A stretch of DNA of 64,000 nucleotides from Natronobacterium haloterrestre. GTDB taxonomy: Archaea > Halobacteriota > Halobacteria > Halobacteriales > Natrialbaceae. The position numbers and the translations under genes were made by a program. The notes under the pieces are model-generated. The model made no database searches. It was given only the letters and a program-made list of their open reading frames with translations, and was not told the origin of the DNA. Positions 1-64,000 of the stretch are shown here, piece after piece. Position 1 is the stretch's first letter; every line of letters starts with the position of its first letter. The stretch lies in contig NZ_FOKW01000009.1 of the NCBI RefSeq assembly GCF_900112205.1, positions 124,001-188,000 of the forward strand, written 5' to 3'.

Positions 1-89
1 TTCTTTTCGGCCACAGCGGGTCCCGGAGTCCCGGAGTCCAGGATTCTCGAAGTCTCGAGCGGCTGCGCTCGATGGTCCCTTCGTCGGAC

Positions 90-845
90 TCAGACCACAA
101 GCGAGACCGCCAGCCCGATCAGCACGACCCCGAGTGCGAGCTTCAGCCGATCCGCGGTGATCCGGTGGGCGAGCCACCAGCCGAGGCCGACGCCCCCGAG
201 GTACGCGGCCGTGAGCGGCACGAACAGCGACGCGACGACCGCGTCCCGCAGCAGGTAGTTGACCGAGGTAAACAGCGCGGTGAAGACGACGACGATCTGC
301 GTGACCGCGATCGTCACGAGCATCGGTACGCCGACCAGAACGAGCGCGGGGGCCGACAGCGCGGCGCCGCCGATCCCCAGGAGGCCGCCAAAGCCGCCGA
401 TTACGAGCCCGAGACCGGCAAACGCCGCGAGGTCTCGACGGCCCCGTCCGAGGTCGAGCCGCGGCTCGAGGTCGCGGTGCTCCCGGTAGACGATGTTCCC
501 GCCGACGACCGCGAGCAACGCGGCGAGCACGATTCCGTACGCGCGCCGCGAGAGGTAGGCGTTGGCCCGGACGCCGAGCCACGTGCCGACGGCGGCGGCG
601 GCGCTGACCGCGCCCGCGATCGGCCAGTCGATCTCGCCCGACCGCGCGTAGACGGCGCTGCCGAACACCGCACCGACGGTGAAGACCGCGCTTGCGGTAC
701 CCGCCACCTCGTCGCTCGAGAGCGACGTCAGGAGGTAGAGTCCAGTGACGATGAGGATCCCGCCGGGACCGATCGTGGCGACGATCACGCCGCCGAGAAA
801 GGCAAGCGCGAGCAGGGCGACCAGCACCTCGAGGGTGACGACCAC
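90..845 (-). CDS. TauE/SafE family sulfite/anion exporter-like membrane protein
   Basis: About 251 residues, almost entirely hydrophobic, with the two-repeat layout of TauE/SafE (DUF81) permeases. A Gly-rich turn (GPGGILIVTG) follows the first helix, and a matching turn (GGLLGIGGAALSAPALV) sits at about residue 150, with hydrophobic segments between and after. The family moves sulfite, sulfoacetate or other organosulfur anions across the cytoplasmic membrane; the substrate here cannot be read. I chose the GTG at 845 because the family's first helix begins a few residues later; a GTG six codons downstream is an alternative. The open frame continues far upstream antisense to other genes, but that part is a shadow. 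It faces away from the NRAMP-like gene to its right. Confidence 0.85.
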   Translation of the reverse strand: MVVTLEVLVALLALAFLGGVIVATIGPGGILIVTGLYLLTSLSSDEVAGTASAVFTVGAVFGSAVYARSGEIDWPIAGAVSAAAAVGTWLGVRANAYLSRRAYGIVLAALLAVVGGNIVYREHRDLEPRLDLGRGRRDLAAFAGLGLVIGGFGGLLGIGGAALSAPALVLVGVPMLVTIAVTQIVVVFTALFTSVNYLLRDAVVASLFVPLTAAYLGGVGLGWWLAHRITADRLKLALGVVLIGLAVSLVV

Positions 846-1274
846 GAGTCTCGAGGGCGGGTAGCAGACTCGGTCGGTTAACGGCTTTCCTTGCTGCTGT
901 GGGGCCGGTTCCTTCTCGCTTGGCGCGTTCCCGGTGGGACTCGAGCGACCTCCGGCGCCCCGACACAGTACGGCGATTCCGAACTGACTGGTTGAACATT
1001 CCGGGCGTGGACACTCCCCTCCACGGGCATTTGCTGTGGGTGTACTTCGTTCAGCGACACCCCACACTCGTTCGCTTCTCGCGATCGGGCAGTACGACGC
1101 GACTATGACACGATCACATCCACAGTCCGACGAGGCACAGGCACACGCACAGACACGGGCACGGACACGGACACGGACGCGGACACGAACCCAGCGTCTC
1201 GAACGCCGACGGAACCCGGCCGTCAGCGTCCGGCACCTGCGACGGATCGACCGCCGAACGGCGAGGGCCGACGA
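846..1274. other. Intergenic region, divergent promoters and low-complexity tract
   Basis: This gap lies between two divergent transporter genes, so it should hold both promoters, though no convincing TATA box stands out. The right half holds a hexamer-like ACACGG tract. It also contains a possible 57-codon reading frame (ATG 1105 to TGA 1278) whose stop overlaps the next ATG as ATGA. That product would be Arg/Thr-rich and basic, which is unlike the acidic proteins around it. Confidence 0.5.
1136..1190. repeat. Degenerate hexanucleotide repeat tract (ACACGG-like)
   Basis: An alternating purine/pyrimidine tract built from about nine imperfect copies of a six-base unit (CACGGA/CACGCA) lies about 85 bases before the NRAMP-like start. 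It could vary in length by slippage. No function is visible in the sequence. Confidence 0.7.
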
Positions 1275-2537
1275 ATGAGTATCCGCAACATCTCTTCGGT
1301 CGAGTACGTCGCCGGGCAGGTCCAGCAGTACGGACTCGCGTTCGTGATGGTCGCCAGCTACTTCGGCTCCGGGTCGGTGTTCATCGCGAGCCAGGCCGGC
1401 GTGATGCACGGCTACACCCTGTTGTGGGCCGTCGTCGGCGCCGCCTTGCTCGGGTTCATGGCCCAGGACATGAGCGCCCGGCTGGGGATCCACGGCGAAC
1501 CGCTGATGATATTCGTCCGGGAGAAACTCGGCCGGCCGGGGGCCACGGCGATCGCGATATTCCTCTCGATCGGCTGTATCGCGTGGACCCTCGGCCTCGT
1601 CGCCGCCGTCGGCGCGGGCGTCTCGTTCCTGCTCGGCGGCGCGATCGGCTGGCAACCGATCGCCGTGGTGACGACGTTCGCGGCGATCGGCGTCGGCGTC
1701 CTGAACTACGACACCGTCGAGAACGTGATGATCGGGATGATGCTGTCGCTGATGGTCATCTACGTGATCGTCGCACTTCCGAGCGGCGCGAACCCCGGCG
1801 ACGTCGCCGTCGGGTTCGTCCCGACGATGGACACGTTCGGCGCGCTGGCGATGGCCGCCGGCCTGCTCGGGACGACCGCCCTGTGGCCCAACTTCTTCCT
1901 CGAGTCGATCCTCGTCCACCAGAAGGGGTGGACGGACCAGAGCGACCTGCCCGACGCGCGGGAGGACCTGGCGATCGGCTACGCCGTCGGCGGCGTGACG
2001 ACGATCGCGATCCTGATCGCCGCCGCGGCGCTCCTGCGCCCGATGGGCTTTACGCAACTCGAGACGTTCATCACGCCCGGCGAGGCGCTGGTCGAGGTGC
2101 TGGGCGTGTGGGCCATGGTGCTGTTCGTCGGCGGCGTCATCGCGGCCGCGTTCAACAGCATCATCCCGATCATGTGGGCGCCCGCGTACATGCTCCCGCA
2201 GGCGGCCGGAGTAGACGTCCAGAAGGGCGATCGGCTGTTCAAAATCGTCTTCGCGAGCCTGACCGGCGTGGGCGTCCTCTCGCCGGTTATCAGCCGCGTC
2301 CTGGACCTCTCGGTCGTCGACATGGTGATCCTGTTCCCGATGTACAACGGGATCTTCGGGCTGCCGGTCGCGGCCGTCCTGCTGTTCTGGGCGGTCAACG
2401 ACCGCGAGACGATGGGCGAGTACCGCAACTCGTTGAAGCTGAACGTCGTCAACGCGTCGCTTGTGTTGTTGGCTATCGTGCTCGCCGCCCTGTCGATGCA
2501 GGACTTCCTGGACCTGCTCACCGGCGGCGGGTTCTGA
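1275..2537 (+). CDS. NRAMP-like divalent metal transporter with non-canonical metal site
   Basis: 420 residues with about 11 predicted membrane helices and an NRAMP/MntH-type layout. Canonical NRAMP proteins use DPGN in helix 1 and MPH in helix 6 to bind Mn2+ or Fe2+. Here the helix 1 position reads GSGS (residues 31-34) and the helix 6 position reads WPN (204-206) followed by FFLES. The fold is therefore recognisable but neither metal-binding motif is kept. A different substrate, such as Mg2+ in the NRAMP-related group, is an inference. The ATG at 1275 is chosen because hydrophobic sequence starts soon after it; it overlaps the stop of a doubtful upstream small frame. Confidence 0.8.
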   Translation: MSIRNISSVEYVAGQVQQYGLAFVMVASYFGSGSVFIASQAGVMHGYTLLWAVVGAALLGFMAQDMSARLGIHGEPLMIFVREKLGRPGATAIAIFLSIGCIAWTLGLVAAVGAGVSFLLGGAIGWQPIAVVTTFAAIGVGVLNYDTVENVMIGMMLSLMVIYVIVALPSGANPGDVAVGFVPTMDTFGALAMAAGLLGTTALWPNFFLESILVHQKGWTDQSDLPDAREDLAIGYAVGGVTTIAILIAAAALLRPMGFTQLETFITPGEALVEVLGVWAMVLFVGGVIAAAFNSIIPIMWAPAYMLPQAAGVDVQKGDRLFKIVFASLTGVGVLSPVISRVLDLSVVDMVILFPMYNGIFGLPVAAVLLFWAVNDRETMGEYRNSLKLNVVNASLVLLAIVLAALSMQDFLDLLTGGGF

Positions 2538-2639
2538 CCCGCTCCTGATCCCGCTCTCGACGGTTCGTGACTGCGTGCCACCGGAATCGGCGAGCCGACA
2601 CCGCGGGGGTTTTGGTTCGGGCACGAATACCGCTCGATA

Positions 2640-4358
2640 ATGAACGACGATTTGCGCGAGCGCGTCGAGCGCGAGGCCGAGAAACACGCGCTGTTGAACG
2701 CAGTCAAACACGAGAGCGACGCCGACGTCGGCGCGATCATGGGGCCGCTGATGGGCGACAACCCCGACTTCCGCCCGCACGGCGACGAGATTCCGGGCGT
2801 CGTCGGCGGCGTCGTCGGCCGGGTTAACGACCTCTCCTACGACGAGAAACGCGAGCGACTCGAGGAACTCGCCCCCGAGGAACTCGAGGAGATCGAGGCC
2901 GAAGAGGAGGAGGACGACCATCCCCTGCCCGACCTCCCCAACGCGGAGGAGTACGACGAGGTCCGAATGCGCTGTGCGCCGAACCCGAACGGCCCGTGGC
3001 ACGTCGGCCACGCCCGGATGCCCGCCGTCATCGGCACCTACCGCGATCGTTACGACGGCTGGTTCTGCGTCCGGTTCGACGACACCGACCCCGAGACCAA
3101 GCGACCGGACCTCGAGGCCTACGACGCCATCCTCGAGGACCTCGAGTACCTCGGGTTCGAACCCGACGCGGTCTACCGGGCGAGCGACCGCGTCGAGACC
3201 TACTACGACCACGCCCGCGAACTGATCGAACTCGGCGGCGCCTACACCTGCTCCTGTTCGGGCGAGGAGTTCTCGGAACTGAAGAACTCCGGCGAGCCCT
3301 GCCCGCACCGCGACAAGGACGAGGAAACCGTCACACAGGAGTTCGAGGCGATGGTCGACGGCGAGTACGAGAGCGGCGAGATGGTCCTCCGGGTGAAGAC
3401 CGACATCAGTCACAAGAACCCGGCGTTGCGAGACTTCGTCGCCTTCCGAATGGTCGACACGCCACATCCGCGCGAGGAGGCGAGCGATTACCGGTGCTGG
3501 CCGATGCTCGACTTCCAGTCGGGGATCGACGACCAGCTGACCGGCGTCACCCACATCATTCGCGGAATCGACCTGCAGGACTCCGCCAAGCGCCAGCAGT
3601 TCGTCTACGACTACTTCGGCTGGGAGTACCCCGAGGTCGTCCACTGGGGCCACGTCCAACTGGACGCCTACGACGTGAAGATGAGCACCTCCACCATCTC
3701 GGAACTGATCGAAGAGGGCGAACTCGACGGCTGGGACGACCCGCGCGCGCCGACGCTCAAGAGCCTCCGCCGCCGGGGCATTCGCGGCGAGGCCATCGTC
3801 GACGCCATGGTCGAACTCGGTACCTCGACCAGCGACGTCGACCTCGCGATGAGTTCGATCTACGCCAACAACCGCGAACTGATCGACGACGAGACCGACC
3901 GCCGGTTCCTCGTCCGCGACGGCACCCAGCTACCGCTCGGCGGTAGCCCGCCCGAGGAGGCGAACCCGCCGCTGCACCCCGACCACGAGGACCGCGGCGT
4001 CCGCGAGATTCCCGTCGGGGACGCCGTCCTGCTCGAGCCCGAGGACGTCCCGGACCGCGAGGACCGCGTCTGGCTGAAAGGGCTGGGCTGCTTCCAGTAC
4101 ACCCGCGATACGCTGCAGTACACCGGCGAGGACATCGAGGTCGTCCGCGAGGGCGACGTCGACGTCGTCCACTGGGCGCCCGCGGAGGAGAGCGTCCCCG
4201 TCCGAATGCGGACGATGACCGGCGACGTATCGGGTCGAGCCGAACCCGGCGTCGCCGACCTCGAGAGCGACGAGATGGTCCAGTTCGAGCGCGTCGGTTT
4301 CGCCCGGATCGACCGCCACGAGGACGACGAGACGGTCGTCTACTACACGCATCCCTGA
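2640..4358 (+). CDS. gltX: Glutamyl-tRNA synthetase, archaeal type
   Basis: 572 residues. It attaches glutamate to tRNA-Glu in the cytoplasm and, in archaea, belongs to the GlnRS-like subgroup that may also charge tRNA-Gln for later amidation by GatDE. The class I HIGH signature appears as HVGH at about residue 122, after APNPNGPW, and the KMSKS loop as KMSTS at about 346. The N-terminal 95 residues form an acidic helical extension typical of archaeal GluRS. The C-terminal part is the beta-barrel anticodon-binding region. An AT-richer patch just before the ATG is the likely promoter. A tRNA-Glu gene occurs later in the window, but the two are not linked. Confidence 0.96.
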   Translation: MNDDLRERVEREAEKHALLNAVKHESDADVGAIMGPLMGDNPDFRPHGDEIPGVVGGVVGRVNDLSYDEKRERLEELAPEELEEIEAEEEEDDHPLPDLPNAEEYDEVRMRCAPNPNGPWHVGHARMPAVIGTYRDRYDGWFCVRFDDTDPETKRPDLEAYDAILEDLEYLGFEPDAVYRASDRVETYYDHARELIELGGAYTCSCSGEEFSELKNSGEPCPHRDKDEETVTQEFEAMVDGEYESGEMVLRVKTDISHKNPALRDFVAFRMVDTPHPREEASDYRCWPMLDFQSGIDDQLTGVTHIIRGIDLQDSAKRQQFVYDYFGWEYPEVVHWGHVQLDAYDVKMSTSTISELIEEGELDGWDDPRAPTLKSLRRRGIRGEAIVDAMVELGTSTSDVDLAMSSIYANNRELIDDETDRRFLVRDGTQLPLGGSPPEEANPPLHPDHEDRGVREIPVGDAVLLEPEDVPDREDRVWLKGLGCFQYTRDTLQYTGEDIEVVREGDVDVVHWAPAEESVPVRMRTMTGDVSGRAEPGVADLESDEMVQFERVGFARIDRHEDDETVVYYTHP

Positions 4359-4389
4359 TCGCGGCTCCACGTCCACGGATCGCCTCGAG

Positions 4390-4560
4390 TCACAACGCTC
4401 CCCCGTCGGCGACGTCGGTCACCCCCGTTCGCCGGGCGGTCTCGAACCCGATGTTTTCGTCGAACGGGAGCGCCCGTTCGTTCTCGAGGTCGGCGAGCGC
4501 GACCGCATCGAGGGTTCTCTCGGGTCCGCGGTCGTAGAGATACGCGGTGCTCGTCGGGGG
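4390..4560 (-). pseudogene. Coding-like remnant without a start, unrecognised
   Basis: On the minus strand an open stretch ends at TGA (4390-4392) and reads in typical haloarchaeal codons, for example LENERALPFDENIGFETARR. No ATG or GTG lies in frame at a sensible place upstream, where the frame runs into a G/A-rich tract. It looks like the 3' end of a lost gene or a misread short gene. I do not recognise the family. Confidence 0.3.
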
Positions 4561-4578
4561 CCTGTGTCCGCGGTTTCT

Positions 4579-4612
4579 CCCCCTCCCTTTTCCCTTTCGT
4601 CCTTTCCCCTCC
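4579..4612 (-). repeat. G-run tract on the minus strand (possible G-quadruplex)
   Basis: Read on the minus strand, five runs of three to five G separated by A-rich linkers follow directly after the stop of the small zinc-site protein. One linker is about 11 bases, so a quadruplex would need a long loop. It could act in transcript ending, but this is speculative. Confidence 0.35.
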
Positions 4613-4618
4613 CCTCAC

Positions 4619-4783
4619 CTACTCGAGGAGGTCGTCGGCCCGCTCCGGGAGCGGATCGGCGACCACGCCGTCCTGCCGACCGAGCACGCGTGCGTGAGCG
4701 GCACAGACGTACCGGTTCTCGGCCCACGGGATGTGTAACTCGACGGCGGCGGGCCGCTGGCAGTCCGCTTCGGAACACTCCAT
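4619..4783 (-). CDS. Small Cys/His protein, probable zinc-binding, unrecognised
   Basis: A 54-residue protein beginning MECSEADCQRPAAVELHIP. Two cysteines near the N-terminus (C3, C8) and a later C-x2-H pair (CAAH) suggest a single zinc knuckle like that in small haloarchaeal hypothetical proteins. The ATG at 4783 gives a compact protein beginning just before the first cysteine; a GTG seven codons upstream is possible. It precedes the DUF456 gene's 3' end and may be transcribed separately. No partner or pathway can be inferred. Confidence 0.6.
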   Translation of the reverse strand: MECSEADCQRPAAVELHIPWAENRYVCAAHARVLGRQDGVVADPLPERADDLLE

Positions 4784-4841
4784 GGTCGTGTGAACGAGAC
4801 CCACGAGTTGAGCTTTTCCCCGGTTCCGTCCACGCCCGCGC

Positions 4842-5327
4842 TCACAGCAGGAAGACGGCGATCAGGAAGCCGAACAGGACCGTCGCCGTCAGCAGCGCCT
4901 GAGCGGCCGTCGAGGCGAGCATCCCCGCGGTCGCGTACAGCGCCGACTGTGCGCTCTCGTCGACGTTGCCGTCGCGGACGAACTCGAGGGCGAAGACCGT
5001 CCCGAAAAGCCCCACGAGCAGGCCGAGCGGGCCGGTGACGACCATGAGGACGATGCCGACGGCGGCCGCGGCGGCGGTCGTTCCCCACGACGCGCCGCCG
5101 GCCTTCGCCGCGATCGAGCCGCCGAAGAACTCGACGAGCAGCGTGAGCACGCCGAGCAACGTCAGAACGGCGAGCGTGAGTGCACCGGGCTCCGCGAAGC
5201 CGGAGTGCCACCAGTAGAGGTAGACGCCGGCCAGCGAGAGCAGCCCGCCGGGGACCAGCGGCACGAGGGTTCCGGCGACGGCGGCGACGAGCAAGGCGAC
5301 CGCGAGGACCGTGATCGCATCGACCAT
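4842..5327 (-). CDS. DUF456 family membrane protein
   Basis: 161 residues with about five hydrophobic helices and short glycine-rich loops. The pattern LVPLVPGGLLSLAGVYLYWW near the N-terminus, followed by repeated GG/SG small-residue helices, is typical of the DUF456 family, whose function is unknown. The ATG at 5327 is the only strong start and leaves a short gap to the divergently placed upstream region. The SLC13-type permease ends 69 bases upstream on the same strand, so co-transcription is possible. Confidence 0.8.
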   Translation of the reverse strand: MVDAITVLAVALLVAAVAGTLVPLVPGGLLSLAGVYLYWWHSGFAEPGALTLAVLTLLGVLTLLVEFFGGSIAAKAGGASWGTTAAAAAVGIVLMVVTGPLGLLVGLFGTVFALEFVRDGNVDESAQSALYATAGMLASTAAQALLTATVLFGFLIAVFLL

Positions 5328-5395
5328 ACCCCGACGAACGTGGGCCGACGCCAAAGTCGTACTGCGGCGATTCGAAAGGGCGGCGGCAACCGTCC

Positions 5396-7195
5396 TCACA
5401 GCCCCCAGAAGAAGACGATACCGACGGTGGTCACGACCGCGAGCAGGAGCTGGAGCGGGCCGCCCACGCGGACGAAGTCGCGGAACTCGTACTGTCCGGG
5501 TCCGTAGACGAAGAGGTTGGTCTGGTAGCCGACCGGGGTCATGAACGCCGTACTGGCGGCGAAGGTGACCGCCAGAACGAACGCGAAGGCGTTTACCCCC
5601 AGGCGGGACGCCACGTCGACGGCGACCGGGACGAGCAACACGACGCTGGCCTGGTTGCTGACCACGTTCGTCATCAGCGCGGTCAGGAGGTAGAACAGGC
5701 CGAGGACTCCGATCGCGGGCAACACGTCCGCGCTCGAAACCACGAGTGCGCCGAGGACGTCCGCACCGCCGGTCTCGGCCAGAGCATCCCCAAGCGGGAT
5801 CACGCCGGCGAGCAGGAAGATGACGTCCCACTGGACGGCCTCGTAGGCCTCGGCCGGCTTGACGACGCCGGCCGCGAGCATCGTGGCCACGCCGGCCAGT
5901 GCCGACACCACGATCGGAACCACGCCGACCGCGGCCAGTCCGACGACGCCGAGGACGGTGCCGACCGCGATCGGTAGTTTCGACCGCCGGAACTGCTGGA
6001 GCGCGAGGTCGCCCGCCACGATGACGTTGGGATCGTTCGCGAACCGATCAACGGTTTCCGGGTCGGACTCGATGAGCAGGACGTCCCCCGGTCGGAGGGT
6101 CAACTCGGTCAGTCGCTCGTGGGTGATCTCGCCGCCGCGTCGGACTGCGAGCACGCGAGCCTGGTAGGTCTCGGTGAAGTTCGCCGATTCGACCGTCTCG
6201 CCGATCAGATCCGAACCCGCCGTGAGGACGATCCCGACGAGCGTCTGTTCCGGCGCGAGCGAATCGAGTTCCGTCTCGGTCGTGACGCTCGGCACGAGGT
6301 CGATCCCCTCGATCTCGAGCAGCGCCTGGAGCGCGTCCTCGGTCAGCCGGATCGTGTAGACGTCGCCGCTGCGGATGGTCGTCGACAGCGGCGGCGCGGT
6401 GACGTACCGGTCGTCCCTGATGAGCTGGGTCACCTCCGCCTCGAAGTCGACCTCCTCGAGCGCGTCCCGGAGCGATAGCCCGACGGCGGGCGAGTGCTGA
6501 CGGACGACGAGTTCCGTGAGGTACTCCTCTTCGGTCGCCGTCGATCGCTCGCTTCGGGGCGTGACGTGGGACGGAGCGAGCCAGTAGCCGACCGTGAGCA
6601 GGTACGCCGAGCCGACGACGAACACGACGGCCCCGAGTGCGGTAAACTCGAACATAGAGAACGGGTGGCCGAGGTACTCCGCCGAGAGGCTGCTCGCGAT
6701 GAGGTTCGTGGACGTTCCGATGAGGGTGAGCATTCCGCCCAGCATCGATGCGTACGACAGCGGCAACAGCAGCTTCGACGGGGAGGTGCCGTTGTCGTGA
6801 GCGAGGTCGTTGACCATCGGCACCAGGACGGCGACCGCCGCCGTGTTGTTGATCAGCGCGGACAGCGGCCCGACGATGCCGATCGTCGCCCCGAGTTGCC
6901 GGTGGACGTCCCCGCCAGTGTACTCGGCGACCGTCTCCTGAAGCCGCTGGATGAGCCCCGTCCGCCGGACCCCCTCGCTCAGGACCATCATCGCGAGGAT
7001 GGTGATCGTCGCGGGATTCGAGAACCCGGCGATCCCGTCGCTCGGCGTGACGCCCGTCCAGGGCTCGAGGATCATCAGGCTGACCATGATCCCGATCGCC
7101 GTGACGTCGATCGGCACCGGTTCGGTGACGAACAATACGAGCGCGACGGCGATGAGCAAAAAAACGAACAACGCGCCGGTCGTCAGCGTAGCCAT
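5396..7195 (-). CDS. SLC13/DASS-type permease with two RCK_C domains
   Basis: 599 residues. The protein has an N-terminal block of membrane helices with the transporter hairpin GPLSALINNTAAVAVLVP at about residue 110. Two soluble TrkA-C/RCK_C-like domains (about 205-290 and 300-380) follow, then a second membrane block with NVVSNQASVVLLVP. This is the layout of the SLC13 permeases of the YfbS/SAC1 group, which take up sulfate, dicarboxylates or other anions with Na+. The regulatory domains suggest ligand gating. ATG 7195 (MATLTTGALF) is chosen because the first helix starts right after it; the longer open frame upstream is not protein-like. The SDR gene lies divergently. Confidence 0.88.
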   Translation of the reverse strand: MATLTTGALFVFLLIAVALVLFVTEPVPIDVTAIGIMVSLMILEPWTGVTPSDGIAGFSNPATITILAMMVLSEGVRRTGLIQRLQETVAEYTGGDVHRQLGATIGIVGPLSALINNTAAVAVLVPMVNDLAHDNGTSPSKLLLPLSYASMLGGMLTLIGTSTNLIASSLSAEYLGHPFSMFEFTALGAVVFVVGSAYLLTVGYWLAPSHVTPRSERSTATEEEYLTELVVRQHSPAVGLSLRDALEEVDFEAEVTQLIRDDRYVTAPPLSTTIRSGDVYTIRLTEDALQALLEIEGIDLVPSVTTETELDSLAPEQTLVGIVLTAGSDLIGETVESANFTETYQARVLAVRRGGEITHERLTELTLRPGDVLLIESDPETVDRFANDPNVIVAGDLALQQFRRSKLPIAVGTVLGVVGLAAVGVVPIVVSALAGVATMLAAGVVKPAEAYEAVQWDVIFLLAGVIPLGDALAETGGADVLGALVVSSADVLPAIGVLGLFYLLTALMTNVVSNQASVVLLVPVAVDVASRLGVNAFAFVLAVTFAASTAFMTPVGYQTNLFVYGPGQYEFRDFVRVGGPLQLLLAVVTTVGIVFFWGL

Positions 7196-7410
7196 CCGGG
7201 TGGCGACAGTACCAGAGCGATCGACAAATAGTCCCCGACGCTTCCAGCGAACTCGGATCGGTTCGACCTGCGGCGGACTCGGCGAGCGCACGACCGCTCG
7301 AGCGGCGATCCGAGAACCCGAAAAGTTCCCGGGAAGTTCGTCCACCTCCCGAACGAGCGGAGCGTCTCTCGAGTCGATACGATTACCTTCCGTCGGCTGA
7401 ACGTCCACCC

Positions 7411-8148
7411 ATGGCAGACGGCGCGATCATCGTCGGCGGTTCGTCCGGCATCGGCGAAGCGCTGGCTCGCGAACTCGCCGAGGACGGCTACGTGGTCGGG
7501 CTGGCGGCCCGGCGGACGGAACGGATGCGACGGATCGGTTCGGAACTGGCGACCAAGTCCTACGTCGCGACGATGGACGTCACCGACCCCGAGGACGCCC
7601 GCGAGGGCTTCTTCCAGCTCGCGGAGGCGATGCCGTCGGTCGACCTCGTGGTCGTCAGCGCCGGCGTCGCCGACGTCAACTACGACCTCGAGTGGGCGTC
7701 CGAACGGCGCACGATCGACGTCAACGTCCGCGGGTTCGCCGCGATCGCGACGGCGGCGATCTCGTACTTCGAGGAACGTTCCGGCCGCGCCGGCGAGACG
7801 GCCGGCCACCTCGTCGGCATCTCCTCGGTCGCGGGTCGGTTCGGCAACGGCGGCACACAGGCGTACAACGCCTCGAAGGCGTTCGTCTCGCGCTACCTCG
7901 AGGGACTGCGAACCCGACAGGCCGGCTCCGGCGGGGACGTGACGATCACGACGATCGAACCGGGCTTCGTCGACACCGAGATGTCCTACGGCTCGTTCTG
8001 GCAGTGTTCCCCGGAAACGGCAGCAAAGCAGATCGTCCGGGCGATACGGAAGGAGAAGACCCACGCCTACGTCACGCGGCGGTGGCGGCTCGTGGCGTGG
8101 GTGCTGTCGCTGGTTCCGAACGCGATTCTTCGGCGGGCGCTGTCCTGA
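7411..8148 (+). CDS. Short-chain dehydrogenase/reductase (SDR)
   Basis: 245 residues with a classical Rossmann fold. The NAD(P)-binding GGSSGIG is at residues 8-14, the catalytic serine lies in GISSVAG at about 137, and YNASK gives Tyr151 and Lys155. An Arg-Arg pair after the second strand (AARRTERM) favours NADP(H). The C-terminal tail is basic and hydrophobic (RRWRLVAWVLSLVP), hinting at membrane contact as in many SDR proteins acting on lipids. The substrate is unknown. It is divergent from the SLC13 gene and convergent with tmcA, with only 6 bases between the two stop codons. Confidence 0.92.
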   Translation: MADGAIIVGGSSGIGEALARELAEDGYVVGLAARRTERMRRIGSELATKSYVATMDVTDPEDAREGFFQLAEAMPSVDLVVVSAGVADVNYDLEWASERRTIDVNVRGFAAIATAAISYFEERSGRAGETAGHLVGISSVAGRFGNGGTQAYNASKAFVSRYLEGLRTRQAGSGGDVTITTIEPGFVDTEMSYGSFWQCSPETAAKQIVRAIRKEKTHAYVTRRWRLVAWVLSLVPNAILRRALS

Positions 8149-8154
8149 AACGCG

Positions 8155-10458
8155 CTATTTCTCGAACCGTTCCCGGACCTCGAGGGCCGCATCGACTCCG
8201 CGTTCGACCCCGTATCGGTCGACCAGCGGCCGGACCGCGTCGCCGAGCGCGCGCATACACTGTCCCGCGGAGGGGTACTCGAGTCGGTCCGCGACGGCGG
8301 GCCACTGCCGCCCCTGGAGCCCGCGGAGGACCAGCAGCCGCTCCTCCCGCGGCGTGAGGTCGACCCCGCCCGGGTCCTCGAGGAAGTACCGGACGATCAG
8401 CCGGCGGAACGGGCCGGGGTCGACGTCGAACAGCCCGGGGCCGTAGGCCGCGCCCCCGACCACGCGCCACTCGTGGTCGCTCACCTCGAGCGGCGGCGCG
8501 GCGTCGGCGTCGGTGTCGGTGTCGACGCTCCGGAGGACCGCGCGGGCCACGTCGGGATCGAGGTCGGCGAGCGAGTCGGTACACAGCGCGGGGAACCGCC
8601 GGGCGAACCACGCGGCGTGGCGGTCGCGGAGCCGCTGTCCGGCCTCGGAGACCGGCGCGAGCATGAGCGCCGAGTACTCCCCGCTGGCGTCGTTGCGGGT
8701 CGTCGAGACGTGGACGGTCCGGTAGCCGTTTTCGCGCCAGAACTCGAGCAGGCCCGGCGTCGCGCCGAACCCGGTGCCGAGCCAGTCGACGCTCGAGTCG
8801 TCGTCGCCCGCGAACTCCTCGCGAACGCGCTCGAGCAGCGCCGAGCCGAGCCCCCGAGAGCGCGCCGCGTGGTGGGTCGCGATGCGGACGACCCGCAGTC
8901 CGGCGGGCGCGCCCGCTTCCTCGTCCCGGAGCTGGCTGGTCAGCACGTCCGGGAGCATGTTCCCGCGCACGCGGCCGCCCTCGTACATCTCGGCACGGGT
9001 CTCCACCGAGAGGTTCCCCTCGCGGGCCAGGAGGGCGACGCTGACGACGTGGCCGTCGTGGACGAGGGCGCGAGCCTCGAGGTTCGGCGCGTCGAGCAGG
9101 CGCGCGAGGTCGTTGGGCTCGGTCCGGTAGTGGGCGAGCACCAGCAGGCCGAACGCCTCCCGCAGGAGGCGGTTGTCCGCGAACAGGGCCGCGGGCTCGA
9201 GTCGCCGGTACTCGACGCTGTCGGGGGTAGCGTCCTCGACCAGCGGCTCGACCGGGGGCCGGGCGTCGAGCAACAGCGCGCGGAAGGCCCACACCTCGAC
9301 GGGGTCGCCCGCGGCGTAGCGGATCGGCTCGACCAGCGTCCGCTCGGTCACCTCGTGGTCGCTTCCAGCCAGTCGGTCCCGGAACCGAACGGAGAAGCCG
9401 CGGCCGGCACCCTCGTAGCCGTGGATCGTCGTCGCGAACGCGACGGCGTCGGCCGCGAGGAACGCCTCGAGTCGCGAGACGGGCAGCGCCGCGGCTTCGT
9501 CGACGATCACGACGTCTGCCTCCCCGACCGCGTCGACGGCCGCGGCGGGCTCGAGGAAGCGGACCTGGCCACCCGTCGTCGTCTCGACGTGGCGGGGGCC
9601 GACGCTCGAGGCGACCCCCAGCGTCTCGCAGAGTTCGCCGGCCCGGTCGAACGCCTCGCTGGCGTTGCGCGCGTCGGGGGCCGTCACGAGGACGTCCGTG
9701 CCGTCGGCGGCGAACGCGCCGGCCGCGAGCCCCGCGGCGCTGGATTTCCCGCGCCCGCGGTCGGCCTCGAGCACGACGGCGCGGCGCGATCCCTCCTCGG
9801 CCGCGCGAAGCGATTCGAAGGCTTCGACCGCCTCGGCCTGGTCGCTCGTGAGACAGGCCTCGTAGGCCGCGGCCGGGAACCGACGATCGGACGGCGGGTC
9901 GACGGCATCGGCGTCGACCTCGGAAAAGCGCGGTGCGGGATCCGTCAGCCCGTCGTCCGCGATCCGGCCGGCCTCGAGGTCGACGATCGCGACGCCCCGA
10001 TGGTCCCGAAGGGTATCGACGAGTCGTCGACGGAAGCGGCCCGAGACGTCCTCGAGCGCGAACGGCGGGACCGCGAGCGACTCGTCGAACGACCCGCGAC
10101 GGTCCGGCCACTCCTCGAGCGGCGGGGTCAGGAGCACGAGCAGGCCGCCGCCGTCGACGGCGCCGACGACTTTCCCGAGGGCGTTCGGGCGGAGTCCGTC
10201 GTGGGCGTCGATGGCGACGATATCGCGGGTCGTCCCGAGCAGTTCGCTCGCGTGAACTCCTTCGATCTGCTCGCAGCGCAGTCGGTCCTCGGGGCCGACG
10301 AGCGTGGTGCTCGTGATCGGCACCGGGAGCGAATCGAGGGCAGCCTCGAGGGCCTCGTACCCGCGTTCGCGATCACCGGCGAGGACCAGCGCCCGGCGCT
10401 CGTTCGCGTCTCGTGCCTCCGCGGCGAGCGCCGCCGCGAGGTCCGCGACGTCGTCCAT
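8155..10458 (-). CDS. tmcA: tRNA(Met) cytidine acetyltransferase TmcA
   Basis: 767 residues, the usual length for archaeal TmcA. It forms N4-acetylcytidine in RNA using acetyl-CoA and ATP. Visible parts in order are an N-terminal DUF1726-like domain, an RNA-helicase-like ATPase module with Walker A LEADRGRGKSS at about residue 225 and a VIVDEAA Walker B, a GNAT domain with the acetyl-CoA loop RGLGSALLERV at about 525, and a C-terminal RNA-binding tail. In archaea the enzyme or its paralogues modify many RNAs, including rRNA. It starts at ATG 10458 and faces a divergent spacer next to a CPBP protease. Confidence 0.94.
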   Translation of the reverse strand: MDDVADLAAALAAEARDANERRALVLAGDRERGYEALEAALDSLPVPITSTTLVGPEDRLRCEQIEGVHASELLGTTRDIVAIDAHDGLRPNALGKVVGAVDGGGLLVLLTPPLEEWPDRRGSFDESLAVPPFALEDVSGRFRRRLVDTLRDHRGVAIVDLEAGRIADDGLTDPAPRFSEVDADAVDPPSDRRFPAAAYEACLTSDQAEAVEAFESLRAAEEGSRRAVVLEADRGRGKSSAAGLAAGAFAADGTDVLVTAPDARNASEAFDRAGELCETLGVASSVGPRHVETTTGGQVRFLEPAAAVDAVGEADVVIVDEAAALPVSRLEAFLAADAVAFATTIHGYEGAGRGFSVRFRDRLAGSDHEVTERTLVEPIRYAAGDPVEVWAFRALLLDARPPVEPLVEDATPDSVEYRRLEPAALFADNRLLREAFGLLVLAHYRTEPNDLARLLDAPNLEARALVHDGHVVSVALLAREGNLSVETRAEMYEGGRVRGNMLPDVLTSQLRDEEAGAPAGLRVVRIATHHAARSRGLGSALLERVREEFAGDDDSSVDWLGTGFGATPGLLEFWRENGYRTVHVSTTRNDASGEYSALMLAPVSEAGQRLRDRHAAWFARRFPALCTDSLADLDPDVARAVLRSVDTDTDADAAPPLEVSDHEWRVVGGAAYGPGLFDVDPGPFRRLIVRYFLEDPGGVDLTPREERLLVLRGLQGRQWPAVADRLEYPSAGQCMRALGDAVRPLVDRYGVERGVDAALEVRERFEK

Positions 10459-10537
10459 ACGTTCGCCTTCGCGCCTCGAGAGTAATAGGCATCGGAACCG
10501 CGAGAGACGAGAGGCGAGAGGCGAGAGGCGAGGACCG

Positions 10538-11509
10538 CTACGAGTCGGTCCGACCGGGAGCGTTCGACCAGCCCGTCGGCGTGCCGTCCGGCTGTCGGGC
10601 CCACCAGCCCGCGAGGACGGCGTAGCCAGCCGCGACCGCGATCACCATCGGCAGCCCGCCGATGGGGTGCCACAGGCCGGGTCCGGTGACGGCGGTCCGG
10701 ACGATCGTCGGCGTCGCCGGCTGTCCCGGCACGGGTGCGGCGAGGAGGTTGTTCGCCGCGAAGTTGATCGCGAAGTGAACGCCGATCGGGGCCGCGAGTC
10801 GACCGGTGAGGACGTACGTGACCGCGAGCAGTCCACCCGTGAGCGTCCAGACGGCGAGCATCCCGGCGAGCGAGGCGTTCCCGGGAACTGCCGACGCTGG
10901 CGCGTGGAGGGACCCGAAGACGACCGAGGAGACGACGACGGCGCCGACGGTGGCCGCACGCGGGGACAGCGATCGCGAGGCCAATCCCTCGGTCGCGTTC
11001 GTGAGGAACAGCCCCCGGAAGACGACCTCCTCCCAGAAGCCGACGCAGAGCCAGACGACGGCGAACGCGGCGATACCGATCGGAAGCGAGTCGACGGCAC
11101 CGGGGGAGAGGACCCCCTCGATCCGGACGCTGCCGACCGCGTAGCCGATCCCGTACGCGAACCCGAGCACCGCACCCCCGAAGAGGACGCCGATTCCGAA
11201 CTGCCGCCCCCATTCCCCGGACGCGTCGAACCCGTACTCGGCGATCGGTCGCCGATCCAGCGCCCGCGCCGAACCGACGAGAACCAGGGCCGCGACGGCG
11301 GCGGCCGACCCGTTCGAGAGGAGACCGGCCCACGGCGGCGCCGGCTCGAGGCCGAACGCGGCCGACAGGACGCCGGGGACGACGCCGGCCCCGATCACCA
11401 GGACGGTCAAGAGCGGAACCGCGATCCGCCAGATAGCCCGTGGGCGGGGGTCGTCCCGGCCACGGACGATCCTCGAGACGAGACGGCGCAGGCGGCTCGG
11501 TTCGGTCAT
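10538..11509 (-). CDS. CPBP family intramembrane metalloprotease (first of three in window)
   Basis: 323 residues with about eight membrane helices. The CPBP/Abi (type II CAAX protease-like) motifs are visible: EEVVFRGLFL gives the catalytic Glu pair and Arg, FGSLH gives the first His of the next motif, and HFAINFAANN gives the third. In other organisms such proteins process prenylated peptides, bacteriocin precursors or membrane regulators; the substrate here is unknown. It starts at MTEPSRLRR and lies divergent from the wHTH gene at 11701. Confidence 0.87.
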   Translation of the reverse strand: MTEPSRLRRLVSRIVRGRDDPRPRAIWRIAVPLLTVLVIGAGVVPGVLSAAFGLEPAPPWAGLLSNGSAAAVAALVLVGSARALDRRPIAEYGFDASGEWGRQFGIGVLFGGAVLGFAYGIGYAVGSVRIEGVLSPGAVDSLPIGIAAFAVVWLCVGFWEEVVFRGLFLTNATEGLASRSLSPRAATVGAVVVSSVVFGSLHAPASAVPGNASLAGMLAVWTLTGGLLAVTYVLTGRLAAPIGVHFAINFAANNLLAAPVPGQPATPTIVRTAVTGPGLWHPIGGLPMVIAVAAGYAVLAGWWARQPDGTPTGWSNAPGRTDS

Positions 11510-11700
11510 CGGTCTACCACCGGCGAAAGGGCCGAGGGCGGGACGGAGTCGGCTGATCGCCGTCCGGCCGGTCGGTCGGCCAGTCGGGCGGAAATGGCCC
11601 GGTAACGGATGGGAGTTCGCATGTAATCTCGAATCCGGGCGCTCGGTCCGTATAACTGAGCCGTAGCGTATTATTGTTCTCGAGGTTATGTGTCCAAGGG

Positions 11701-12612
11701 ATGGCCGACGATCGAACGCGGTGGACCGACCGCACGGGGGTCTTCGATCTGCTCACCAACGAGACGCGGGTTGGGATCGTCGCCGAACTCGCGGCTCGGC
11801 TGGGGGACGACCGCGACGGTCGCGACCTGTCCTTCTCGGAACTCAGGCGGCGCGTCGAGGGCCGGGAAACGGGGAACTTCTCCTACCACCTCGAGCCGCT
11901 CGAGGGGACGCTCGTCGAGCGGACCGATCGGGGAACCTATCGGCTGACGGAACGCGGCGCGTACCTCGCGAGCGTGCTCGCAGCGGGGTTCTACGAGGAA
12001 CACGACCTGCGGACCGTCATGGAAGAAGTCGCGCCCTGTCCACGGTGCGACGAACCCCTCGAGTGTCGCCACGAGAACGGCCTGTTGCGCATCGCGTGTG
12101 CGAACGACCACGCTGTGGCCCAGGTTCTGATGCCCCGCAGCCAACTCGAGCGCCGTTCGGCCGACGAACTGGTGACCGCGGCGACGGCAGTCGCCCACTA
12201 CCACACGTCGCTCGTCCGACGGGGAGTGTGTCCGCTGTGTCACGGCACGACGGAGGGCACACTCGAGGAGGGGCCGACCGAGCGCCCCCACGTGACGTAT
12301 CGCTGTCGCCACTGCGGAGTCGCCGGGTTCGGCGCACCGGGCGTCTTCCTCCTCGATCATCCGGCCGTCGTCGCCTTTCTCCACGAGCACGGGATCGACG
12401 CCCGGGAGGTGCCACCCTGGAGCCCGCTGCTCGCTGACGGGGGTTCCGTCGAGTCGACGGTGGTGAGCCGCGATCCGCCGCGGCTCCGCTGTACGGTTCG
12501 GCTCGAGAGGGACGAACTCCAGTTGCGTTTTGACGTCGCCGCGGGCCGAATCCGGCTCGAGGGACCGGCCGGCGAGAGCGCTGGCGACGACGGTGGTGGG
12601 AACGGAGGGTAA
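11701..12612 (+). CDS. wHTH transcriptional regulator with zinc-ribbon-like domain
   Basis: 303 residues. The first about 85 residues form an ArsR-type winged helix (LLTNETRVGIVAELA through RLTERGAYLASVL). A Cys-rich middle follows with CPRCDEPLEC, then CPLCHGTTEG and CRHCGVAG, which looks like two zinc ribbons. This layout is common in haloarchaeal regulators (DUF7351-type). The ATG at 11701 is used because the TTG nine codons upstream adds no conserved sequence. A short intergenic region holding an AT-rich TTATTGTT patch is shared with the divergent CPBP gene, which could be a target. Confidence 0.83.
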   Translation: MADDRTRWTDRTGVFDLLTNETRVGIVAELAARLGDDRDGRDLSFSELRRRVEGRETGNFSYHLEPLEGTLVERTDRGTYRLTERGAYLASVLAAGFYEEHDLRTVMEEVAPCPRCDEPLECRHENGLLRIACANDHAVAQVLMPRSQLERRSADELVTAATAVAHYHTSLVRRGVCPLCHGTTEGTLEEGPTERPHVTYRCRHCGVAGFGAPGVFLLDHPAVVAFLHEHGIDAREVPPWSPLLADGGSVESTVVSRDPPRLRCTVRLERDELQLRFDVAAGRIRLEGPAGESAGDDGGGNGG

Positions 12613-12701
12613 CCGATTACCGGACCACCGGACCGGATCGTCATCACGGGAGCGTGCCGGAACCGTGCGGACGGCTCTCACCCCCTCGCGCGTTTGAACA
12701 C

Positions 12702-12710
12702 GCTTTTAAG
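12702..12710 (+). promoter_or_regulatory. TATA box of the rpl7ae operon
   Basis: GCTTTTAAG matches the haloarchaeal TATA element. About 27 bases downstream puts the transcript start near 12731-12736, exactly where the folded leader begins. Confidence 0.65.
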
Positions 12711-12730
12711 GGGGGCAACGCTACTCCGTA

Positions 12731-12861
12731 GTACACCCTACGCGGGGTTGATGATGCTCCTAGCCACACAGGACTTCCGCCGAACTCAGTTCGGCCAGGG
12801 GTGACCAGCGCCCCGGACGGCAGGGGAGCGCGAGCCCACGCGTAGGAGAGGTGAACAACCA
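12731..12861 (+). ncRNA. Structured 5' leader of rpl7ae with k-turn-like elements
   Basis: The leader can fold almost completely. An outer 8-bp stem joins CCTACGCG (12737-12744) to CGCGTAGG (12839-12846), which ends two bases before the Shine-Dalgarno GAGGTGA (12848-12854). A second stem pairs CTCCTAGCC (12757-12765) with GGCCAGGGG (12793-12801) with one mismatch. A third pairs GCGCCCC (12808-12814) with GGGG..CGC (12823-12831). TGATGATG on one side and TGACC on the other flank the second stem, resembling box C and box D of a kink-turn, the known L7Ae binding site. Archaeal L7Ae is known to repress its own mRNA through leader k-turns. The match is not perfect, because a G would bulge or mispair. 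Confidence 0.6.
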
Positions 12862-13224
12862 ATGTCAGTCTACGTCACAACCGACATCCCAGCCGACCTC
12901 GCCGACGACGCCCTCGAGGCGCTCGAGGTCGCACGAGACACCGGACGAGTAAAGAAAGGAACCAACGAAACGACGAAGGCGATCGAGCGCGGCAACGCCG
13001 AGCTCGTCTACGTCGCCGAAGACGTCTCGCCCGAAGAGATCGTCATGCACATCCCCGACCTCGCCGACGAGAACGGCATCCCCGTCGTCTTCATCGAGAC
13101 CCAGGACGACGTCGGCCACGCTGCCGGTCTCGAAGTCGGCTCGGCCGCCGCGGCGATCGTCGACGCCGGAGAGGCCTCCGGCGACGTCGAAGACATCGCC
13201 GACAAGGTCGAGGACCTCGACTGA
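12862..13224 (+). CDS. rpl7ae: 50S ribosomal protein L7Ae
   Basis: 120 residues. L7Ae binds kink-turns in 23S rRNA, box C/D and H/ACA guide RNAs and RNase P RNA. The conserved [20 protein letters not shown] loop and the [16 protein letters not shown] segment are present, and the C-terminus is acidic as in other halophiles. It opens a four-gene operon with rps28e, rpl24e and ndk. The GAGGTGA ribosome binding site is seven bases before the ATG and next to the closing stem of the leader, so folding or L7Ae binding could control translation of the operon's first gene. Confidence 0.97.
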
Positions 13225-13231
13225 GGTGATC
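13223..13231 (+). promoter_or_regulatory. Strong ribosome binding site of rps28e overlapping the rpl7ae stop
   Basis: GAGGTGATC, a nine-base complement of the archaeal 16S rRNA 3' end, overlaps the TGA of rpl7ae and lies four bases before the rps28e ATG. This favours re-initiation by terminating ribosomes. Confidence 0.7.
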
Positions 13232-13235
13232 AGAG

Positions 13236-13460
13236 ATGAGTGCTGAAGAGGAAGAAACCGGATCCACGCCCGCCGAGGTCATCGAGATCGTCGGCAAGAC
13301 CGGCATGCACGGCGAGGCCATGCAGGTCAAGTGCCGGATCAAGGAGGGCGAGAATCAGGGACGCATCATCACCCGGAACTGCCTCGGGCCGGTCCGCGAA
13401 GGGGACGTCCTCCAACTTCGCGAGACCGCCCGCGAGGCGGACGCCATCGGAGGTCAGTAA
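13236..13460 (+). CDS. rps28e: 30S ribosomal protein S28e
   Basis: 74 residues, the normal length. It is a small OB-fold protein near the mRNA exit of the 30S subunit. The conserved parts are [20 protein letters not shown] and the C-terminal [14 protein letters not shown]. It lies 11 bases after rpl7ae and 3 bases before rpl24e, the usual archaeal order, so coupled translation is likely. Confidence 0.97.
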
Positions 13461-13463
13461 CCA

Positions 13464-13814
13464 ATGGTCGAGAAACGCACCTGCGACTACACGGGCGAAG
13501 AGATCGAGCCCGGCACGGGCATCATGTACGTCAAAAACGACGGCACCGTGCTCCACTTCGTCGACTCCAAGGCCGAGAAGAACTACAAGCTCGGCCGCGA
13601 GCCCCGCGACCTCGAGTGGACCGCGGAAGGTCGCGCCGGCAAGGGTCCTGCGGGGCCCGACCAGGAGGAGGCCGCCGAATCCGAGGACCTCGAGGAAGAG
13701 ACAGAGGTCGTCGAGGACGAGGACGAAGGCGAGGAAGACGAAGAAGAAGACGTGCCCGCCGGGGACGAGACGGTCGACGAGACCGAAGACGCCGAAGCCG
13801 AGGGTGAGGCCTGA
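13464..13814 (+). CDS. rpl24e: 50S ribosomal protein L24e, zinc cysteines lost, long acidic tail
   Basis: 116 residues, whereas L24e core proteins are about 55-65. The core (about 1-57) keeps [20 protein letters not shown] and [11 protein letters not shown]. In zinc-binding L24e, such as the Haloarcula protein, four cysteines hold Zn2+ (CDYC and HFCSSKC patterns). Here only the first remains (CDYTGE), and the others read T, V and A. After the core comes a tail of about 58 residues made mostly of Glu and Asp. It lies three bases after rps28e and its TGA overlaps the ndk ATG. The tail may be solvent-exposed salt adaptation or a binding element; neither is shown. Confidence 0.93.
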
Positions 13815-14278
13815 TGGGCGAGCACGAACGCACCTTCGTGATGGTCAAGCCCGACGCGTTCGCGCGCGGCCTGGTCGGCGAGGTCATCTCCCGACTCGAG
13901 GACCGCGGGCTGAAGCTCGTCGGTATCAAGGTCATCAACATGCCCCGCGAACGGGCGGAAGAGCACTACGCCGAACACGAGGACAAGCCGTTCTACGACG
14001 ACCTCGTCGACTTCATCACTTCGGGCCCGGTCGTCCCGATGGTCTGGGAGGGCCAGGACGCGACCCGTCAGGTCCGCCAGATGATCGGCGCGACCGACCC
14101 GCTCGAGGCCGAGCCAGGCACCATCCGTGGCGACTACGCGCTCGACCTCGGTCGGAACGTCGTTCACGCGGCCGACCACGAGGACGAGGGTGCCAACGAA
14201 CGCGAGATCGCGATCCACTTCGACGAGGACGAACTCATCGATTACGAGCAACACGACGCCGAGTGGCTCTACGAGTAA
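13814..14278 (+). CDS. ndk: Nucleoside diphosphate kinase
   Basis: 154 residues. It transfers the gamma phosphate of ATP to other nucleoside diphosphates through a phospho-histidine. The catalytic His118 sits in the conserved RNVVHAADH, and ERTFVMVKPDAFARGLVGE forms the N-terminal strand and helix. The TGATG overlap with rpl24e ties its translation to the ribosomal genes, an arrangement widely kept in archaea. The C-terminus is acidic. A perfect 8-bp hairpin (14346-14367) about 70 bases after the stop may end the transcript. Confidence 0.97.
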   Translation: MGEHERTFVMVKPDAFARGLVGEVISRLEDRGLKLVGIKVINMPRERAEEHYAEHEDKPFYDDLVDFITSGPVVPMVWEGQDATRQVRQMIGATDPLEAEPGTIRGDYALDLGRNVVHAADHEDEGANEREIAIHFDEDELIDYEQHDAEWLYE

Positions 14279-14630
14279 GCTAGTCGTACTCGTACTTACA
14301 CTCACACTCACACCGGCACTCGCACTCGCAGTCGCCTTCTCACACTCGACGGATACTCCTCCGTCGATCCCTCTCACGCTCTTCCCGAAGAGTGCCCGCG
14401 ATACCCCTCGTCTTCCCCGAAGAGTGCCCGCTGGCGGTTACAGAGTCCGTATCGCGTCGGAACCGGCCGGTTGAACGACAGTCGATCGGCGATTTACCGG
14501 GTTATAATCCCGGTCGATAGTAGATCATTTAATACAGATCGGGATTTCGGTAGACGTAACATCTAATGTGTCGGCTGCAGTAGAGGCTGCTGGTGGTTTC
14601 GAATGGTAACTCACGGTAGGTGGTTTGGGG
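14279..14630. other. Intergenic region with hairpin, 16-base direct repeat and dyad-TATA
   Basis: No gene is seen. The region begins with a CA/CT-rich tract (CACTCACACTCACACC-like), then the hairpin TCGACGGA/TCCGTCGA (14346-14353 and 14360-14367). A 16-base direct repeat CCCGAAGAGTGCCCGC occurs at 14384-14399 and 14416-14431. The DUF7344 promoter elements lie at the right end. Confidence 0.6.
14496..14534 (+). promoter_or_regulatory. Dyad ACCGGG-N7-CCCGGT around a TATA-like centre, plus second TATA
   Basis: A perfect inverted repeat (14496-14501 and 14509-14514) encloses TTATAAT, so a regulator bound here would cover a promoter. A further TATA-like TTTAATA lies at 14528-14534. The likely target is the wHTH gene starting at 14631, possibly by autoregulation. 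Confidence 0.45.
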
Positions 14631-15029
14631 ATGCGTGAAACCGAACGAGCGTCGGCTGTTCGCACGGCCGACGTGACGCCGTCGCTCGACCGGGTTTTCG
14701 ACCTGTTGTCCGATCGTCGTCGCCGATACGCACTGTACTATCTCAACGACCGGGACGACGGGGTGGCGACCGTCGGCGAACTCACGGATCACATCGCGGC
14801 CCTCGAGAGCCGAGAGGACTCGACCGGCGGCGAGAGCGCGAGCACGGGCAGGCCGGAAACCGAGTCGGAACGCAAAGAGGGGATCCGAACGGAACTCCGA
14901 CACGTCCACCTGCCGAAACTCGCTGAGATCGGTGTCGTCGAACACGACCAGCGAAGCGACACCGTCCGGTACTGGACCCAGCCCTCCCTCGAGGAGTGGC
15001 TCGAACACGCCGAACACAAGGAACTGTAG
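14631..15029 (+). CDS. DUF7344 winged-helix protein, probable transcription regulator
   Basis: 132 residues. The motif LDRVFDLLSDRRRRYALYYL starts a winged helix of the haloarchaeal DUF7344 type, and VGELTDHIAALES is the next helix pair. A low-complexity acidic linker and a second basic segment (RTELRHVHLPKLAEIGVVEH) complete the wing. Such proteins are usually annotated only as DNA-binding. ATG 14631 is preferred over TTG 14625 because it follows a GGTTTGGGG purine stretch directly. It precedes sod on the same strand with about 190 bases between, so it could regulate it, but this is only position. Confidence 0.75.
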   Translation: MRETERASAVRTADVTPSLDRVFDLLSDRRRRYALYYLNDRDDGVATVGELTDHIAALESREDSTGGESASTGRPETESERKEGIRTELRHVHLPKLAEIGVVEHDQRSDTVRYWTQPSLEEWLEHAEHKEL

Positions 15030-15156
15030 CCTGGGCAGCGACACCGAGCGACGGCACTCGAAGCCCGGCCGCTCGAGCGCGCTGAAAGGTTTAAGACCGA
15101 GTTCGTGGTGGATCGAGATGGAGTTTGAACCACTCGAGCACCGATCTCGTGAGACA

Positions 15157-15200
15157 TGATACCGTTTCACTCCTCAACGTTTAACAGGAGTGATACCGTT
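15157..15200 (+). promoter_or_regulatory. sod promoter: perfect 25-base dyad on the TATA and two direct repeats
   Basis: CACTCCT (15168-15174) and AGGAGTG (15186-15192) form a perfect inverted repeat around CAACGTTTAAC, whose AACGTTTAA part is the likely TATA region. TGATACCGTT occurs exactly at 15157-15166 and 15191-15200, one copy on each side. This placement fits a repressor operator about 30-55 bases before the sod ATG. Confidence 0.6.
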
Positions 15201-15223
15201 AGAAACGTCACAGGTGTGTACTT

Positions 15224-15826
15224 ATGACTGACCACGAACTACCACCGCTCCCATACGATTACGACGCACTCGAACCGGCGATCTCCGAACAGGTCGTCAC
15301 CTGGCATCACGACACCCATCACCAGGGGTACGTAAACGGCCTCAACTCCGCCGAGGAGACCCTCGCGGAGAACCGCGAGTCGGGCGACTTCGATTCGACG
15401 CCCGGCGCGCTCTCGGACGTCACCCACAACGGCTGTGGACACTATCTCCACACGCTGTTCTGGGAGAACATGTCCCCCGATGGCGGCGGCGAACCCGAGG
15501 GAGACCTCGCCGACCGCATCGAGGAGGACTTCGGCTCCTACGAGGGCTGGAAAGGCGAGTTCGAGGCCGCAGCCGGTGCCGCCGGTGGCTGGGCACTGCT
15601 GGTGTACGATCCGGTCGCGAAGCAACTGCGCAACGTCGCGGTCGACAAACACGACCAGGGTGCGCTCTGGGGCTCCCATCCGATCCTCGCGCTGGACGTC
15701 TGGGAGCACTCCTACTACTACGACTACGGTCCGGACCGCGGCAGCTTCATCGACGCCTTCTTCGACGTCGTCGACTGGGACAAGGCCGCAGAGGAGTACC
15801 AGAAGTGCCTCGACCACTTCGAGTAA
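15224..15826 (+). CDS. sod: Superoxide dismutase (Mn/Fe type)
   Basis: 200 residues, closely matching haloarchaeal MnSOD. It converts superoxide to oxygen and hydrogen peroxide in the cytoplasm. The metal ligands are His28 (TWHHD), His76 (GHYLHTLFW), Asp158 and His162 (DVWEHSYYY). WENMSP and YDYGPDRGSFIDAFF are family hallmarks. It starts at ATG 15224, which sits shortly downstream of the dyad operator, so the leader is short. The gene is monocistronic as far as spacing shows. Confidence 0.97.
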   Translation: MTDHELPPLPYDYDALEPAISEQVVTWHHDTHHQGYVNGLNSAEETLAENRESGDFDSTPGALSDVTHNGCGHYLHTLFWENMSPDGGGEPEGDLADRIEEDFGSYEGWKGEFEAAAGAAGGWALLVYDPVAKQLRNVAVDKHDQGALWGSHPILALDVWEHSYYYDYGPDRGSFIDAFFDVVDWDKAAEEYQKCLDHFE

Positions 15827-16012
15827 GCGACGAGTAAGTCAACCCCGATTTTCTTTCGAGCGGTCGACGGGAGCGATGGGTCTCGCGTTTCCCACTCAGT
15901 GTTTCGAGTACTGATCCCTCTCGAGACGGTTCCATCGCCTCGCCGCGTGTGTTGCCTTCGTTCACTGTGATCGACTGCCATGGTTTATGTCAACGGCTGT
16001 TGAGAGGCCGGT

Positions 16013-19000
16013 ATGGCCGTCGATAACACCGACGCCGTCGGCGATCCCGAACAGCGAACGGGCTCGAATCGACACGGGGAGACGGGCTCGAGGTCCGACC
16101 AGGGGGAGCCACGAGGGGGAGCGAGCGGGCAAGCACAAGCGCAAGCGGAGTTAGCCGCCGACCTCCGGGACGCCTGCCGCGGGGACGTCCGATTCGACGA
16201 GTATACGCGAGTGCTGTACGCGACCGACGGGAGCATATACGGGGCACAGCCCGCCGGCGTCGTCCTGCCCCGGGGCGTCGACGACGTCCGGGCAGCGGTC
16301 CGGGTCGCGAGCGACCACGGCGTGCCGATCCTCCCGCGGGGTGCGGGCTCTTCGCTGGCCGGCCAGACCGTCGGTCCCGGCTGCGTCGTACTCGATCTCT
16401 CGCGACACATGGACGACATCCTCGAGATCGATCCCGACGAACGGCGGGCCGTCGTCCAGCCCGGGGTCGTCCAGGACGATCTGGACGCCGCGCTCGAGCC
16501 CCACGGGCTGAAGTTCGCCCCGGACCCGGCGTCGTCGAACCGGGCGACGATCGGCGGTGGGATCGGGAACAACTCGACGGGAGCGCACTCGGTCCGGTAC
16601 GGGATCACCGACGCATACGTCGAGGAGTGTACGGCGGTCCTCGCGGACGGTTCGATCATCGAGACCCGCGACGTCGTCCTCGACAGCGAGGAATGGGATC
16701 GGATCGTCTCGAAGGACGACCGCGAAGCGGAGATCTACCGGACGGTCAGGGCCGTCGTCGAGGACAACGCGGCGGAGATCGAGGAGCGGTACCCGGACCT
16801 GAAACGCTGTGTCAGCGGCTACAACCTCCAGAAGGTGATCCGGGAACCCGGAGGGAACGAGGCGGCGACCGCCGCCTCGGAGGACCGAGCGGGCGAAGCC
16901 CGCGAGGACGGCGAGCGGATCATCAACCTCTCGAAACTGCTGGTCGGGGCCGAGGGGACCCTCGGCGTCGTCGTCGAGGCGACGCTGTCGCTCGTTACCC
17001 GCCCCGAGGAGACCGCGTTGCTGGTCGCCTGCTACGACGACCTGCTCGAGGCGCTGTCGGCCGTTCCCGCGGCCCTCGAACTAGAGGCCAGCGCGGTCGA
17101 GTTGATGGACGACGAGGTGTTCCGGCTGGCCGCCGATTCGACGGAGTACGCCGAGTACGCCGCGCCGATCCCCGACGATACCGCCGCGGCGCTGATGCTC
17201 GAGTTCGACTCGGAACTGTTCGACGACCTCCCGGCCGCGGTCGACGACGCGCGGGACCGCCTCGTCGCGAACGGGGCGGCCGTCGAGTCTCTCGAGGCCC
17301 TCGATCCCGCCGACCAGAAGCGGCTCTGGAAGCTCCGGAAGGCGGCGATTCCGCTGTTGATGAGCATGGAGGGCGATCCGAAACCGTACCCGTTCGTCGA
17401 GGACGCCTCGGTCCCGCCGGACGAACTCGCGGAGTACGTTACGCGGTTCGAGGACGTCCTCCAGGACCACGATACGACCGCAGCATACTTCGCCCACGCC
17501 GGCGCCGGGACGCTGCACATCCGGCCCGTGCTGAACCTCAAGACCGAGGATGGCGTCGAGACGATGCGTTCGATCGCCGCGGACGTCACGGACCTGGCCC
17601 TCGAGCACGGCGGGGCCTTCTCGGGCGAACACGGGGACGGACTGGCTCGCACGGAGTTCAACCCGAAGCTGTACGGTCCGGAGCTGTGGGCGGCGTTCAA
17701 GGAGTTGAAATCGGCGTTCGACCCCGACTGGCGCATGAACCCGGGCAAGGTCGTCTACCGCGAGGACGTCTCCGCGAGCGACGCGACCGACCCGAGCGAA
17801 GGCTCGTCACGGGATCCCCGTGACGGTGACCCCACTGACAGCCGCAAGCACCTCCGGTACGGCCCCGACTACGCATCGCTCGAGCCCCGGACGGAACTCG
17901 ACTTCGACGAGGAGGGCGGCTTCTCGCACCTCGTCGAACTCTGTAACGGCTGTGGTACCTGCCGCCAGACGGGCAGCGACGTCATGTGTCCGACCTACCG
18001 GGCCACCGGAGAAGAGATCGCGACGACCCGCGGCCGGGCGAACCTGCTCCGGGCGGCGATCAGCGGCGAGATCGACCCCGAGGAGCTGTACGACGAGCGG
18101 TTCCAGTCGGAGGTGCTCGACCTCTGTATCGGCTGCAAGGGCTGTCAGAGCGACTGCCCGACCGGCGTCGACCTCGCGAAGCTCAAGGCAGAGGTGAAAG
18201 GCCAGTACCGCAAGCGAGAGGGGGCGACGCTTCGCAACCGGCTGTTCGCGAATATCGACCGGCTCGCCGCGGTCGGGAGCCGGCTCGCGCCGGTCGCCAA
18301 CCGGGCGACGGCCCTCCCCGGCGCGCGGCGGCTCCTCGAGCGGACGGTCGGGATCGCCGCCGACCGGTCGCTGCCGACGTTCCGACGGGAGACGCTGGTC
18401 GACTGGTTCGCCGCGCGCGGTCCCCGGGTCGATCCCGACCGGGCCGTCGACGGGGTCGTGCTCTTCCCGGACACCTACACGAATCACTCGAGCCCCGAGG
18501 TCGGGAAGGCGGCGGTCGAGGTGCTCGAGGCCGCGGACGTCCGCGTCGCGATCCCCGACCTCGGGTCGACGGGACGGGCGGCCTACTCCCAGGGGTTGCT
18601 CGAGGAGGCCAGGGAGCGCGGCCGGGAACTGCTCGCGGATCTCGAGCCGTACCTCGACCGGGGGTGGTCGGTCGTCTTCCTCGAGCCGTCGGACGCGTCC
18701 ATGGTCGTCGACGAGTACCGGTCGCTGCTCGCCGACTCCGGCACGGCCGCCGACGGCGGCGAGCGGGGGTGGGGCGACGCGGTCGACGACACCCAGAGTC
18801 GGGTCGATCGGCTCGCGGACAACAGCTACGGCGTCTTCGAGTACCTCGATCGGCGGGGACTCGACGACGATCTGGCCTTCGACCCGGATCGCCGGGAACG
18901 ACTGACCTACCACGGACACTGCCACCAGAAGGCCCGCGGCGCGGACCACCACGCGGTCGGGGTCCTCCGGAGAGCCGGCTATCGCGTCGAACCCGTCGAC

Positions 19001-19222
19001 TCGACCTGTTGTGGCATGGCCGGCTCGTTCGGCTACGAGGCCGAACACTACGACCTCTCCCGGTCGATCGGTGACCTCCTCCGGAGGAAACTCGAGGCGA
19101 GCGACGGTGCCGATGTCGTCGCACCCGGCGTCTCCTGTCGAACGCAGATCGGCGACTTCGAGGGGCGGTCGCGGCCGGAGCATCCAGTCGAGGCGCTCGC
19201 CCGCGCGCTCGATGCGGCGTGA
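16013..19222 (+). CDS. FAD-binding and Fe-S D-lactate/glycolate dehydrogenase (GlcD-GlpC fusion)
   Basis: 1069 residues. The N-terminal about 500 residues form an FAD-linked oxidase: the FAD-binding PRGAGSSLAGQTVGPG lies at about residue 105 and SGEHGDGLAR at about 540. After a low-complexity linker come two ferredoxin-like clusters (CNGCGTCRQTGSDVMCP at 643 and CIGCKGCQSDCP at 704). Two CCG-type cysteine-rich domains (HGHCHQKA at about 966 and TCCGMAG at about 1000) follow. This is the archaeal/DLD-type fusion that oxidises D-lactate or glycolate and passes electrons to the membrane quinone pool. Substrate choice cannot be read. It starts at ATG 16013. Confidence 0.9.
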   Translation: MAVDNTDAVGDPEQRTGSNRHGETGSRSDQGEPRGGASGQAQAQAELAADLRDACRGDVRFDEYTRVLYATDGSIYGAQPAGVVLPRGVDDVRAAVRVASDHGVPILPRGAGSSLAGQTVGPGCVVLDLSRHMDDILEIDPDERRAVVQPGVVQDDLDAALEPHGLKFAPDPASSNRATIGGGIGNNSTGAHSVRYGITDAYVEECTAVLADGSIIETRDVVLDSEEWDRIVSKDDREAEIYRTVRAVVEDNAAEIEERYPDLKRCVSGYNLQKVIREPGGNEAATAASEDRAGEAREDGERIINLSKLLVGAEGTLGVVVEATLSLVTRPEETALLVACYDDLLEALSAVPAALELEASAVELMDDEVFRLAADSTEYAEYAAPIPDDTAAALMLEFDSELFDDLPAAVDDARDRLVANGAAVESLEALDPADQKRLWKLRKAAIPLLMSMEGDPKPYPFVEDASVPPDELAEYVTRFEDVLQDHDTTAAYFAHAGAGTLHIRPVLNLKTEDGVETMRSIAADVTDLALEHGGAFSGEHGDGLARTEFNPKLYGPELWAAFKELKSAFDPDWRMNPGKVVYREDVSASDATDPSEGSSRDPRDGDPTDSRKHLRYGPDYASLEPRTELDFDEEGGFSHLVELCNGCGTCRQTGSDVMCPTYRATGEEIATTRGRANLLRAAISGEIDPEELYDERFQSEVLDLCIGCKGCQSDCPTGVDLAKLKAEVKGQYRKREGATLRNRLFANIDRLAAVGSRLAPVANRATALPGARRLLERTVGIAADRSLPTFRRETLVDWFAARGPRVDPDRAVDGVVLFPDTYTNHSSPEVGKAAVEVLEAADVRVAIPDLGSTGRAAYSQGLLEEARERGRELLADLEPYLDRGWSVVFLEPSDASMVVDEYRSLLADSGTAADGGERGWGDAVDDTQSRVDRLADNSYGVFEYLDRRGLDDDLAFDPDRRERLTYHGHCHQKARGADHHAVGVLRRAGYRVEPVDSTCCGMAGSFGYEAEHYDLSRSIGDLLRRKLEASDGADVVAPGVSCRTQIGDFEGRSRPEHPVEALARALDAA

Positions 19223-19317
19223 CTCGCGGAGCCGATAACGGCGGGGCAGTTCCCATTGATCGCCGGAGCTCGTTGCGTATCGGTGCGGTCTTGTGGGCCG
19301 ATCCGGTACTACCCGCT

Positions 19318-19590
19318 ATGCCAGTTCCCAAATCCGAGTTCGACAGTCTCCCGCCGTGTGATTTCTACACGCCGGAGGAACTCCTCGAGCCGGAGCAGAT
19401 GTACACCGTCTACGAGATCGCCCGCCTCCTGCAGGGCCTCGAACCCGACGCCGAGATCGAACGCGAGACCGAGGACGTCCTGTTAGACTGGGCGATCCCC
19501 TGGATCATGATCAACGCGGACGAACTCGTCGTCGCCGAGCCGCGCAACGACGACGAACCGGGCTACTACGGGCTGAAATCCGACGAATAG
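19318..19590 (+). CDS. DUF5827 family protein
   Basis: 90 residues beginning MPVPKSEFDSLPPCDFYTP. The sequence, including the YTVYEIARLLQGLEPDAEIE core and the AIPWIMINADELVVAEPRN segment, matches the conserved haloarchaeal DUF5827. Its function is unknown. The ATG at 19318 is the family start; the open frame upstream to 19219 is GC-rich spacer. It lies two bases before the next gene, so the two are likely one operon. Confidence 0.85.
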   Translation: MPVPKSEFDSLPPCDFYTPEELLEPEQMYTVYEIARLLQGLEPDAEIERETEDVLLDWAIPWIMINADELVVAEPRNDDEPGYYGLKSDE

Positions 19591-19591
19591 G

Positions 19592-20425
19592 ATGCTGCTG
19601 CTCGTCGTCGGAGCCGACCGCGTCGACGCCGGCAAAACCACCTTCTCCGTGGGCTTGCTCGCACGGACCGGCGGGACCGGCTACAAGCCGCGGGCGGGCA
19701 ACGACTACTGGTTCGACCACGACGACTGCCGGCACGCAATCGCGGACGGCCGTCTCTACGGGAAAGACGCCAAGCGACTCGCCGACGCCGAGGGGCGGGG
19801 TCGGGGGCCGGAGGACCTAAACCCCGTGCACCGGCTCTGGCGGCCGGCCCCGGGTGGCGGGTCCGGCCTGCTGGGCCGGGCGGACCGGGAGTTCCTGGTC
19901 GACCGCGTCGGTCGTCCGGACGGCGACGACGTCACCTACGTCCGGAACGCCACCGCGGAGGTTCCCGACCCAGTCGCCGACTCCCTGCCGCTCGAGGACG
20001 CGATCACCGTCGAAACCGTCGAGGAGCTCAACGAGGTCTCGGCCGAGCGGTACGTCCCGGCGTTCGAGGACCTCGCCGCCGAGGTCGAAGCGCGGGACCT
20101 CGCGGTCGTCGAATCCTACGGCGACATCGCCCTCCCGCTCGCGTCGCTCGATCCGGCGGCCGTGGCCGCGGTGGCCGTCGTCGAACCCGGCCGGGCGACC
20201 CTCTATCGCGGGGATCGGTACTGTCGGGCCTGCGAGATCGCCAGTTCGAGCCCCGTCGACGGCGCGCTCGAGAAACGGGTCGGCGACGTCGTCGACTACC
20301 TGGAGCCGTTCGACCGCGTCCGGTTGCCGCCGCTCGGCAGCGACGCGCGAGCCGATCCCGGCCGGATCGCCGACGCCTACGGGGAGGCCTACGACGCGCT
20401 GTTGGCCGCCGCGCGCGAGCGATAA
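19592..20425 (+). CDS. Predicted P-loop ATPase (dethiobiotin synthetase-like Walker A)
   Basis: 277 residues. GADRVDAGKTTFS at residues 7-19 is a deviant Walker A of the CobB/BioD type (small P-loop enzymes that join amines and carboxylates), followed by VGLLARTGGTGYKP. The middle contains VVESYGDIALPL, which resembles the E-S-xGD motif of BioD/CobB glutamine-amido or carboxylate enzymes. The protein family seems confined to haloarchaea and has no assigned reaction. It follows DUF5827 with one base between, so their jobs are probably linked. Confidence 0.75.
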   Translation: MLLLVVGADRVDAGKTTFSVGLLARTGGTGYKPRAGNDYWFDHDDCRHAIADGRLYGKDAKRLADAEGRGRGPEDLNPVHRLWRPAPGGGSGLLGRADREFLVDRVGRPDGDDVTYVRNATAEVPDPVADSLPLEDAITVETVEELNEVSAERYVPAFEDLAAEVEARDLAVVESYGDIALPLASLDPAAVAAVAVVEPGRATLYRGDRYCRACEIASSSPVDGALEKRVGDVVDYLEPFDRVRLPPLGSDARADPGRIADAYGEAYDALLAAARER

Positions 20426-20463
20426 CTCCGTTCCCCTTTGGCGCCTTTCAGGCCTGGCACCTT

Positions 20464-21042
20464 TCAGACCTGGCGCGCCATCCGCGCCGCGAGTTCGACG
20501 TGATCGTACGGCTCCGTCGTCACGCTCGGTCCGTGTCCGGTGTGTAACTCCGACAGGTCCTCGTCGACGATCTCGAGGACGCGGTCGAGACTCTCGATCA
20601 GCGTCCTGCGGTCCCCCTCCGGGAGGTCCGTCCGGCCGAAACTACCGTTCTGGAAGACCAGGTCGCCGGCGAACAGCACCCCCGCCTCGGCCGAGTAGAA
20701 ACAGAGATGATCGTCCTTGTGGCCGGGCGTGTGGAGCGCGAGGTACTCGTGGTTCCCGATCGCGACGCGGTCCTCGTCGGCGATTTCGCGGTCGACCCCC
20801 TCGATCGAGGGATCGTAGCCCCAGGCGTCGACGTCGAAGGCCGACTTCACGTCCTCGAGGTTGCCCACGTGATCCCGGTGGGTGTGTGTCAGAAGGAGGG
20901 CGTCCAGACCGTCGACTCGAGAGCGGACCGCGTCGACGACGTCGAAGTTCGCCCCCGCGTCGATCAGGACCGGCCGATCGCCGTCGACCAGAAAGACGTT
21001 GCTCGTAAACGCCTGCACGCCCTGCGCGAGGTTGTCGATCAT
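20464..21042 (-). CDS. MBL-fold metallo-hydrolase (glyoxalase II-like)
   Basis: 192 residues. The metal-binding signature THTHRDH lies at about residue 52-58. HTPGHKDDHLCF, FAGDLVF and the C-terminal TGHGPS are the other conserved metal and substrate positions. It is likely a hydrolase of a thioester or related ester, but the substrate is open. The ATG at 21042 (MIDNLAQG) is chosen because the fold begins about ten residues later. The longer frame reaching back to 21360 is a repeat-derived shadow. It converges with the P-loop ATPase gene. Confidence 0.88.
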   Translation of the reverse strand: MIDNLAQGVQAFTSNVFLVDGDRPVLIDAGANFDVVDAVRSRVDGLDALLLTHTHRDHVGNLEDVKSAFDVDAWGYDPSIEGVDREIADEDRVAIGNHEYLALHTPGHKDDHLCFYSAEAGVLFAGDLVFQNGSFGRTDLPEGDRRTLIESLDRVLEIVDEDLSELHTGHGPSVTTEPYDHVELAARMARQV

Positions 21043-21116
21043 GCGCTCGAGTACGGCGTCGACCGGTTTGTGCGTATCGACCCCGGAACGTGACGTGGGA
21101 CCGGAGTCGTTCGAGT

Positions 21117-21161
21117 CGGGAGAGAGGGAGAGGGAGAGGGAGAGAGGGAGAGGGAGAGAGA
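21117..21161. repeat. Purine repeat tract (GGGAGA)n in a divergent promoter region
   Basis: About seven GGGAGA/GAGAGG units run between the MBL-fold gene and the membrane regulator at 21257. Such polypurine-polypyrimidine tracts can slip or form triplex DNA. No gene is encoded. Confidence 0.75.
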
Positions 21162-21256
21162 ACCATCGTATTCCGAGAACTCGAGGAGGTGAACGATCCA
21201 AATGACGATCCGCGTATTCACAAGCATTTTTAGCTACGGCACGTAGTGAAAAACGA

Positions 21257-22696
21257 ATGAACCGGCCGGCCTTCGTCGGACTGCTCGCGTTCGCGATTCT
21301 CCTGGTGATCGCCGGTCTCGGCGGCCCGGCGATGGCGACCGGTGGTGCCGGCGGGGACATCGCGTCGGACGCGCCGTCCGAACCTGTCGCCGACGCGCAG
21401 GCTCACTCGTTCGACCGACCGCAACCCACGACGGCCGCCCTCGAGTCCACAGAGGCCGAGCCAGCAGCGTCAGCGGCCGACTTCGGCGGGCAAACGAACA
21501 TCGACTCCCGGAACTTCGATACGACGTCGTTCGAAATCACCGTCTACGAAAACGGGAGCGCGAGGTGGACCTTCAGGTACGAACAGCGGTTCAGCGGCGA
21601 CGACGCCGCCGAACAGCGGACGAACTTCGAGGAGTTCGCGGCGCAGTTCGACCCCGATTCCGACGCCGACCCGGACGCCGATTCGGATGGGGACGGCGAG
21701 GACGGAAGCGATGGCGAGGTTCCCCCGCTCTACGAACGGTTCGTCAACCAGGCCGAAGCGATGACCGACACCGGTGCCGAGGCCACCGACCGAAAGATGG
21801 AGGCGACCGATTTCGATCGTGCTGCATACGTCGAGGAGGGCCTCAACCCGGTGGGCGTCGTCGAGATGTCGTTCACCTGGATCGGGTTCGCCGAGACCGT
21901 CGACAGCGAGGACACCGACGGCGACCGGATCGTCGTCGGCGACGTCTTCCAGGGCATCTACATCGCCGAAGATCAGTCGATCGTCGTCCAGCCCGGGGAC
22001 GACCTCGAGTTCCGAACCGTCGAACCCGAAGGGCGGTACGTCGGACAGAGCCTCGAGAACGCGGACTCCGTAAGCTGGACCGGCGAGCGGGAATTCATCG
22101 ACGGGCGTCCGCGCGTCGTCCTCGAGTCGGCCGGCGACGGGGGTAGTGCCGGGGCCAGCACGACGCCCGACTCACCACCCATGTCGTCCGTCGGCGGCGA
22201 CAACGGCTCCTGGCTACTCACCGCAGGAATCGCGGTCGCCGTGGTGTTCGGCGCGGCGGGCGCCATCGTCTGGTATCGACGTCGCTCCGACGGGAACACT
22301 CCGGACGCGCCGTCGAGTGCCAATTCGACCACCAGCGGACCCGACCCCACGGGGACGGCGGAAGCGGGCGATGCTCCGCCGCAGGCGACTGCGACGGAAT
22401 CGGCCGGTTCCACATCAGCCTCGAGCGGGAGCGACGACGCGACGACAGAGCCCCTACCCGACGACGAACTCCTTACCGACGAGGACCGTGTCGTCAAACT
22501 CATCCGGGAGAACGGTGGCCGGATGAAACAGGTCAACATCGTCGAAGAAACCGGCTGGTCCAAATCCAAGGTCAGCATGCTTCTCTCCGACATGGAGGAG
22601 GAAGATACCATTAGCAAACTCCGCGTCGGCCGCGAGAACATTATCAGCCTCGAGGGCTTCGAACCGGAAGCGACGAAATCGCCGTTCGAGGAATAA
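21257..22696 (+). CDS. Membrane-anchored wHTH regulator (DUF7345 outside, DUF7343 inside)
   Basis: 479 residues. A signal-anchor (residues 5-27) is followed by an extracellular domain of about 200 residues with an acidic, Asp-rich insertion (about 130-155). A single membrane helix (WLLTAGIAVAVVFGAAGAIVW) comes next at about 315-337. A low-complexity linker and a C-terminal winged helix (about 410-470: DRVVKLIRENGGRMKQVNIV, then SKSKVSMLLSDMEEE) end the protein. This is a one-component sensor: an outside signal would reach DNA through one helix. The TATA-like CATTTTTAGC lies about 35 bases upstream. The target is unknown. Confidence 0.85.
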   Translation: MNRPAFVGLLAFAILLVIAGLGGPAMATGGAGGDIASDAPSEPVADAQAHSFDRPQPTTAALESTEAEPAASAADFGGQTNIDSRNFDTTSFEITVYENGSARWTFRYEQRFSGDDAAEQRTNFEEFAAQFDPDSDADPDADSDGDGEDGSDGEVPPLYERFVNQAEAMTDTGAEATDRKMEATDFDRAAYVEEGLNPVGVVEMSFTWIGFAETVDSEDTDGDRIVVGDVFQGIYIAEDQSIVVQPGDDLEFRTVEPEGRYVGQSLENADSVSWTGEREFIDGRPRVVLESAGDGGSAGASTTPDSPPMSSVGGDNGSWLLTAGIAVAVVFGAAGAIVWYRRRSDGNTPDAPSSANSTTSGPDPTGTAEAGDAPPQATATESAGSTSASSGSDDATTEPLPDDELLTDEDRVVKLIRENGGRMKQVNIVEETGWSKSKVSMLLSDMEEEDTISKLRVGRENIISLEGFEPEATKSPFEE

Positions 22697-22854
22697 CGCC
22701 GGTTCGGGCCCACGGTTCCCACCGTTTTTCCATACGCGTCTGGACTATCGATAGCTACTCGAGTCCGTATCGCTGTTCGTTGCCCGGCGAGAGTCGACTC
22801 CCGTCTCCCGTTTAGTCCTGTGCTATCTCGAACCAAGTCCGGTTCGAAACGGAA

Positions 22855-22863
22855 TGCTTAAAC
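22855..22863 (+). promoter_or_regulatory. TATA-like box upstream of tRNA-Glu
   Basis: TGCTTAAAC lies about 40 bases before the tRNA 5' end, at the distance expected for an archaeal tRNA promoter. Confidence 0.55.
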
Positions 22864-22899
22864 ATCGTACTGCGTAACGATAAGATGCACTCGCGGAAC

Positions 22900-22974
22900 G
22901 CTCCGATAGTGTAGTCCGGCCAATCATATTGCCCTCTCGAGGCAATGACCGGGGTTCGAATCCCCGTCGGAGCA
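22900..22974 (+). tRNA. tRNA-Glu (anticodon CUC)
   Basis: It folds as a standard cloverleaf. The acceptor stem is GCTCCGA/TCGGAGC with discriminator A. The D arm starts GTG. The anticodon stem TTGCC/GGCAA holds the loop CTCTCGA with anticodon CTC, and the T arm is CGGGG-TTCGAAT-CCCCG. CCA is not encoded. Its 3' end borders the defence island, and such tRNA ends are typical integration sites, but I found no second copy of the 3' end that would mark the far boundary. Confidence 0.96.
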
Positions 22975-23319
22975 TCCTACCCCGATTCCTTCCTGCGGCT
23001 TTCGGTCGTGAACGAGTAAGGAACACGACCATGACGTTGGGCAATTCGATTCAACCAGGTGTCCCGAACCCGTCGCTCTCATGCGATTCGCGTGAAAGAA
23101 AGGGCATCGAAACTTCACGGGGAAATTCCGGCGCCGTCCGGCGATCGGCGAAATTCGTGGGCAATCAACGGATTGACCGACGATAGCCACCAATTTGGAG
23201 TGGTGCGACGATCCTGCTTGTCCATTAGGTTGGTTTATAATCTTTGTTAATACGTGCCATAACCGGGGTAAAGGTCCCGGCCCAGGATTAAGCGCCTCGT
23301 TATAGTCTCCCCATCCAAA
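22975..23319. other. Non-coding junction between tRNA-Glu and the defence island
   Basis: No gene is supported. The left part is GC-rich and the right part (from about 23220) is AT-rich, so base composition changes here. I looked for an integrase or integrase remnant and saw none. Confidence 0.6.
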
Positions 23320-24666
23320 TTATACCACATCTCGCAAAACTGACTCCAACTCTTCTTCTAACTCAGACGCCTGCAGGATAGCAATTTCCTGCTCTTTTTG
23401 CCCCTCTACAGATGCGGTATCCTGATCAAGATCCTGCACGACCAACATCCCGTTCCATCCAGATCCGAAGTACTCGCCATCTTCCTGGCCAAACACGAAC
23501 TCGTCGTTCACCCGTAAAAACGCGAGATACTCGAGCGTCTCCTTGATCCCCTGGCGAATCGTCGCCTCTCGCGTACTGTTTTTCACCTCGACGATCAGGT
23601 ACTCGTGCTCGTTTTCGTCCTCCGAGATGACCTCGAGGACGATCACGTCAGGCCGACCCGTGTGATTCCGGTAGTCCTTCCTGAAGTAGTTGCCAGCGAT
23701 CTCCTGTGCGGCAACCTGCACCTTGTCCGTCCGGGATAACTCCGCTTTGTCCTCATCAGGGACCGCCACAAACGACAGTTCACGATCCCGGGCCGAGTTA
23801 TCGTGGTAGAGGACGATCTCTTTCTCGCCCTCGAACCGCGCCAGTTCCTGTCGATCCGTGGCGATCGTCTTGAACTCGGGCTGGGTCTCCCGCATCTCCT
23901 CGAGCGTCGCCACGAACCGGAAGAGGACGAACAGCTCGAACAACGTGTCCTGATCATCCGGAGCGATAGCGGTCTCTTCGAGCAACTGGCGGATCGCGTC
24001 GGGCTCCCCGCGGAATAGCCGCTCTCGAGAACGAAGCAACGAGGCCGCATCCCGGTACACCTCGTGGCGCGAATTGGCAGCCGTCGTCAGCATCCGCTCC
24101 GTTGGCTCGTAGGTATCGGGCTCGCGGATCCGACGGACGTGTACGTTCCGCTCGACGATACGCTGGAGCTCGTCAATCAGTTCGTCGCTCCCCTTCCAGG
24201 TCTCCGTGACCCACTCGTAATCGCCCCGGAGGTACTCCGCCGCTTCTCGAATCGTCTCGTGGACGACGGAGATCAACCGCTTTAAGACGATATTCTCGGG
24301 GATGTCGTAGTCCTCAGACCGATTTTCGCAGACGTAAAGCGATCTATCGCGTGGATGCTCTGCATACCGCTTCTTGATCGTCTTCCCCCAGTTGATACGC
24401 CCATCGACGGTTCCACGCCGTGTTCGAGACGTCGTCTGCGTCTCGGTACGGATACTGCGAAGATGCGCCGGCAGTTCCCTGAAGAACTCGACGACGTCGT
24501 CCTGGAGGATAAAATGTAGATCCAGGAGCAACTCGTATTCCTCGAACCGCTCGTCTAACTGCTCGGGCTTGATCGACCGGGCCAACTCTTGCTCCGGGAA
24601 GGAGCCGTGCATCGCGTACGCGAGGATGTCCTCGGTGAGTTGCTCGAGGAGGTCGTCCCTATTCAT
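23320..24666 (-). CDS. McrC-like nuclease subunit of a type IV restriction system
   Basis: 448 residues. The C-terminal half holds a PD-(D/E)XK nuclease core: GRPDVIVLEV gives PD, and YLIVEVKNSTREATI gives E-x-K, at about residues 340-380. The N-terminal half is helical and lacks an obvious beta-barrel start as in E. coli McrC. McrC cleaves DNA when driven by the McrB motor at modified bases. Its ATG overlaps the end of mcrB by eight bases, so the two are one coupled operon. I assign McrC by the neighbour, the nuclease core and length. Confidence 0.85.
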   Translation of the reverse strand: MNRDDLLEQLTEDILAYAMHGSFPEQELARSIKPEQLDERFEEYELLLDLHFILQDDVVEFFRELPAHLRSIRTETQTTSRTRRGTVDGRINWGKTIKKRYAEHPRDRSLYVCENRSEDYDIPENIVLKRLISVVHETIREAAEYLRGDYEWVTETWKGSDELIDELQRIVERNVHVRRIREPDTYEPTERMLTTAANSRHEVYRDAASLLRSRERLFRGEPDAIRQLLEETAIAPDDQDTLFELFVLFRFVATLEEMRETQPEFKTIATDRQELARFEGEKEIVLYHDNSARDRELSFVAVPDEDKAELSRTDKVQVAAQEIAGNYFRKDYRNHTGRPDVIVLEVISEDENEHEYLIVEVKNSTREATIRQGIKETLEYLAFLRVNDEFVFGQEDGEYFGSGWNGMLVVQDLDQDTASVEGQKEQEIAILQASELEEELESVLRDVV

Positions 24667-27600
24667 TCGTGGCGAGGGTCACCTGGAGCATCTCTTGAGC
24701 TGCGGCTTCGACCAAATCGGCCTCGATCTCGTCGACGGCCGCGAGCTTCCGAACGATCTTCTCGCGTCTCGGTACGCCCTCCAACTGCGGGAAGATGTAG
24801 CTGATGACCGCCTGCGTCAGATGGTGGTCGAGCTCGGCTTCGGGATGGTGAGCGATGTATCGGAGGACGTCTTCGACGATTGCGGGCCCGATCGCTCGTT
24901 CGTCTATCGCCTGGTTGGTCGCTTGCCAGACACGGCCGACTGCCCACGCCTGGGGACGGGACGCTTCGATCCCCCACGCATCGGCATACTCGAGTACTAC
25001 GTCTTCGACCGTTCGCCCACCGTCTGTTTGCTCCGTTCCCTCCGGAAGCTCGGGTACAGGGACGCGAACGAACGCGAATCGCCGCATGAACGCGTAACTC
25101 ATCTCGTACAGCGACGTCTTGTCGTAGGCGTTCATCGTAGCGAAGATCCGCCACGAGTTGGGAACGACGTACTGGTTGGCAGCAGGACGCCCTGTGAGGT
25201 CCGCAGACGTCGTGAGTTCCACTTCTCGCCCATCGACCGTGTACGGCAGTTGCACCGATTGGCCGGACAGCAACGTGAACAGTTGCCCGAACGCTTTGTC
25301 GATATCCGCTCGGTTGAGTTCGTCGATCACGAGGAGTTCGTTCGACTGTGTCCCACTCTCGAGGTCTTTGAGCCGGTTGAGGACGATCCCGGGCGTAAAG
25401 GAGAGGTCGTCACCGTTCTCACCGGATTCGTTCGGCATGTACCCGCCAACGGTGTCGAACGTCGACCAGTCGGCAGTGGCTGTCGTCATCTCGAAATCCG
25501 TGTAGAGAGACGGACGATGTTCGACGAGATACTCACAGACTCGTTCGGCGATCTCCGTTTTTCCCGTTCCCGGCGGGCCGGTAAGCAGCACGTGTTTGCC
25601 GGACTGCAGTGCTGTCGCGATCTGCTCGAGAATTCGCTCACCTCGTTCGTCTTCGAAGTGGAGCCCCTCGAGGATGTCCGCCGGGAGCGTACACTCGAGG
25701 GACTGGTGAGGATTGATCGGCGAGACCTCCTGTAGGTCCTCAGCCATCGCCTCGATCAACGCAGCGGGACGCTCGTAATCGATCTCATCGTCCTCTGTCC
25801 GGAAAGTCCCATACATCGATTGTGCGGGGAACTCCTTTCCGGAGATGTTCTCACAGAGGCGATTGGCCTCCTCGATCGACAAACAATCGGCCGTCAGTGC
25901 AGCCAGTTCGCCGTTGACCTGTGCCGTCTCTTTGGCAGTGATCCCTTCTGTGAAGTCGATGGCGTCGACGTCCCCGGTAAGGAAGAGTCGATCGAAGCCG
26001 GCGATCATCGAGAAGTCCGCGCCGGCCTCGTGTTCCTCCCACCACCATGGGTCGGATTTTTCAGTAGTGTCGCCGAAGACGACCGCACCGATGACACCGT
26101 TCGGTTGCGAGGCGAACTCCTCCTTGCCGGGTTCGGCTCGTGAATGGAGAATCCCGACGTCACCCTTCTCGAGCTGTTCCCAGCGGTTGCGATGTTCTGG
26201 CTCGAACGAGAGCGATCCGTGTTCGATGGCCGTGAGCCAGTACTCCGGCGGCGCGGTGAATTTGTAGACGGTCGGTTCCTGCTCTCGCAGGTGCGTCGTT
26301 AGTGGATGGTCGATTTCAACCGATGAGTGGACCTGGGATGGATCACCGACCTCGTACGAGTCTTTGAGCACACTGTTGAGTCGAGGTTGGTTGAGACCGC
26401 CCCCGAGATCCAGTTCCTCCTGGCGAAGTCGCACCCAGCCCAAGAAGAGGGTCTGAGCGGGCGAAAACCGATCAAGTGTTCCGCTACCGAAATCGGTCGC
26501 TTTCTCGGCTAAATCCGCTTCGAGAGTCCGGTAGACGATCCGAAGCTGGTCGAGTTTCGTTGCGGTCGACCGGTCGACAGTATCGGACGGCCTGAATCCC
26601 TCGAGTGCCCCGGACCACTCTTCGATGAAGGAGTCATCAATCCGAGTCTGGAACCATGATCTGTCTTCTGCAGAGAGCCGTGTTTGAATATCCTCGAGGG
26701 CTGTGTCTAACGATTCGTATTCCCCAGCAACCTCGTCAGGATAGAGCTGTTCGCCCCGAATCACCTCGATGAACTGGGAGACAGAATCGTACTCCTCGTA
26801 GAATCCTGAGCCGCTGCGATCGAAATTGATCGCACTGAACGTATCGTTGGGCCAGCCCTTGAATCCGAGCAGATCCCAGAACTGCGCTCGATCGAGCTCG
26901 GCTTCGTAGATCGGCTCGAGGAACATCACATGCGGGAAGACCTGATCGGTCACATCGCCCCAGCCGACTGCGTTCGTAAACCGAGCTGCTACATCGTCGT
27001 CTAACACTGTGGCGTGGGCGATCCGAGCAAGGAGGGTATACGACCCGCCACGGCGTCCCTCTCGATCGGCGAAGAGGAGGTAATCGCCCTGGTCGGCCGG
27101 CTCGTCTTCCTGGTTCCCCCAGACTCGAACGGAGTCCCCGTCGACCGGCGGCTCGTAGATACCGGTGAGTTGGTCGCGAGGAACGTCCTCGAGAATGGTC
27201 CGCTCAAAATTCGTCCGGATGGGGCCATCGCCCGTCTTGATCGGGACCTGGTACACCGAGGGGTCGGCAAACTGCTGCAGGTTCGAGTTCGCTCCCGTCT
27301 GAGTGGAGCTAGAATCGGTTCTCTCTCGAACCCCGCGTTCAGCTGGGAGTTCTTCGTCCTGAATTGGAGCAAGTAGGAAGCGAATTGCAGTTCGTGTGTT
27401 CCCCTCCGAGTCTGGGAGTTCCTCGTAGAAGTGACCTGCGTAGAGGTACTGCCCGATATAGCGGACACCGTCGTCTTCCATCTCGAAAAAGTGCAACTCG
27501 CGACCGTCCTCGAGATGGTCTCGAATGGCTCGGTTGCCCCGGACCATCTCCATATCCCCGACCTGGCCCTCGCCAGTGTAGACTACCGTGCCATCCGAGC

Positions 27601-28309
27601 GGAGTTCGTCCTGATACCCATGTTCTCCGCCGGTGCTCCCGCTAAAGAGAAAGACGACTGGTTCGTCTCTCGAGGGTGCGATTCCACCTTGGATGCTGCC
27701 GCCATATTCTGAGTGCAGCTCACGGCGTTCGTAGACAGTGTCGGGCTCGAGGTCGACAGTCGAAACACCGCGTAGTTGTTCGGCGACTGCTTCACCGGCG
27801 TCTGTGAGATGGATTCGATCGTCGGTTCGTTCGACGTAGCCAATCGTCTGTAGCCATTCACGGTGGCGGCTCGCAACGCCGGGCGTTTCCATTCGACACT
27901 CCTCGAAGGCGTCCACGAGCAACTCCATGAGATCTTCATCGGTTTTGGGTTCGGCAGTGAGTGCAGCGAGGATCGTGTCGAAGCCTTTGACCGTGGTTCG
28001 AAGGGCGTTGTAGAGGACCGCTGGGTCCTGTTCCTCGAGGTAGCATCGGCCGATTCGGGTACAGCTGTATGTGTCACCCCTGCGCTCGAGCAGGTCTAGT
28101 TGCTCGAGGAACTGCAGTCGTCGCTCGATCGCGTCAGGGTCTTCGGCGTTCGTCCTGGCGGCGATCCAGTCTACGACGTTGTCTCGAGGGACGCCATCCG
28201 AGTCCTCGCCACCCGACTCGAGGAAGGAAAGTAAATCAGCCAAGATATCGGCTCGATCTTCAAGATCACCGTAGAATCGCGCGGTGGACATCCGACGATC
28301 GTCTGCCAT
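24659..28309 (-). CDS. McrB-like GTPase with wHTH, SRA-like and EVE/PUA-like reader regions
   Basis: About 1216 residues, far longer than E. coli McrB (459). In order: a winged-helix pair (about 1-200); an SRA-like region (about 220-330) with EHGYQDE, YTGEGQVGDMEM and RGNRAIRDH, like the SRA domain of ScoMcrA; a second PUA-like region (about 355-490: GDYLLFADREG and HVMFLEPI). A helical stretch follows, then an EVE/YTH-like region (about 685-790: YKFTAPPEYWLTAIEHGSL) and the McrB AAA motor (about 880-1200). The motor has Walker A GPPGTGKTE at about 912, LLVIDELNRAD and MNAYDKTS in place of MNTADRS. ATG 28309 fits a leaderless start about 29 bases from TATA 28338. Confidence 0.82.
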   Translation of the reverse strand: MADDRRMSTARFYGDLEDRADILADLLSFLESGGEDSDGVPRDNVVDWIAARTNAEDPDAIERRLQFLEQLDLLERRGDTYSCTRIGRCYLEEQDPAVLYNALRTTVKGFDTILAALTAEPKTDEDLMELLVDAFEECRMETPGVASRHREWLQTIGYVERTDDRIHLTDAGEAVAEQLRGVSTVDLEPDTVYERRELHSEYGGSIQGGIAPSRDEPVVFLFSGSTGGEHGYQDELRSDGTVVYTGEGQVGDMEMVRGNRAIRDHLEDGRELHFFEMEDDGVRYIGQYLYAGHFYEELPDSEGNTRTAIRFLLAPIQDEELPAERGVRERTDSSSTQTGANSNLQQFADPSVYQVPIKTGDGPIRTNFERTILEDVPRDQLTGIYEPPVDGDSVRVWGNQEDEPADQGDYLLFADREGRRGGSYTLLARIAHATVLDDDVAARFTNAVGWGDVTDQVFPHVMFLEPIYEAELDRAQFWDLLGFKGWPNDTFSAINFDRSGSGFYEEYDSVSQFIEVIRGEQLYPDEVAGEYESLDTALEDIQTRLSAEDRSWFQTRIDDSFIEEWSGALEGFRPSDTVDRSTATKLDQLRIVYRTLEADLAEKATDFGSGTLDRFSPAQTLFLGWVRLRQEELDLGGGLNQPRLNSVLKDSYEVGDPSQVHSSVEIDHPLTTHLREQEPTVYKFTAPPEYWLTAIEHGSLSFEPEHRNRWEQLEKGDVGILHSRAEPGKEEFASQPNGVIGAVVFGDTTEKSDPWWWEEHEAGADFSMIAGFDRLFLTGDVDAIDFTEGITAKETAQVNGELAALTADCLSIEEANRLCENISGKEFPAQSMYGTFRTEDDEIDYERPAALIEAMAEDLQEVSPINPHQSLECTLPADILEGLHFEDERGERILEQIATALQSGKHVLLTGPPGTGKTEIAERVCEYLVEHRPSLYTDFEMTTATADWSTFDTVGGYMPNESGENGDDLSFTPGIVLNRLKDLESGTQSNELLVIDELNRADIDKAFGQLFTLLSGQSVQLPYTVDGREVELTTSADLTGRPAANQYVVPNSWRIFATMNAYDKTSLYEMSYAFMRRFAFVRVPVPELPEGTEQTDGGRTVEDVVLEYADAWGIEASRPQAWAVGRVWQATNQAIDERAIGPAIVEDVLRYIAHHPEAELDHHLTQAVISYIFPQLEGVPRREKIVRKLAAVDEIEADLVEAAAQEMLQVTLATNE

Positions 28310-28337
28310 TCTTCTATAACACGTCACAGTAACTTAC

Positions 28338-28343
28338 TATAAA
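28338..28343 (-). promoter_or_regulatory. TATA box of the mcrBC-like operon
   Basis: On the minus strand TTTATA lies 29 bases before ATG 28309. The transcript would start almost at the ATG, giving a leaderless mRNA as is common in haloarchaea. Confidence 0.55.
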
Positions 28344-28464
28344 TCCTGTTTACTGGTTGTTGCGAGGTATCGTTCTACCCCCATGGATGATCGTTTCAAT
28401 AGTTGAGGTAGGTACCTATTACACCAATCAACATTGGGTGATTTGTACTTTTGATGGTGGTATA

Positions 28465-28727
28465 GTGACGCTCAGGGAGGTGTGTGAACAGCAGCGGGAT
28501 ATGCATCCGGAGTCGGGGAGTCGTGGGGAGACGGACATGTCGCGACAGCGAGTGGATTAGTTGCGGAGCATGGAACTCGTCGAGGAGCGAGGTGACGCGT
28601 ACGCATTGACGGACGGGGCCGGTCGTTCGTCGAGAACGCTGTTGCAGAGTGGAGTGATTCGGATTGGACGCCCGCAACAACCGACGACGAAATGAGTGCT
28701 GGGACGTACGCGACGACGATTCGATAG
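28465..28727 (+). pseudogene. Broken HNH endonuclease-type gene remnant
   Basis: The plus strand reads VTLREVCEQQRDMHPESGS, then a stop, then MELVEERGDAYALTDGAG. After a frame change it continues as FVENAVAEWSDSDW and TPATTDDEMSAGTYATTIR, then a stop. These pieces match the N-terminal winged-helix and linker part of haloarchaeal HNH endonucleases as I remember them. The catalytic HNH part is missing. With a stop, a frameshift and a missing nuclease domain, it is a relic. It sits between the McrBC-like operon and another nuclease gene, so the site has gathered and lost defence genes. Confidence 0.6.
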
Positions 28728-28805
28728 GACGACGTGGTGTGCGGCAGCGTTTTCACGGTTCCAGAACCTGCTTGTTTTCGAACTCGTAGATTCTCCGCCT
28801 CCCCG

Positions 28806-29816
28806 TCAGCTCGTCTTCTCGAACGCCAATTCGTCAGGCGAGTACGTGTAGCACTTGATTCCGTTCTCGTCGCAGTGCTCTGCTAGCTTTGATGGCCACA
28901 CTCCTTCGTCGTCGAAGTCCCCGAGGTACGCAACGGTAACCGAGTCTTCACCCCGTTCGACGACGACAGCCGTGTTCGGATCGGTATGACTGGTCCTGAT
29001 GACGCGGTCTCCCGGAACGTACGGGTTGTCGGCGAACTCGAGGTTTTCGTGTTTGTATGTCCAGAGTTTGATCTCGGTGTCGACGCAGTACGATGCGAGG
29101 ATTCCGGGGTGGTACTCACGCCAGTCTGCGGGTCCTTTGTCGAGTGCACTCGGGAACGCTACGCGAACGGCTTCACCGTCGAGTTCCTGTCCGAAGGCAC
29201 CAGTGTTCTTCTCCGGGGGCATCACCTCAATGACGACGCCGACGGACGCGTCCTCGTCACCAGCCTTGATGACGCGGTCACCAGGCTTGAACGGGTTCTC
29301 CGGTTTCTGGTTCATGTACGCCGTGTTCGGCCCTAACTCCTGTAACTCGTTCATGGGCCGCGCTGTGAGGTGCGCTAGTTTTTCCGGTTCGTCACCCGAG
29401 TACGCCGCTTGCGTTTCCACCTTCGATTTGAGCGTCTCAGTACGCTCCCACCCTAACAGGATCAGCGCGTCCTCGTTATCTCGATGCCAGACCATCACGA
29501 TGATATCGTCGTCGGGGTCGTTCTCCAGCAGGTTCGCCGGGCGAAACGCAGAGACGTCTCTCGATGTCTTCACGTCCACTTCGTAGCCGAACACCTCGAA
29601 ATCGTGCCCGGAGAAACTCTCGGGATTGCACCGCCGGATCGCTGCTTCGTTCTGCCATTCCCACATCTCGACTGGAAGGTACTCCCGGCAGAACTGCTCG
29701 AACGCCAGCTCACCAAGGTTCCCAATTCGTTTCACATCGATATCGTCCGCACCCTGAATCACTGCCTGGTGATTCGCTCGCTCCCGATCGATCCCGTCCG
29801 GCGAATACAGATACAT
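28806..29816 (-). CDS. Probable PD-(D/E)XK nuclease with two tandem C-terminal modules
   Basis: 336 residues. The N-terminal about 160 residues look like a nuclease: IGNLGELAFEQFCREY supplies a helix with Glu36, and GHDFEVFGYEVDVKTSR supplies Asp72 and D-V-K (81-83), the PD-(D/E)XK pattern with Asp in the last acidic place. Two copies of an about 85-residue module follow, beginning NPFKPGDRVI (about 180) and NPYVPGDRVI (about 262). Each ends in a similar W/Y-T-Y turn, resembling SH3/KOW-like barrels. I do not know this architecture by name. TATA (about 29842) lies 26 bases before the ATG, so the mRNA is probably leaderless. It stands beside the McrBC-like operon on the same strand. Confidence 0.7.
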   Translation of the reverse strand: MYLYSPDGIDRERANHQAVIQGADDIDVKRIGNLGELAFEQFCREYLPVEMWEWQNEAAIRRCNPESFSGHDFEVFGYEVDVKTSRDVSAFRPANLLENDPDDDIIVMVWHRDNEDALILLGWERTETLKSKVETQAAYSGDEPEKLAHLTARPMNELQELGPNTAYMNQKPENPFKPGDRVIKAGDEDASVGVVIEVMPPEKNTGAFGQELDGEAVRVAFPSALDKGPADWREYHPGILASYCVDTEIKLWTYKHENLEFADNPYVPGDRVIRTSHTDPNTAVVVERGEDSVTVAYLGDFDDEGVWPSKLAEHCDENGIKCYTYSPDELAFEKTS

Positions 29817-29911
29817 TACACTCAGGTCATCTATTAGATAAATATACTTTGGGTGTTGGTTATCACTACAGGAGTTGGGGCCCCGATGTCAATATTGTAT
29901 CCGGGTTGATC

Positions 29912-30016
29912 TAATCGGGTGGTTGGTGTTCTGATTGCGGGCTGAGGTAGTCTGTTCCGTTGAGGAGGATGACGGCGTCGCTTACTGAGTATTCTACCGG
30001 CGACCACTGCCGGTGA
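29912..30016 (-). pseudogene. Short coding-like remnant, unrecognised
   Basis: A minus-strand open stretch reads RQWSPVEYSVSDAVILLNG up to a TAG at 29912. It has no start, and a stop precedes it. It looks like the 3' end of a gene lost when the island formed. Confidence 0.3.
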
Positions 30017-30100
30017 GGCCAGCATTACCACCTCTCATGCGCGCCGGAGTCGGTATCTGACGAGTGGAATCGACTATTCGTCACCCAGAACGGTCTGGGA

Positions 30101-30841
30101 CTAGCCACGTCCCTCGAGTGCCGTTGCGCCGCGTTCGAGCGACGCGGCCGGGTCGTCAGGGTCGTCGTGCTCGTAGATCAACCAGTCGACGTCGACCTCG
30201 CGAGCGGCATCGACGCAAGCCGCGATATCCACGTCACCCTCACCGAGTTCGGTGAATGTGGGCTCGGATCCGGTTGTCATGTCTTTCATGTGGAGCTGTC
30301 CGACACGATCGCCGAGGTTCCGGATGCGCCGTGCAGGGTCGTCGCCGCCGACAAGCGCCCAGCCGACGTCGAGTTCGATCCCGACGGTCGTTTGCCTGAG
30401 GAAGCGGTCGTAGGCGGCCCCCTCCTCGAGTGCGGTGTACTCGTGGTCGTGATTGTGGTACAGCAGGTCCAACCCGTCGGCCTCGAGAGCCGATTCGAGA
30501 GCGGCGAGGTCGTCGGCGATGGCGTCTACCGCTTCGGCCGACGCGAAGTGTGCCTCGTCGAGCCAGGGAAGGACGATCGCGTCGACCTCGAGCGGGGCAA
30601 ACGCCTCGCGGATAGCCTCCCTGTCGGTTCGGAGCGTCTCGAGATCAACGTGGGGCGGCGCGACCGCGAGATCGAGTTGCCGGAGTGTCGCCGCGACGGT
30701 AGCCGGTTCCGCGTGCAGGGGGGAGTAGTCGCCCGCGAACTGGACGCCATCGTAGCCGGCGTCAGCGACCCGGCGAAGGACCGACTCGAGGTCCGCATCC
30801 AGGTTGCGAACGCTGTAGAGGTTAATGGCCGTGCGAGGCAT
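30101..30841 (-). CDS. Sugar phosphate isomerase/epimerase (xylose isomerase-like TIM barrel)
   Basis: 246 residues. The AP endonuclease 2/xylose isomerase-like barrel is seen in ADAGYDGVQFAG, APPHVDLETL, LLYHNHDHEYT, GIELDVGWALVGG, QLHMKDM and DWLIYEHDD. These strands end in His, Asp and Glu that would bind the divalent metal. It is likely an isomerase, epimerase or 2-keto-inositol dehydratase-type enzyme, but the substrate is unknown. The ATG at 30841 (MPRTAIN) is used since the barrel begins directly after it. It borders the right end of the defence island and looks like ordinary chromosome in base composition. Confidence 0.85.
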   Translation of the reverse strand: MPRTAINLYSVRNLDADLESVLRRVADAGYDGVQFAGDYSPLHAEPATVAATLRQLDLAVAPPHVDLETLRTDREAIREAFAPLEVDAIVLPWLDEAHFASAEAVDAIADDLAALESALEADGLDLLYHNHDHEYTALEEGAAYDRFLRQTTVGIELDVGWALVGGDDPARRIRNLGDRVGQLHMKDMTTGSEPTFTELGEGDVDIAACVDAAREVDVDWLIYEHDDPDDPAASLERGATALEGRG

Positions 30842-31155
30842 GTGTTGTGCGTCTCGGCCCCAGGTCATCGGTGTTTGGGTCCCGAGTGTGTGCTCGTTAG
30901 ATCTGGATCGATCGGTGCGATCGTCTCGAGTCAAGTGCAGACCTAGTCACCGACTTTTCAACCCGTCTCCGTCGCACTGAGAGTGAACGGGCAGGTGATG
31001 TCATTGATCGAGGCGTCGACGAATTACAGTCACGGTCGGATAATCGGGTCGGAGACGAAGTACGGGGACGGCTGTGAGCAACAGCTGAGCGGTGTCACAG
31101 GTGGAGCAAGCCGCCTCGAAGCCTGATCCAAAGCACTTCACATTCGAAGGCCCCG
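30842..31155. other. Intergenic region, nothing clear
   Basis: Overlapping frames on both strands do not look like proteins. No repeat or promoter with a clear match was seen. Confidence 0.5.
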
Positions 31156-31377
31156 TCACAGTCGATACCAGAAATACACTGCTACGAGACCGAGTGCGCT
31201 GACGGTGTAGAAGAAGGGTCCGGCCCCGATCGCTAGCGCCAATGCAGCCGCAATAAGTGGACACACGACAGCTATCAGCATCCCCTCGAGCACCGGCCCG
31301 AATATATAAACGAGCTGTTGCCAACGGGTCATCCCGGTGTCGTCTGGGTGACCACGATTCCCTCCGTTCATCCCCAT
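31156..31377 (-). CDS. Small two-helix membrane protein, unrecognised
   Basis: 73 residues with a hydrophilic N-terminus (MGMNGGNRGHPDDTG) and two hydrophobic helices (about 22-50 and 52-72) ending in FWYRL. The family is not recognised. Two nearby ATGs could start it; I use the first at 31377. It lies 43 bases after the PAP2-like gene on the same strand, so it could share its transcript. Confidence 0.5.
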   Translation of the reverse strand: MGMNGGNRGHPDDTGMTRWQQLVYIFGPVLEGMLIAVVCPLIAAALALAIGAGPFFYTVSALGLVAVYFWYRL

Positions 31378-31420
31378 ACGCGCCGTCGAATTGTCAGCAA
31401 TTAACCCCTTCTATCTCGTT

Positions 31421-32020
31421 CTAACGGCCGAAAGAGTCCGTTCGGGTTCGCGGGACCGCTCCAACACGTAGGGCGACAGCGATAATGACGCCGGCGAAAA
31501 CCAAGCCGCCAACTGCCTCAACGACGGTATGAGCCTCGATTGCGATCCGACTCCAAACCAGTCCAATCGGAACGAACAGAAACACAGCGAATCTGCGATT
31601 CAAAGAGCAGAGAAAGCACGTGGAAATCGCGGAATAAATGACGTGGCTTGACACATCCCAAAAGGGGACTACTGCCATATGGACGATAGAAGTGCCAATC
31701 AGCAACAAACTAAACAGTTGAAGTAGTGGTCCCCAGCCTTTTCGAACCCAAACGAACCAGATTATCACGAATCCCGTGATCAGACCGATGCTCGCGAAGA
31801 AATCCTCACTACCGGGTACTGATACAGAGAATATACTCGATCCCCCCTCGTAAACGGCAAACGCTACGATCCAAGCGAATAGGACCGTAGTTGTTCGAGC
31901 AGCCAAGGCACTCGCGCAGATATCGCTTCCCCAGAGCTCGTATCCCGCCACGATAGTCGTGACCAGGAGGACGAACAGTTCCGGTGCAAATACCTCCGAG
32001 AAGACGGTTGCTGTACTCAT
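31421..32020 (-). CDS. Degenerate PAP2-like membrane protein
   Basis: 199 residues with six or seven membrane helices. The C-terminal half keeps the outline of the PAP2 phosphatase sites. VSSH replaces PSGH at about residue 125, and SRIAIEAHTVVE replaces SR-x5-H-x3-D at about 158, with Glu for the final Asp. The first motif (K-x6-RP) is missing. It may therefore bind but not hydrolyse phospholipid substrates, or act differently. It is divergent from a complete PAP2 gene at 32180, sharing a dyad-bearing promoter. Confidence 0.55.
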   Translation of the reverse strand: MSTATVFSEVFAPELFVLLVTTIVAGYELWGSDICASALAARTTTVLFAWIVAFAVYEGGSSIFSVSVPGSEDFFASIGLITGFVIIWFVWVRKGWGPLLQLFSLLLIGTSIVHMAVVPFWDVSSHVIYSAISTCFLCSLNRRFAVFLFVPIGLVWSRIAIEAHTVVEAVGGLVFAGVIIAVALRVGAVPRTRTDSFGR

Positions 32021-32106
32021 ACCGATTAGATCACAGTCGCTGAGAAAACCAATTACGGAATTGTTCGGCAGAGAGACGTTCTCCAGGGTGGCGTAGGCCT
32101 GAGTAC

Positions 32107-32129
32107 TAATTGACCATCAATTATATATC
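32107..32129. promoter_or_regulatory. Dyad TAATTGA-CCA-TCAATTA overlapping a TATA box
   Basis: A perfect 7+3+7 inverted repeat (32107-32123) abuts TTATATATC (32121-32129). It lies about 52 bases before the PAP2 start and 87 bases from the divergent degenerate PAP2-like gene, so one regulator could control both. Confidence 0.5.
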
Positions 32130-32179
32130 AATACTTCCTAGCATACGGCATTGGCATCAACGAGGTCGTCGAAGCCAGT

Positions 32180-33049
32180 ATGAGACTCGTTACCGAGAGT
32201 GAATTGATCCGAAATGTCTATCCAGAGGCATATACTGATATCGCCGCATTCGTTACAGAACTCGGTGGTTCGACTGGCCTCATAGTTATCCTCGCGGTCA
32301 TGTACTGGCTCACCTGGCGACGTGAGAGTGCACTCGTTGCCGGCTATGCTGTTGCTAGCATCGGATTCATATTGTTCATCAAAAGCATAGTTGCACTTCC
32401 GCGTCCGCCGGAATCCGTTCATCTAGTCCCGTTGACCGACGACCCCTATGGGTTTCCGAGCGGACACGCGTTCATGGCAACAGTTGTGTATGGTGGACTT
32501 CTGGTCGTCTTAGACCGGTATCGTGATCCACTGCCTCTTCTGGGGACCGTTCTCCTCGTCACCAGCATTTCACTATCTCGAGTTGTGCTCGGATTACACT
32601 ACTTGGGGGATGTCGTTGCTGGGGCTGGTATGGGTGTGGCGTTCCTTGGCTTACTACATCGGTTCGCCAGGGGGAATCCACAGCGTGCATACGCAACAGG
32701 AGCTGTAATCGCTGTGCCAGCGATTGTTGTCAGCAATGGGTCCCCCTACGCTTTGCTGGCTCTCGGTGGCGGTATCGGTGGAACGCTCGCCGTAACTCGA
32801 GTCGAATCAATGCCGGAGCGTCAGTCGGCCACTGAAGCGTTGCTCCTTTCGGTGATCGGTTCCGGTTACCTGGTTGTCTTGGGAACGCTCGAGTCAACTA
32901 TTGTGACGATCTCCCTGTTCGGTACCGTTCTGGTGAACGCACTCCTCGTTGCCGGTGTCCTCCTCCTCCCAGCGGCAGTCAGAAGCCTCTTGCAGTATGT
33001 TTCCTTAACGGCAGTAAATGTATTTAAATTTGTTATACATTCGAAATAA
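32180..33049 (+). CDS. PAP2 superfamily phosphatase
   Basis: 289 residues with about eight membrane helices. All three phosphatase motifs are intact: KSIVALPRP (K-x6-RP, about 75-83), FPSGHAF (about 93) and SRVVLGLHYLGD (SR-x5-H-x3-D, about 134-145). It should remove phosphate from a membrane lipid such as a phosphatidic acid analogue or polyprenyl pyrophosphate, with the active site at the membrane's outer face. The extra C-terminal helices after about 190 have no known role. It starts at ATG 32180, about 50 bases downstream of TATA. Confidence 0.88.
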   Translation: MRLVTESELIRNVYPEAYTDIAAFVTELGGSTGLIVILAVMYWLTWRRESALVAGYAVASIGFILFIKSIVALPRPPESVHLVPLTDDPYGFPSGHAFMATVVYGGLLVVLDRYRDPLPLLGTVLLVTSISLSRVVLGLHYLGDVVAGAGMGVAFLGLLHRFARGNPQRAYATGAVIAVPAIVVSNGSPYALLALGGGIGGTLAVTRVESMPERQSATEALLLSVIGSGYLVVLGTLESTIVTISLFGTVLVNALLVAGVLLLPAAVRSLLQYVSLTAVNVFKFVIHSK

Positions 33050-33209
33050 GGTAAGTTGGACTCTCAACAACCGGCACAGCGCATATCGTTCATCTCAATT
33101 CCGGTCCGGGCACCAGACTCTTATCGCCAGACGGCCGTCAAATGTATTTGTTTTAATTGTATTTGAAACGATAAGACCAGTGCCAGAATAGCTGGACGGG
33201 AAGCTACTG

Positions 33210-35660
33210 ATGAGTGATACGGAAGGGAGAACACCGACGACCGCATCCGGACCGGACTGGGGGCAATTCGTCCTCGTCGTTATAGCCGTTCTTTTACTAT
33301 CGCTTGCAGCCGTTGCCGTTCCGGCGCTCGGCGGCGTGAGCGTTGGTGAGTCGGCACAGGGAGGAGAGGACCCGGACGGTCCTGCTCAACTTGCCGAACA
33401 TGTTGAAGACGCAACTGGCGAGGAGCAAAACGATGCCAACGATGAGAGTGAAGAAGGTGATGAGGATGACGAAACTGGTGGGACTGAGCAGCACGAGCCC
33501 AAATCTGACGAAGGCCAGAATCCAGAGGAGGTCGATTCGGAGCCAGATGGAGAGAAGGGTGACGACGCGGCGGCCGACGAAGACTCAGAAACCGATGCCA
33601 CCGGTGACGACACGGATTCGGGAGAAGTTTCCGACACAGGCGACGAGGAAGTCGGAGACGAGCTTGATGAGGCCGATACGGATGCCGACCAACGCGACGA
33701 AGCCGGCGATGAACACAGTGGCAGTAACGACACCGAAACAGACGACGAAACCGACGGCGACGACACACAAGACGAAACTCCAGACGACGAGGCAGAAGAA
33801 GAAGAGGATGAGCCTGTAGACGACGAAGATGAGACCGATGAGGAACCAACTGACTATCGGATTACATTCGACGAAGAGCCGACACCCGGTGCAACGGTCG
33901 AGGTGACTCTCACAGCAGACGGTGAGCCAGTTGCGGGTGCCCCAGTCTACTTCAATGGGGACCAGATCGGAACAACCGGTACAGATGGAACGGTCGTCGG
34001 TGACGTGCCGTTCACGGAAACGCTGACCGTGGTGGCTGACCCGCCAGACGGTGATGTGTCCGAAACCGAGGGGTCGCAGGCGAATATCCAAGGCGTATTC
34101 GCTCACGGCGCCGGCACGGGACTTGCGAGCAGTAGTTCAACGACGGCGTCGACAAACAACGGGACGGAAACGACCGTCGAGATGGACGCCGACACGGCAC
34201 TCGAGATCGACGGGCCGGCGATTCCGGAGACGGACGTCACACTGTCGGCAACCGTCAACGAAACCCCGATTCCACAGGGGGACGTGCTGATCGACGGTGA
34301 GAAGCGCACCACCACCGACGAAGACGGAAACGCGACGATCGTCCTCCCACCGGAACCCGGAAACACGACCATTGCGGTTGAACGCGGCGATATCAGGGCC
34401 GAAGAGACGATCGAGGTGCAGGAACTCTCGTTCGAGGTTACCGATACGATCCCGTTCCCAGGACGTTCAGTCGACGTCGAACTCCACCACGGTGACGACC
34501 CGGTCGGGGAGACGACGGTGTTCGTCGACGGCGACGAAGCGGGTACGACCGACACCAACGGGAGCGCCACGGTCGGACTGCCGATGGCGAACGAAGCAAT
34601 ACTGACCGCTCATGCTGACGGCGCAACTGCGGAGACAACAGTCGATGGCCTCTACCGGAACGCCGCCGTTCTCGGCCTCCTCGGGGTCGGCGCGCTGGTT
34701 CTTACCGGACACATACTCGTCCGTCGGTTCGGCGTAACGACGTCGACCGTCCGTGCGTTACCCTCGCTGCTCGTGGCCCTCGTTCGACACAGCGCCGAAG
34801 TTCTGGCGGCGTTCGGCCGGCGAGTCGTCGACGCAGTCGTCAGCGCTGCACACGCACTCGAGCGGTTCGGCCACTGGCTGCTCGGCTGCGGGCGTGTGAC
34901 TGTTAGCGCACTCCGACGCGCCTGCCGCTGGCTCGTCGCGCTCCCAGGCGAACTCCTCGACAGGGGAGTGGCGGCTCTCGCCGTGATACACCCGATCCGA
35001 ATCTATCGGGCAATCGTCGGGGCTCTCCGTTCGCTGTTCCGTACATCTCGGGAGCGGGTGACCGAGACCACGGGACTCGGGACCGACGACGCGACCGACA
35101 CGCGAACGGAGTCGACGCCCGACGAGACCGTCCTCACGCTTCGTGATCTGTGGTCGGAGTTCGTCCGGCTGGTTCGACCGCCACGCGTTCGGACGAAAAC
35201 GCCCGGTGAGGTCGGCCGATACGCCGTTGACGAGGGCTTCCCGGAGCCGCCGATTCGAACCGTCGTTGACGCCTTCCGAGATACCGAATACGGGAACGAG
35301 CGACCGTCGCCAGGCCGCCTCGAGCGCGTCCGATCGGCGATACTTTCGGTCGCGGACGACCCGGATCAGGTCGATGTCGAGGCCGATCGCGTCATTGCTG
35401 ACGAGAACAGGCGAGAAGCCATCTCAGCCGAGTCCGATGCGGACACCGAAGCAGCTGACGCTACCGCTACAGCGGACGTCGAACTCATTCACGATAGTCG
35501 AGACGTGTACGGACCCGATGCAGGCAACACTACTGACACCGATATCGAGGACAGTGACCGGCCAGAAGGGCTCGATTCAACCGAAGACGAGCCGACGACA
35601 GTTCCGAACGCGAAGACAGACACCGAGACGAATGCTGGCCCCGGAGGTGACGACGCGTGA
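33210..35660 (+). CDS. Large acidic membrane protein with Ig-like repeats and C-terminal DUF4129
   Basis: 816 residues. The N-terminal helix (about 18-42) puts the next about 430 residues outside. First comes an extreme Asp/Glu-rich region (about 60-210), then two or three transthyretin/Ig-like regions (DGEPVAGAPVYFNGDQIG and NETPIPQGDVLIDGEKRT). A second membrane helix at about 490 leads to a basic, Arg/Ala-rich part. The C-terminal DUF4129 region starts DLWSEFVRLVRPPR at about 650. This is the first gene of a haloarchaeal membrane operon with DUF7269, DUF58 and DUF7519 proteins. DUF4129 and DUF58 genes commonly accompany MoxR, but the job of the whole is unknown. Confidence 0.8.
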   Translation: MSDTEGRTPTTASGPDWGQFVLVVIAVLLLSLAAVAVPALGGVSVGESAQGGEDPDGPAQLAEHVEDATGEEQNDANDESEEGDEDDETGGTEQHEPKSDEGQNPEEVDSEPDGEKGDDAAADEDSETDATGDDTDSGEVSDTGDEEVGDELDEADTDADQRDEAGDEHSGSNDTETDDETDGDDTQDETPDDEAEEEEDEPVDDEDETDEEPTDYRITFDEEPTPGATVEVTLTADGEPVAGAPVYFNGDQIGTTGTDGTVVGDVPFTETLTVVADPPDGDVSETEGSQANIQGVFAHGAGTGLASSSSTTASTNNGTETTVEMDADTALEIDGPAIPETDVTLSATVNETPIPQGDVLIDGEKRTTTDEDGNATIVLPPEPGNTTIAVERGDIRAEETIEVQELSFEVTDTIPFPGRSVDVELHHGDDPVGETTVFVDGDEAGTTDTNGSATVGLPMANEAILTAHADGATAETTVDGLYRNAAVLGLLGVGALVLTGHILVRRFGVTTSTVRALPSLLVALVRHSAEVLAAFGRRVVDAVVSAAHALERFGHWLLGCGRVTVSALRRACRWLVALPGELLDRGVAALAVIHPIRIYRAIVGALRSLFRTSRERVTETTGLGTDDATDTRTESTPDETVLTLRDLWSEFVRLVRPPRVRTKTPGEVGRYAVDEGFPEPPIRTVVDAFRDTEYGNERPSPGRLERVRSAILSVADDPDQVDVEADRVIADENRREAISAESDADTEAADATATADVELIHDSRDVYGPDAGNTTDTDIEDSDRPEGLDSTEDEPTTVPNAKTDTETNAGPGGDDA

Positions 35661-36334
35661 GTCGGATGCGAACGGTCGCGAACGGACTGCTCGCTCTTAT
35701 CGCGGTAGTCGCGCTCGGAGTGGCTGGCGTTCTCTCGATCCGACCCTCGGTACTGCCACCCGACCTCCTGGATGCGATCGTCATGGTGGAGGAGACAGTC
35801 GAACCCGACGATGTCCTCATCCGTATCGCTGGGCTCGTCGGACTTTTCGCACTGTGGCGTACGTACTTCTCGGGAGCGACCGACCTGCAAGACGGAGGGG
35901 TCGACCGAAACGCGGGATCGCAAGCCGCTGCAAGCGACACGAACGTGGTCGGCGAGGTGGCAAGCGAGCGCGTCGAACGAACGATCGAATCACTGAAACG
36001 CGGGAGCCGAACCGACCGGGAAACGGAGGCAGTCGTCGACGACCTGCGCGAAACGTTGCGGACCGTCGAGACTGCCAAAGGGCGATCGGACGAGGTTGCT
36101 GCCGAGCGCATTCGAGCCGGTGACTGGACCGACGATCGCATCGCAGCGGCGTTTCTCGGCGACGCATCTGCGGGCCGGTTGTCGATCTGGCACCGTCTGC
36201 GGATGTGGTTGTTCCCGGGGCAAACCTTCGAACAGCGACTCGAGCGGACGCTCGCGGAATTGGAACGATACGCGACGGATTCGACGAGCGATATGACACA
36301 GGACACCGACGGAACGGAGGCTGAGGATGAATAG
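35657..36334 (+). CDS. DUF7269 family membrane protein
   Basis: 225 residues with two N-terminal helices (about 8-30 and 55-70) and a long cytoplasmic part rich in Arg and Glu (ERVERTIESLKRGSR through ERTLAELERYA). It fits the DUF7269 proteins that occur between DUF4129 and DUF58 genes in haloarchaea. It starts at GTG 35657, overlapping the previous stop as GTGA, and its end overlaps the DUF58 start by eight bases, so translation is coupled throughout. Confidence 0.8.
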   Translation: MSRMRTVANGLLALIAVVALGVAGVLSIRPSVLPPDLLDAIVMVEETVEPDDVLIRIAGLVGLFALWRTYFSGATDLQDGGVDRNAGSQAAASDTNVVGEVASERVERTIESLKRGSRTDRETEAVVDDLRETLRTVETAKGRSDEVAAERIRAGDWTDDRIAAAFLGDASAGRLSIWHRLRMWLFPGQTFEQRLERTLAELERYATDSTSDMTQDTDGTEAEDE

Positions 36335-37730
36335 CGGACGCGTCACGCGGTGGCATTCGGGAGTCGTCGCGTCGGTCGTCCTCATAGCTACAGGGACCTT
36401 GTTCGGCTCGACACCGCTGTTGCTTGCTGCGATCGTCCCCCTCACGTACTTGGGCTATGCTGCGCTGTCTTCGGTACCCGACCCGGCGACAGCGGTGACG
36501 GTTGACCGCGACTGTACCCCCCAGAAACCGCTGCCAGGCGAACAGGTCGAAGTCACGCTGACGATTCGTAACGAGTCTGCCCGAACGTTGCCCGACGTCA
36601 GGATCATCGATCGCGGCCCGGAAAATCTGGAGGTGATCGACGGGGCGGCAAAAGATGCAGTCACGCTTCGCTCGGGCGAAGAGACCAAACTCACGTACAC
36701 GCTGCAGCCCCGACGAGGAACGTACGTCTTCGACGACACATGGATTCGCCTCCGAAGTCTGAGCGCAACCGCTGTTGCGACGGGGTCGGTTGCTGCTGAC
36801 GGCGACAGTAAAATCGAGTGTACGGTTCCCCTCGACGGCCTCCCGATCCATCGCGACACGATTCCAGTCACCGGCTCGGTCGGGAGTGACCGGGGTGGGG
36901 CAGGTTATGAGTTCCACTCGACCCGAGAGTACCAGCAGGGCGATCCGTTGAGTCGGATCGACTGGCGACGGTACGCCCGTACCGGCGACCTCGGAACGGT
37001 GCTCTACCGGGAGCAGGAAACGACGAACGTCATCGTGATCGTCGACGGTCGCACGGACGCCGGCGTCGCACCAGCACCCGGCCGTCCGGACGGGCTGACG
37101 CTTGCGGCATACGCGGGACTCGTGGCGAGCAGTGCCGTAATCGACGTCGGACACAACGTCGGCGTCGTCGGGCTTGGAATCCGCGGCGAGACACCAGGTG
37201 TGTACGAAGGGCCACCAGCCTACGTCGAACCCGGCAGCGGAGTCAACGTCGGGGCCAGAATCGCCCGTGTCTGTGATGCGATCGCCGCGCGTGGCAGCGG
37301 CGCGGAGCTTTCGTCGTCCGCCCGTGGCGCTCCCGAAGGGGACGCGCCCGATGACGGCGCTCGATCGCCGGCCGACGGCAATCGAACGGTTCGAGCGGAC
37401 GGCGGCGGGGCCAGTACTCAGTCGACCATGGCATCCGTCTCTCGCCTCGATGCCCTGTTCCCAGCCAGCGCGCAACTCGTTGTTTGTACACCTGCTGTCG
37501 ACGACGAGATCATCGATTTCGCGGTTCAACTTCGACGTCGCGGCTACCCGCTGTCGGTCGTGTCGCCGAACGTTACGGGTCGTGACGATGTCGGCGCGCG
37601 ATTGGCCAGGATTCGCCGCCAGTCCCGACTCGAGCGACTCCGCCGACTCGACGTTCCGGTCGCGGACTGGGATCCCGAAACGTCGCTCGTCTCTGCTCTC
37701 AGTCACGGCTTCGGAGAGGTGATTCGCTAA
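36327..37730 (+). CDS. DUF58 domain protein
   Basis: 467 residues. Two N-terminal helices are followed by an Ig-like beta region (EQVEVTLTIRNESARTLPDV). The DUF58 signature GYEFHSTREYQQGDPLSRID leads to DWRRYARTGDLG at about 190-225. A vWA-like part (VIVIVDGRTDAG) follows, with a low-complexity insertion at about 325-370. DUF58 proteins are typical partners of MoxR AAA ATPases, and the MoxR gene lies just downstream on the other strand. Its TAA and the next ATG overlap as TAATG. Confidence 0.87.
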   Translation: MNSGRVTRWHSGVVASVVLIATGTLFGSTPLLLAAIVPLTYLGYAALSSVPDPATAVTVDRDCTPQKPLPGEQVEVTLTIRNESARTLPDVRIIDRGPENLEVIDGAAKDAVTLRSGEETKLTYTLQPRRGTYVFDDTWIRLRSLSATAVATGSVAADGDSKIECTVPLDGLPIHRDTIPVTGSVGSDRGGAGYEFHSTREYQQGDPLSRIDWRRYARTGDLGTVLYREQETTNVIVIVDGRTDAGVAPAPGRPDGLTLAAYAGLVASSAVIDVGHNVGVVGLGIRGETPGVYEGPPAYVEPGSGVNVGARIARVCDAIAARGSGAELSSSARGAPEGDAPDDGARSPADGNRTVRADGGGASTQSTMASVSRLDALFPASAQLVVCTPAVDDEIIDFAVQLRRRGYPLSVVSPNVTGRDDVGARLARIRRQSRLERLRRLDVPVADWDPETSLVSALSHGFGEVIR

Positions 37731-39757
37731 TGGGGGAAACACCGGGAAGCGGTTCGCGGGACTCCCGCCGGAGCAACGGATCCACGAGCCAGAACCGCGG
37801 ATCTGGACCGCAGGCGTCGACCAGTAGCACTCGAAGCGAGAGCCGAACCCGGGCTCACAGTCCCGAACGTGCCAGCACGGAGACCGTCAGCGCATCTACG
37901 ACAGCGATCGCGACAATCCTCGGGACGCTCACCGGCGCACTCGTCCTTGCACTCGGCGTCGACGTTCTCGTTCCGGGAGTCGTCGCCACCATCGCCGGTG
38001 GCTTGCTCACCGCGACTGTCACGGCGACCAAACGCCGAACACCCGGAGCGCGGGCCGCCGGCAGTCTCCTCGTCGTCGTCACCGCAGTCGGAATCAGCGC
38101 GTCCGTCGGACTCGCTGCAACCGGCGGGCCGTCACTCGAACAACTCCTCTCTCGCGTCGGCGTCGTCCTCGCGATCGTGCTTGCGACCTTCGGCGCGACG
38201 GCAACTGTCACGGGTGCGATCGGAAACAACGCAGTCCGGTCCGCGCTCCCCGTCGCACTGCTTACCGCGCTTCCGATCGCCGTCGTGGCAGCACTGCATA
38301 TCGACCCCGTTCGCGACCGAGTCCACGAGTCAGTCGTCGGTCCGCTCGAGGAAGCGAATCCAAGCGGAATCGGGCTCGAACGTATTCTCTCCCCCGAGAA
38401 TCTGACAGGGAGTGCCGTAACTTTCGTCGTACTTCTCGTCGGATCGCTGTGGCTCACAGCCTACATTTTGCCACGACTGCCGATCCCGGAACTCGTTCCG
38501 CGGGACCGACGTTCCGAAACCCGCCGCCGGATCGACTGGGTCGCATCACGGTCGATCTGGAGCGGTACGTTCCTGCTGATCGGTAGTATCGTAGTGGGCA
38601 TATTCACCGTTCCCGCACAGAACGAGGATCTCCAGTACGTCGAGGACGTCGTCCCCGTATCGCTGTTCGAAACGTATCTCGAACCGGTCACGATGGCGAC
38701 AGAGCTTCGAATTGTCCTCCTCGCAGGAATCGGAGTGCTCACGACAGCCTATCTTCTCTCTCGCCTGCCAGGCCTCCACCGCCTCCGATACAGTACCACC
38801 CTCAGATGGGTTCCAGTGTTTATAGGCGGCGTGTTCGTCACGGCACTCGTCACGGTGGGCTATCCGCGCGTGTTCGAACACTGGGTACGCCCCGAAGTCG
38901 AACAGTCCATCGCCGAGCAAGAGACCGTCTTCTTGCCGATCCTCGAGGAGGAACTACAGCTCCAGGAGTTGCTGCCGATCCTGTCGCCGCCGAACGGGAT
39001 CGCAATTGCCGGCCTCGGAATCACCGGAATCGTCGGTGCCGTCCTTGGCGTGTTTCTGCTCCTCTGGCTCCTCGGCTCGTTTCAGCTCTTGCCGGACCGT
39101 GGCGCACCGGGCACGATCGGCGCTGCGGCGTTGGTGGGCGGAACGATCATCGCGGCGACCGCCGGCGCGTCAACGCTCGTCGTCACCGGGGGCGTCGCCT
39201 GCGCGATCGTTTCCTGGGACGCCGCCGTCTACGGCGTGTCGGTCACCGAAGAACTCGGCCGCGACACTGACGTCGGCCGACCGACGCTTTCGCACACGCT
39301 CGGCGCGGTCCTCGTGGGGGTCGTCGGAATCGGAATCGCGCTTGGTCTCAATAGACTTGCCGAGGCGATTACCGTCCAGACCGGTGTCACGATCGCGATC
39401 AGCTTGATCGTCGGCCTGCTCGTTTCATTCATTGCGGTGAAACGCCGCGCGACGTCGAAAGCAATCACGACTCGATCGACGACCGCGAGCCCACGGACCA
39501 CGGCCGCCACTGATCACTCCGTCAGCGCGGCGGGCGACGACTCCGTGGCCACGGCGAAGGACGCGACCGTCAGCGTCGATACGGTTCCCCTGCTGGATGT
39601 CCATGAAGCACGGATGCTTCGAGCCGCCGGCTTCGAAACGATCGGTGATCTACAGGCGGCAAGTCAGAGCGAACTCGAGGCGGTCACTGGCGTTAGCGAC
39701 GAGACAGTAGCTGCGGTGATAGCGGCAGTTGCCGACGGAAAAGACCGTAACGAATGA
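37730..39757 (+). CDS. DUF7519-type polytopic membrane protein with C-terminal helix-hairpin-helix
   Basis: 675 residues. After a disordered Ser/Arg-rich N-terminus (about 1-45) come about 14 hydrophobic helices. The last about 60 residues form a helix-hairpin-helix pair: LLDVHEARMLRAAGFETIGDL, then AVTGVSDETVAAVIAAV. That module usually binds DNA or proteins and is unusual on a membrane protein. This is the last gene of the four-gene operon. The family name DUF7519 is from memory of haloarchaeal MoxR clusters. Confidence 0.75.
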   Translation: MGETPGSGSRDSRRSNGSTSQNRGSGPQASTSSTRSESRTRAHSPERASTETVSASTTAIATILGTLTGALVLALGVDVLVPGVVATIAGGLLTATVTATKRRTPGARAAGSLLVVVTAVGISASVGLAATGGPSLEQLLSRVGVVLAIVLATFGATATVTGAIGNNAVRSALPVALLTALPIAVVAALHIDPVRDRVHESVVGPLEEANPSGIGLERILSPENLTGSAVTFVVLLVGSLWLTAYILPRLPIPELVPRDRRSETRRRIDWVASRSIWSGTFLLIGSIVVGIFTVPAQNEDLQYVEDVVPVSLFETYLEPVTMATELRIVLLAGIGVLTTAYLLSRLPGLHRLRYSTTLRWVPVFIGGVFVTALVTVGYPRVFEHWVRPEVEQSIAEQETVFLPILEEELQLQELLPILSPPNGIAIAGLGITGIVGAVLGVFLLLWLLGSFQLLPDRGAPGTIGAAALVGGTIIAATAGASTLVVTGGVACAIVSWDAAVYGVSVTEELGRDTDVGRPTLSHTLGAVLVGVVGIGIALGLNRLAEAITVQTGVTIAISLIVGLLVSFIAVKRRATSKAITTRSTTASPRTTAATDHSVSAAGDDSVATAKDATVSVDTVPLLDVHEARMLRAAGFETIGDLQAASQSELEAVTGVSDETVAAVIAAVADGKDRNE

Positions 39758-39815
39758 ACCATACCGGGTCACTGATACTGGCCTAAGACTGCGACTGAAC
39801 GGGCGTCTCGCGGAG

Positions 39816-40790
39816 CTACGATTTAGGCGTCGGCGTCTCGACCTGCCTCACGACGTCGCGAACGACGCTTGCCCCATCGACACCGTCGATCTGTGCGTCG
39901 GTCGTCAAGACGAGCCGGTGTTGCATGACCGGTTCGGCGATCCGTTTGACGTCGTCCGGCGCGACGTAGTCTCTGCCCTCCATGACGGCCCGGGCTCGCG
40001 CAGCCTCGAAGTACCGCTGGATGCCACGCGGCGAGATACCGATATCGACACGGCTGTCCTGCCGGGTTTCACGGGCGAGTGTCACGAGGTACTCCCGGAC
40101 TGATCGATCCATCGTAATCCGCTCGGGGACCTCCTGTAACCGTCGCACGCCGTCCGTCTCCAGTACCGGGTCGACCGTCGGCATCTTGGTGTTGCGCTGG
40201 CTGCGCCGTTCGATCAACTCGAGTTCGCCTTCTTTGCCAGGATAACCGATCGAGCTCTTGACGATGAAGCGGTCGCGTTGGGCTTCCGGAAGCTCGAACG
40301 TCCCTTCTTGCTCGACGGGGTTCTGGGTCGCGATCACGAGGAACGGATCCGGCAACTCGCGGGTCGTCCCATCGACGGTTACCTGGCCTTCGTCCATCGC
40401 CTCGAGTAGCGCCGCCTGGGTCTTCGGCGGAGCGCGATTGATCTCGTCGGCCAGCACCACGTTCGCGAACACCGGTCCCTCGGTGAATTCGAACTCCCCC
40501 GTCTGTTCGTTGAACACGTGCGAACCGGTGATGTCGTTCGGCAGCAAGTCCGGCGTGAACTGGATCCGCGAAAACTCCAATCCCAGCGCCTGCGCAAAGG
40601 TTAGTGCTGTCAGCGTCTTCCCCGTTCCGGGCACGTCCTCGAGCAAAACATGACCCCGGGCGAGCGCAGCCGTCAAGACCGTTCCCAAAAATTCACGATC
40701 CGTGATCACCGCATTGCTGATCCGATCAATCACCTCGGCACAGGTGTCACTTGCCGCAGCGACCGAGACATCCTCGTCTGCGTCTGCCAT
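39816..40790 (-). CDS. MoxR family AAA+ ATPase
   Basis: 324 residues. Walker A is EDVPGTGKTLTA at about residue 55, Walker B is LADEINRAPPKTQAALLEAM at about 115 and sensor 1 is VIATQNPVEQEGT at about 150. The C-terminal lid region contains DVGISPRGIQRYFEAARARA. MoxR ATPases act as chaperones that help assemble metal centres or membrane complexes together with DUF58 and vWA proteins. Here it converges on the DUF4129/DUF7269/DUF58/DUF7519 operon, with about 60 bases between the two ends. Confidence 0.93.
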   Translation of the reverse strand: MADADEDVSVAAASDTCAEVIDRISNAVITDREFLGTVLTAALARGHVLLEDVPGTGKTLTALTFAQALGLEFSRIQFTPDLLPNDITGSHVFNEQTGEFEFTEGPVFANVVLADEINRAPPKTQAALLEAMDEGQVTVDGTTRELPDPFLVIATQNPVEQEGTFELPEAQRDRFIVKSSIGYPGKEGELELIERRSQRNTKMPTVDPVLETDGVRRLQEVPERITMDRSVREYLVTLARETRQDSRVDIGISPRGIQRYFEAARARAVMEGRDYVAPDDVKRIAEPVMQHRLVLTTDAQIDGVDGASVVRDVVRQVETPTPKS

Positions 40791-40897
40791 CAGTCTCCAT
40801 TGACGTGGACGTTACATCAAGATTCTGGCGGATACGCGACGAAATGATACACCAACTACGGTGGTGACATGGGTCAACCGCCCCGGGGTCAAGTGGT

Positions 40898-40996
40898 ACG
40901 AGACGCTCCGCGTCTCGTCACTACGCGGGATCGAAGATCCCGCGAGGTCAGCGAACCCGAAGGGTTGGCTTGATCACGGAAATCTTCGATTTCCGT
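40898..40996. repeat. Array of four short-loop hairpins
   Basis: Four near-perfect hairpins follow one another, each with a three-base loop. They are ACGAGACGC/GCGTCTCGT (40898-40918, loop TCC), CGCGGGATC/GATCCCGCG (40924-40944, loop GAA), AACCC/GGGTT (40954-40966, loop GAA) and ACGGAAATC/GATTTCCGT (40976-40996, loop TTC). CGAGGTC (40943-40949) can also pair with GACCTCG just after 40996, enclosing the last two. No gene is present. It could be a mobile-element end, a REP-like element or a structured RNA. Confidence 0.75.
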
Positions 40997-41039
40997 ACGA
41001 CCTCGAGGCTCAGATCAATCCACACCCATTACGCAACTG

Positions 41040-41384
41040 ATGGACTCAATAGATACGCAACTGCATCCAAATACTAACCAGAAACAGGCAGTATTCCTCG
41101 CTATCAAGAGCGATAAAGACGAAATCCCGGTTGTGGACCGGGATGGCCGATTCATCGGTGCAGTAACTTCTCGGTCGATCATCGATACGATGCATCGAGA
41201 GCACCTCGAAGAGGTTTTTCTCCGGGCCGGCGTACAACAAACCGGGAATCGGATTACGGACGTCGTAGCTACTGATGTCCGCAGTGCTGTTCGAAGTCAA
41301 GCGCCATGGCTACTGTTCGGCCTCGTTGCTGGGCTTTTTCTCAGCATCATTTCGAGGCAGTTCGAGGCTACCGTTCGTGAGACA
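41040..41384 (+). pseudogene. Fragment of an MgtE-type Mg2+ transporter
   Basis: The translated stretch KDEIPVVDRDGRFIGAVTSR is a CBS-domain half, REHLEEVFLRAGV is its end, and SQAPWLLFGLVAGLFLSIIS with RQFEATVRE is the first membrane helix of an MgtE channel. Both the start of the protein and the remaining helices are missing. Past about 41385 the frame runs antisense through a UspA remnant. The CBS half may still be expressed from ATG 41040, but it cannot be a channel. Confidence 0.65.
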
Positions 41385-41570
41385 ATCGCCCTCGCGCTCG
41401 AGGACGTCCACGACGTCGGTCTCGGTGCGAGTCTGACTCGGCTCGTTCGTGTCCGCGACGTAGAGGTGAGTGACGGGCGCGTCGTGATCGCTGGCGATCT
41501 CGAGCGCGTGATCCAGCGCTACCGTCGCCGAATCGCTCCCGTCGATGGAAACGAGAATGCGGTCGTACAT
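41385..41570 (-). pseudogene. Truncated universal stress protein (UspA) fragment
   Basis: From ATG 41570 it reads MYDRILVSIDGSDSATVALD, then HALEIASDHDAPVTHLYVAD and DVVDVLEREGD, typical of the first half of haloarchaeal UspA. After that the frame changes and the ATP-binding G-x2-G-x9-GS part is absent. It meets the MgtE fragment head to head, so two broken genes have been joined. Confidence 0.7.
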
Positions 41571-41674
41571 GACCATCATCGACTACGACCCGGATCGGTA
41601 CACCGTTTGATCCGACGACGGAGTGACACCCTCCCGTCGCCGGACATGATCGTCGACGAAGTGGCAGTGACACG

Positions 41675-42352
41675 GTGAACGATTATCGGGATCCCGGTAA
41701 TGGTCTAGAACGGTTCGAATTCACTGTGACGGCATCAAAACCACGCGTCCGGCGAACAGGTGAAACCGGCGTTCGGCGGATCGTGAATCGCCTCTTACAC
41801 GCGGGAATTGTCGCCGCGCTCGTTGCGGGAATCCGGCGTCGCGACCCGAGCGTGATTGTCAACGGTGCCCTCTCACTGACGTTCGGCTCGTTGCCGCGAT
41901 ACCTCGAACGGCGATACGACGTTCACTTTCGGCCATGGCAGCGGGAGTGGATCTCGACGGCTGCATTGGTCCACACGCTCGGCATGCTCGGCCCGTACGA
42001 TCGTGTCTGGTGGTGGGACCATCTCGCACACACGCTCTCGGGGGTCGTCTTTGCCGGTGTTGTGGACGTGGTGTACCGATCCGACGTCGACGGAGAACGC
42101 CACGTTTCGAGTCGCTCTAGGACGGCGTTCGTCGCCGGAATTACTTTCGGACTCGGCTTCGTCTGGGAGGTATTCGAATACATCGTCCACGCACTCGGCG
42201 ATCGGATCGGGTTCGACCCCTTGCTCGTCCACTACGGACGGCTCGACGCCGTAGGCGATCTCGTCTTCGATCTAGTCGGGGCGATGATCGTCCTCCTGTT
42301 CGGGCGGGATCGGTTATCGAATCTCGTCGACTCGGAGAGGGACGAATCGTAA
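41675..42352 (+). CDS. Membrane protein, YjdF/DUF2238-like
   Basis: 225 residues with about six helices. WWWDHLAHTLSGVVFAGVVD and GFVWEVFEYIVHALGD resemble the conserved DH-x2-H-x2-SG and E-x2-E turns of YjdF/DUF2238 membrane proteins, whose role is unknown. A C-terminal DAVGDLVFDLVGA helix fits too. The start is a GTG at 41675 right after the broken genes. The first 40 residues are hydrophilic, so a later start is possible, though none is obvious. Confidence 0.65.
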   Translation: MNDYRDPGNGLERFEFTVTASKPRVRRTGETGVRRIVNRLLHAGIVAALVAGIRRRDPSVIVNGALSLTFGSLPRYLERRYDVHFRPWQREWISTAALVHTLGMLGPYDRVWWWDHLAHTLSGVVFAGVVDVVYRSDVDGERHVSSRSRTAFVAGITFGLGFVWEVFEYIVHALGDRIGFDPLLVHYGRLDAVGDLVFDLVGAMIVLLFGRDRLSNLVDSERDES

Positions 42353-42867
42353 CGCCCTGAACGAGCTATTCTTCCGTGGGGGGATCGATCAGTTCGACCG
42401 GACTGAGAACGTCAGTCCGCAACTCGGATATTTCCTCCTCGCCGAGACGATCATTCTCTTCGAGCACGTCAATTAGCAGTAGTTGATAGTATGTTTATTT
42501 ATTTATTTATGCTTGGGTGAATGTGACTGTAAGTATAGGAAGTAGCTGTTACACTGACGGCTTGTTTCAGGGGAGGAACCTTCATTTGAAAGCCAACGCT
42601 GCTATGTGTTCGACTACAAGTTTACCTGGCATCCAATGAACAGCAATTCGCAAAACCGGTCAGTCGAGAACTCGCGAATATACACGCGAGTAGTACGGGA
42701 GAAGTATGGATAGGGGAATGATTCTTATCCCCTGGTGATATAATTATGTTTCTTGTTATGGTCATGAGTGATGCAGTTGCGGCAGCATTACTCACAGGTA
42801 CAATTCGGAACCAGTCTCGGACTCCCTCTCCAGAGAGCCAACACATCTAAGAGTGAGTCCCATAGTT
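42353..42867. other. Intergenic region with a minus-strand remnant and AT-rich tract
   Basis: Minus-strand 42367-42490 reads YYQLLLIDVLEENDRLGEEE, then ISELRTDVLSPVELIDPP and a stop, with no start codon. This is a probable 3' remnant of an unknown gene. An AT-rich TTTATTTATTTATTTATG tract follows at about 42494. Upstream of the CNNM gene no clear element was seen. Confidence 0.45.
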
Positions 42868-43947
42868 ATGAGCTCGCTCGAAATCGGAGCGCGAATCCTC
42901 GCGGGCGTCGGTCTCATCCTCATCAACGCCTACTTTGTTGCTATCGAATTCGCACTGACCCGCGCCCGTCAGTACTCTGAGTCGGAATTCGACACGCCAG
43001 GGCTCCGCCGTGCCTGGGGGATGACCGACGACCTCGAGTTCTATCTGACGAGTTGCCAGATCTGGATCTCCGGCACCAGCATTGCGTTAGGTGTCGTCGC
43101 CGAGCCGGGACTGGCAGCCGTGTTCGAACCCGTCTTCCAGAACTCGTTTCCAACGCTCGCGTCGGCTGGCGCCGGATCGCTATTCGCGTTCTTCCTCATC
43201 AACATGGTCCACCTCACCCATGGTGAGCAGACGCCGACCTACCTCGGCGTCGAGCGCTCGAAACAGGTCTGCCGGTACGGCGCGCGGCCGCTGTATTGGT
43301 TCGCGTTCGTCATTTCACCGTTCATCAAGTTCGGCGACTGGGTGGCGAAAGGAACGCTCAGACTGTTCGGGATCGAAATGACCGGCGCCTGGCTCGAGGA
43401 AACCGGGACGGACGTGATCGAATCGCGGGCGAACCTCCGCCAGGAACTCGGATCAGTACTCGACCGCGGCGAAGTCACCGATGAACGTCGCCAGGAAGTG
43501 GTAAACGCACTCGCGATCGGCGAGCAACCGATCCGCGACGCGATGGTGCCGGCCGACGAGATCGTCGCGCTGTCTACGACGGTCGATCCGGAAACGAATC
43601 TCGAACGAATAGTTGACCGGCCGCAGACGCGCTATCCGCTCGTCGGTGACGACCTGACTGACTTGCGCGGGATCGTCTATGTGCCGATCCTCACCAAGTA
43701 CCGCGAGGACCTGCTCGAAAGTGAGGTCAGGTTCGCCGACATCGCGGCCCCGCCGATGACGCTCTCGCCCGACGTCGATATCAGCGACGCCATCGACCAG
43801 TTTCAGGCCGAAAATCAGGAACTCGCGCTTGTGATCGAAGACGGCATGGTCGTCGGTCTCGTCACTGTAACTGATCTATTCGAGGCAGTAATGGGCGACA
43901 TCGAGGATCCGCTGGATCAGGAACAAGTTGGATCAGCCGACCGGTAA
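42868..43947 (+). CDS. CNNM/hemolysin-family protein (DUF21 plus CBS pair)
   Basis: 359 residues from ATG 42868; a GTG five codons upstream (42853) is also possible. The membrane part (about 1-180) has the DUF21 pattern LINAYFVAIEFALTRAR, SCQIWISGTSIALG and VHLTHGEQTPTYLG. Two CBS domains follow (about 215-340), beginning IRDAMVPADEIVALS and ending LVIEDGMVVGLVTVTDLFEA. The usual CorC transporter-associated end domain is missing. Such proteins help export Mg2+ or other divalent ions. It lies next to broken MgtE and TrkH genes, an ion-transport neighbourhood. Confidence 0.85.
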   Translation: MSSLEIGARILAGVGLILINAYFVAIEFALTRARQYSESEFDTPGLRRAWGMTDDLEFYLTSCQIWISGTSIALGVVAEPGLAAVFEPVFQNSFPTLASAGAGSLFAFFLINMVHLTHGEQTPTYLGVERSKQVCRYGARPLYWFAFVISPFIKFGDWVAKGTLRLFGIEMTGAWLEETGTDVIESRANLRQELGSVLDRGEVTDERRQEVVNALAIGEQPIRDAMVPADEIVALSTTVDPETNLERIVDRPQTRYPLVGDDLTDLRGIVYVPILTKYREDLLESEVRFADIAAPPMTLSPDVDISDAIDQFQAENQELALVIEDGMVVGLVTVTDLFEAVMGDIEDPLDQEQVGSADR

Positions 43948-44247
43948 ACCGCTCGAGGGAGATGGTCGCCACGATGAATACGAACGGGAGGTAACTGAAC
44001 AGTCCGACGACGAGCCAGACGACTACCGCAGATGCAAACGCCTGTGCAGGCGACATCTCCTCAGCCTCCGACACGACGTACACAGTATGCGACCAACGCT
44101 ATAGACGATCGCGGCCGACAGGAGTTCGGCCGGAATCGCGTAGTACTCCTTCCAGATGATCGAGACGATCGCGAGACTTGCAACTACGACAGCGAACTTG
44201 ATCAGGACCATCCCGAGATTTCGACCAATCGGATTGTACCAGCTCAT
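43945..44247 (-). pseudogene. Frameshifted N-terminal fragment of a TrkH-type K+ transporter
   Basis: The minus strand reads MSWYNPIGRNLGMVLIKFAV and WKEYYAIPAELLSAAIVYSV. It then changes frame to MYVVSEAEEMSPAQAFASAV and VWLVVGLFSYLPFVFIVA, the usual first two helices and turn of haloarchaeal TrkH-like proteins. The rest of the transporter is absent and the CNNM gene starts its end here. One frameshift plus truncation make it a pseudogene. Confidence 0.6.
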
Positions 44248-44357
44248 CGGATTCCGATGGACCGATTAGTGCGGATGGTCGTTCGCTTCGAGGGCGTTAT
44301 TTATTCCCGCCATTCACAGGAAGAGAAAGACGGATCGGGTAGCCATACTCCGGCCGC

Positions 44358-45641
44358 TCACCCCTCCGAGAATGCCGACGATTGATTGCTCCCGTCCGAC
44401 GATTGTGACTGGACGGTATCGATTACGTGGCCGTACAGCTTTGTGAACGGCGTGGCCGTGATCCCGTGGACGAGGGCCGAACTCGCGATGACGAGACTGG
44501 CCACCCCCCAGATGATCTCATTGCCCAGTATTCGGTGGGCGACCGTCGCGTAAAACAGCGCCGCGATCCCGATCGGGCCGAACCAGCCGGCGAACAGCGA
44601 GTCGCGAGTCCCGTCGATCGGTCGAACTACCTGCCGGAAGATCACTATCATCGGCAGGCGCCGCAGGAGCAAGACACCGGCCGCGAGGGCCACACCGGCC
44701 CAGCCGAGCGAAACCCACTGGTCGACCGGCAGCGCGATACCAAAGAACACGAAGATCGGGAACGTGAACAGGCGGAGCACCGTCTCCTGGACCTTCTGCT
44801 CGTCGGCTTCGTCCGCGGCATCAGCGAACTGATTGAACAGGAGTCCGGCCACGAACGCTGCCAGAATCCCGTCGCTGCCTAGCAACTTAACCCCGCCCAG
44901 TACGGCGAAGGTGAGCGCGACGGTGACACTCAACAGCGACGTCTCCTCGAGGAACTCGTGTTCGCGGGACTCGCGTTCGATCCAACCGGCGGCCGCTCCG
45001 ATCGCCGTGCCGACGAACACGGCGACGCCGACTTCCCAGAGGAGCGTCGAGACCAGCCAGTCGGTAATCGCCCGCTGGGGCGGATGCTGGAGTACCAGAA
45101 TCGGAAGGAAGACGAGCGGGTACGCGAGTCCGTCGTTGGCACCCGACTCGGCGGTAAGGAGGTTTCGGATCGACTCCGGAATATACTGCTCTGCGGTAGT
45201 TCCCGTGACGATCGTTCCGGCAAGGACTGGATCCGTGGGTGTGACGATCGCCCCGATGAGCAGCGCGATCCAGAGCGGAACGCCCAGGACGAGATAGACA
45301 AGTCCACCACTGACGAGCCACATAGCAATCATTCCGGGGACGAGGACCGCCGCCATTGAGCGTACGTGTGTCCGGAGGTACCGTTGGGGGAGCCGGAGCG
45401 CGGCGGCCATGACGGCTAGCCCGACCGTGAGCCGGGCGAACTGTTCCATAATCGTGAACGGATCGGCCCAGTGTGAGAGGTGGAACAGCCCTAGGCCGAG
45501 GGGACCAATCACGATCCCAAGGATCACGGACGCCAGTGGCTCCGAGAGAAAGTACACCTTGTTTCGCATCAGTCCCGCGATGAGACTCAACGCCAACGTC
45601 AGCCCACCGATCGTGACGAGCGCAATGTTGAGCTCTTGCAT
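44358..45641 (-). CDS. CPA1-type Na+/H+ antiporter (NhaP-like)
   Basis: 427 residues with about 12 helices. The ion-binding helix reads GAIVTPTDPVLAGTIV and the next core helix ESGANDGLAYPLVFLP, both with the paired Asp and Asn typical of the CPA1/NhaP family. GSDGILAAFVAGLLFNQ and FAGWFGPIGIAALFY are also conserved. It exchanges Na+ or K+ for H+ across the membrane, a main job in salt-in halophiles. It has no C-terminal regulatory domain. It lies near other ion-transport genes and fragments. Confidence 0.9.
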   Translation of the reverse strand: MQELNIALVTIGGLTLALSLIAGLMRNKVYFLSEPLASVILGIVIGPLGLGLFHLSHWADPFTIMEQFARLTVGLAVMAAALRLPQRYLRTHVRSMAAVLVPGMIAMWLVSGGLVYLVLGVPLWIALLIGAIVTPTDPVLAGTIVTGTTAEQYIPESIRNLLTAESGANDGLAYPLVFLPILVLQHPPQRAITDWLVSTLLWEVGVAVFVGTAIGAAAGWIERESREHEFLEETSLLSVTVALTFAVLGGVKLLGSDGILAAFVAGLLFNQFADAADEADEQKVQETVLRLFTFPIFVFFGIALPVDQWVSLGWAGVALAAGVLLLRRLPMIVIFRQVVRPIDGTRDSLFAGWFGPIGIAALFYATVAHRILGNEIIWGVASLVIASSALVHGITATPFTKLYGHVIDTVQSQSSDGSNQSSAFSEG

Positions 45642-45792
45642 AGTATCGGCCCGAACGCTGAACCTGGGCCTGAATCGTCCGAAACGGGCGTGTACAACGG
45701 AATATTTGCCGTGAAACGGAATAGGGATTCGGCCTGCGAGCGTCGCTCGCAGAGCATCACGTGTAATCGGAGCGCTGATTTTGCCGGGCGGC

Positions 45793-46374
45793 TCAACTTC
45801 GAACCCCGGTTTCGGTGTCCGTCGATGAGGGCGTCTGGAGTTGGCCCCGGAGGTACTGCTCGCCGCGTCGAGTCAGCCGGTACTTCCCTCGTTCGATCTT
45901 TTCGACGAATCCATGGTCTGCCAGTTCGATAAGGCGACGATTCACTTCTTTCCGGCTGAATCCGGTGTTGAAGGCGACGACCGCCGGCGTTAGGACGAGG
46001 TCCGTCCCGTGGAGCGCGGCGAGGATCTCATCGTCCATCGGGGTCATCCACTCGGCCGATCGTCGGATTTGCGACGGCTCGCTCAACAGCACGCGCGCCC
46101 ACTCGGTCGTTCGCACGTCGTTCGTCACGGGGTCGTAAAGGCCGAAGACGACCAGCAACGCGGCCGCGCCATGGACCCAGTGGACGAATTGTGGTGCCAC
46201 TAGCTCGACGATCGGCCCTCCGATCACGGCCAGCACTAGCCCGGTGACGGTCACGAGCACGAACCGGCGGTAGGCCGTCACTGACGCCTCGAGCGAGAGG
46301 AGATACAGGAGCTCGAGTGCGACGACGGTCCCGATCGCGAGGTTGTAGACGACGAAGGGGTCTAGTCCGGCCAC
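45793..46374 (-). CDS. Membrane-anchored wHTH protein
   Basis: 193 residues. Three N-terminal helices (about 8-85) are followed by a cytoplasmic winged helix (about 105-180) with DDEILAALHGTDLVLTPAVV, FSRKEVNRRLIELADHGFV and KYRLTRRGEQYLRG. The wing resembles the phiH1-repressor-like HTH of haloarchaea. It starts at GTG 46374 inside the end of the upstream gene (46362), so the two are coupled. Confidence 0.75.
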   Translation of the reverse strand: MAGLDPFVVYNLAIGTVVALELLYLLSLEASVTAYRRFVLVTVTGLVLAVIGGPIVELVAPQFVHWVHGAAALLVVFGLYDPVTNDVRTTEWARVLLSEPSQIRRSAEWMTPMDDEILAALHGTDLVLTPAVVAFNTGFSRKEVNRRLIELADHGFVEKIERGKYRLTRRGEQYLRGQLQTPSSTDTETGVRS

Positions 46375-46682
46375 GCGCCCTCACCCCTGGATCTCCCGCT
46401 GCGGAGTTGTCGGTGGCGGAGTATCAGCAGGCCGACAAAGATCGCGAGGATCGTGTTCGCGGCGCTTCGAAGGACGTGGAGGGCCAGCGACTCCGGCTCG
46501 AGGACGAGCAACATCGTGTGGTAGATCGTCAGCGCGACCATCCCGACCGAGAGGAGAGCGATTGCTGTGCCGAAGGGGGAGTCGCGGAAGATTCCCCAGG
46601 ACAAGAGCGCGAACACCCCGGCGCCGGTGCCGGCAATGATCGCGAACGGGACACCGAGAAGATGGACGACGGAGTGGGTCAC
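46362..46682 (-). CDS. Small membrane protein paired with the wHTH membrane regulator
   Basis: 106 residues with three hydrophobic helices and a basic C-terminus (RHRQLRSGRSRGE). The family is not recognised. Its last codons overlap the next gene's GTG start by 13 bases, so the two proteins are made together; the small partner may sense the signal for the membrane wHTH protein, which is an inference. It starts at GTG 46682. Confidence 0.65.
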   Translation of the reverse strand: MTHSVVHLLGVPFAIIAGTGAGVFALLSWGIFRDSPFGTAIALLSVGMVALTIYHTMLLVLEPESLALHVLRSAANTILAIFVGLLILRHRQLRSGRSRGEGAWPD

Positions 46683-46962
46683 GCGCGAGGGTTCGGTTCC
46701 AGGTGTCGTTAAGGTGCGGCATGGTATTTCATCGGCGCGACAATCGGATCGAGACCGTCCGGAACGCGGACCGATATCGGCCGGTGGTGATGATGGTGAT
46801 CTGTCGGCGAACCCGTTGCGAGGCCGCGGTAATCGTCCGTGAACCGCGCCTCACCGATTGGACATCCCCCAGTGCCCACTACGAGTATCGCCCCTCACCG
46901 TTCGGTCGGATCGTCGTGGCCTGCGGATAACAAAACCGGTCGTCGTCGACCACTTGAACGCA

Positions 46963-47316
46963 ATGGCACTGACCCAAATCGACCACGTTAGCGAGAACGA
47001 GGAGATGCAGGAGTGTATCGACAACTGCTTCGAAGCCGCCCAAGCGTGTGAGTGGTGTGCCGACGAGTGTGCGGGCGAGGGCGAGGAGATGGCCAAGTGT
47101 CTCCGTCTCTGTCGCGACGTCGCCGACTTGACAACGATGCACGCGCGGTTCATGGCCCGCAACTCGAACTACAGCACGGCGCTCGCCGAAGCCTGCGCCG
47201 GCGCCTGTGAGGAATGTGCCGAGGAGTGTGAACGCCACGACGACGAACACTGTCAGGTCTGTGCGGACGTCCTCCGGGACTGCGCGGAGACCTGCCGGAA
47301 CATGGCCTCGGCCTGA
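46963..47316 (+). CDS. Four-helix-bundle copper-binding protein (Csp/DUF326)
   Basis: 117 residues with 15 cysteines in a repeating C-x3-C helical pattern: ECIDNCFEAAQACEWCADEC, then CLRLC, then ACAGACEECAEEC, CQVCADVLRDCAETC. This is the pattern of the copper storage proteins Csp (DUF326), which line a helix bundle with Cys to hold many Cu(I) ions. No Tat or Sec signal is seen, so it is a cytosolic Csp3-like form. ATG 46963 gives the family start. A small SPW membrane protein follows after seven bases, so they may work together. Confidence 0.87.
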   Translation: MALTQIDHVSENEEMQECIDNCFEAAQACEWCADECAGEGEEMAKCLRLCRDVADLTTMHARFMARNSNYSTALAEACAGACEECAEECERHDDEHCQVCADVLRDCAETCRNMASA

Positions 47317-47323
47317 ACGGCGA

Positions 47324-47698
47324 ATGGATGCGACGACGAGACTCGCCGCCAGCGGCAACTACCTGCTCGGCTGCTGGCTGATCACGGCCGCGTTCGTCTT
47401 CGCCGCGTCTGGAATCGCCCGCTGGAACGACGTCCTAGTCGGCACCGTGGTCGCCATCGTCGCCGGATATAACTATGCCAGCGTCCGCAGCCGGCGACCC
47501 GCGAGCGTAACCGGTGCGGGACTCATCGCAATTCTCGGCTGCTGGCTCGTCGTCGCTCCCTTCGCTCTCGGCCCCGGTCTCGAGGGGCCGGCGCTGTGGA
47601 ACGACGTCGTCACAGGGACCGTGATGGCGGGCTTCGGCGGTTACAACGCGTACGTCGCGGCCGCCGCCGAACGTGCCCCCCTTTCGTTCGACTGCTGA
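47324..47698 (+). CDS. SPW-repeat membrane protein
   Basis: 124 residues with four helices arranged as two SPW-like repeats. CWLITAAFVFAASGIARWND and CWLVVAPFALGPG with ALWNDVVTG carry the W-N-D turn. The role of SPW proteins is unknown. Seven bases separate it from the Csp gene, which suggests one transcript. Confidence 0.75.
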   Translation: MDATTRLAASGNYLLGCWLITAAFVFAASGIARWNDVLVGTVVAIVAGYNYASVRSRRPASVTGAGLIAILGCWLVVAPFALGPGLEGPALWNDVVTGTVMAGFGGYNAYVAAAAERAPLSFDC

Positions 47699-47726
47699 AT
47701 AGCGAACGTACTGGAGCATTGAGCTA

Positions 47727-47746
47727 CCCACCGCTAAAGCGGTGGG
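47727..47746. repeat. Hairpin resembling an IS200/IS605-group element end
   Basis: CCCACCGCT and AGCGGTGGG form a perfect 9-bp stem with an AA loop, followed by ATTCC. In haloarchaea such CCCACCGCTAAAGCGGTGGG hairpins are commonly seen at the right end of IS200/IS605 or IS1341-type elements. No transposase or TnpB is beside it. Confidence 0.5.
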
Positions 47747-47787
47747 ATTCCACGCCGTTTACGGCATAGAAGCGGCCAATAAGCAAT

Positions 47788-48183
47788 ATGAACCGTCGCT
47801 CTACGCTATCCATAATGGGGGCGATAGCTTGTATGGGTACTGCTGGTTGCCTTTTTTCAGAGAGACAGCAGAACCCACAGTTTACCCTTCGGAATATTCG
47901 GTCATATATAGCAGACGAGGGGATGGCTCTCGTAGTTGGAGTCGTTGAAAAACAAGAAGGCAGACGAGGAGAGGTGACGGTGAGGGCAGAACTTCTGATT
48001 GACGAAGCGTATGATCACGTAAGTACGCAAACATTCGTTGTGCCTGCAGATCTTACTGAGCGCACCATTGCACTCCCATTCACCACAAGCTCTCCGTTTT
48101 ACGGAGAGCAGGAGTTCACTTCCCGGGCAAAGATCGTTCGCCACGGGGAACCAGATGGCCAGTGGGTAGCTGAACGCGAGTAG
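47788..48183 (+). CDS. Probable lipoprotein, unrecognised
   Basis: 131 residues. MNRRSTLSIMGAIACMGTAG precedes Cys21, forming a lipobox (GTAGC) after a short basic Tat-like or Sec signal. The mature part is a small beta-rich domain (GEVTVRAELLIDEAYDHVST through ERTIALPFTTSSPFYGEQEF), like many haloarchaeal lipid-anchored domains on the outer membrane face. The family is not recognised. Confidence 0.65.
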   Translation: MNRRSTLSIMGAIACMGTAGCLFSERQQNPQFTLRNIRSYIADEGMALVVGVVEKQEGRRGEVTVRAELLIDEAYDHVSTQTFVVPADLTERTIALPFTTSSPFYGEQEFTSRAKIVRHGEPDGQWVAERE

Positions 48184-48214
48184 GATCAGGGTCAGTTATA
48201 CGCTAGATCGACCG

Positions 48215-48642
48215 TCACGGAGATCTTGTCCACCACCGACTCACATACATGATGGAGGATAGCCAGAACGCGGCGAGAAACACGTACATCGCGTCACCGG
48301 GCGGATACACGGACTCAGTGAACGTTCGTGAGACTACGAACCCGGCAGCCGCAACGAGGGACACCGATGTACGCGATCACGTGCGGGAGCCAGTCCGTGT
48401 TCTGTGGCCGATCTCGTTCGCCGTGGAGATACATCGCGACCGCCGTCAGGGGGGTCAATAGCATGATCAGGCCGAGCAGCCCGAATGCCGACACGAAGAA
48501 CGTGGCACTGTCCGTCGGGCCGAAGAACACGCCCCAGATGACGAGCGGCAGCAGAACGACATACGCGAGGATGACGAGAGGCCATCTGCTGGGGAAATCG
48601 ACACGAGACCCGTACCGGTCAACGAGGGCCGGCGACAGCGGA
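48215..48642 (-). pseudogene. Frameshifted membrane protein gene
   Basis: The minus strand reads RYPLSPALVDRYGSRVDFPS, then RWPLVILAYVVLLPLVIWGV and PTDSATFFVSAFGLLGLIML up to HVIAYIGV. A frame change gives SLVAAAGFVVSRTFTESVYP, then MYVFLAAFWLSSIMYVSRWW and a stop. All parts look like one four- or five-helix protein. There is no start codon before the first block and one frameshift, so it is a decaying gene or holds sequence errors. It directly follows the DUF4870 genes on the same strand. Confidence 0.55.
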
Positions 48643-48647
48643 TAGCG

Positions 48648-49079
48648 TCACGCCGTTCCGAACGTCGCTTTCCCCATCGCGACGAGTCCGACGACGAACG
48701 TCCAAAACGTGACGGCGAACCAGAGCGTGAGCAGCGCGGGAACTACAAGGCCGGCAACTGTCGAGGCGGCCGACGGAAGAGAGACGAGTGATGGAAGCGC
48801 GGCGACGTCAGTCGCTCCCTGTCCCGTAAGCTCGCTGTAGGTGAACAGTGATCCGAACGTAACGACAGTCAGTGCCAGCACGGTGAGATGCCAATCGAGG
48901 GCGTTGCGAGCGTTTCGCTTTGTGAACTCGTTCGTGGTGAGGAGATACACGATCCCCGCGCCGGCGATGCCGGTTGGGATCGCGAGGAAGTGAACGAGAA
49001 TACCCCCGATCGACCGCTCTTCGAGGAGGTTCGGTCCGCCGTTGGTCGTCACCGGATCTTCGGTGTGTTTGGAGATCAT
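48648..49079 (-). CDS. DUF4870 family membrane protein
   Basis: 143 residues with about four helices. The DUF4870 features are the ILVHFLAIPTGIAGAGIVYL first helix and the NEFTKRNARNALDWHLTV turn. It is a paralogue of the gene directly upstream (49088-49531), with eight bases between. Its function is unknown. Confidence 0.82.
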   Translation of the reverse strand: MISKHTEDPVTTNGGPNLLEERSIGGILVHFLAIPTGIAGAGIVYLLTTNEFTKRNARNALDWHLTVLALTVVTFGSLFTYSELTGQGATDVAALPSLVSLPSAASTVAGLVVPALLTLWFAVTFWTFVVGLVAMGKATFGTA

Positions 49080-49087
49080 GGAACTTG

Positions 49088-49531
49088 TTAGCGGAATTTC
49101 TCGACAACGTCGACTGAGCCGGGATACGTCCATACTGATCCGAAGATCGCCTTCATCGTCGCGACGAGGGCGTACACGAACGTGAGAAAACCCGCGATAC
49201 TCACCAGGAGTATGAGCAGTACTCCGGCGGCCGCGAATACCGTGTCGAGCGGGGCAGGGAGTAGAGACAGTTGGATCGTCTCGCCGCCGACGGTGAACTC
49301 GTCGGCTCCCAAAAAGAAGGTAACCATGGCAACGACCGCCAACACGAAGACGGTGACGTGCCAGTTCAGCGCGTGACGAGCGTTCTCGCGCGTGTACTCG
49401 TTGTTGGCGGCGGCATAGACGATAACGGGGCCGAGGAAACCGGTGATCAGTCCGAGGAGATGGACGAGGATACCGCCGAGCGAGCGTTCGTCGAGCAGTT
49501 CGGGGCCGGATGCTGATGGTGTGGAGGTCAT
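49088..49531 (-). CDS. DUF4870 family membrane protein (paralogue)
   Basis: 147 residues, with the same layout as its neighbour: LDERSLGGILVHLLGLITGF, then NNEYTRENARHALNWHVTVF. It and the gene at 48648 are tandem copies that have diverged. An upstream wHTH membrane protein gene lies on the same strand 33 bases away and could regulate them. Confidence 0.82.
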   Translation of the reverse strand: MTSTPSASGPELLDERSLGGILVHLLGLITGFLGPVIVYAAANNEYTRENARHALNWHVTVFVLAVVAMVTFFLGADEFTVGGETIQLSLLPAPLDTVFAAAGVLLILLVSIAGFLTFVYALVATMKAIFGSVWTYPGSVDVVEKFR

Positions 49532-49564
49532 GAATGATTGATGAGTGTGATTTGGATGTTCTGA

Positions 49565-50155
49565 TCATGTCGACGGCAGGAGGTTCAGCGGGCCGTATCT
49601 GTCGCGAACCCAACGAACCGTCCGCTCGGCAACGAGCAACAGTAGGCTCACGAACAGCAGGTCGAAGGCGGTGTCCCAGAGCACGATATCGCTCTGGGTA
49701 CCGCTCACGTCTGCGCCGGTGATCGTGAGCACGCCGCCGAGCGCGAACAACACGAGGCTCAACTGGAAGCCAGCGAGCACAAGTGTGCGGATCCCGGCCG
49801 TGTCCGACAGTGTAAGGAATCCGCGGGTGGAGAGCCGATCCAGCGGGGTGTTCGCGTTCAGCGCGCGTTTGCCCTCAGGAGAGACGGGCCAGTCCGACTC
49901 CGGGTGGTTGAGGTAATACAGGGTGATCGAGTCGGGATACGTCTCGATCGCGACGACGTCGATTTCCTGCAGTTCCTGGAGCCGGTTCCGAACCGTGGCC
50001 CGAGTGACGTCGGGCTTGATGCGCGCGTGTAGCTGACGGATCGAGAAGAACGGACGATCGGACTCGAGCATCGTCTCGACGACGTGCTCTTGCGTGAGCG
50101 TGTTGTCGAGGTTCCGGTCGATCCGGTTATCGATCCAGGACGGAATCGGGGACAC
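49565..50155 (-). CDS. wHTH protein with two C-terminal membrane helices
   Basis: 196 residues. The N-terminal half is a winged helix (ETMLESDRPFFSIRQLHARI, then DVTRATVRNRLQELQEIDVV and a wing). Two helices follow (about 120-142 and 152-175) with a basic end. This is another membrane-tethered regulator of this region. The start is GTG 50155. It is the first gene of a possible operon with the two DUF4870 genes. Confidence 0.75.
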   Translation of the reverse strand: MSPIPSWIDNRIDRNLDNTLTQEHVVETMLESDRPFFSIRQLHARIKPDVTRATVRNRLQELQEIDVVAIETYPDSITLYYLNHPESDWPVSPEGKRALNANTPLDRLSTRGFLTLSDTAGIRTLVLAGFQLSLVLFALGGVLTITGADVSGTQSDIVLWDTAFDLLFVSLLLLVAERTVRWVRDRYGPLNLLPST

Positions 50156-51066
50156 GGTGTCACCGCATAGTTACCAGAGGGAATTAAAATGAAGTGGGAA
50201 TTTCACCCCCACGAACCGCCGTTTGGCGGCCGTGAAATGGGGTTCAATCCAGGCTCACGAACTGGGAATCCCCGTACTGCGGCGGGTTCAAACACGATTG
50301 GAGAGGAAATCCGATCGGCGGGAGTTCGTGGCTCTGATCTGGGGAGTGGCGGCAATAGAAACATCTGGGGTGAAAACATTCCTGAAACATATGCGCATTC
50401 CATCTTGCACGCGAGTTTTGACAAGAGTTGGATAGGGAAAGAGTGCGAATCTTTCTATGACACGCTCGCAGGTGCAGTCTCCCCATTGCAGGTAACGTTT
50501 GGTCTTCTTGAGGATGGAACTAGGACGGCACTCGCTGAACAGGGGGGCAGGATGGCCTCGATATTTTTCACAGAGCCATTCAGCTTCGTAGTTCTCGTCG
50601 GTTGGGCTGTAGTGCCTATTGTCATTTGAATTATCAGAATTCGATCCGCAGATCTTACCTAGCAGTTGAGAGAGTCATAGAACAGTTCTCATACTAGAGA
50701 ACAGGTGAACGCTGAGGCGGTAGGAGCCCAACGACCCTGCAAGAGAATCCGACGGTCAACCTCCTCGAGGTCAAGCCCCGAGACAGTCGCGGTGTTCATC
50801 GAAGCATCTCAAAAAATAAGCTCACACAGTATCTCCGAGCGTTCTAACTCCGCTGAAAGCTACTGCGGAAACAGGAGAGAGAAGCGCTCAAACATGCTAT
50901 CAAAGCCACATTGTGAGATCAACAAAGTGTTACACAAGAGCGATCAACGAAACACTGGATCGAATCAGCAATTTCCTCGCACGTATCTGCCATGACTAGT
51001 CGCGCAATATACCACAGACCGGATACCGGAGTTTCGAGAGAAATGCTATTCGATGATTCCAAGTGT
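50156..51066. other. Long gene-poor stretch with remnants
   Basis: It contains an AT-rich start, a hairpin at 50201-50239 and one 146-codon frame (50189-50629) whose composition does not look like a haloarchaeal protein. Another frame near 50290-50430 reads RRVQTRLERKSDRREFVALI, possibly a relic. From about 50700 to 50995 short coding-like pieces lie in several frames. No identifiable gene can be supported. Confidence 0.5.
50201..50239. repeat. Nested hairpin, possible mobile-element end
   Basis: ATTTCAC (50201-50207) pairs with GTGAAAT (50233-50239), and inside it CCGCC (50217-50221) pairs with GGCGG (50226-50230) around GTTT. The shape is like the subterminal hairpins of IS200/IS605-group elements. 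No transposase was seen nearby. Confidence 0.45.
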
Positions 51067-51390
51067 CTATGGGCGGCGCGGCATCCACAGTCCATAGAGG
51101 ATCGCCAGGAGTCCCGCGAGTTCACTTACTTGACCGACGCTATTGACAATCGGAATCGGGATGTCCAAGCCAAATCCTAAAATCACGAGTGCAACACCTG
51201 GAACGCCGAGAATAAGCGCGAATCCGAGGGCGATAAACAGCATCGGTCGGCTTTGATTCCGGCGATAACCGAGATACGCAAGGTAGCTGATCACCAAGCC
51301 GAGGGCAAAGGAAACCAGTTCACTGGCGGTGCGAAGACGGCTCAGCGTATCGAGATCGATCGACTGGAGGAGTAGTTCAAGCGTGGTCAT
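51067..51390 (-). CDS. DUF7521-type membrane protein paired with an HTH regulator
   Basis: 107 residues with three helices (about 22-45, 48-72 and 80-100). The size and pairing match DUF7521 proteins, which follow a small wHTH gene in haloarchaea. Its ATG overlaps the end of the wHTH gene as ATGA, so the two are co-translated. The function is unknown. Confidence 0.7.
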   Translation of the reverse strand: MTTLELLLQSIDLDTLSRLRTASELVSFALGLVISYLAYLGYRRNQSRPMLFIALGFALILGVPGVALVILGFGLDIPIPIVNSVGQVSELAGLLAILYGLWMPRRP

Positions 51391-51728
51391 CTGTTTTCGA
51401 CGAAGCGAGTGAACCGGTCAGCCATCTGTTCACGACGAGAGACAGTACTCTCGAATCCCTCATTGGTGAGCTCCAGCGTGAGCCTGTGAATCTGTGCCTG
51501 ATACACTTTGTAGTTCTTCCCGTCCGTAACCGGTCGAATTTCCTCGGATACAAGATCGTGCTTTCGAAGCCGTTCGAGTCGACGATATATCGTCGGTTCC
51601 GATGTATCGAGTCGTGTACTGAGCTCAGATGCCGAACAGGGATCATTTTTCGTTTCGATAAGGATATGTCGGGCACAATCGTCTGCGAGGAGGTCAGCGA
51701 GTGTCGCCGCGTCCGATCCGTCCGACAT
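51387..51728 (-). CDS. Winged-helix regulator partner of the DUF7521-type protein
   Basis: 113 residues. An ArsR-type winged helix is seen in ADDCARHILIETKNDPCSAS, then LDTSEPTIYRRLERLRKHDL and a wing (VTDGKNYKVYQAQIHRLTLE). A C-terminal helix ends the chain. ATG 51728 is preferred over an upstream start at 51797, because the extra 23 residues do not look conserved and overlap the likely promoter. Confidence 0.75.
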   Translation of the reverse strand: MSDGSDAATLADLLADDCARHILIETKNDPCSASELSTRLDTSEPTIYRRLERLRKHDLVSEEIRPVTDGKNYKVYQAQIHRLTLELTNEGFESTVSRREQMADRFTRFVENR

Positions 51729-51853
51729 AACAACTACCTCATTTATTTCGTTCTCAATATCAGTTTGGTTCCTCGTGTCGATTCTGCCTGGCTTCAACCG
51801 CTGAAACCAGACGATGACGCTCTTTGATATGTCACACGCAGGCCTCGGTATCG

Positions 51854-52891
51854 ATGTCGAAGTCGAATACGCCCCGCGATGCAGACGACTCCTCCAAACC
51901 GGCTACTGTCCCTCCAAGAGAAACAGATCATCAGAGACAGTTCAAACAGACGCTCCTCGTCCCGTTCTGGAATCGTACTGAACGCCGACCCCGAGCACTT
52001 TGGCGGATTCTCAGCGCGTTCGTATTGATCGCAATCGGATCACAGGTGCTCCCGTCCGTACTGTTCGGTAGTATCGATCTCCCGCCATCAGTGCTAGGGA
52101 TAACTCAAAACGCCTTCACCCTTATTATCGTGTTTCTCGTGGTCGTTGTCTGGGCTCGGTACGTCGATCACCGGCACCCTACCGAGTACGGACTGGAAAT
52201 CGGCCCAGAATGGATTCGTGATGCCGGTATCGGTGTCATCATCGCGTTCATCGCGTGGGGACTGGCACTTGCAGTGCATCTCTCCACTGGGTGGGCGCAC
52301 ATCTCGGCTGTCCTATCCCCCGGAATCGCTGAGAACGCACTTCCCTTTTCATTGGCCCTGATCGCGTTCGTGGGCCAGTTCTTGCTCGTCGGGATTTGGG
52401 AAGAACTCCTATTTCGAGGACTCGTACTCAAAAATGCCGCCGAAGGATTCCATTCGCGGTGGCTCTCGGAACGCGGTGCAGTGCTGGCTGGACTTGTTGC
52501 GTCCTCGCTGTTGTTCGGTGTCGTTCACGTTGACCAGGCGACGTCACTGCCTGCGCTTGGATTCTGGGCGTTGATGGGAGTGGTTCTGGGCAGCACGTAC
52601 ATCATAACGGATTCACTGGCACTTCCGATTGGCCTTCACTTTGCAACGAATCTCGCGTTCAACAACGTCTACGGATTGAGTAATGTCCGACCAGAGACTG
52701 CAGAGATCGCTGCCACGTTGCTCCGTCCGGAATTCACCGGCCCCACACGCTTCGTCGACGCCTCAGGACTTGTTAACGTCGGTATAGTCATTCTCATCGC
52801 CGTACTTTCGATCGGATACGTTACTGTTCAGCGCGGGTCTATCCGGTTGAGAGTATCGCCTGTGTATTCTATTGACTTCGAGTCAAAGTGA
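51854..52891 (+). CDS. CPBP family intramembrane metalloprotease (second)
   Basis: 345 residues with about eight helices. The motif set is EELLFRGLVLKNAAEG (Glu-Glu-x3-Arg), FGVVHVDQAT and HFATNLAFNNVYG. It resembles the first CPBP protein of this window, including the NAAEGFHSRWLSERGAVLAG stretch, so the two may be paralogues. A disordered basic N-terminus (about 1-45) precedes the first helix. ATG 51854 is chosen over a TTG frame opening at 51824. Confidence 0.85.
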   Translation: MSKSNTPRDADDSSKPATVPPRETDHQRQFKQTLLVPFWNRTERRPRALWRILSAFVLIAIGSQVLPSVLFGSIDLPPSVLGITQNAFTLIIVFLVVVVWARYVDHRHPTEYGLEIGPEWIRDAGIGVIIAFIAWGLALAVHLSTGWAHISAVLSPGIAENALPFSLALIAFVGQFLLVGIWEELLFRGLVLKNAAEGFHSRWLSERGAVLAGLVASSLLFGVVHVDQATSLPALGFWALMGVVLGSTYIITDSLALPIGLHFATNLAFNNVYGLSNVRPETAEIAATLLRPEFTGPTRFVDASGLVNVGIVILIAVLSIGYVTVQRGSIRLRVSPVYSIDFESK

Positions 52892-53261
52892 CATCTTCCG
52901 CGCCCTTAAGGGCGCGGCTTCCCGTACCACGGGTGAGATATTTGCCGGTCTACGACATGACCTGTTCTTTCGTTTGAAACTACTCAGTGTTAGTTTTGGT
53001 CGTTGTATCCGATTACCTTGTCAATCATTCTGGAAACGAGCTTGGAGCCTTTTCCGCTTTTTTGACCCTTTTCTTCAGCTTTTTCCCGGCTCTCAGCACT
53101 CATACCGATCTATACGAGGGATAGCAGGAATAGTACTGTGTCAGCGTTGATGATTCCCAATCGGTGTGATAGCATAGCAATAGTTGGTAATACGATTTCT
53201 TTATTCAGAGGAAAGCGTGAAACTTGCAGTCAGTACAGACCATATATATACCGTGTCTGGC
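52892..53261. other. Intergenic region with an IS200/IS605-like hairpin
   Basis: No gene is supported. The main feature is an 18-base palindrome CGCGCCCTTAAGGGCGCG at 52899-52916 followed by GCTTCCC. The rest has a polypyrimidine tract (TTTTCCGCTTTTTTGACCC) at about 53050. Confidence 0.55.
52899..52916. repeat. Perfect 18-base palindrome, IS200/IS605-like end
   Basis: CGCGCCCTTAAGGGCGCG can fold into a hairpin and is followed by GCTTCCCGT, as seen at the ends of haloarchaeal IS200/IS605 or IS1341-type elements. It has no transposase beside it and may be a solo end. Confidence 0.5.
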
Positions 53262-53527
53262 CTAAGGGTTGTCTTCTTCAGGTTTCCAAATCCACGCTAT
53301 GAATAGCCCGACGAGTATAATCACAGCCGCAATTGATTCTATCCACGGAAGGAGTGACGACTCGGCGGAAAGAAAATCGTCAAGAAACAAACCACAGGTA
53401 GCACCAGTAGGAAAACAAACATCGCAACCGTCCGGCTCGTAGTCCAGTCATCTTTCTGCGATTGGAAAATTGTCGTAAACCAAGCGGAAGCAAATAATCC
53501 GATAGCGAGCAGAGTTGTCCAGTCCAT
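53262..53527 (-). pseudogene. Small membrane protein gene with a probable frameshift
   Basis: From ATG 53527 it reads MDWTTLLAIGLFASAWFTTI and TVAMFVFLLVLPVV, then ends at 53339 as SRHSFRG. In another frame the same DNA continues to a stop at 53262 as LFLDDFLSAESSLLPWIESI and AAVIILVGLFIAWIWK, a further clear membrane helix with an acidic end. A single frameshift would join them into a three-helix protein. It may instead be a real short protein of 62 residues. Confidence 0.45.
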
Positions 53528-53691
53528 AGCTGCCGGTAATGAGCGTGGAAAGAAGAATCCCAGTGTTATATTCGGACACCTACTTACCAATTCAGTAGGG
53601 CCAGTTTCAGGAACGATTCTGAATAAAGAAACCGCTTTTTCAACCACTGGTAAGGAGAGGGGCTGTCCACTTTTGCCTATTACTCTTAGCG

Positions 53692-54555
53692 TCACTCCGG
53701 AAGCGATACCGGTTCGAATTCTTGTAACCCGAAGTACGTTAGTACGACAGCCCCCAGTCCCATCAGGAGAAGTCCGCCCCCGATCAGGTCCCCGAGAATC
53801 GGAATCACTCCGATTACCTGTAACAATACCATGATAGCAACGACTCCGAGACCGGTCGCCAGTCCAACTCGTGAGGTGTTTAGTTGTTGTCCAGCGAGAT
53901 ATCCTAGCGCGATGATGCCGTAAGCAATTATCAACAATCCTGTCAGAAGGCCGAGTATGCTCACCGGGAGGAGAATCAGAGTGAACGCCATGAATACAAA
54001 TATGGAGAGGAACGTTACGGAAAGGAGTGCTCCCACGGTGAGGCTGATCAGTGGATGCTCTCGCGTGGCTGCCCCGATATTGTCAAGCAGTGCGTTGCGT
54101 TTCCGTGAGAGTCCCGCCCCGGCGAGTGCCAGCATCAGCGTCGTCAGAACGAACGGCGCGTACGCGGCGATCGGGCCGGGTTCGTTGGATTCGAGCGTGA
54201 CAGTCGTCCGCTCCGTAATGACTGCCTCGTCGGACAGCACCTCGCTCCCACCGATGTGCTGGAGTTCTCCGCCGATTATTCCACCGTCTTCGACGACGAG
54301 CGAACCGGAGAGTTGGGTCACGTCACCTTCGACTGTTCCCTGAACGCGGAATTCGCCACCGATAACGTAGACGGGACCGGAGACCGCTTCGTTAGCCGGC
54401 ACCGTGACCGTCGCGTCCCCGACGATCAACGCGCCCCGGTGCTCGGTCATTTCGTGGTCGCCTTCGATGACGAACTCGGTAGTCTCGACGTCTGCCCCAC
54501 CCGCCGAGATCATGAGCAGCGCGATTATCAGGAGCGGGATGAGTTCCAGATTCAT
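53692..54555 (-). CDS. Bactofilin-like/polymer-forming domain membrane protein
   Basis: 287 residues. After a short N-terminal signal helix the first half is a beta-repeat region (RGALIVGDATVTVPANEAVS, then GGEFRVQGTVEGDVTQLSGS), which looks like the polymer-forming bactofilin fold. The C-terminal half has about six helices. Similar proteins occur in haloarchaea with unknown function, some linked to membrane or envelope organisation. Its start overlaps the end of the MFS gene by four bases (ATGA), so the two are coupled. Confidence 0.72.
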   Translation of the reverse strand: MNLELIPLLIIALLMISAGGADVETTEFVIEGDHEMTEHRGALIVGDATVTVPANEAVSGPVYVIGGEFRVQGTVEGDVTQLSGSLVVEDGGIIGGELQHIGGSEVLSDEAVITERTTVTLESNEPGPIAAYAPFVLTTLMLALAGAGLSRKRNALLDNIGAATREHPLISLTVGALLSVTFLSIFVFMAFTLILLPVSILGLLTGLLIIAYGIIALGYLAGQQLNTSRVGLATGLGVVAIMVLLQVIGVIPILGDLIGGGLLLMGLGAVVLTYFGLQEFEPVSLPE

Positions 54556-55829
54556 GGCGTCGTCCCTCCTCGAGCCAGTTCAGCCATCCGATGCACGTAT
54601 ACCAGTACCGGCAACGCGACGACGAACAGCAGTGCCAGCGCGTTCACGTACATCAGGTGATTCGCCAGAGAGAGTCCGATCGCTTCGGAGTACAGTGCCA
54701 GCGAGGTACTCGAGAAGGTCGCCAGCCATCCCGCGATCCCGACGCCGAGAGCCGAGTGCATGCCGATCGTCTCGGGCGTGGAGAGGTCCGGCCAGAGTGC
54801 GAAGTTGAGCGTCGTGTAGAAACTGACCGCGAGCACGTAGAACATCGGCAGTACCAGTGGTGGGGTATCACCCGCTCCAAACTGGACGTGGAAGACGTAC
54901 AGGAGGTGCGTGAACGCGAACAGGCCGAACACCCAGAGGAACAGCCAGTTTCGATCGAAATTCGTGTAAATAATGCCAGCAGCAAGCGCCCCGACGACGT
55001 GCAAGACAGCGATAAACAACCGGACACTCGGGTCGGGAGATTGCCAGGACGTGTAGATGTACAGCGGCGTCTCGATGATCCGAAGAAAGCCCAGGCTATC
55101 GATGAAGAAGACGCCGAACATCAGCAGGACCGGTCCCCAGAACGCGAAACTGACCGTTCGAACCGGTATCGGTCGGCAGAATCGGCCAGTGCCGAACGCG
55201 TCGCGTTCGTGTTGACTGGCGAGGCGATCGACGAATCGGAATCGCTTGACCGAGAGAACGGCGAGAACGAGGATAGCCGGAACCATCATCGCGCTCATAA
55301 CGAGACTAAACTCGTCGATTTGCCACTTGATCGGATACAGGGCCGCCATGAAAAACGACAATCCAGCTACGATGGCAGCGACGTATCCACGATCCCTCAC
55401 GGGAACGAAATCGAGCATGAAGCTGAAGGACACCGGGATTCCGACGCCGAGCGCCACCGAACAGACGATCACCCAGAGCACGAACTGATCGATCGCACTC
55501 ACGTGTGGGGCAGCGACCGTCAGAAACAGTTGAACGAGAACGACCAGAAAGAGTAACCGGAACTTCACGTACAGGTCAGTGCTCCATCCACGCCGATCCA
55601 TCAGGACACCGCTAGTGACGGCTGCGACGAGGGTGAGCAGCGCGAGTATGGCCATCACTATCGACACGTCCCCGGGAGGCATACCGATCTCCTGCGTTCC
55701 GAGATCGGTCAGACCCAGTTGGACGAACGTGAGATTGTAGTAGTATCCGGCCGTAAGCACAGAAACGTAGATCAGATATCCAGTGATGGGGACCCACTGG
55801 CGCTTGCGGACGAACTCGAAGAGTTTCAT
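54552..55829 (-). CDS. MFS-type transporter
   Basis: 425 residues with 12 probable helices. The helix 2-3 loop has SGVLMDRRGWSTDLYVKFRL, the typical MFS G-x3-D-R-x-G turn. FMLDFVPVRDRGYVAAIVAG is the end of helix 5 and its loop. The substrate is unknown. ATG 55829 (MKLFEFVRKRQW) is chosen over a start at 55871, since the first helix begins a few residues later and the upstream segment is AT-rich. It is the first gene of a pair with the bactofilin-like gene. Confidence 0.83.
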   Translation of the reverse strand: MKLFEFVRKRQWVPITGYLIYVSVLTAGYYYNLTFVQLGLTDLGTQEIGMPPGDVSIVMAILALLTLVAAVTSGVLMDRRGWSTDLYVKFRLLFLVVLVQLFLTVAAPHVSAIDQFVLWVIVCSVALGVGIPVSFSFMLDFVPVRDRGYVAAIVAGLSFFMAALYPIKWQIDEFSLVMSAMMVPAILVLAVLSVKRFRFVDRLASQHERDAFGTGRFCRPIPVRTVSFAFWGPVLLMFGVFFIDSLGFLRIIETPLYIYTSWQSPDPSVRLFIAVLHVVGALAAGIIYTNFDRNWLFLWVFGLFAFTHLLYVFHVQFGAGDTPPLVLPMFYVLAVSFYTTLNFALWPDLSTPETIGMHSALGVGIAGWLATFSSTSLALYSEAIGLSLANHLMYVNALALLFVVALPVLVYVHRMAELARGGTTP

Positions 55830-56094
55830 GGGGTGCTGTACTCCACAATCGGGCATAAATATTGTCTCCAATTATACATGTTGGCAGAAATGTAACTCAA
55901 CTATGTTTGAGGTTCGCTGTAGTATCGTTATAGACACAGCGGAATCCACTGCATTCCTCTCTGCCTGAGTGTCCACTTGCGAGAACATTGTCGACATCGC
56001 TATTTTGGTTACATGCCGAACAGGGATCCACCAGTCGGATCAGCGGACTCGTCGGTACGATCCAAGGGGCAAGGAAGAGCCATCCGACGCCACG

Positions 56095-56688
56095 TTACTC
56101 GCTCAGTTCCGATTCACTGACAGCCGGCGACGTTACACCGAGACGTCCCTCGACGAATGCGGCGACATCGGCAGCGAACGCTTCCACTTCGACCCAGTCT
56201 GTGAATTCAACGTCTCCGGATGCATCCGCCTCGGACATTTCGGAGATCGTTCGCCTGGCAATCTGTTTCATCATTAGTCGCTTGAGAAAGCCGTACTTCG
56301 AGTACCGAAGCGCACCGCCGAAGAGGCCGATCCGGTCGGGATACCAGTCCGTGTCCTCGAGGAACATGTCGACGTATTCCGCCGCTTGCGCACGGCCCGT
56401 TTCGGTCGCGGAGGACAGCGAGACCTGGAAAAACGCGGTCGGTTTCGACGTGAGGACGTCGCGGTTTGACCTGACGAACTCACGAATCGCCGGCTGGTGT
56501 GCGCCGCGATGAACGGACGCGCCAACGAGAACCGCATCGAAGTCATCGACGAGGAGATCCGATGGAATCTCATCGGCGTTCTCCGACGTAACATCGTGTC
56601 CCCGTTCCGTGAGTGTCTCAGCGATGCGAGTAGCGACTGTTGCCGTCTGCCCCTCTCCGGTTCCATAGCAGACGAGGAACGAACCCAC
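56095..56688 (-). CDS. Flavodoxin-domain protein, HemG-like
   Basis: 197 residues. The FMN phosphate loop is YGTGEGQTATVATRIAE at residues 8-24. VLVGASVHRGAHQPAIREFV and ALRYSKYGFLKRLMMKQIAR resemble the HemG type protoporphyrinogen IX oxidase/flavodoxin subgroup, in which quinone reduction is coupled to haem synthesis. Haem function is an inference. It starts at GTG 56688. Confidence 0.8.
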   Translation of the reverse strand: MGSFLVCYGTGEGQTATVATRIAETLTERGHDVTSENADEIPSDLLVDDFDAVLVGASVHRGAHQPAIREFVRSNRDVLTSKPTAFFQVSLSSATETGRAQAAEYVDMFLEDTDWYPDRIGLFGGALRYSKYGFLKRLMMKQIARRTISEMSEADASGDVEFTDWVEVEAFAADVAAFVEGRLGVTSPAVSESELSE

Positions 56689-56887
56689 GTCAAATCACCA
56701 CTACGGGTACACGCTCGGATCAGATAAAGCACCGACCCTGAATCGGCAGCGTATCGCGGGAGCGTCTCCAGAGTCCCGCTTCGGTCGAATACCCGTACTG
56801 ATGCTATCGACTCGAATCTCGATTTCGGCGGGACCGGTAGTATCGGGGTGACGAAGCTATATCGGTGAGTCTCGTCGGTACGTGTGT

Positions 56888-57246
56888 ATGAACCATAGAG
56901 AACGACTCTCTGCAACCGGTGATCGAATTCTGGACCATGCGGGCGTCACCCAGGTGTACGGCGATCCCGTCACACACGACGGGAAAACGATCGTTCCCGC
57001 CCAAAGGTAGCGTATGGATTCGGGGGAGGATACGAATCGAAGGGCCGCGAGGACGTCGATACTGCAGGCGAGAACCGAGACGCTGGCGAGGGAGGCGGGA
57101 TGGGGGGCGGTGTCTGGGCTACTCCGATCGGTGTCGTGGAAATAACGAATCAGAAGACCCGATTCATACCGTTCGGTGACACGCGGAAGCGTGCGGTAGT
57201 GGCTGGTCTGTGTTTCGTTTTCGGGTATGTACTCGGTCGGAAGTAA
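56888..57246 (+). pseudogene. Frameshifted GerW/YtfJ family gene
   Basis: From ATG 56888 the frame reads MNHRERLSATGDRILDHAGV and YGDPVTHDGKTIVPA, then a stop. In the next frame KVAYGFGGGYESKGRED, GMGGGVWATPIGVVEITNQK and TRFIPFGDTRKRAVVAG continue to a TAA. The whole matches the GerW (YtfJ) family seen in many bacteria and haloarchaea, apart from a one- or two-base change at about 57000. It is either a recent pseudogene or a sequence error. Confidence 0.75.
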
Positions 57247-57477
57247 GGATAAGGATCGGAGTCGCTACTGTGTCCGGTAGGTACTGGGGATAGAGAAGGT
57301 CCCGTGGACCGCCCACTTCGTTTATTATCGAATATGATCTACTACTGCCAAGCGAGTGAGAAGAGAACGATGAACCGCAAAAATGCACGTTATCACTAAA
57401 CCGGAAGCGGGTGAGACAGGCGTCAGTAAGACGGTACCCAGTAACGGGGTTGCCTTCACGAACGGAACTATCCCACG

Positions 57478-58350
57478 ATGAACGAAACATCACGGCTCAC
57501 GATCGGTTCGGCGACCGTCTCCGTCGCAAACCCGTGGCTGTTCTTTGGCGTGACATTCCTCATAACGTGGAGCTTCTGGCTGTCGGCTATCGTCCTTGGG
57601 GTGAGCTTTTCCAGCGCTGCAGGGCTCGTGTTGCTACTAACGGGGCTCGTTGGCCCTGGGATTGCGGGCATCGGGTTCGTGTACATCGTCTACGACGACC
57701 GAGGGCGATCGGATTTCTGGAGTCGCATTACGCAGGTTCGCCGAATCGGCAGCCGGTGGTTTCTGATACTTCTTCTGCTCCCACTGGCCGTGACGACCGT
57801 GGCTGCAGTGGTAGATCTGCTATTGGGTGGTCCTGGCGCAACGTGGGGCGAAGGGGTACAGGAATTTGGCGGGAATCCACTTGCAATCCTGCCAGCGCTA
57901 TTCTTTGCGTCGCTCCCGCCCATCCTCGAGGAGTTAGGATGGCGAGGCTATGCACTGGACCGGCTTCAGTTGAACTGGTCTGCGTTGAATGCCAGTGTGA
58001 TCTTGGGAGCGGTGTGGGCGGTCTGGCACCTCCCGCTGTTCTTTATCGAAGGAACATTTCAGCGTGAGATGATTGGATTCGGAACGCTGGGATTCTGGCT
58101 GTTCATGATCGGGACTGTAGCGCTCTCGGTGGCGTTCACGTGGGTCTACAACCACACATCGCGTAGCACCCTCGGTATCATCCTGTTGCACGGGTGGGTT
58201 AATTTCGTCTCCGAAACGATCGAGGTTGCGGACGTAATCTATTACTCTCACTGGGTACTGCTCGCAGTTCTGCTTACAGCAATCTGGGGAGCGAGGACCC
58301 TGACAAATGCTGAAGAGGTGCCACGACCACCGCTTCCTCTCGATCGATAG
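57478..58350 (+). CDS. CPBP family intramembrane metalloprotease (third)
   Basis: 290 residues with about eight helices. LEELGWRGYALDRLQ gives the Glu-Glu-x3-Arg motif, WAVWHLPLFF the first His, and HGWVNFVSE the last His-x3-Asn. The layout belongs to the group usually named CPBP lysostaphin-like or CAAX amino terminal proteases. It differs from the other two CPBP proteins here (EELGWRG rather than EELLFRG). It starts at ATG 57478; alternate starts are absent. Confidence 0.87.
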   Translation: MNETSRLTIGSATVSVANPWLFFGVTFLITWSFWLSAIVLGVSFSSAAGLVLLLTGLVGPGIAGIGFVYIVYDDRGRSDFWSRITQVRRIGSRWFLILLLLPLAVTTVAAVVDLLLGGPGATWGEGVQEFGGNPLAILPALFFASLPPILEELGWRGYALDRLQLNWSALNASVILGAVWAVWHLPLFFIEGTFQREMIGFGTLGFWLFMIGTVALSVAFTWVYNHTSRSTLGIILLHGWVNFVSETIEVADVIYYSHWVLLAVLLTAIWGARTLTNAEEVPRPPLPLDR

Positions 58351-58733
58351 CGTAACCCCGATCGTGTTCACTCCCTGCCCTGTTTTGGCCGTTCACCAGA
58401 TGTAGCAGGTACCGAGAACCGGCTCGCCGAACGAGGTGTAACGCTGGCGCAACGGATCGCAGTGACTATGATTACTGGACGGGCTTCATCTGATCGGACT
58501 GTCGGCCCAGTTTCTCGGCCCGCCTCGCAATGCACGCTTGGAGCATGCACTGATGGAAGCCACTCGTCGAATCCTTTCCCGTGTATTGGCGACGGCCTCA
58601 ATAAATATTTTATACTATAGCTCTCTACCCATATAACTATTTTCTTTAACCCAACCACTATTCCGGTACAAATTTTTATATAAGTAACCGTGTGGAACCG
58701 GGATCGTGGCACGCTATCGTGCCAGTATGTCAC
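58351..58733. other. Intergenic region with AT-rich promoter for the peptidase gene
   Basis: The left 250 bases hold no recognisable gene. From about 58600 to 58690 the DNA is very AT-rich (CTCAATAAATATTTTATACT, then TTTTTATATAAG at about 58674), with several TATA candidates. TTTTTATATAAG lies about 50-60 bases before the peptidase ATG. Confidence 0.55.
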
Positions 58734-61586
58734 ATGAGCGAGACCCCCGAAGAAGCCCCTCCCATGACCGATCAGGCGGACCATCGACACGAAGAATCAC
58801 AGAAAGACGTCTTCGAGGACGGCCCCGTCGACCGGCGGACGTTCCTCCAACTGTCGGCTGCGACCGGGGCGGCGCTCAGTTTGCCGGGCGCGGCAGCAGC
58901 GAGCGAAGATGACGTCACTCACGAGGCGCTGACCGACCGCTGTGACTTCGTCGTCAATCACACTCCCGACGACTACGTCGCATCGGTAGTCATCGAATTC
59001 GACACCGACGTCCCGGAAGGATTCAACGAATACACAGACCCTGACTGGGACATCAATGACCAGGAGGCCCCACCGACTGCGGTGACTCGCGAGGATCCGT
59101 CGCCCGCTGCACACGCCCGCCTCGACGCTGCCGGCCTCGAGGATGTGCTCAGTGAATACGGTGAGCATATCGAGTCGGTCGATTTCTCCCCCGGGGCGAA
59201 CCCGTGGTGGAAGCTCGAGGAGCCCTACGCCGACGGGGTCTTCCCGGCGGTCGCGGAGTCACGCGACTATCTCGCTTTCGAGGAGTCCGTTCAGGGTATC
59301 GAGTATCTCGAATCGGAGGTCGACCCCGATCGACTCAATTTCTTCTCGATCGGCGAATCGCCGGGCTGGGCGAACGAATTCACCGGCCAGGATCCCGACC
59401 CGAACGACATCTACGTCACCGAGGTGACGAACGATGTCGACGACCGCGATGCCTTCGCAGAAAAGGAGAAAGTGGTCTACTCGCTCAACATCCACGGCGA
59501 CGAGCGGGCAGGAACCGAAGCCGGATGCCGTCTCATCGAGGATATCGCCACCGGCAACGCGCCCGAATTCGAGGCGTTGCTCGACGATATCGCCATCATC
59601 TTCCTGTTTACCAACCCCGACGGATGGGTTTCCCGAAAGCCCGAAACAGTCGTTCCGTGGGTAGAAGGCCACAACCGGAACTTCCAGCGCGGCAACGCGA
59701 GCTGGTTCGACGGACCCGTCGATACGAACCGCCAGTATCCGACCATCGGGTGGACCGACCCTGGCTTCCGGCCGGCGGAGCCTGATGGTGCGCCAGAAGA
59801 GTTCGAGGACCTCGTCTCCGATTCCCTCGCCATCGTCGAGCACTTCCGGACCTACGACAACGTGGAGTTCCTCTGCGATTACCACGGGATGTACACCGCC
59901 GACCACATGGTGTTCAACCTCGAGACGAACGCCCCCTTCGACCACGTCGGAACCCACAATCTCGACGAGGTCAGTATCCGGATCGGTGAGGCGATGCACG
60001 AGGAGTGGGGCAGTGTCGACAGTGATCCACTTGCATCGGATATTACCTCGGCTGCCGATACCGAATACTTCTGGGTGGACGACTACAGTCCGGAGGGCGA
60101 CAGTTACGACGGCCTGTTCGATTGGGGGACGATTTACGACTCGCTGGCCTACCAGGTCACGGGTGCGTTCCTGAGTTGGGCCGGCCAGCCCGAAGAGTTC
60201 GGCGGCCTTGGCGCCGTGACCGTCGCCCCCGAGATCATCATTTCGAATAACTTCACGAGTGCGATCAAGGAATGGAAGCCCTACTGGGTGCGACACTACG
60301 AGACGGCCTACCGGCTCTCGATGCGGGAATACGCGAAGATGACCGCTGCTGAGCGGGATGCAACCGTCGTGACCGGCGGACAGGACACCGCATACGTATC
60401 TTCGGACACCTTGACCCGCTCGTCGGCCGACCTCTCGCATACCGACGAGAGCCCCGGCCGCGGCCGAGGCAGAGGCCAAGACCGCGCGACTCGCGTCCAG
60501 CAGCGCCACGAGGCGGTCCAGCCCGGACCGAGCGGCCGTGCGAGCATCGATACTCCGGCGGACGATTCGGCCCACTCCCTCTCGGTCCACTTCGAGGGCC
60601 TCGACACCGCGAGCAAAGGGACGGTCGAACTCGTGAACCCGGGCGGGAACGTCGTTCGCGAAATCGACCTCACTGCACGAGACGACCCGAACGTGCCGGA
60701 AGCCCGACGCCACGACTTCGAGGGATGGTACGTCCCCCAGCCCGAAGCCGGTGACTGGACTATCGAGGTCGACGCCGACGCCGAAGTCAGCGTCCAGACC
60801 ACACTGCTCGAATCTGAAGAGGAACACCCCGACCCAGAGGAGGTGCTGGGCTACGAACAGCGCGAATATGTCGTCAATCCGATGCAGTTCTTCGAGGATC
60901 TCGAGCCGTTCGTCGAGGACGGTGACATCGACGGGCTCCGGGTTCACGACGTCCGGAACGGCCGCCTGCTCCGCGGACGGTCCGGCAAGCGACACTACGA
61001 CAAACTCGTCGTCTCCCACGACGACGGACTGGACGACCCACAGTACGTCGCGGCGATCGAAGAGTTCGTCGAGGCCGGTGGCGACCTCGTTCTGACCGAC
61101 AGCGGCGTCAACCTGCTGGGCGAACTCGAGGTCGGTGACGCCGCCGACATTGGGGACGACCACGTCGACGACATCACGGTTCAGTTCGCCAACCTCGAAA
61201 ATAGGGCCTTCGACCACGATCTCTTGGCCGGCATCCGCACCCGACAACAGGAGATGTGGAAGGGGTCACAGCTCGGCTACACCGTCGGCGTCGACCAACC
61301 GGCGACGGTGGTCGATGAAGACGCGTTCGAAGCGGCGGGCGGTGAGGTCGCCGGTACGATCGATGACGAGGGCGTCGGCGCCGGTCGCCTCTATGCCGGC
61401 GACTCCGAAATCAACGTCCTCGGGTCGGTCCTGCCGCCAGCACAGCAGTCCGAGTTACATCCCTTCGGCATGGCGGATTACTCCGTATCGTTCATGGGTC
61501 ACACACTGCTGTGTAACGCCCTCGGCTTCGAGCAGCGCCGGTTCCGGAACGGAGAGGAGATTCGGACCTACGGCCAGATCCGATAG
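58734..61586 (+). CDS. Tat-exported M14 zinc carboxypeptidase
   Basis: 950 residues. The Tat signal has DRRTFLQLSAATGAALSL (33-50) and a likely cleavage after AAAA at about 56. The M14 zinc site is IHGDERAGTEAG (His about 253, Glu about 256), with the third ligand in DYHGMYTADH at about 384. A charged low-complexity stretch (about 570-610) is followed by a P-domain-like beta region (about 620-710) and a GATase-like Rossmann region (about 740-920, GGDLVLTDSGVNLLGELEV). It would cut C-terminal residues from proteins outside the cell. ATG 58734 is used; 58764 is a second possible start. Confidence 0.85.
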   Translation: MSETPEEAPPMTDQADHRHEESQKDVFEDGPVDRRTFLQLSAATGAALSLPGAAAASEDDVTHEALTDRCDFVVNHTPDDYVASVVIEFDTDVPEGFNEYTDPDWDINDQEAPPTAVTREDPSPAAHARLDAAGLEDVLSEYGEHIESVDFSPGANPWWKLEEPYADGVFPAVAESRDYLAFEESVQGIEYLESEVDPDRLNFFSIGESPGWANEFTGQDPDPNDIYVTEVTNDVDDRDAFAEKEKVVYSLNIHGDERAGTEAGCRLIEDIATGNAPEFEALLDDIAIIFLFTNPDGWVSRKPETVVPWVEGHNRNFQRGNASWFDGPVDTNRQYPTIGWTDPGFRPAEPDGAPEEFEDLVSDSLAIVEHFRTYDNVEFLCDYHGMYTADHMVFNLETNAPFDHVGTHNLDEVSIRIGEAMHEEWGSVDSDPLASDITSAADTEYFWVDDYSPEGDSYDGLFDWGTIYDSLAYQVTGAFLSWAGQPEEFGGLGAVTVAPEIIISNNFTSAIKEWKPYWVRHYETAYRLSMREYAKMTAAERDATVVTGGQDTAYVSSDTLTRSSADLSHTDESPGRGRGRGQDRATRVQQRHEAVQPGPSGRASIDTPADDSAHSLSVHFEGLDTASKGTVELVNPGGNVVREIDLTARDDPNVPEARRHDFEGWYVPQPEAGDWTIEVDADAEVSVQTTLLESEEEHPDPEEVLGYEQREYVVNPMQFFEDLEPFVEDGDIDGLRVHDVRNGRLLRGRSGKRHYDKLVVSHDDGLDDPQYVAAIEEFVEAGGDLVLTDSGVNLLGELEVGDAADIGDDHVDDITVQFANLENRAFDHDLLAGIRTRQQEMWKGSQLGYTVGVDQPATVVDEDAFEAAGGEVAGTIDDEGVGAGRLYAGDSEINVLGSVLPPAQQSELHPFGMADYSVSFMGHTLLCNALGFEQRRFRNGEEIRTYGQIR

Positions 61587-62030
61587 CAACGAACCACCGA
61601 TCGGAATCGCCGCAGTTTCCAATTTCCCTGCAGTCCGTGTGGCTGGTCCGTTCACCCGGTGGCAAAGAAACGAGCGCTGGGTGACTGCTGCCTCCGCGGT
61701 CAATATTTAGAACGGTTCGAGTCGGGGACCAGTACCGCGACACCGGGAGCGGGAGCGACCGTCACTCGGATGATCGATTCTTCCGGTGGATTCGCGGCCT
61801 GAACGGTCATCCTTTCGCGAGTGAACTCAACCCCGTTGCCCATACCTCGAGGGCACTCGGACTTGTACCAGCGACATGGAAGGCTAATTTGTCAGCGAGA
61901 GTTTCAACAAGGCCGGCGAATTGCTCCACTGTGGCCCCCGAGTGCCGACTTCCCGTGGCGGTGCTTCTCGCCGAGAAAACCGTCGGCCCCATTTACTGTT
62001 ACCCCGGTCAACTGTTGAAGCAGTTCGACT
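61587..62030. other. Intergenic region with a minus-strand remnant
   Basis: On the minus strand a 61-codon frame (61807-61992) reads TVEQFAGLVETLADKLAFHV and SPSALEVWATGLSSLAKG, possibly the 3' end of a lost gene. The family is not recognised. Nothing else is clear. Confidence 0.35.
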
Positions 62031-62531
62031 ATGACCACTCGAACTCCATACGACGATAGTTCCCTCTCCAGACGAACGGTCCTCGCGGCGGGCGGAACAG
62101 CAGTACTGGCGTCGACGGCCGGTTGTACAGCTATGATAGATTTCATCGGAAACCGACTACTCGAGCAGGTTAACGTGTTCAATGAAACCGACCAGCGAAT
62201 CGGTGGTTCCATCGTGATCAGAGGTCCTGGCGGCGACACCGTGCTCGACGAGACGTTCGATATTGCTCCATCGGATTCCGAGGACGACGAAGACGACGGG
62301 GATGACGAACAATCGACCGCAGTCTATGACGACGTGTGGGACGGGTCGGGGGCCTACGAAGCGACCGTCGAACTGGACGACACCGAAATCGATGGAGAAT
62401 CGGAGGCGACCGCGACGGTGACGATCGACGATCCCGACGAAGAGATGCTTGCCGTTCCGCTCGGGTCCGAGGAGGTCGACGAACCGATCGCCTTCCGCGT
62501 CGGCGAGAGCCTTTCGGACTTCGCACAATGA
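62031..62531 (+). CDS. Tat lipoprotein, unrecognised
   Basis: 166 residues. SLSRRTVLAAGGTAVLASTA leads to GCTAM, a Tat signal with a lipobox (STAGC), so the protein is exported folded and lipid-anchored. The mature part has a beta-sandwich-like region with an acidic loop (about 78-92). The family is not recognised, but such small Ig-like lipoproteins are common in haloarchaea. It starts at ATG 62031. Confidence 0.75.
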   Translation: MTTRTPYDDSSLSRRTVLAAGGTAVLASTAGCTAMIDFIGNRLLEQVNVFNETDQRIGGSIVIRGPGGDTVLDETFDIAPSDSEDDEDDGDDEQSTAVYDDVWDGSGAYEATVELDDTEIDGESEATATVTIDDPDEEMLAVPLGSEEVDEPIAFRVGESLSDFAQ

Positions 62532-63289
62532 GAAGGGGTCTCGTGTCCGATACGCCCCCTTCGTCCCGCCTGAGGTGATCCGATCCACGGTCGAATGGGA
62601 TCCCGCCGACTACATGCGGCTGTCCGCGTCGAGCCACCCCGACGGCGAACAGTCATCAGCGGGTTCACACGACCCTCGGAAGGGGTTGTTGTGGATACGC
62701 TCGCCGACCGTTTTCCATTCCAACTGACCGGCGTATTCGCAAGGTGTCTGTTCCTCGAGACGCCGCCCACAGGCATGATGGCCAAGCACACGACGACAGG
62801 CATGTGACGCCTTTCCGCTCCGGACACGTTATCCAGCCAACTGGGGCGATCAAAGCACTCATCGGCAGCGCACTCCTCGACGGACAGATGTCGTTTTATC
62901 AGCGGCATGGGGGATAGCTCGAGGCTTGACTCCGTAGCTGAATCCGATCGGCAATTGATATAGGCACATCCGATCGCGTCGAAATGCCGAAGCAGGACGC
63001 CTTTCCCGTCGAGTCGTGAGCAGGTGGGATCTCGAGGATGTAACCGGGATCGTGGCTATCTACCGGCGTGCTCAGGCGATACCGAACTACGTTCGTGTTC
63101 ACGGTGGCGTTCGACCCGAGCGGCATCCTCGACACGCCGTTCGCCGGGGGGTTGCTGAGCGACTTCGTCGAGTACACGAACGAGCCACTTCACACGATGG
63201 GACGATACGATGCGTCGAGCAGCGTGTGCTCCACGAGCGGATTCGGAAGGTCGCAGCCGCGTGCGACGAATTCTCGACAGAGTGACCGA
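62532..63289. other. Gene-poor stretch with decayed coding pieces
   Basis: A plus-strand frame from GTG 62575 reads TVEWDPADYMRLSASS, which is reminiscent of the start of small class I methyltransferases. After an apparent frame change RPSEGVVVDTLADRFPFQLT follows, so any gene is broken. Near 63110-63220 another piece reads AFDPSGILDTPFAGGLLSDF. No intact gene is supported. Confidence 0.4.
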
Positions 63290-64000
63290 TTAGAGATCCG
63301 AACGCTCGAAGCGGACGTAACCGACGACGGAGGGGACAACCGCCCAGACCGTGAGCGTCAAAGCCGCGAACCAGTTCGAGAGGTAAAACGGCAGTTCTCC
63401 GTCGACCCGGTTCGAGAGCGCCAGTTGATCCTGCGTCGTGTCGGCTGGCACGTCCTCGATCCCCAGCTGGAAGAACGACTGGAGGCGACCATCGACGAAC
63501 CCCTGAGCGACTGCGCGGTACGCATTCACGGGACTAAGCCGCTTCAAGAGGAAGTACCACGCCTCGGCCTCAAGCCCGGGGAGGGACCCGGTCGCAACGA
63601 GATACACGCCAGCCGCGGCGGCATCCCAGACGAGCAGGAAGCCGAGCAGCGCGCCGATAGCTACCGCCATCGCTTTTGCGCGGGTGCGGACCCCAGCGGA
63701 GATACCGACCGCGAGGCCGGTGAACCCGACCCCGAACAGCGTGATCGACGTTAGTACGCCAATGACGGACCCTATCTCGGGAAGTTCGATCACCAGCCCC
63801 GCGATGAGCATACTGAGCCCCGAGCCGACGCCGAGCGCGAGAGTGATGACGCCGGCACGACCGACGAGTTTCCCGAACACCACGTCGCGCCGCGAGTGGG
63901 GATACGACAGTAACACTCTGAGGCTGCCCGACCGGCGCTCGCCGACGATCGACATATAACCCACGATCACTGCCACCATCGGCACGAACAGTTGACTGAA
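63290..64000 (-). CDS. ABC-2 type transporter permease (partial)
   Basis: The start lies beyond the window end; about 236 residues are visible. About six helices are seen with the cytoplasmic loop GERRSGSLRVLLSYPHSRRD, typical of ABC-2 permeases of the NosY/Gliding-motility group (GSLRxLLSxPxSR). It then runs through GISAGVRTRAKAMAVAIGAL to the C-terminal FAALTLTVWAVVPSVVGYVR. An ATP-binding partner is expected outside the window. Confidence 0.82.
   Translation of the reverse strand, partial: FSQLFVPMVAVIVGYMSIVGERRSGSLRVLLSYPHSRRDVVFGKLVGRAGVITLALGVGSGLSMLIAGLVIELPEIGSVIGVLTSITLFGVGFTGLAVGISAGVRTRAKAMAVAIGALLGFLLVWDAAAAGVYLVATGSLPGLEAEAWYFLLKRLSPVNAYRAVAQGFVDGRLQSFFQLGIEDVPADTTQDQLALSNRVDGELPFYLSNWFAALTLTVWAVVPSVVGYVRFERSDL

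Follow-up and report, generated by a model that had tools for sequence, protein, structure and literature searches.

McrB proteins are GTPases that assemble into hexamers, in which GTP and stimulation by McrC lead to translocation and a reader domain selects the DNA. The characterised members, as reviewed in the literature that we searched, carry one reader each. The Escherichia coli K-12 system consists of McrC and an McrB in which McrB-N (DUF3578; Pfam MrcB_N), a single reader of 5-methylcytosine (5mC), precedes the AAA motor. The McrBC system of Thermococcus gammatolerans (PDB 6p0f/6p0g and 6ut5) likewise pairs McrC with an McrB GTPase, but its single N-terminal reader of ~185 residues is a YTH-like domain, which other papers describe as a sensor of N6-methyladenine (6mA) (PMC7897488, PMC12707154). 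A third type, EVE–McrB, has been described as the commonest EVE fusion in defence, often with additional domains; the searched part of that text mentions no SRA + YTH + EVE stack (Bell et al. 2020, PMC7641849). EVE–McrB, YTH–McrB and McrB-N–McrB are each already known separately. Here, we describe a two-gene McrBC-type locus from a salt-loving archaeon, Natronobacterium haloterrestre, in which three PUA-superfamily reader folds sit on one GTPase, whereas the usual McrB has one reader.

The locus is encoded on the minus strand of the window (i.e. the whole 64,000-nt stretch of DNA analysed, to which all coordinates refer). The McrB-like multi-reader GTPase (24659..28309, 1216 aa), identified by its ORF and translation with Pfam AAA_5 and NCBIfam McrB matches, runs from an ATG at 28309 to a stop codon ending at 24659; an alternative start, a GTG at 28327 located six codons upstream of the ATG, is also open. 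The McrC-like nuclease (23320..24666, minus strand, 448 aa) overlaps McrB by 8 bases (24659–24666), and the ORF coordinates confirm both the placement of McrB and the eight-base overlap given in the first-pass annotation of this DNA. This overlap recurs in relatives, and a McrC homologue adjoins McrB in 94 of 118 of them. Because at least nine intact McrB orthologues exist at 58–91% identity, the locus is neither a chance arrangement nor an annotation artefact.

The AAA+ GTPase core spans residues 880–1216 (24662..25672, minus strand), in line with the earlier estimate of about 880 residues ahead of it. Pfam AAA_5 matches residues 906–1078 at 2.9e-17, and the core matches E. coli McrB with an E-value of 1.4e-14. 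It contains a Walker A motif (GPPGTGKT, 911), a Walker B motif (IDELNRAD, 995) and the McrB signature (MNAYD, 1059). The stretch MNAYDKTS had been called deviating, but NAYD is the standard form of the NxxD motif by which the McrB signature is defined (PMC11090510). Membership of CoCoNuT, the NxD branch of McrB, was considered and rejected, the signature here being NxxD. The McrC partner has an intact PD-(D/E)xK motif (P339 D340 ... E360 x K362), invariant in 81 of 81 sequences. Its N-terminal part gave no match to Pfam DUF2357 in the window protein (P0002) and a marginal one (0.0098) in 1 of 32 relatives, and the McrC profile had no match by sequence in the PDB. The NxxD GTPase, adjacent mcrC and PD-(D/E)xK nuclease are shared with E. 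coli McrBC, and the pair is most likely a modification-dependent (type IV) McrBC system, for which GTP-dependent cleavage of modified DNA is predicted.

When the full-length McrB was scanned directly with Pfam, NCBIfam and PADLOC, only its AAA core and one winged helix were recovered. The region in front of the core was resolved with module profiles built from relatives (292 class genomes and 80 GTDB loci), which break McrB at the same joints and so provide the module borders. AlphaFold models, whose alignment input consisted of the window and related-locus sequences and was thin for SRA, reached a pLDDT of 79.6 for residues 1–540 and 92.3 for residues 527–870. Residues 1–870 consist of two winged helices (wH-wH), an SRA domain, a YTH-like domain of the T. 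gammatolerans McrB (TgMcrB) type, a helical spacer and an EVE/YTH-like domain. Relative to TgMcrB, the window protein adds the wH pair and SRA before YTH, and the helical module and EVE-like domain between YTH and motor. That one McrB bears several different reader folds had been proposed from a first look at the sequence, with profile and structure analysis of residues 1–880 as the check. That analysis found separate SRA and EVE/PUA-superfamily folds, and profiles, structure models and pocket-residue conservation support the proposal; more than one known reader domain is present, and in the literature searched the domain order did not prove to be a single family already described. A scan of viral contigs with residues 1–340 returned no relative.

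The protein starts with the tandem winged helices WH1–WH2 (residues about 5–182; 27764..28297, minus strand), assigned by HMM, Pfam and structure comparison. Only one winged helix–turn–helix had been noted here; the fold is indeed present, but WH1 and WH2 are homologous to each other (HMM), a duplication that had been missed. Pfam HVO_A0261_N matches two stretches of the region (4.3e-9), and the second winged helix superposes on haloarchaeal RosR (Z 11.6, 1.8 Å over 78 residues). The modelled pair also superposes on the recognition domains of FokI and BpuJI (Z 10.2–10.9, 3.9 Å, ~170 residues), a suggestive likeness that appears unspecific. Pfam DpnI_C has no match in the window McrB; it matches the McrB relative L025 and, by HMM, L024 and L129. 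The same wH pair occurs as separate genes beside McrB in two other loci (L047:3537-4517 and L071:1515-2501). The first 320 residues of the window McrB are the same module as that of haloarchaeal wH-wH-SRA-HNH nucleases (L111–L119, 440–570 aa), where it is joined to an HNH nuclease instead and no NTPase is present; together with HhiV4I, ScoMcrA and TagI, these enzymes are among the nearest known systems.

Within this module, the SRA domain covers residues 183–322 (27344..27763, minus strand), as assigned by profile, Foldseek and VIA. The motifs EHGYQDE, GEGQVGDMEM and RGNRAIRDH had been read as ScoMcrA-like, and rightly so: the module profile matches ScoMcrA (PDB 5zmn) at 5.4e-7 and SUVH5 at 2.5e-4, while Foldseek on the model finds ScoMcrA (3.3e-7), SUVH5 (7.4e-6), AspBHI and MspJI. 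In VIA, the region scores a Z of about 10–11. This part of the model has a pLDDT of only 60–85, and Pfam SAD_SRA matches only relatives, at 0.0013, which is below the family cut-off. A pocket triad of two aromatics and a carboxylate (Y232, D234 and Y244) is invariant in 25 SRA rows, and its +2/+12 spacing equals that of SUVH5 Tyr416, Asp418 and Tyr428, which hold the flipped base (PMC4740795). A warning that the SRA-like domain here may be silent comes by analogy from HhiV4I, a haloarchaeal PUA-wH-HNH enzyme in which no role could be detected for the SRA-like domain and 6mA is read by the winged helix (PMC10101028, PMC11037411); unlike in the window protein, its SRA stands before a single DpnI-like winged helix. 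SRA domains of the ScoMcrA/SUVH5 kind occur in 120 of the 391 class genomes. Most of the frames that contain them are much shorter than McrB, and those inspected (L111–L126) are mostly HNH nucleases. One genome holds, in addition to an intact copy, a broken second SRA-YTH copy with two stop codons (G331:C1:760699-761313).

The YTH-like reader (residues 345–526; 26732..27277, minus strand) belongs to the T. gammatolerans McrB family by profile (5.3e-9 against 6p0f) and by VIA (Z 15.3 against TgMcrB over 157 residues, 2.8 Å, 21% identity). The first-pass annotation had placed a PUA-like part between the SRA and EVE-like stretches, which this close structural match bears out, though it missed the family. 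Two tryptophans, W397 and W450, are invariant in 36 YTH rows, align with W53 and W115 of TgMcrB and are putative aromatic cage residues. The helical spacer, module C (residues 527–660; 26330..26731, minus strand), is modelled with a pLDDT mostly above 90 and is absent from some relatives; searched by sequence against the PDB, it gave chance matches to haemagglutinin HA2 helices only and no relative, and we do not put it forward as a new fold. The last domain before the motor is an EVE/YTH-like PUA-superfamily domain (residues 663–856; 25742..26323, minus strand), supported by an AlphaFold pLDDT of 92 and by structure matches to PH1033 (Foldseek 3.4e-4; VIA Z 13.7 over 136 of 143 residues) and YTHDC1 (Z about 12). 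The stretch KFTAPPEYWLTAIEHGSL had been called EVE/YTH-like, and the domain has that fold. By sequence, the match is weak (profile 0.39), and the Pfam EVE model recognises 0 of 49 members at E 1. As that model fails, we name the domain EVE/YTH-like and not Pfam EVE.

All modules of McrB are under purifying selection. Against the 91% identical orthologue in a sister species, dN/dS is 0.15 for the winged helices, 0.11 for SRA, 0.18 for YTH, 0.16 for the spacer, 0.14 for EVE and 0.10 for AAA, but reaches 0.70 in the linker of 22 residues that joins SRA to YTH. With values of 0.10–0.18 in every module, none looks spent on the time scale that separates sister species. Of 125 family genomes, 13 encode the exact domain order within a single frame (once as two aligned pieces), and one further carrier has it split between contigs. 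Carriers hold it on chromosomes and on plasmids, and in the class sample it is absent outside the host's family.

Around this order lies a variety of related McrB proteins with other reader strings. These include YTH-C-EVE, YTH-EVE and MrcB_N-YTH-C-EVE, as well as DpnI_C-MrcB_N-C-EVE (L025), wH-wH-DpnI_C-MrcB_N-X-C (L129) and a string of two further EVE-like stretches, MrcB_N, YTH and EVE (L048:557-4477). Other reader strings were also noted in the haloarchaeal McrB relatives L024, L036, L042, L044 and L047. In close relatives of the window McrB, the MrcB_N family replaces the wH-SRA module; this MrcB_N is related to the 5mC-reading McrB-N of E. coli (PDB 3ssc, 1.7e-5). In a quick GTPase tree, the proteins with MrcB_N branch from among those with wH-SRA, from which it follows that the front reader was exchanged while the YTH-(C)-EVE-GTPase part stayed. 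Among relatives, the EVE-like domain beside the motor is the most constant module. The window McrB thus belongs to a combinatorial multi-reader McrB set with exchangeable front readers. In another family, a 1596-aa protein (L127:2533-8364) combines wH-wH-SRA, further EVE-like parts and EVE-GTPase, and a separate gene upstream of the GTPase gene encodes a 192-aa YTH-like protein; this is a partly parallel assembly. Reader modules therefore occur both in cis and in trans (L127, L047 and L071).

How might several readers serve one motor? We lean, though not strongly, towards a broad-spectrum type IV McrBC whose motor can be recruited by any one of several marks and whose readers act mainly as alternatives. 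SRA would flip and read a C5-modified cytosine, the YTH-like domain would read N6-methyladenine and the EVE-like domain a modified base of unspecified kind, while the winged helices might hold the DNA or add sequence preference. Any one mark bound by any subunit would then load the GTP-driven McrB hexamer on foreign DNA; McrC would join, the complex would translocate, and the DNA would be cut on collision of complexes, as in E. coli McrBC. Readers as alternatives would give a broad spectrum, and the many readers per hexamer could add avidity. The initial suggestion of two modifications or two strands is plausible as far as the marks are concerned (a cytosine mark for SRA, an adenine mark for the YTH-like domain and perhaps a third for the EVE-like domain), while a reading of two strands finds no support. 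We favour readers as alternatives because the front module, the spacer or the YTH-like domain is missing from relatives that share the core, because some of them have a 5mC reader of the E. coli McrB-N type in front, and because the wH/SRA module alone drives HNH nucleases. Against any reading of modifications here stands LlaJI, a McrBC relative that reads unmodified DNA (PMC12707154).

Loading by any single mark is further favoured by the methylases of the host. Its genome contains no gene for a C5-cytosine methylase (PF00145), MethyltransfD12 or Dam (PF05869), so the host would not mark itself in those ways; on the opposite side, genes of the N6_N4_Mtase family are present. PF00145 is rarer in carriers of the full order (1 of 13) than in other genomes of the family (45 of 112; Fisher p 0.03, or 0.08 with the split carrier added) in what is an exploratory, small and post hoc count whose statistics ignore kinship. 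The carrier with PF00145 is G213.

Among the other explanations, the one that survives best, while still unlikely, is that a single reader is active and the others are structural or spent, positioning the DNA or the hexamer. The dispensable SRA-like domain of HhiV4I (PMC10101028) fits such a division of labour, as does the EVE-like domain, which is as constant as a structural part would be and matches the EVE family poorly by sequence. The invariant pocket residues of SRA and YTH and the low dN/dS in all modules speak against it, and since relatives have the 5mC-reading E. coli type in place of this front module, a functional reader seems to be needed at that position. A coincidence detector, in which two different marks (e.g. 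a modified cytosine and 6mA) must be bound simultaneously, sparing host DNA and DNA with a single mark, seems rather improbable. Its precedents are BisI, which needs several marks (PMC11347163), and HhiV4I, which prefers two sites (PMC11037411), and the fixed reader order and similar constraint within the orthologue group agree with it. However, the routine lack of at least one reader in same-core relatives argues against a strict requirement, and no mobile element of the host carrying both marks is known. We give a similarly low probability to a motor that integrates marks, with distinct readers bound together and cutting set by their combination or number (cytosine plus adenine), which lineages would re-program by shuffling readers before a constant EVE-GTPase core. 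Least probable is that the winged helices set specificity by reading a DNA sequence, whether or not it is modified, much as FokI/BpuJI or DpnI/HhiV4I do: the superposition on FokI/BpuJI, the reading of 6mA by winged helices of DpnI and HhiV4I (PMC11037411) and the separate wH proteins beside McrB genes would suit it, but winged helices are very common, a Z of about 10 is unspecific, many same-core relatives do without them, and DpnI_C is found in relatives and not here.

In the openly available main texts searched, we found neither an McrB with SRA, YTH and EVE in this order nor the exchange of front readers. With different kinds of reader on its motor protein, the system may detect more than one kind of modified invader DNA. 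The window McrB and its relatives form a natural series for asking how the number and kind of readers set the target range of type IV systems, and whether readers work as alternatives or jointly. The readers themselves are candidate new binders of modified bases.

The McrBC locus is bordered by a tRNA-Glu(CTC) gene (22900..22974, plus strand; ARAGORN), and the same arrangement is found in the sister genome G085. Another genome of the genus (G052; L145/L146) instead has ~25 kb at this place, including a C5-cytosine methylase gene; this stretch runs from tRNA-Glu(CTC) to a 47-bp repeat of the end of the tRNA, close to which are two recombinase-like ORFs (judged from the sequence start only). This tRNA gene is an integration site in the genus. 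A search of the window for another copy of this tRNA end found none, so we claim no right-hand element boundary. Upstream of McrB, a gene at 28806-29816 (minus strand) encodes a 336-aa protein of PHROG 18072 that is 75% identical over 78% to a protein of Haloferax virus Halfgib1; of the 125 family genomes, 51 contain it, and in G085, G167 and G283 it lies close to McrBC. Its stretch YEVDVKTS could be nuclease-like, and it has KOW-like C-terminal repeats. The ~250 bp between McrB and this neighbour (28466-28722) recur twice in L152, 14.7 kb apart and in direct orientation, where they flank a homologue of the neighbour.
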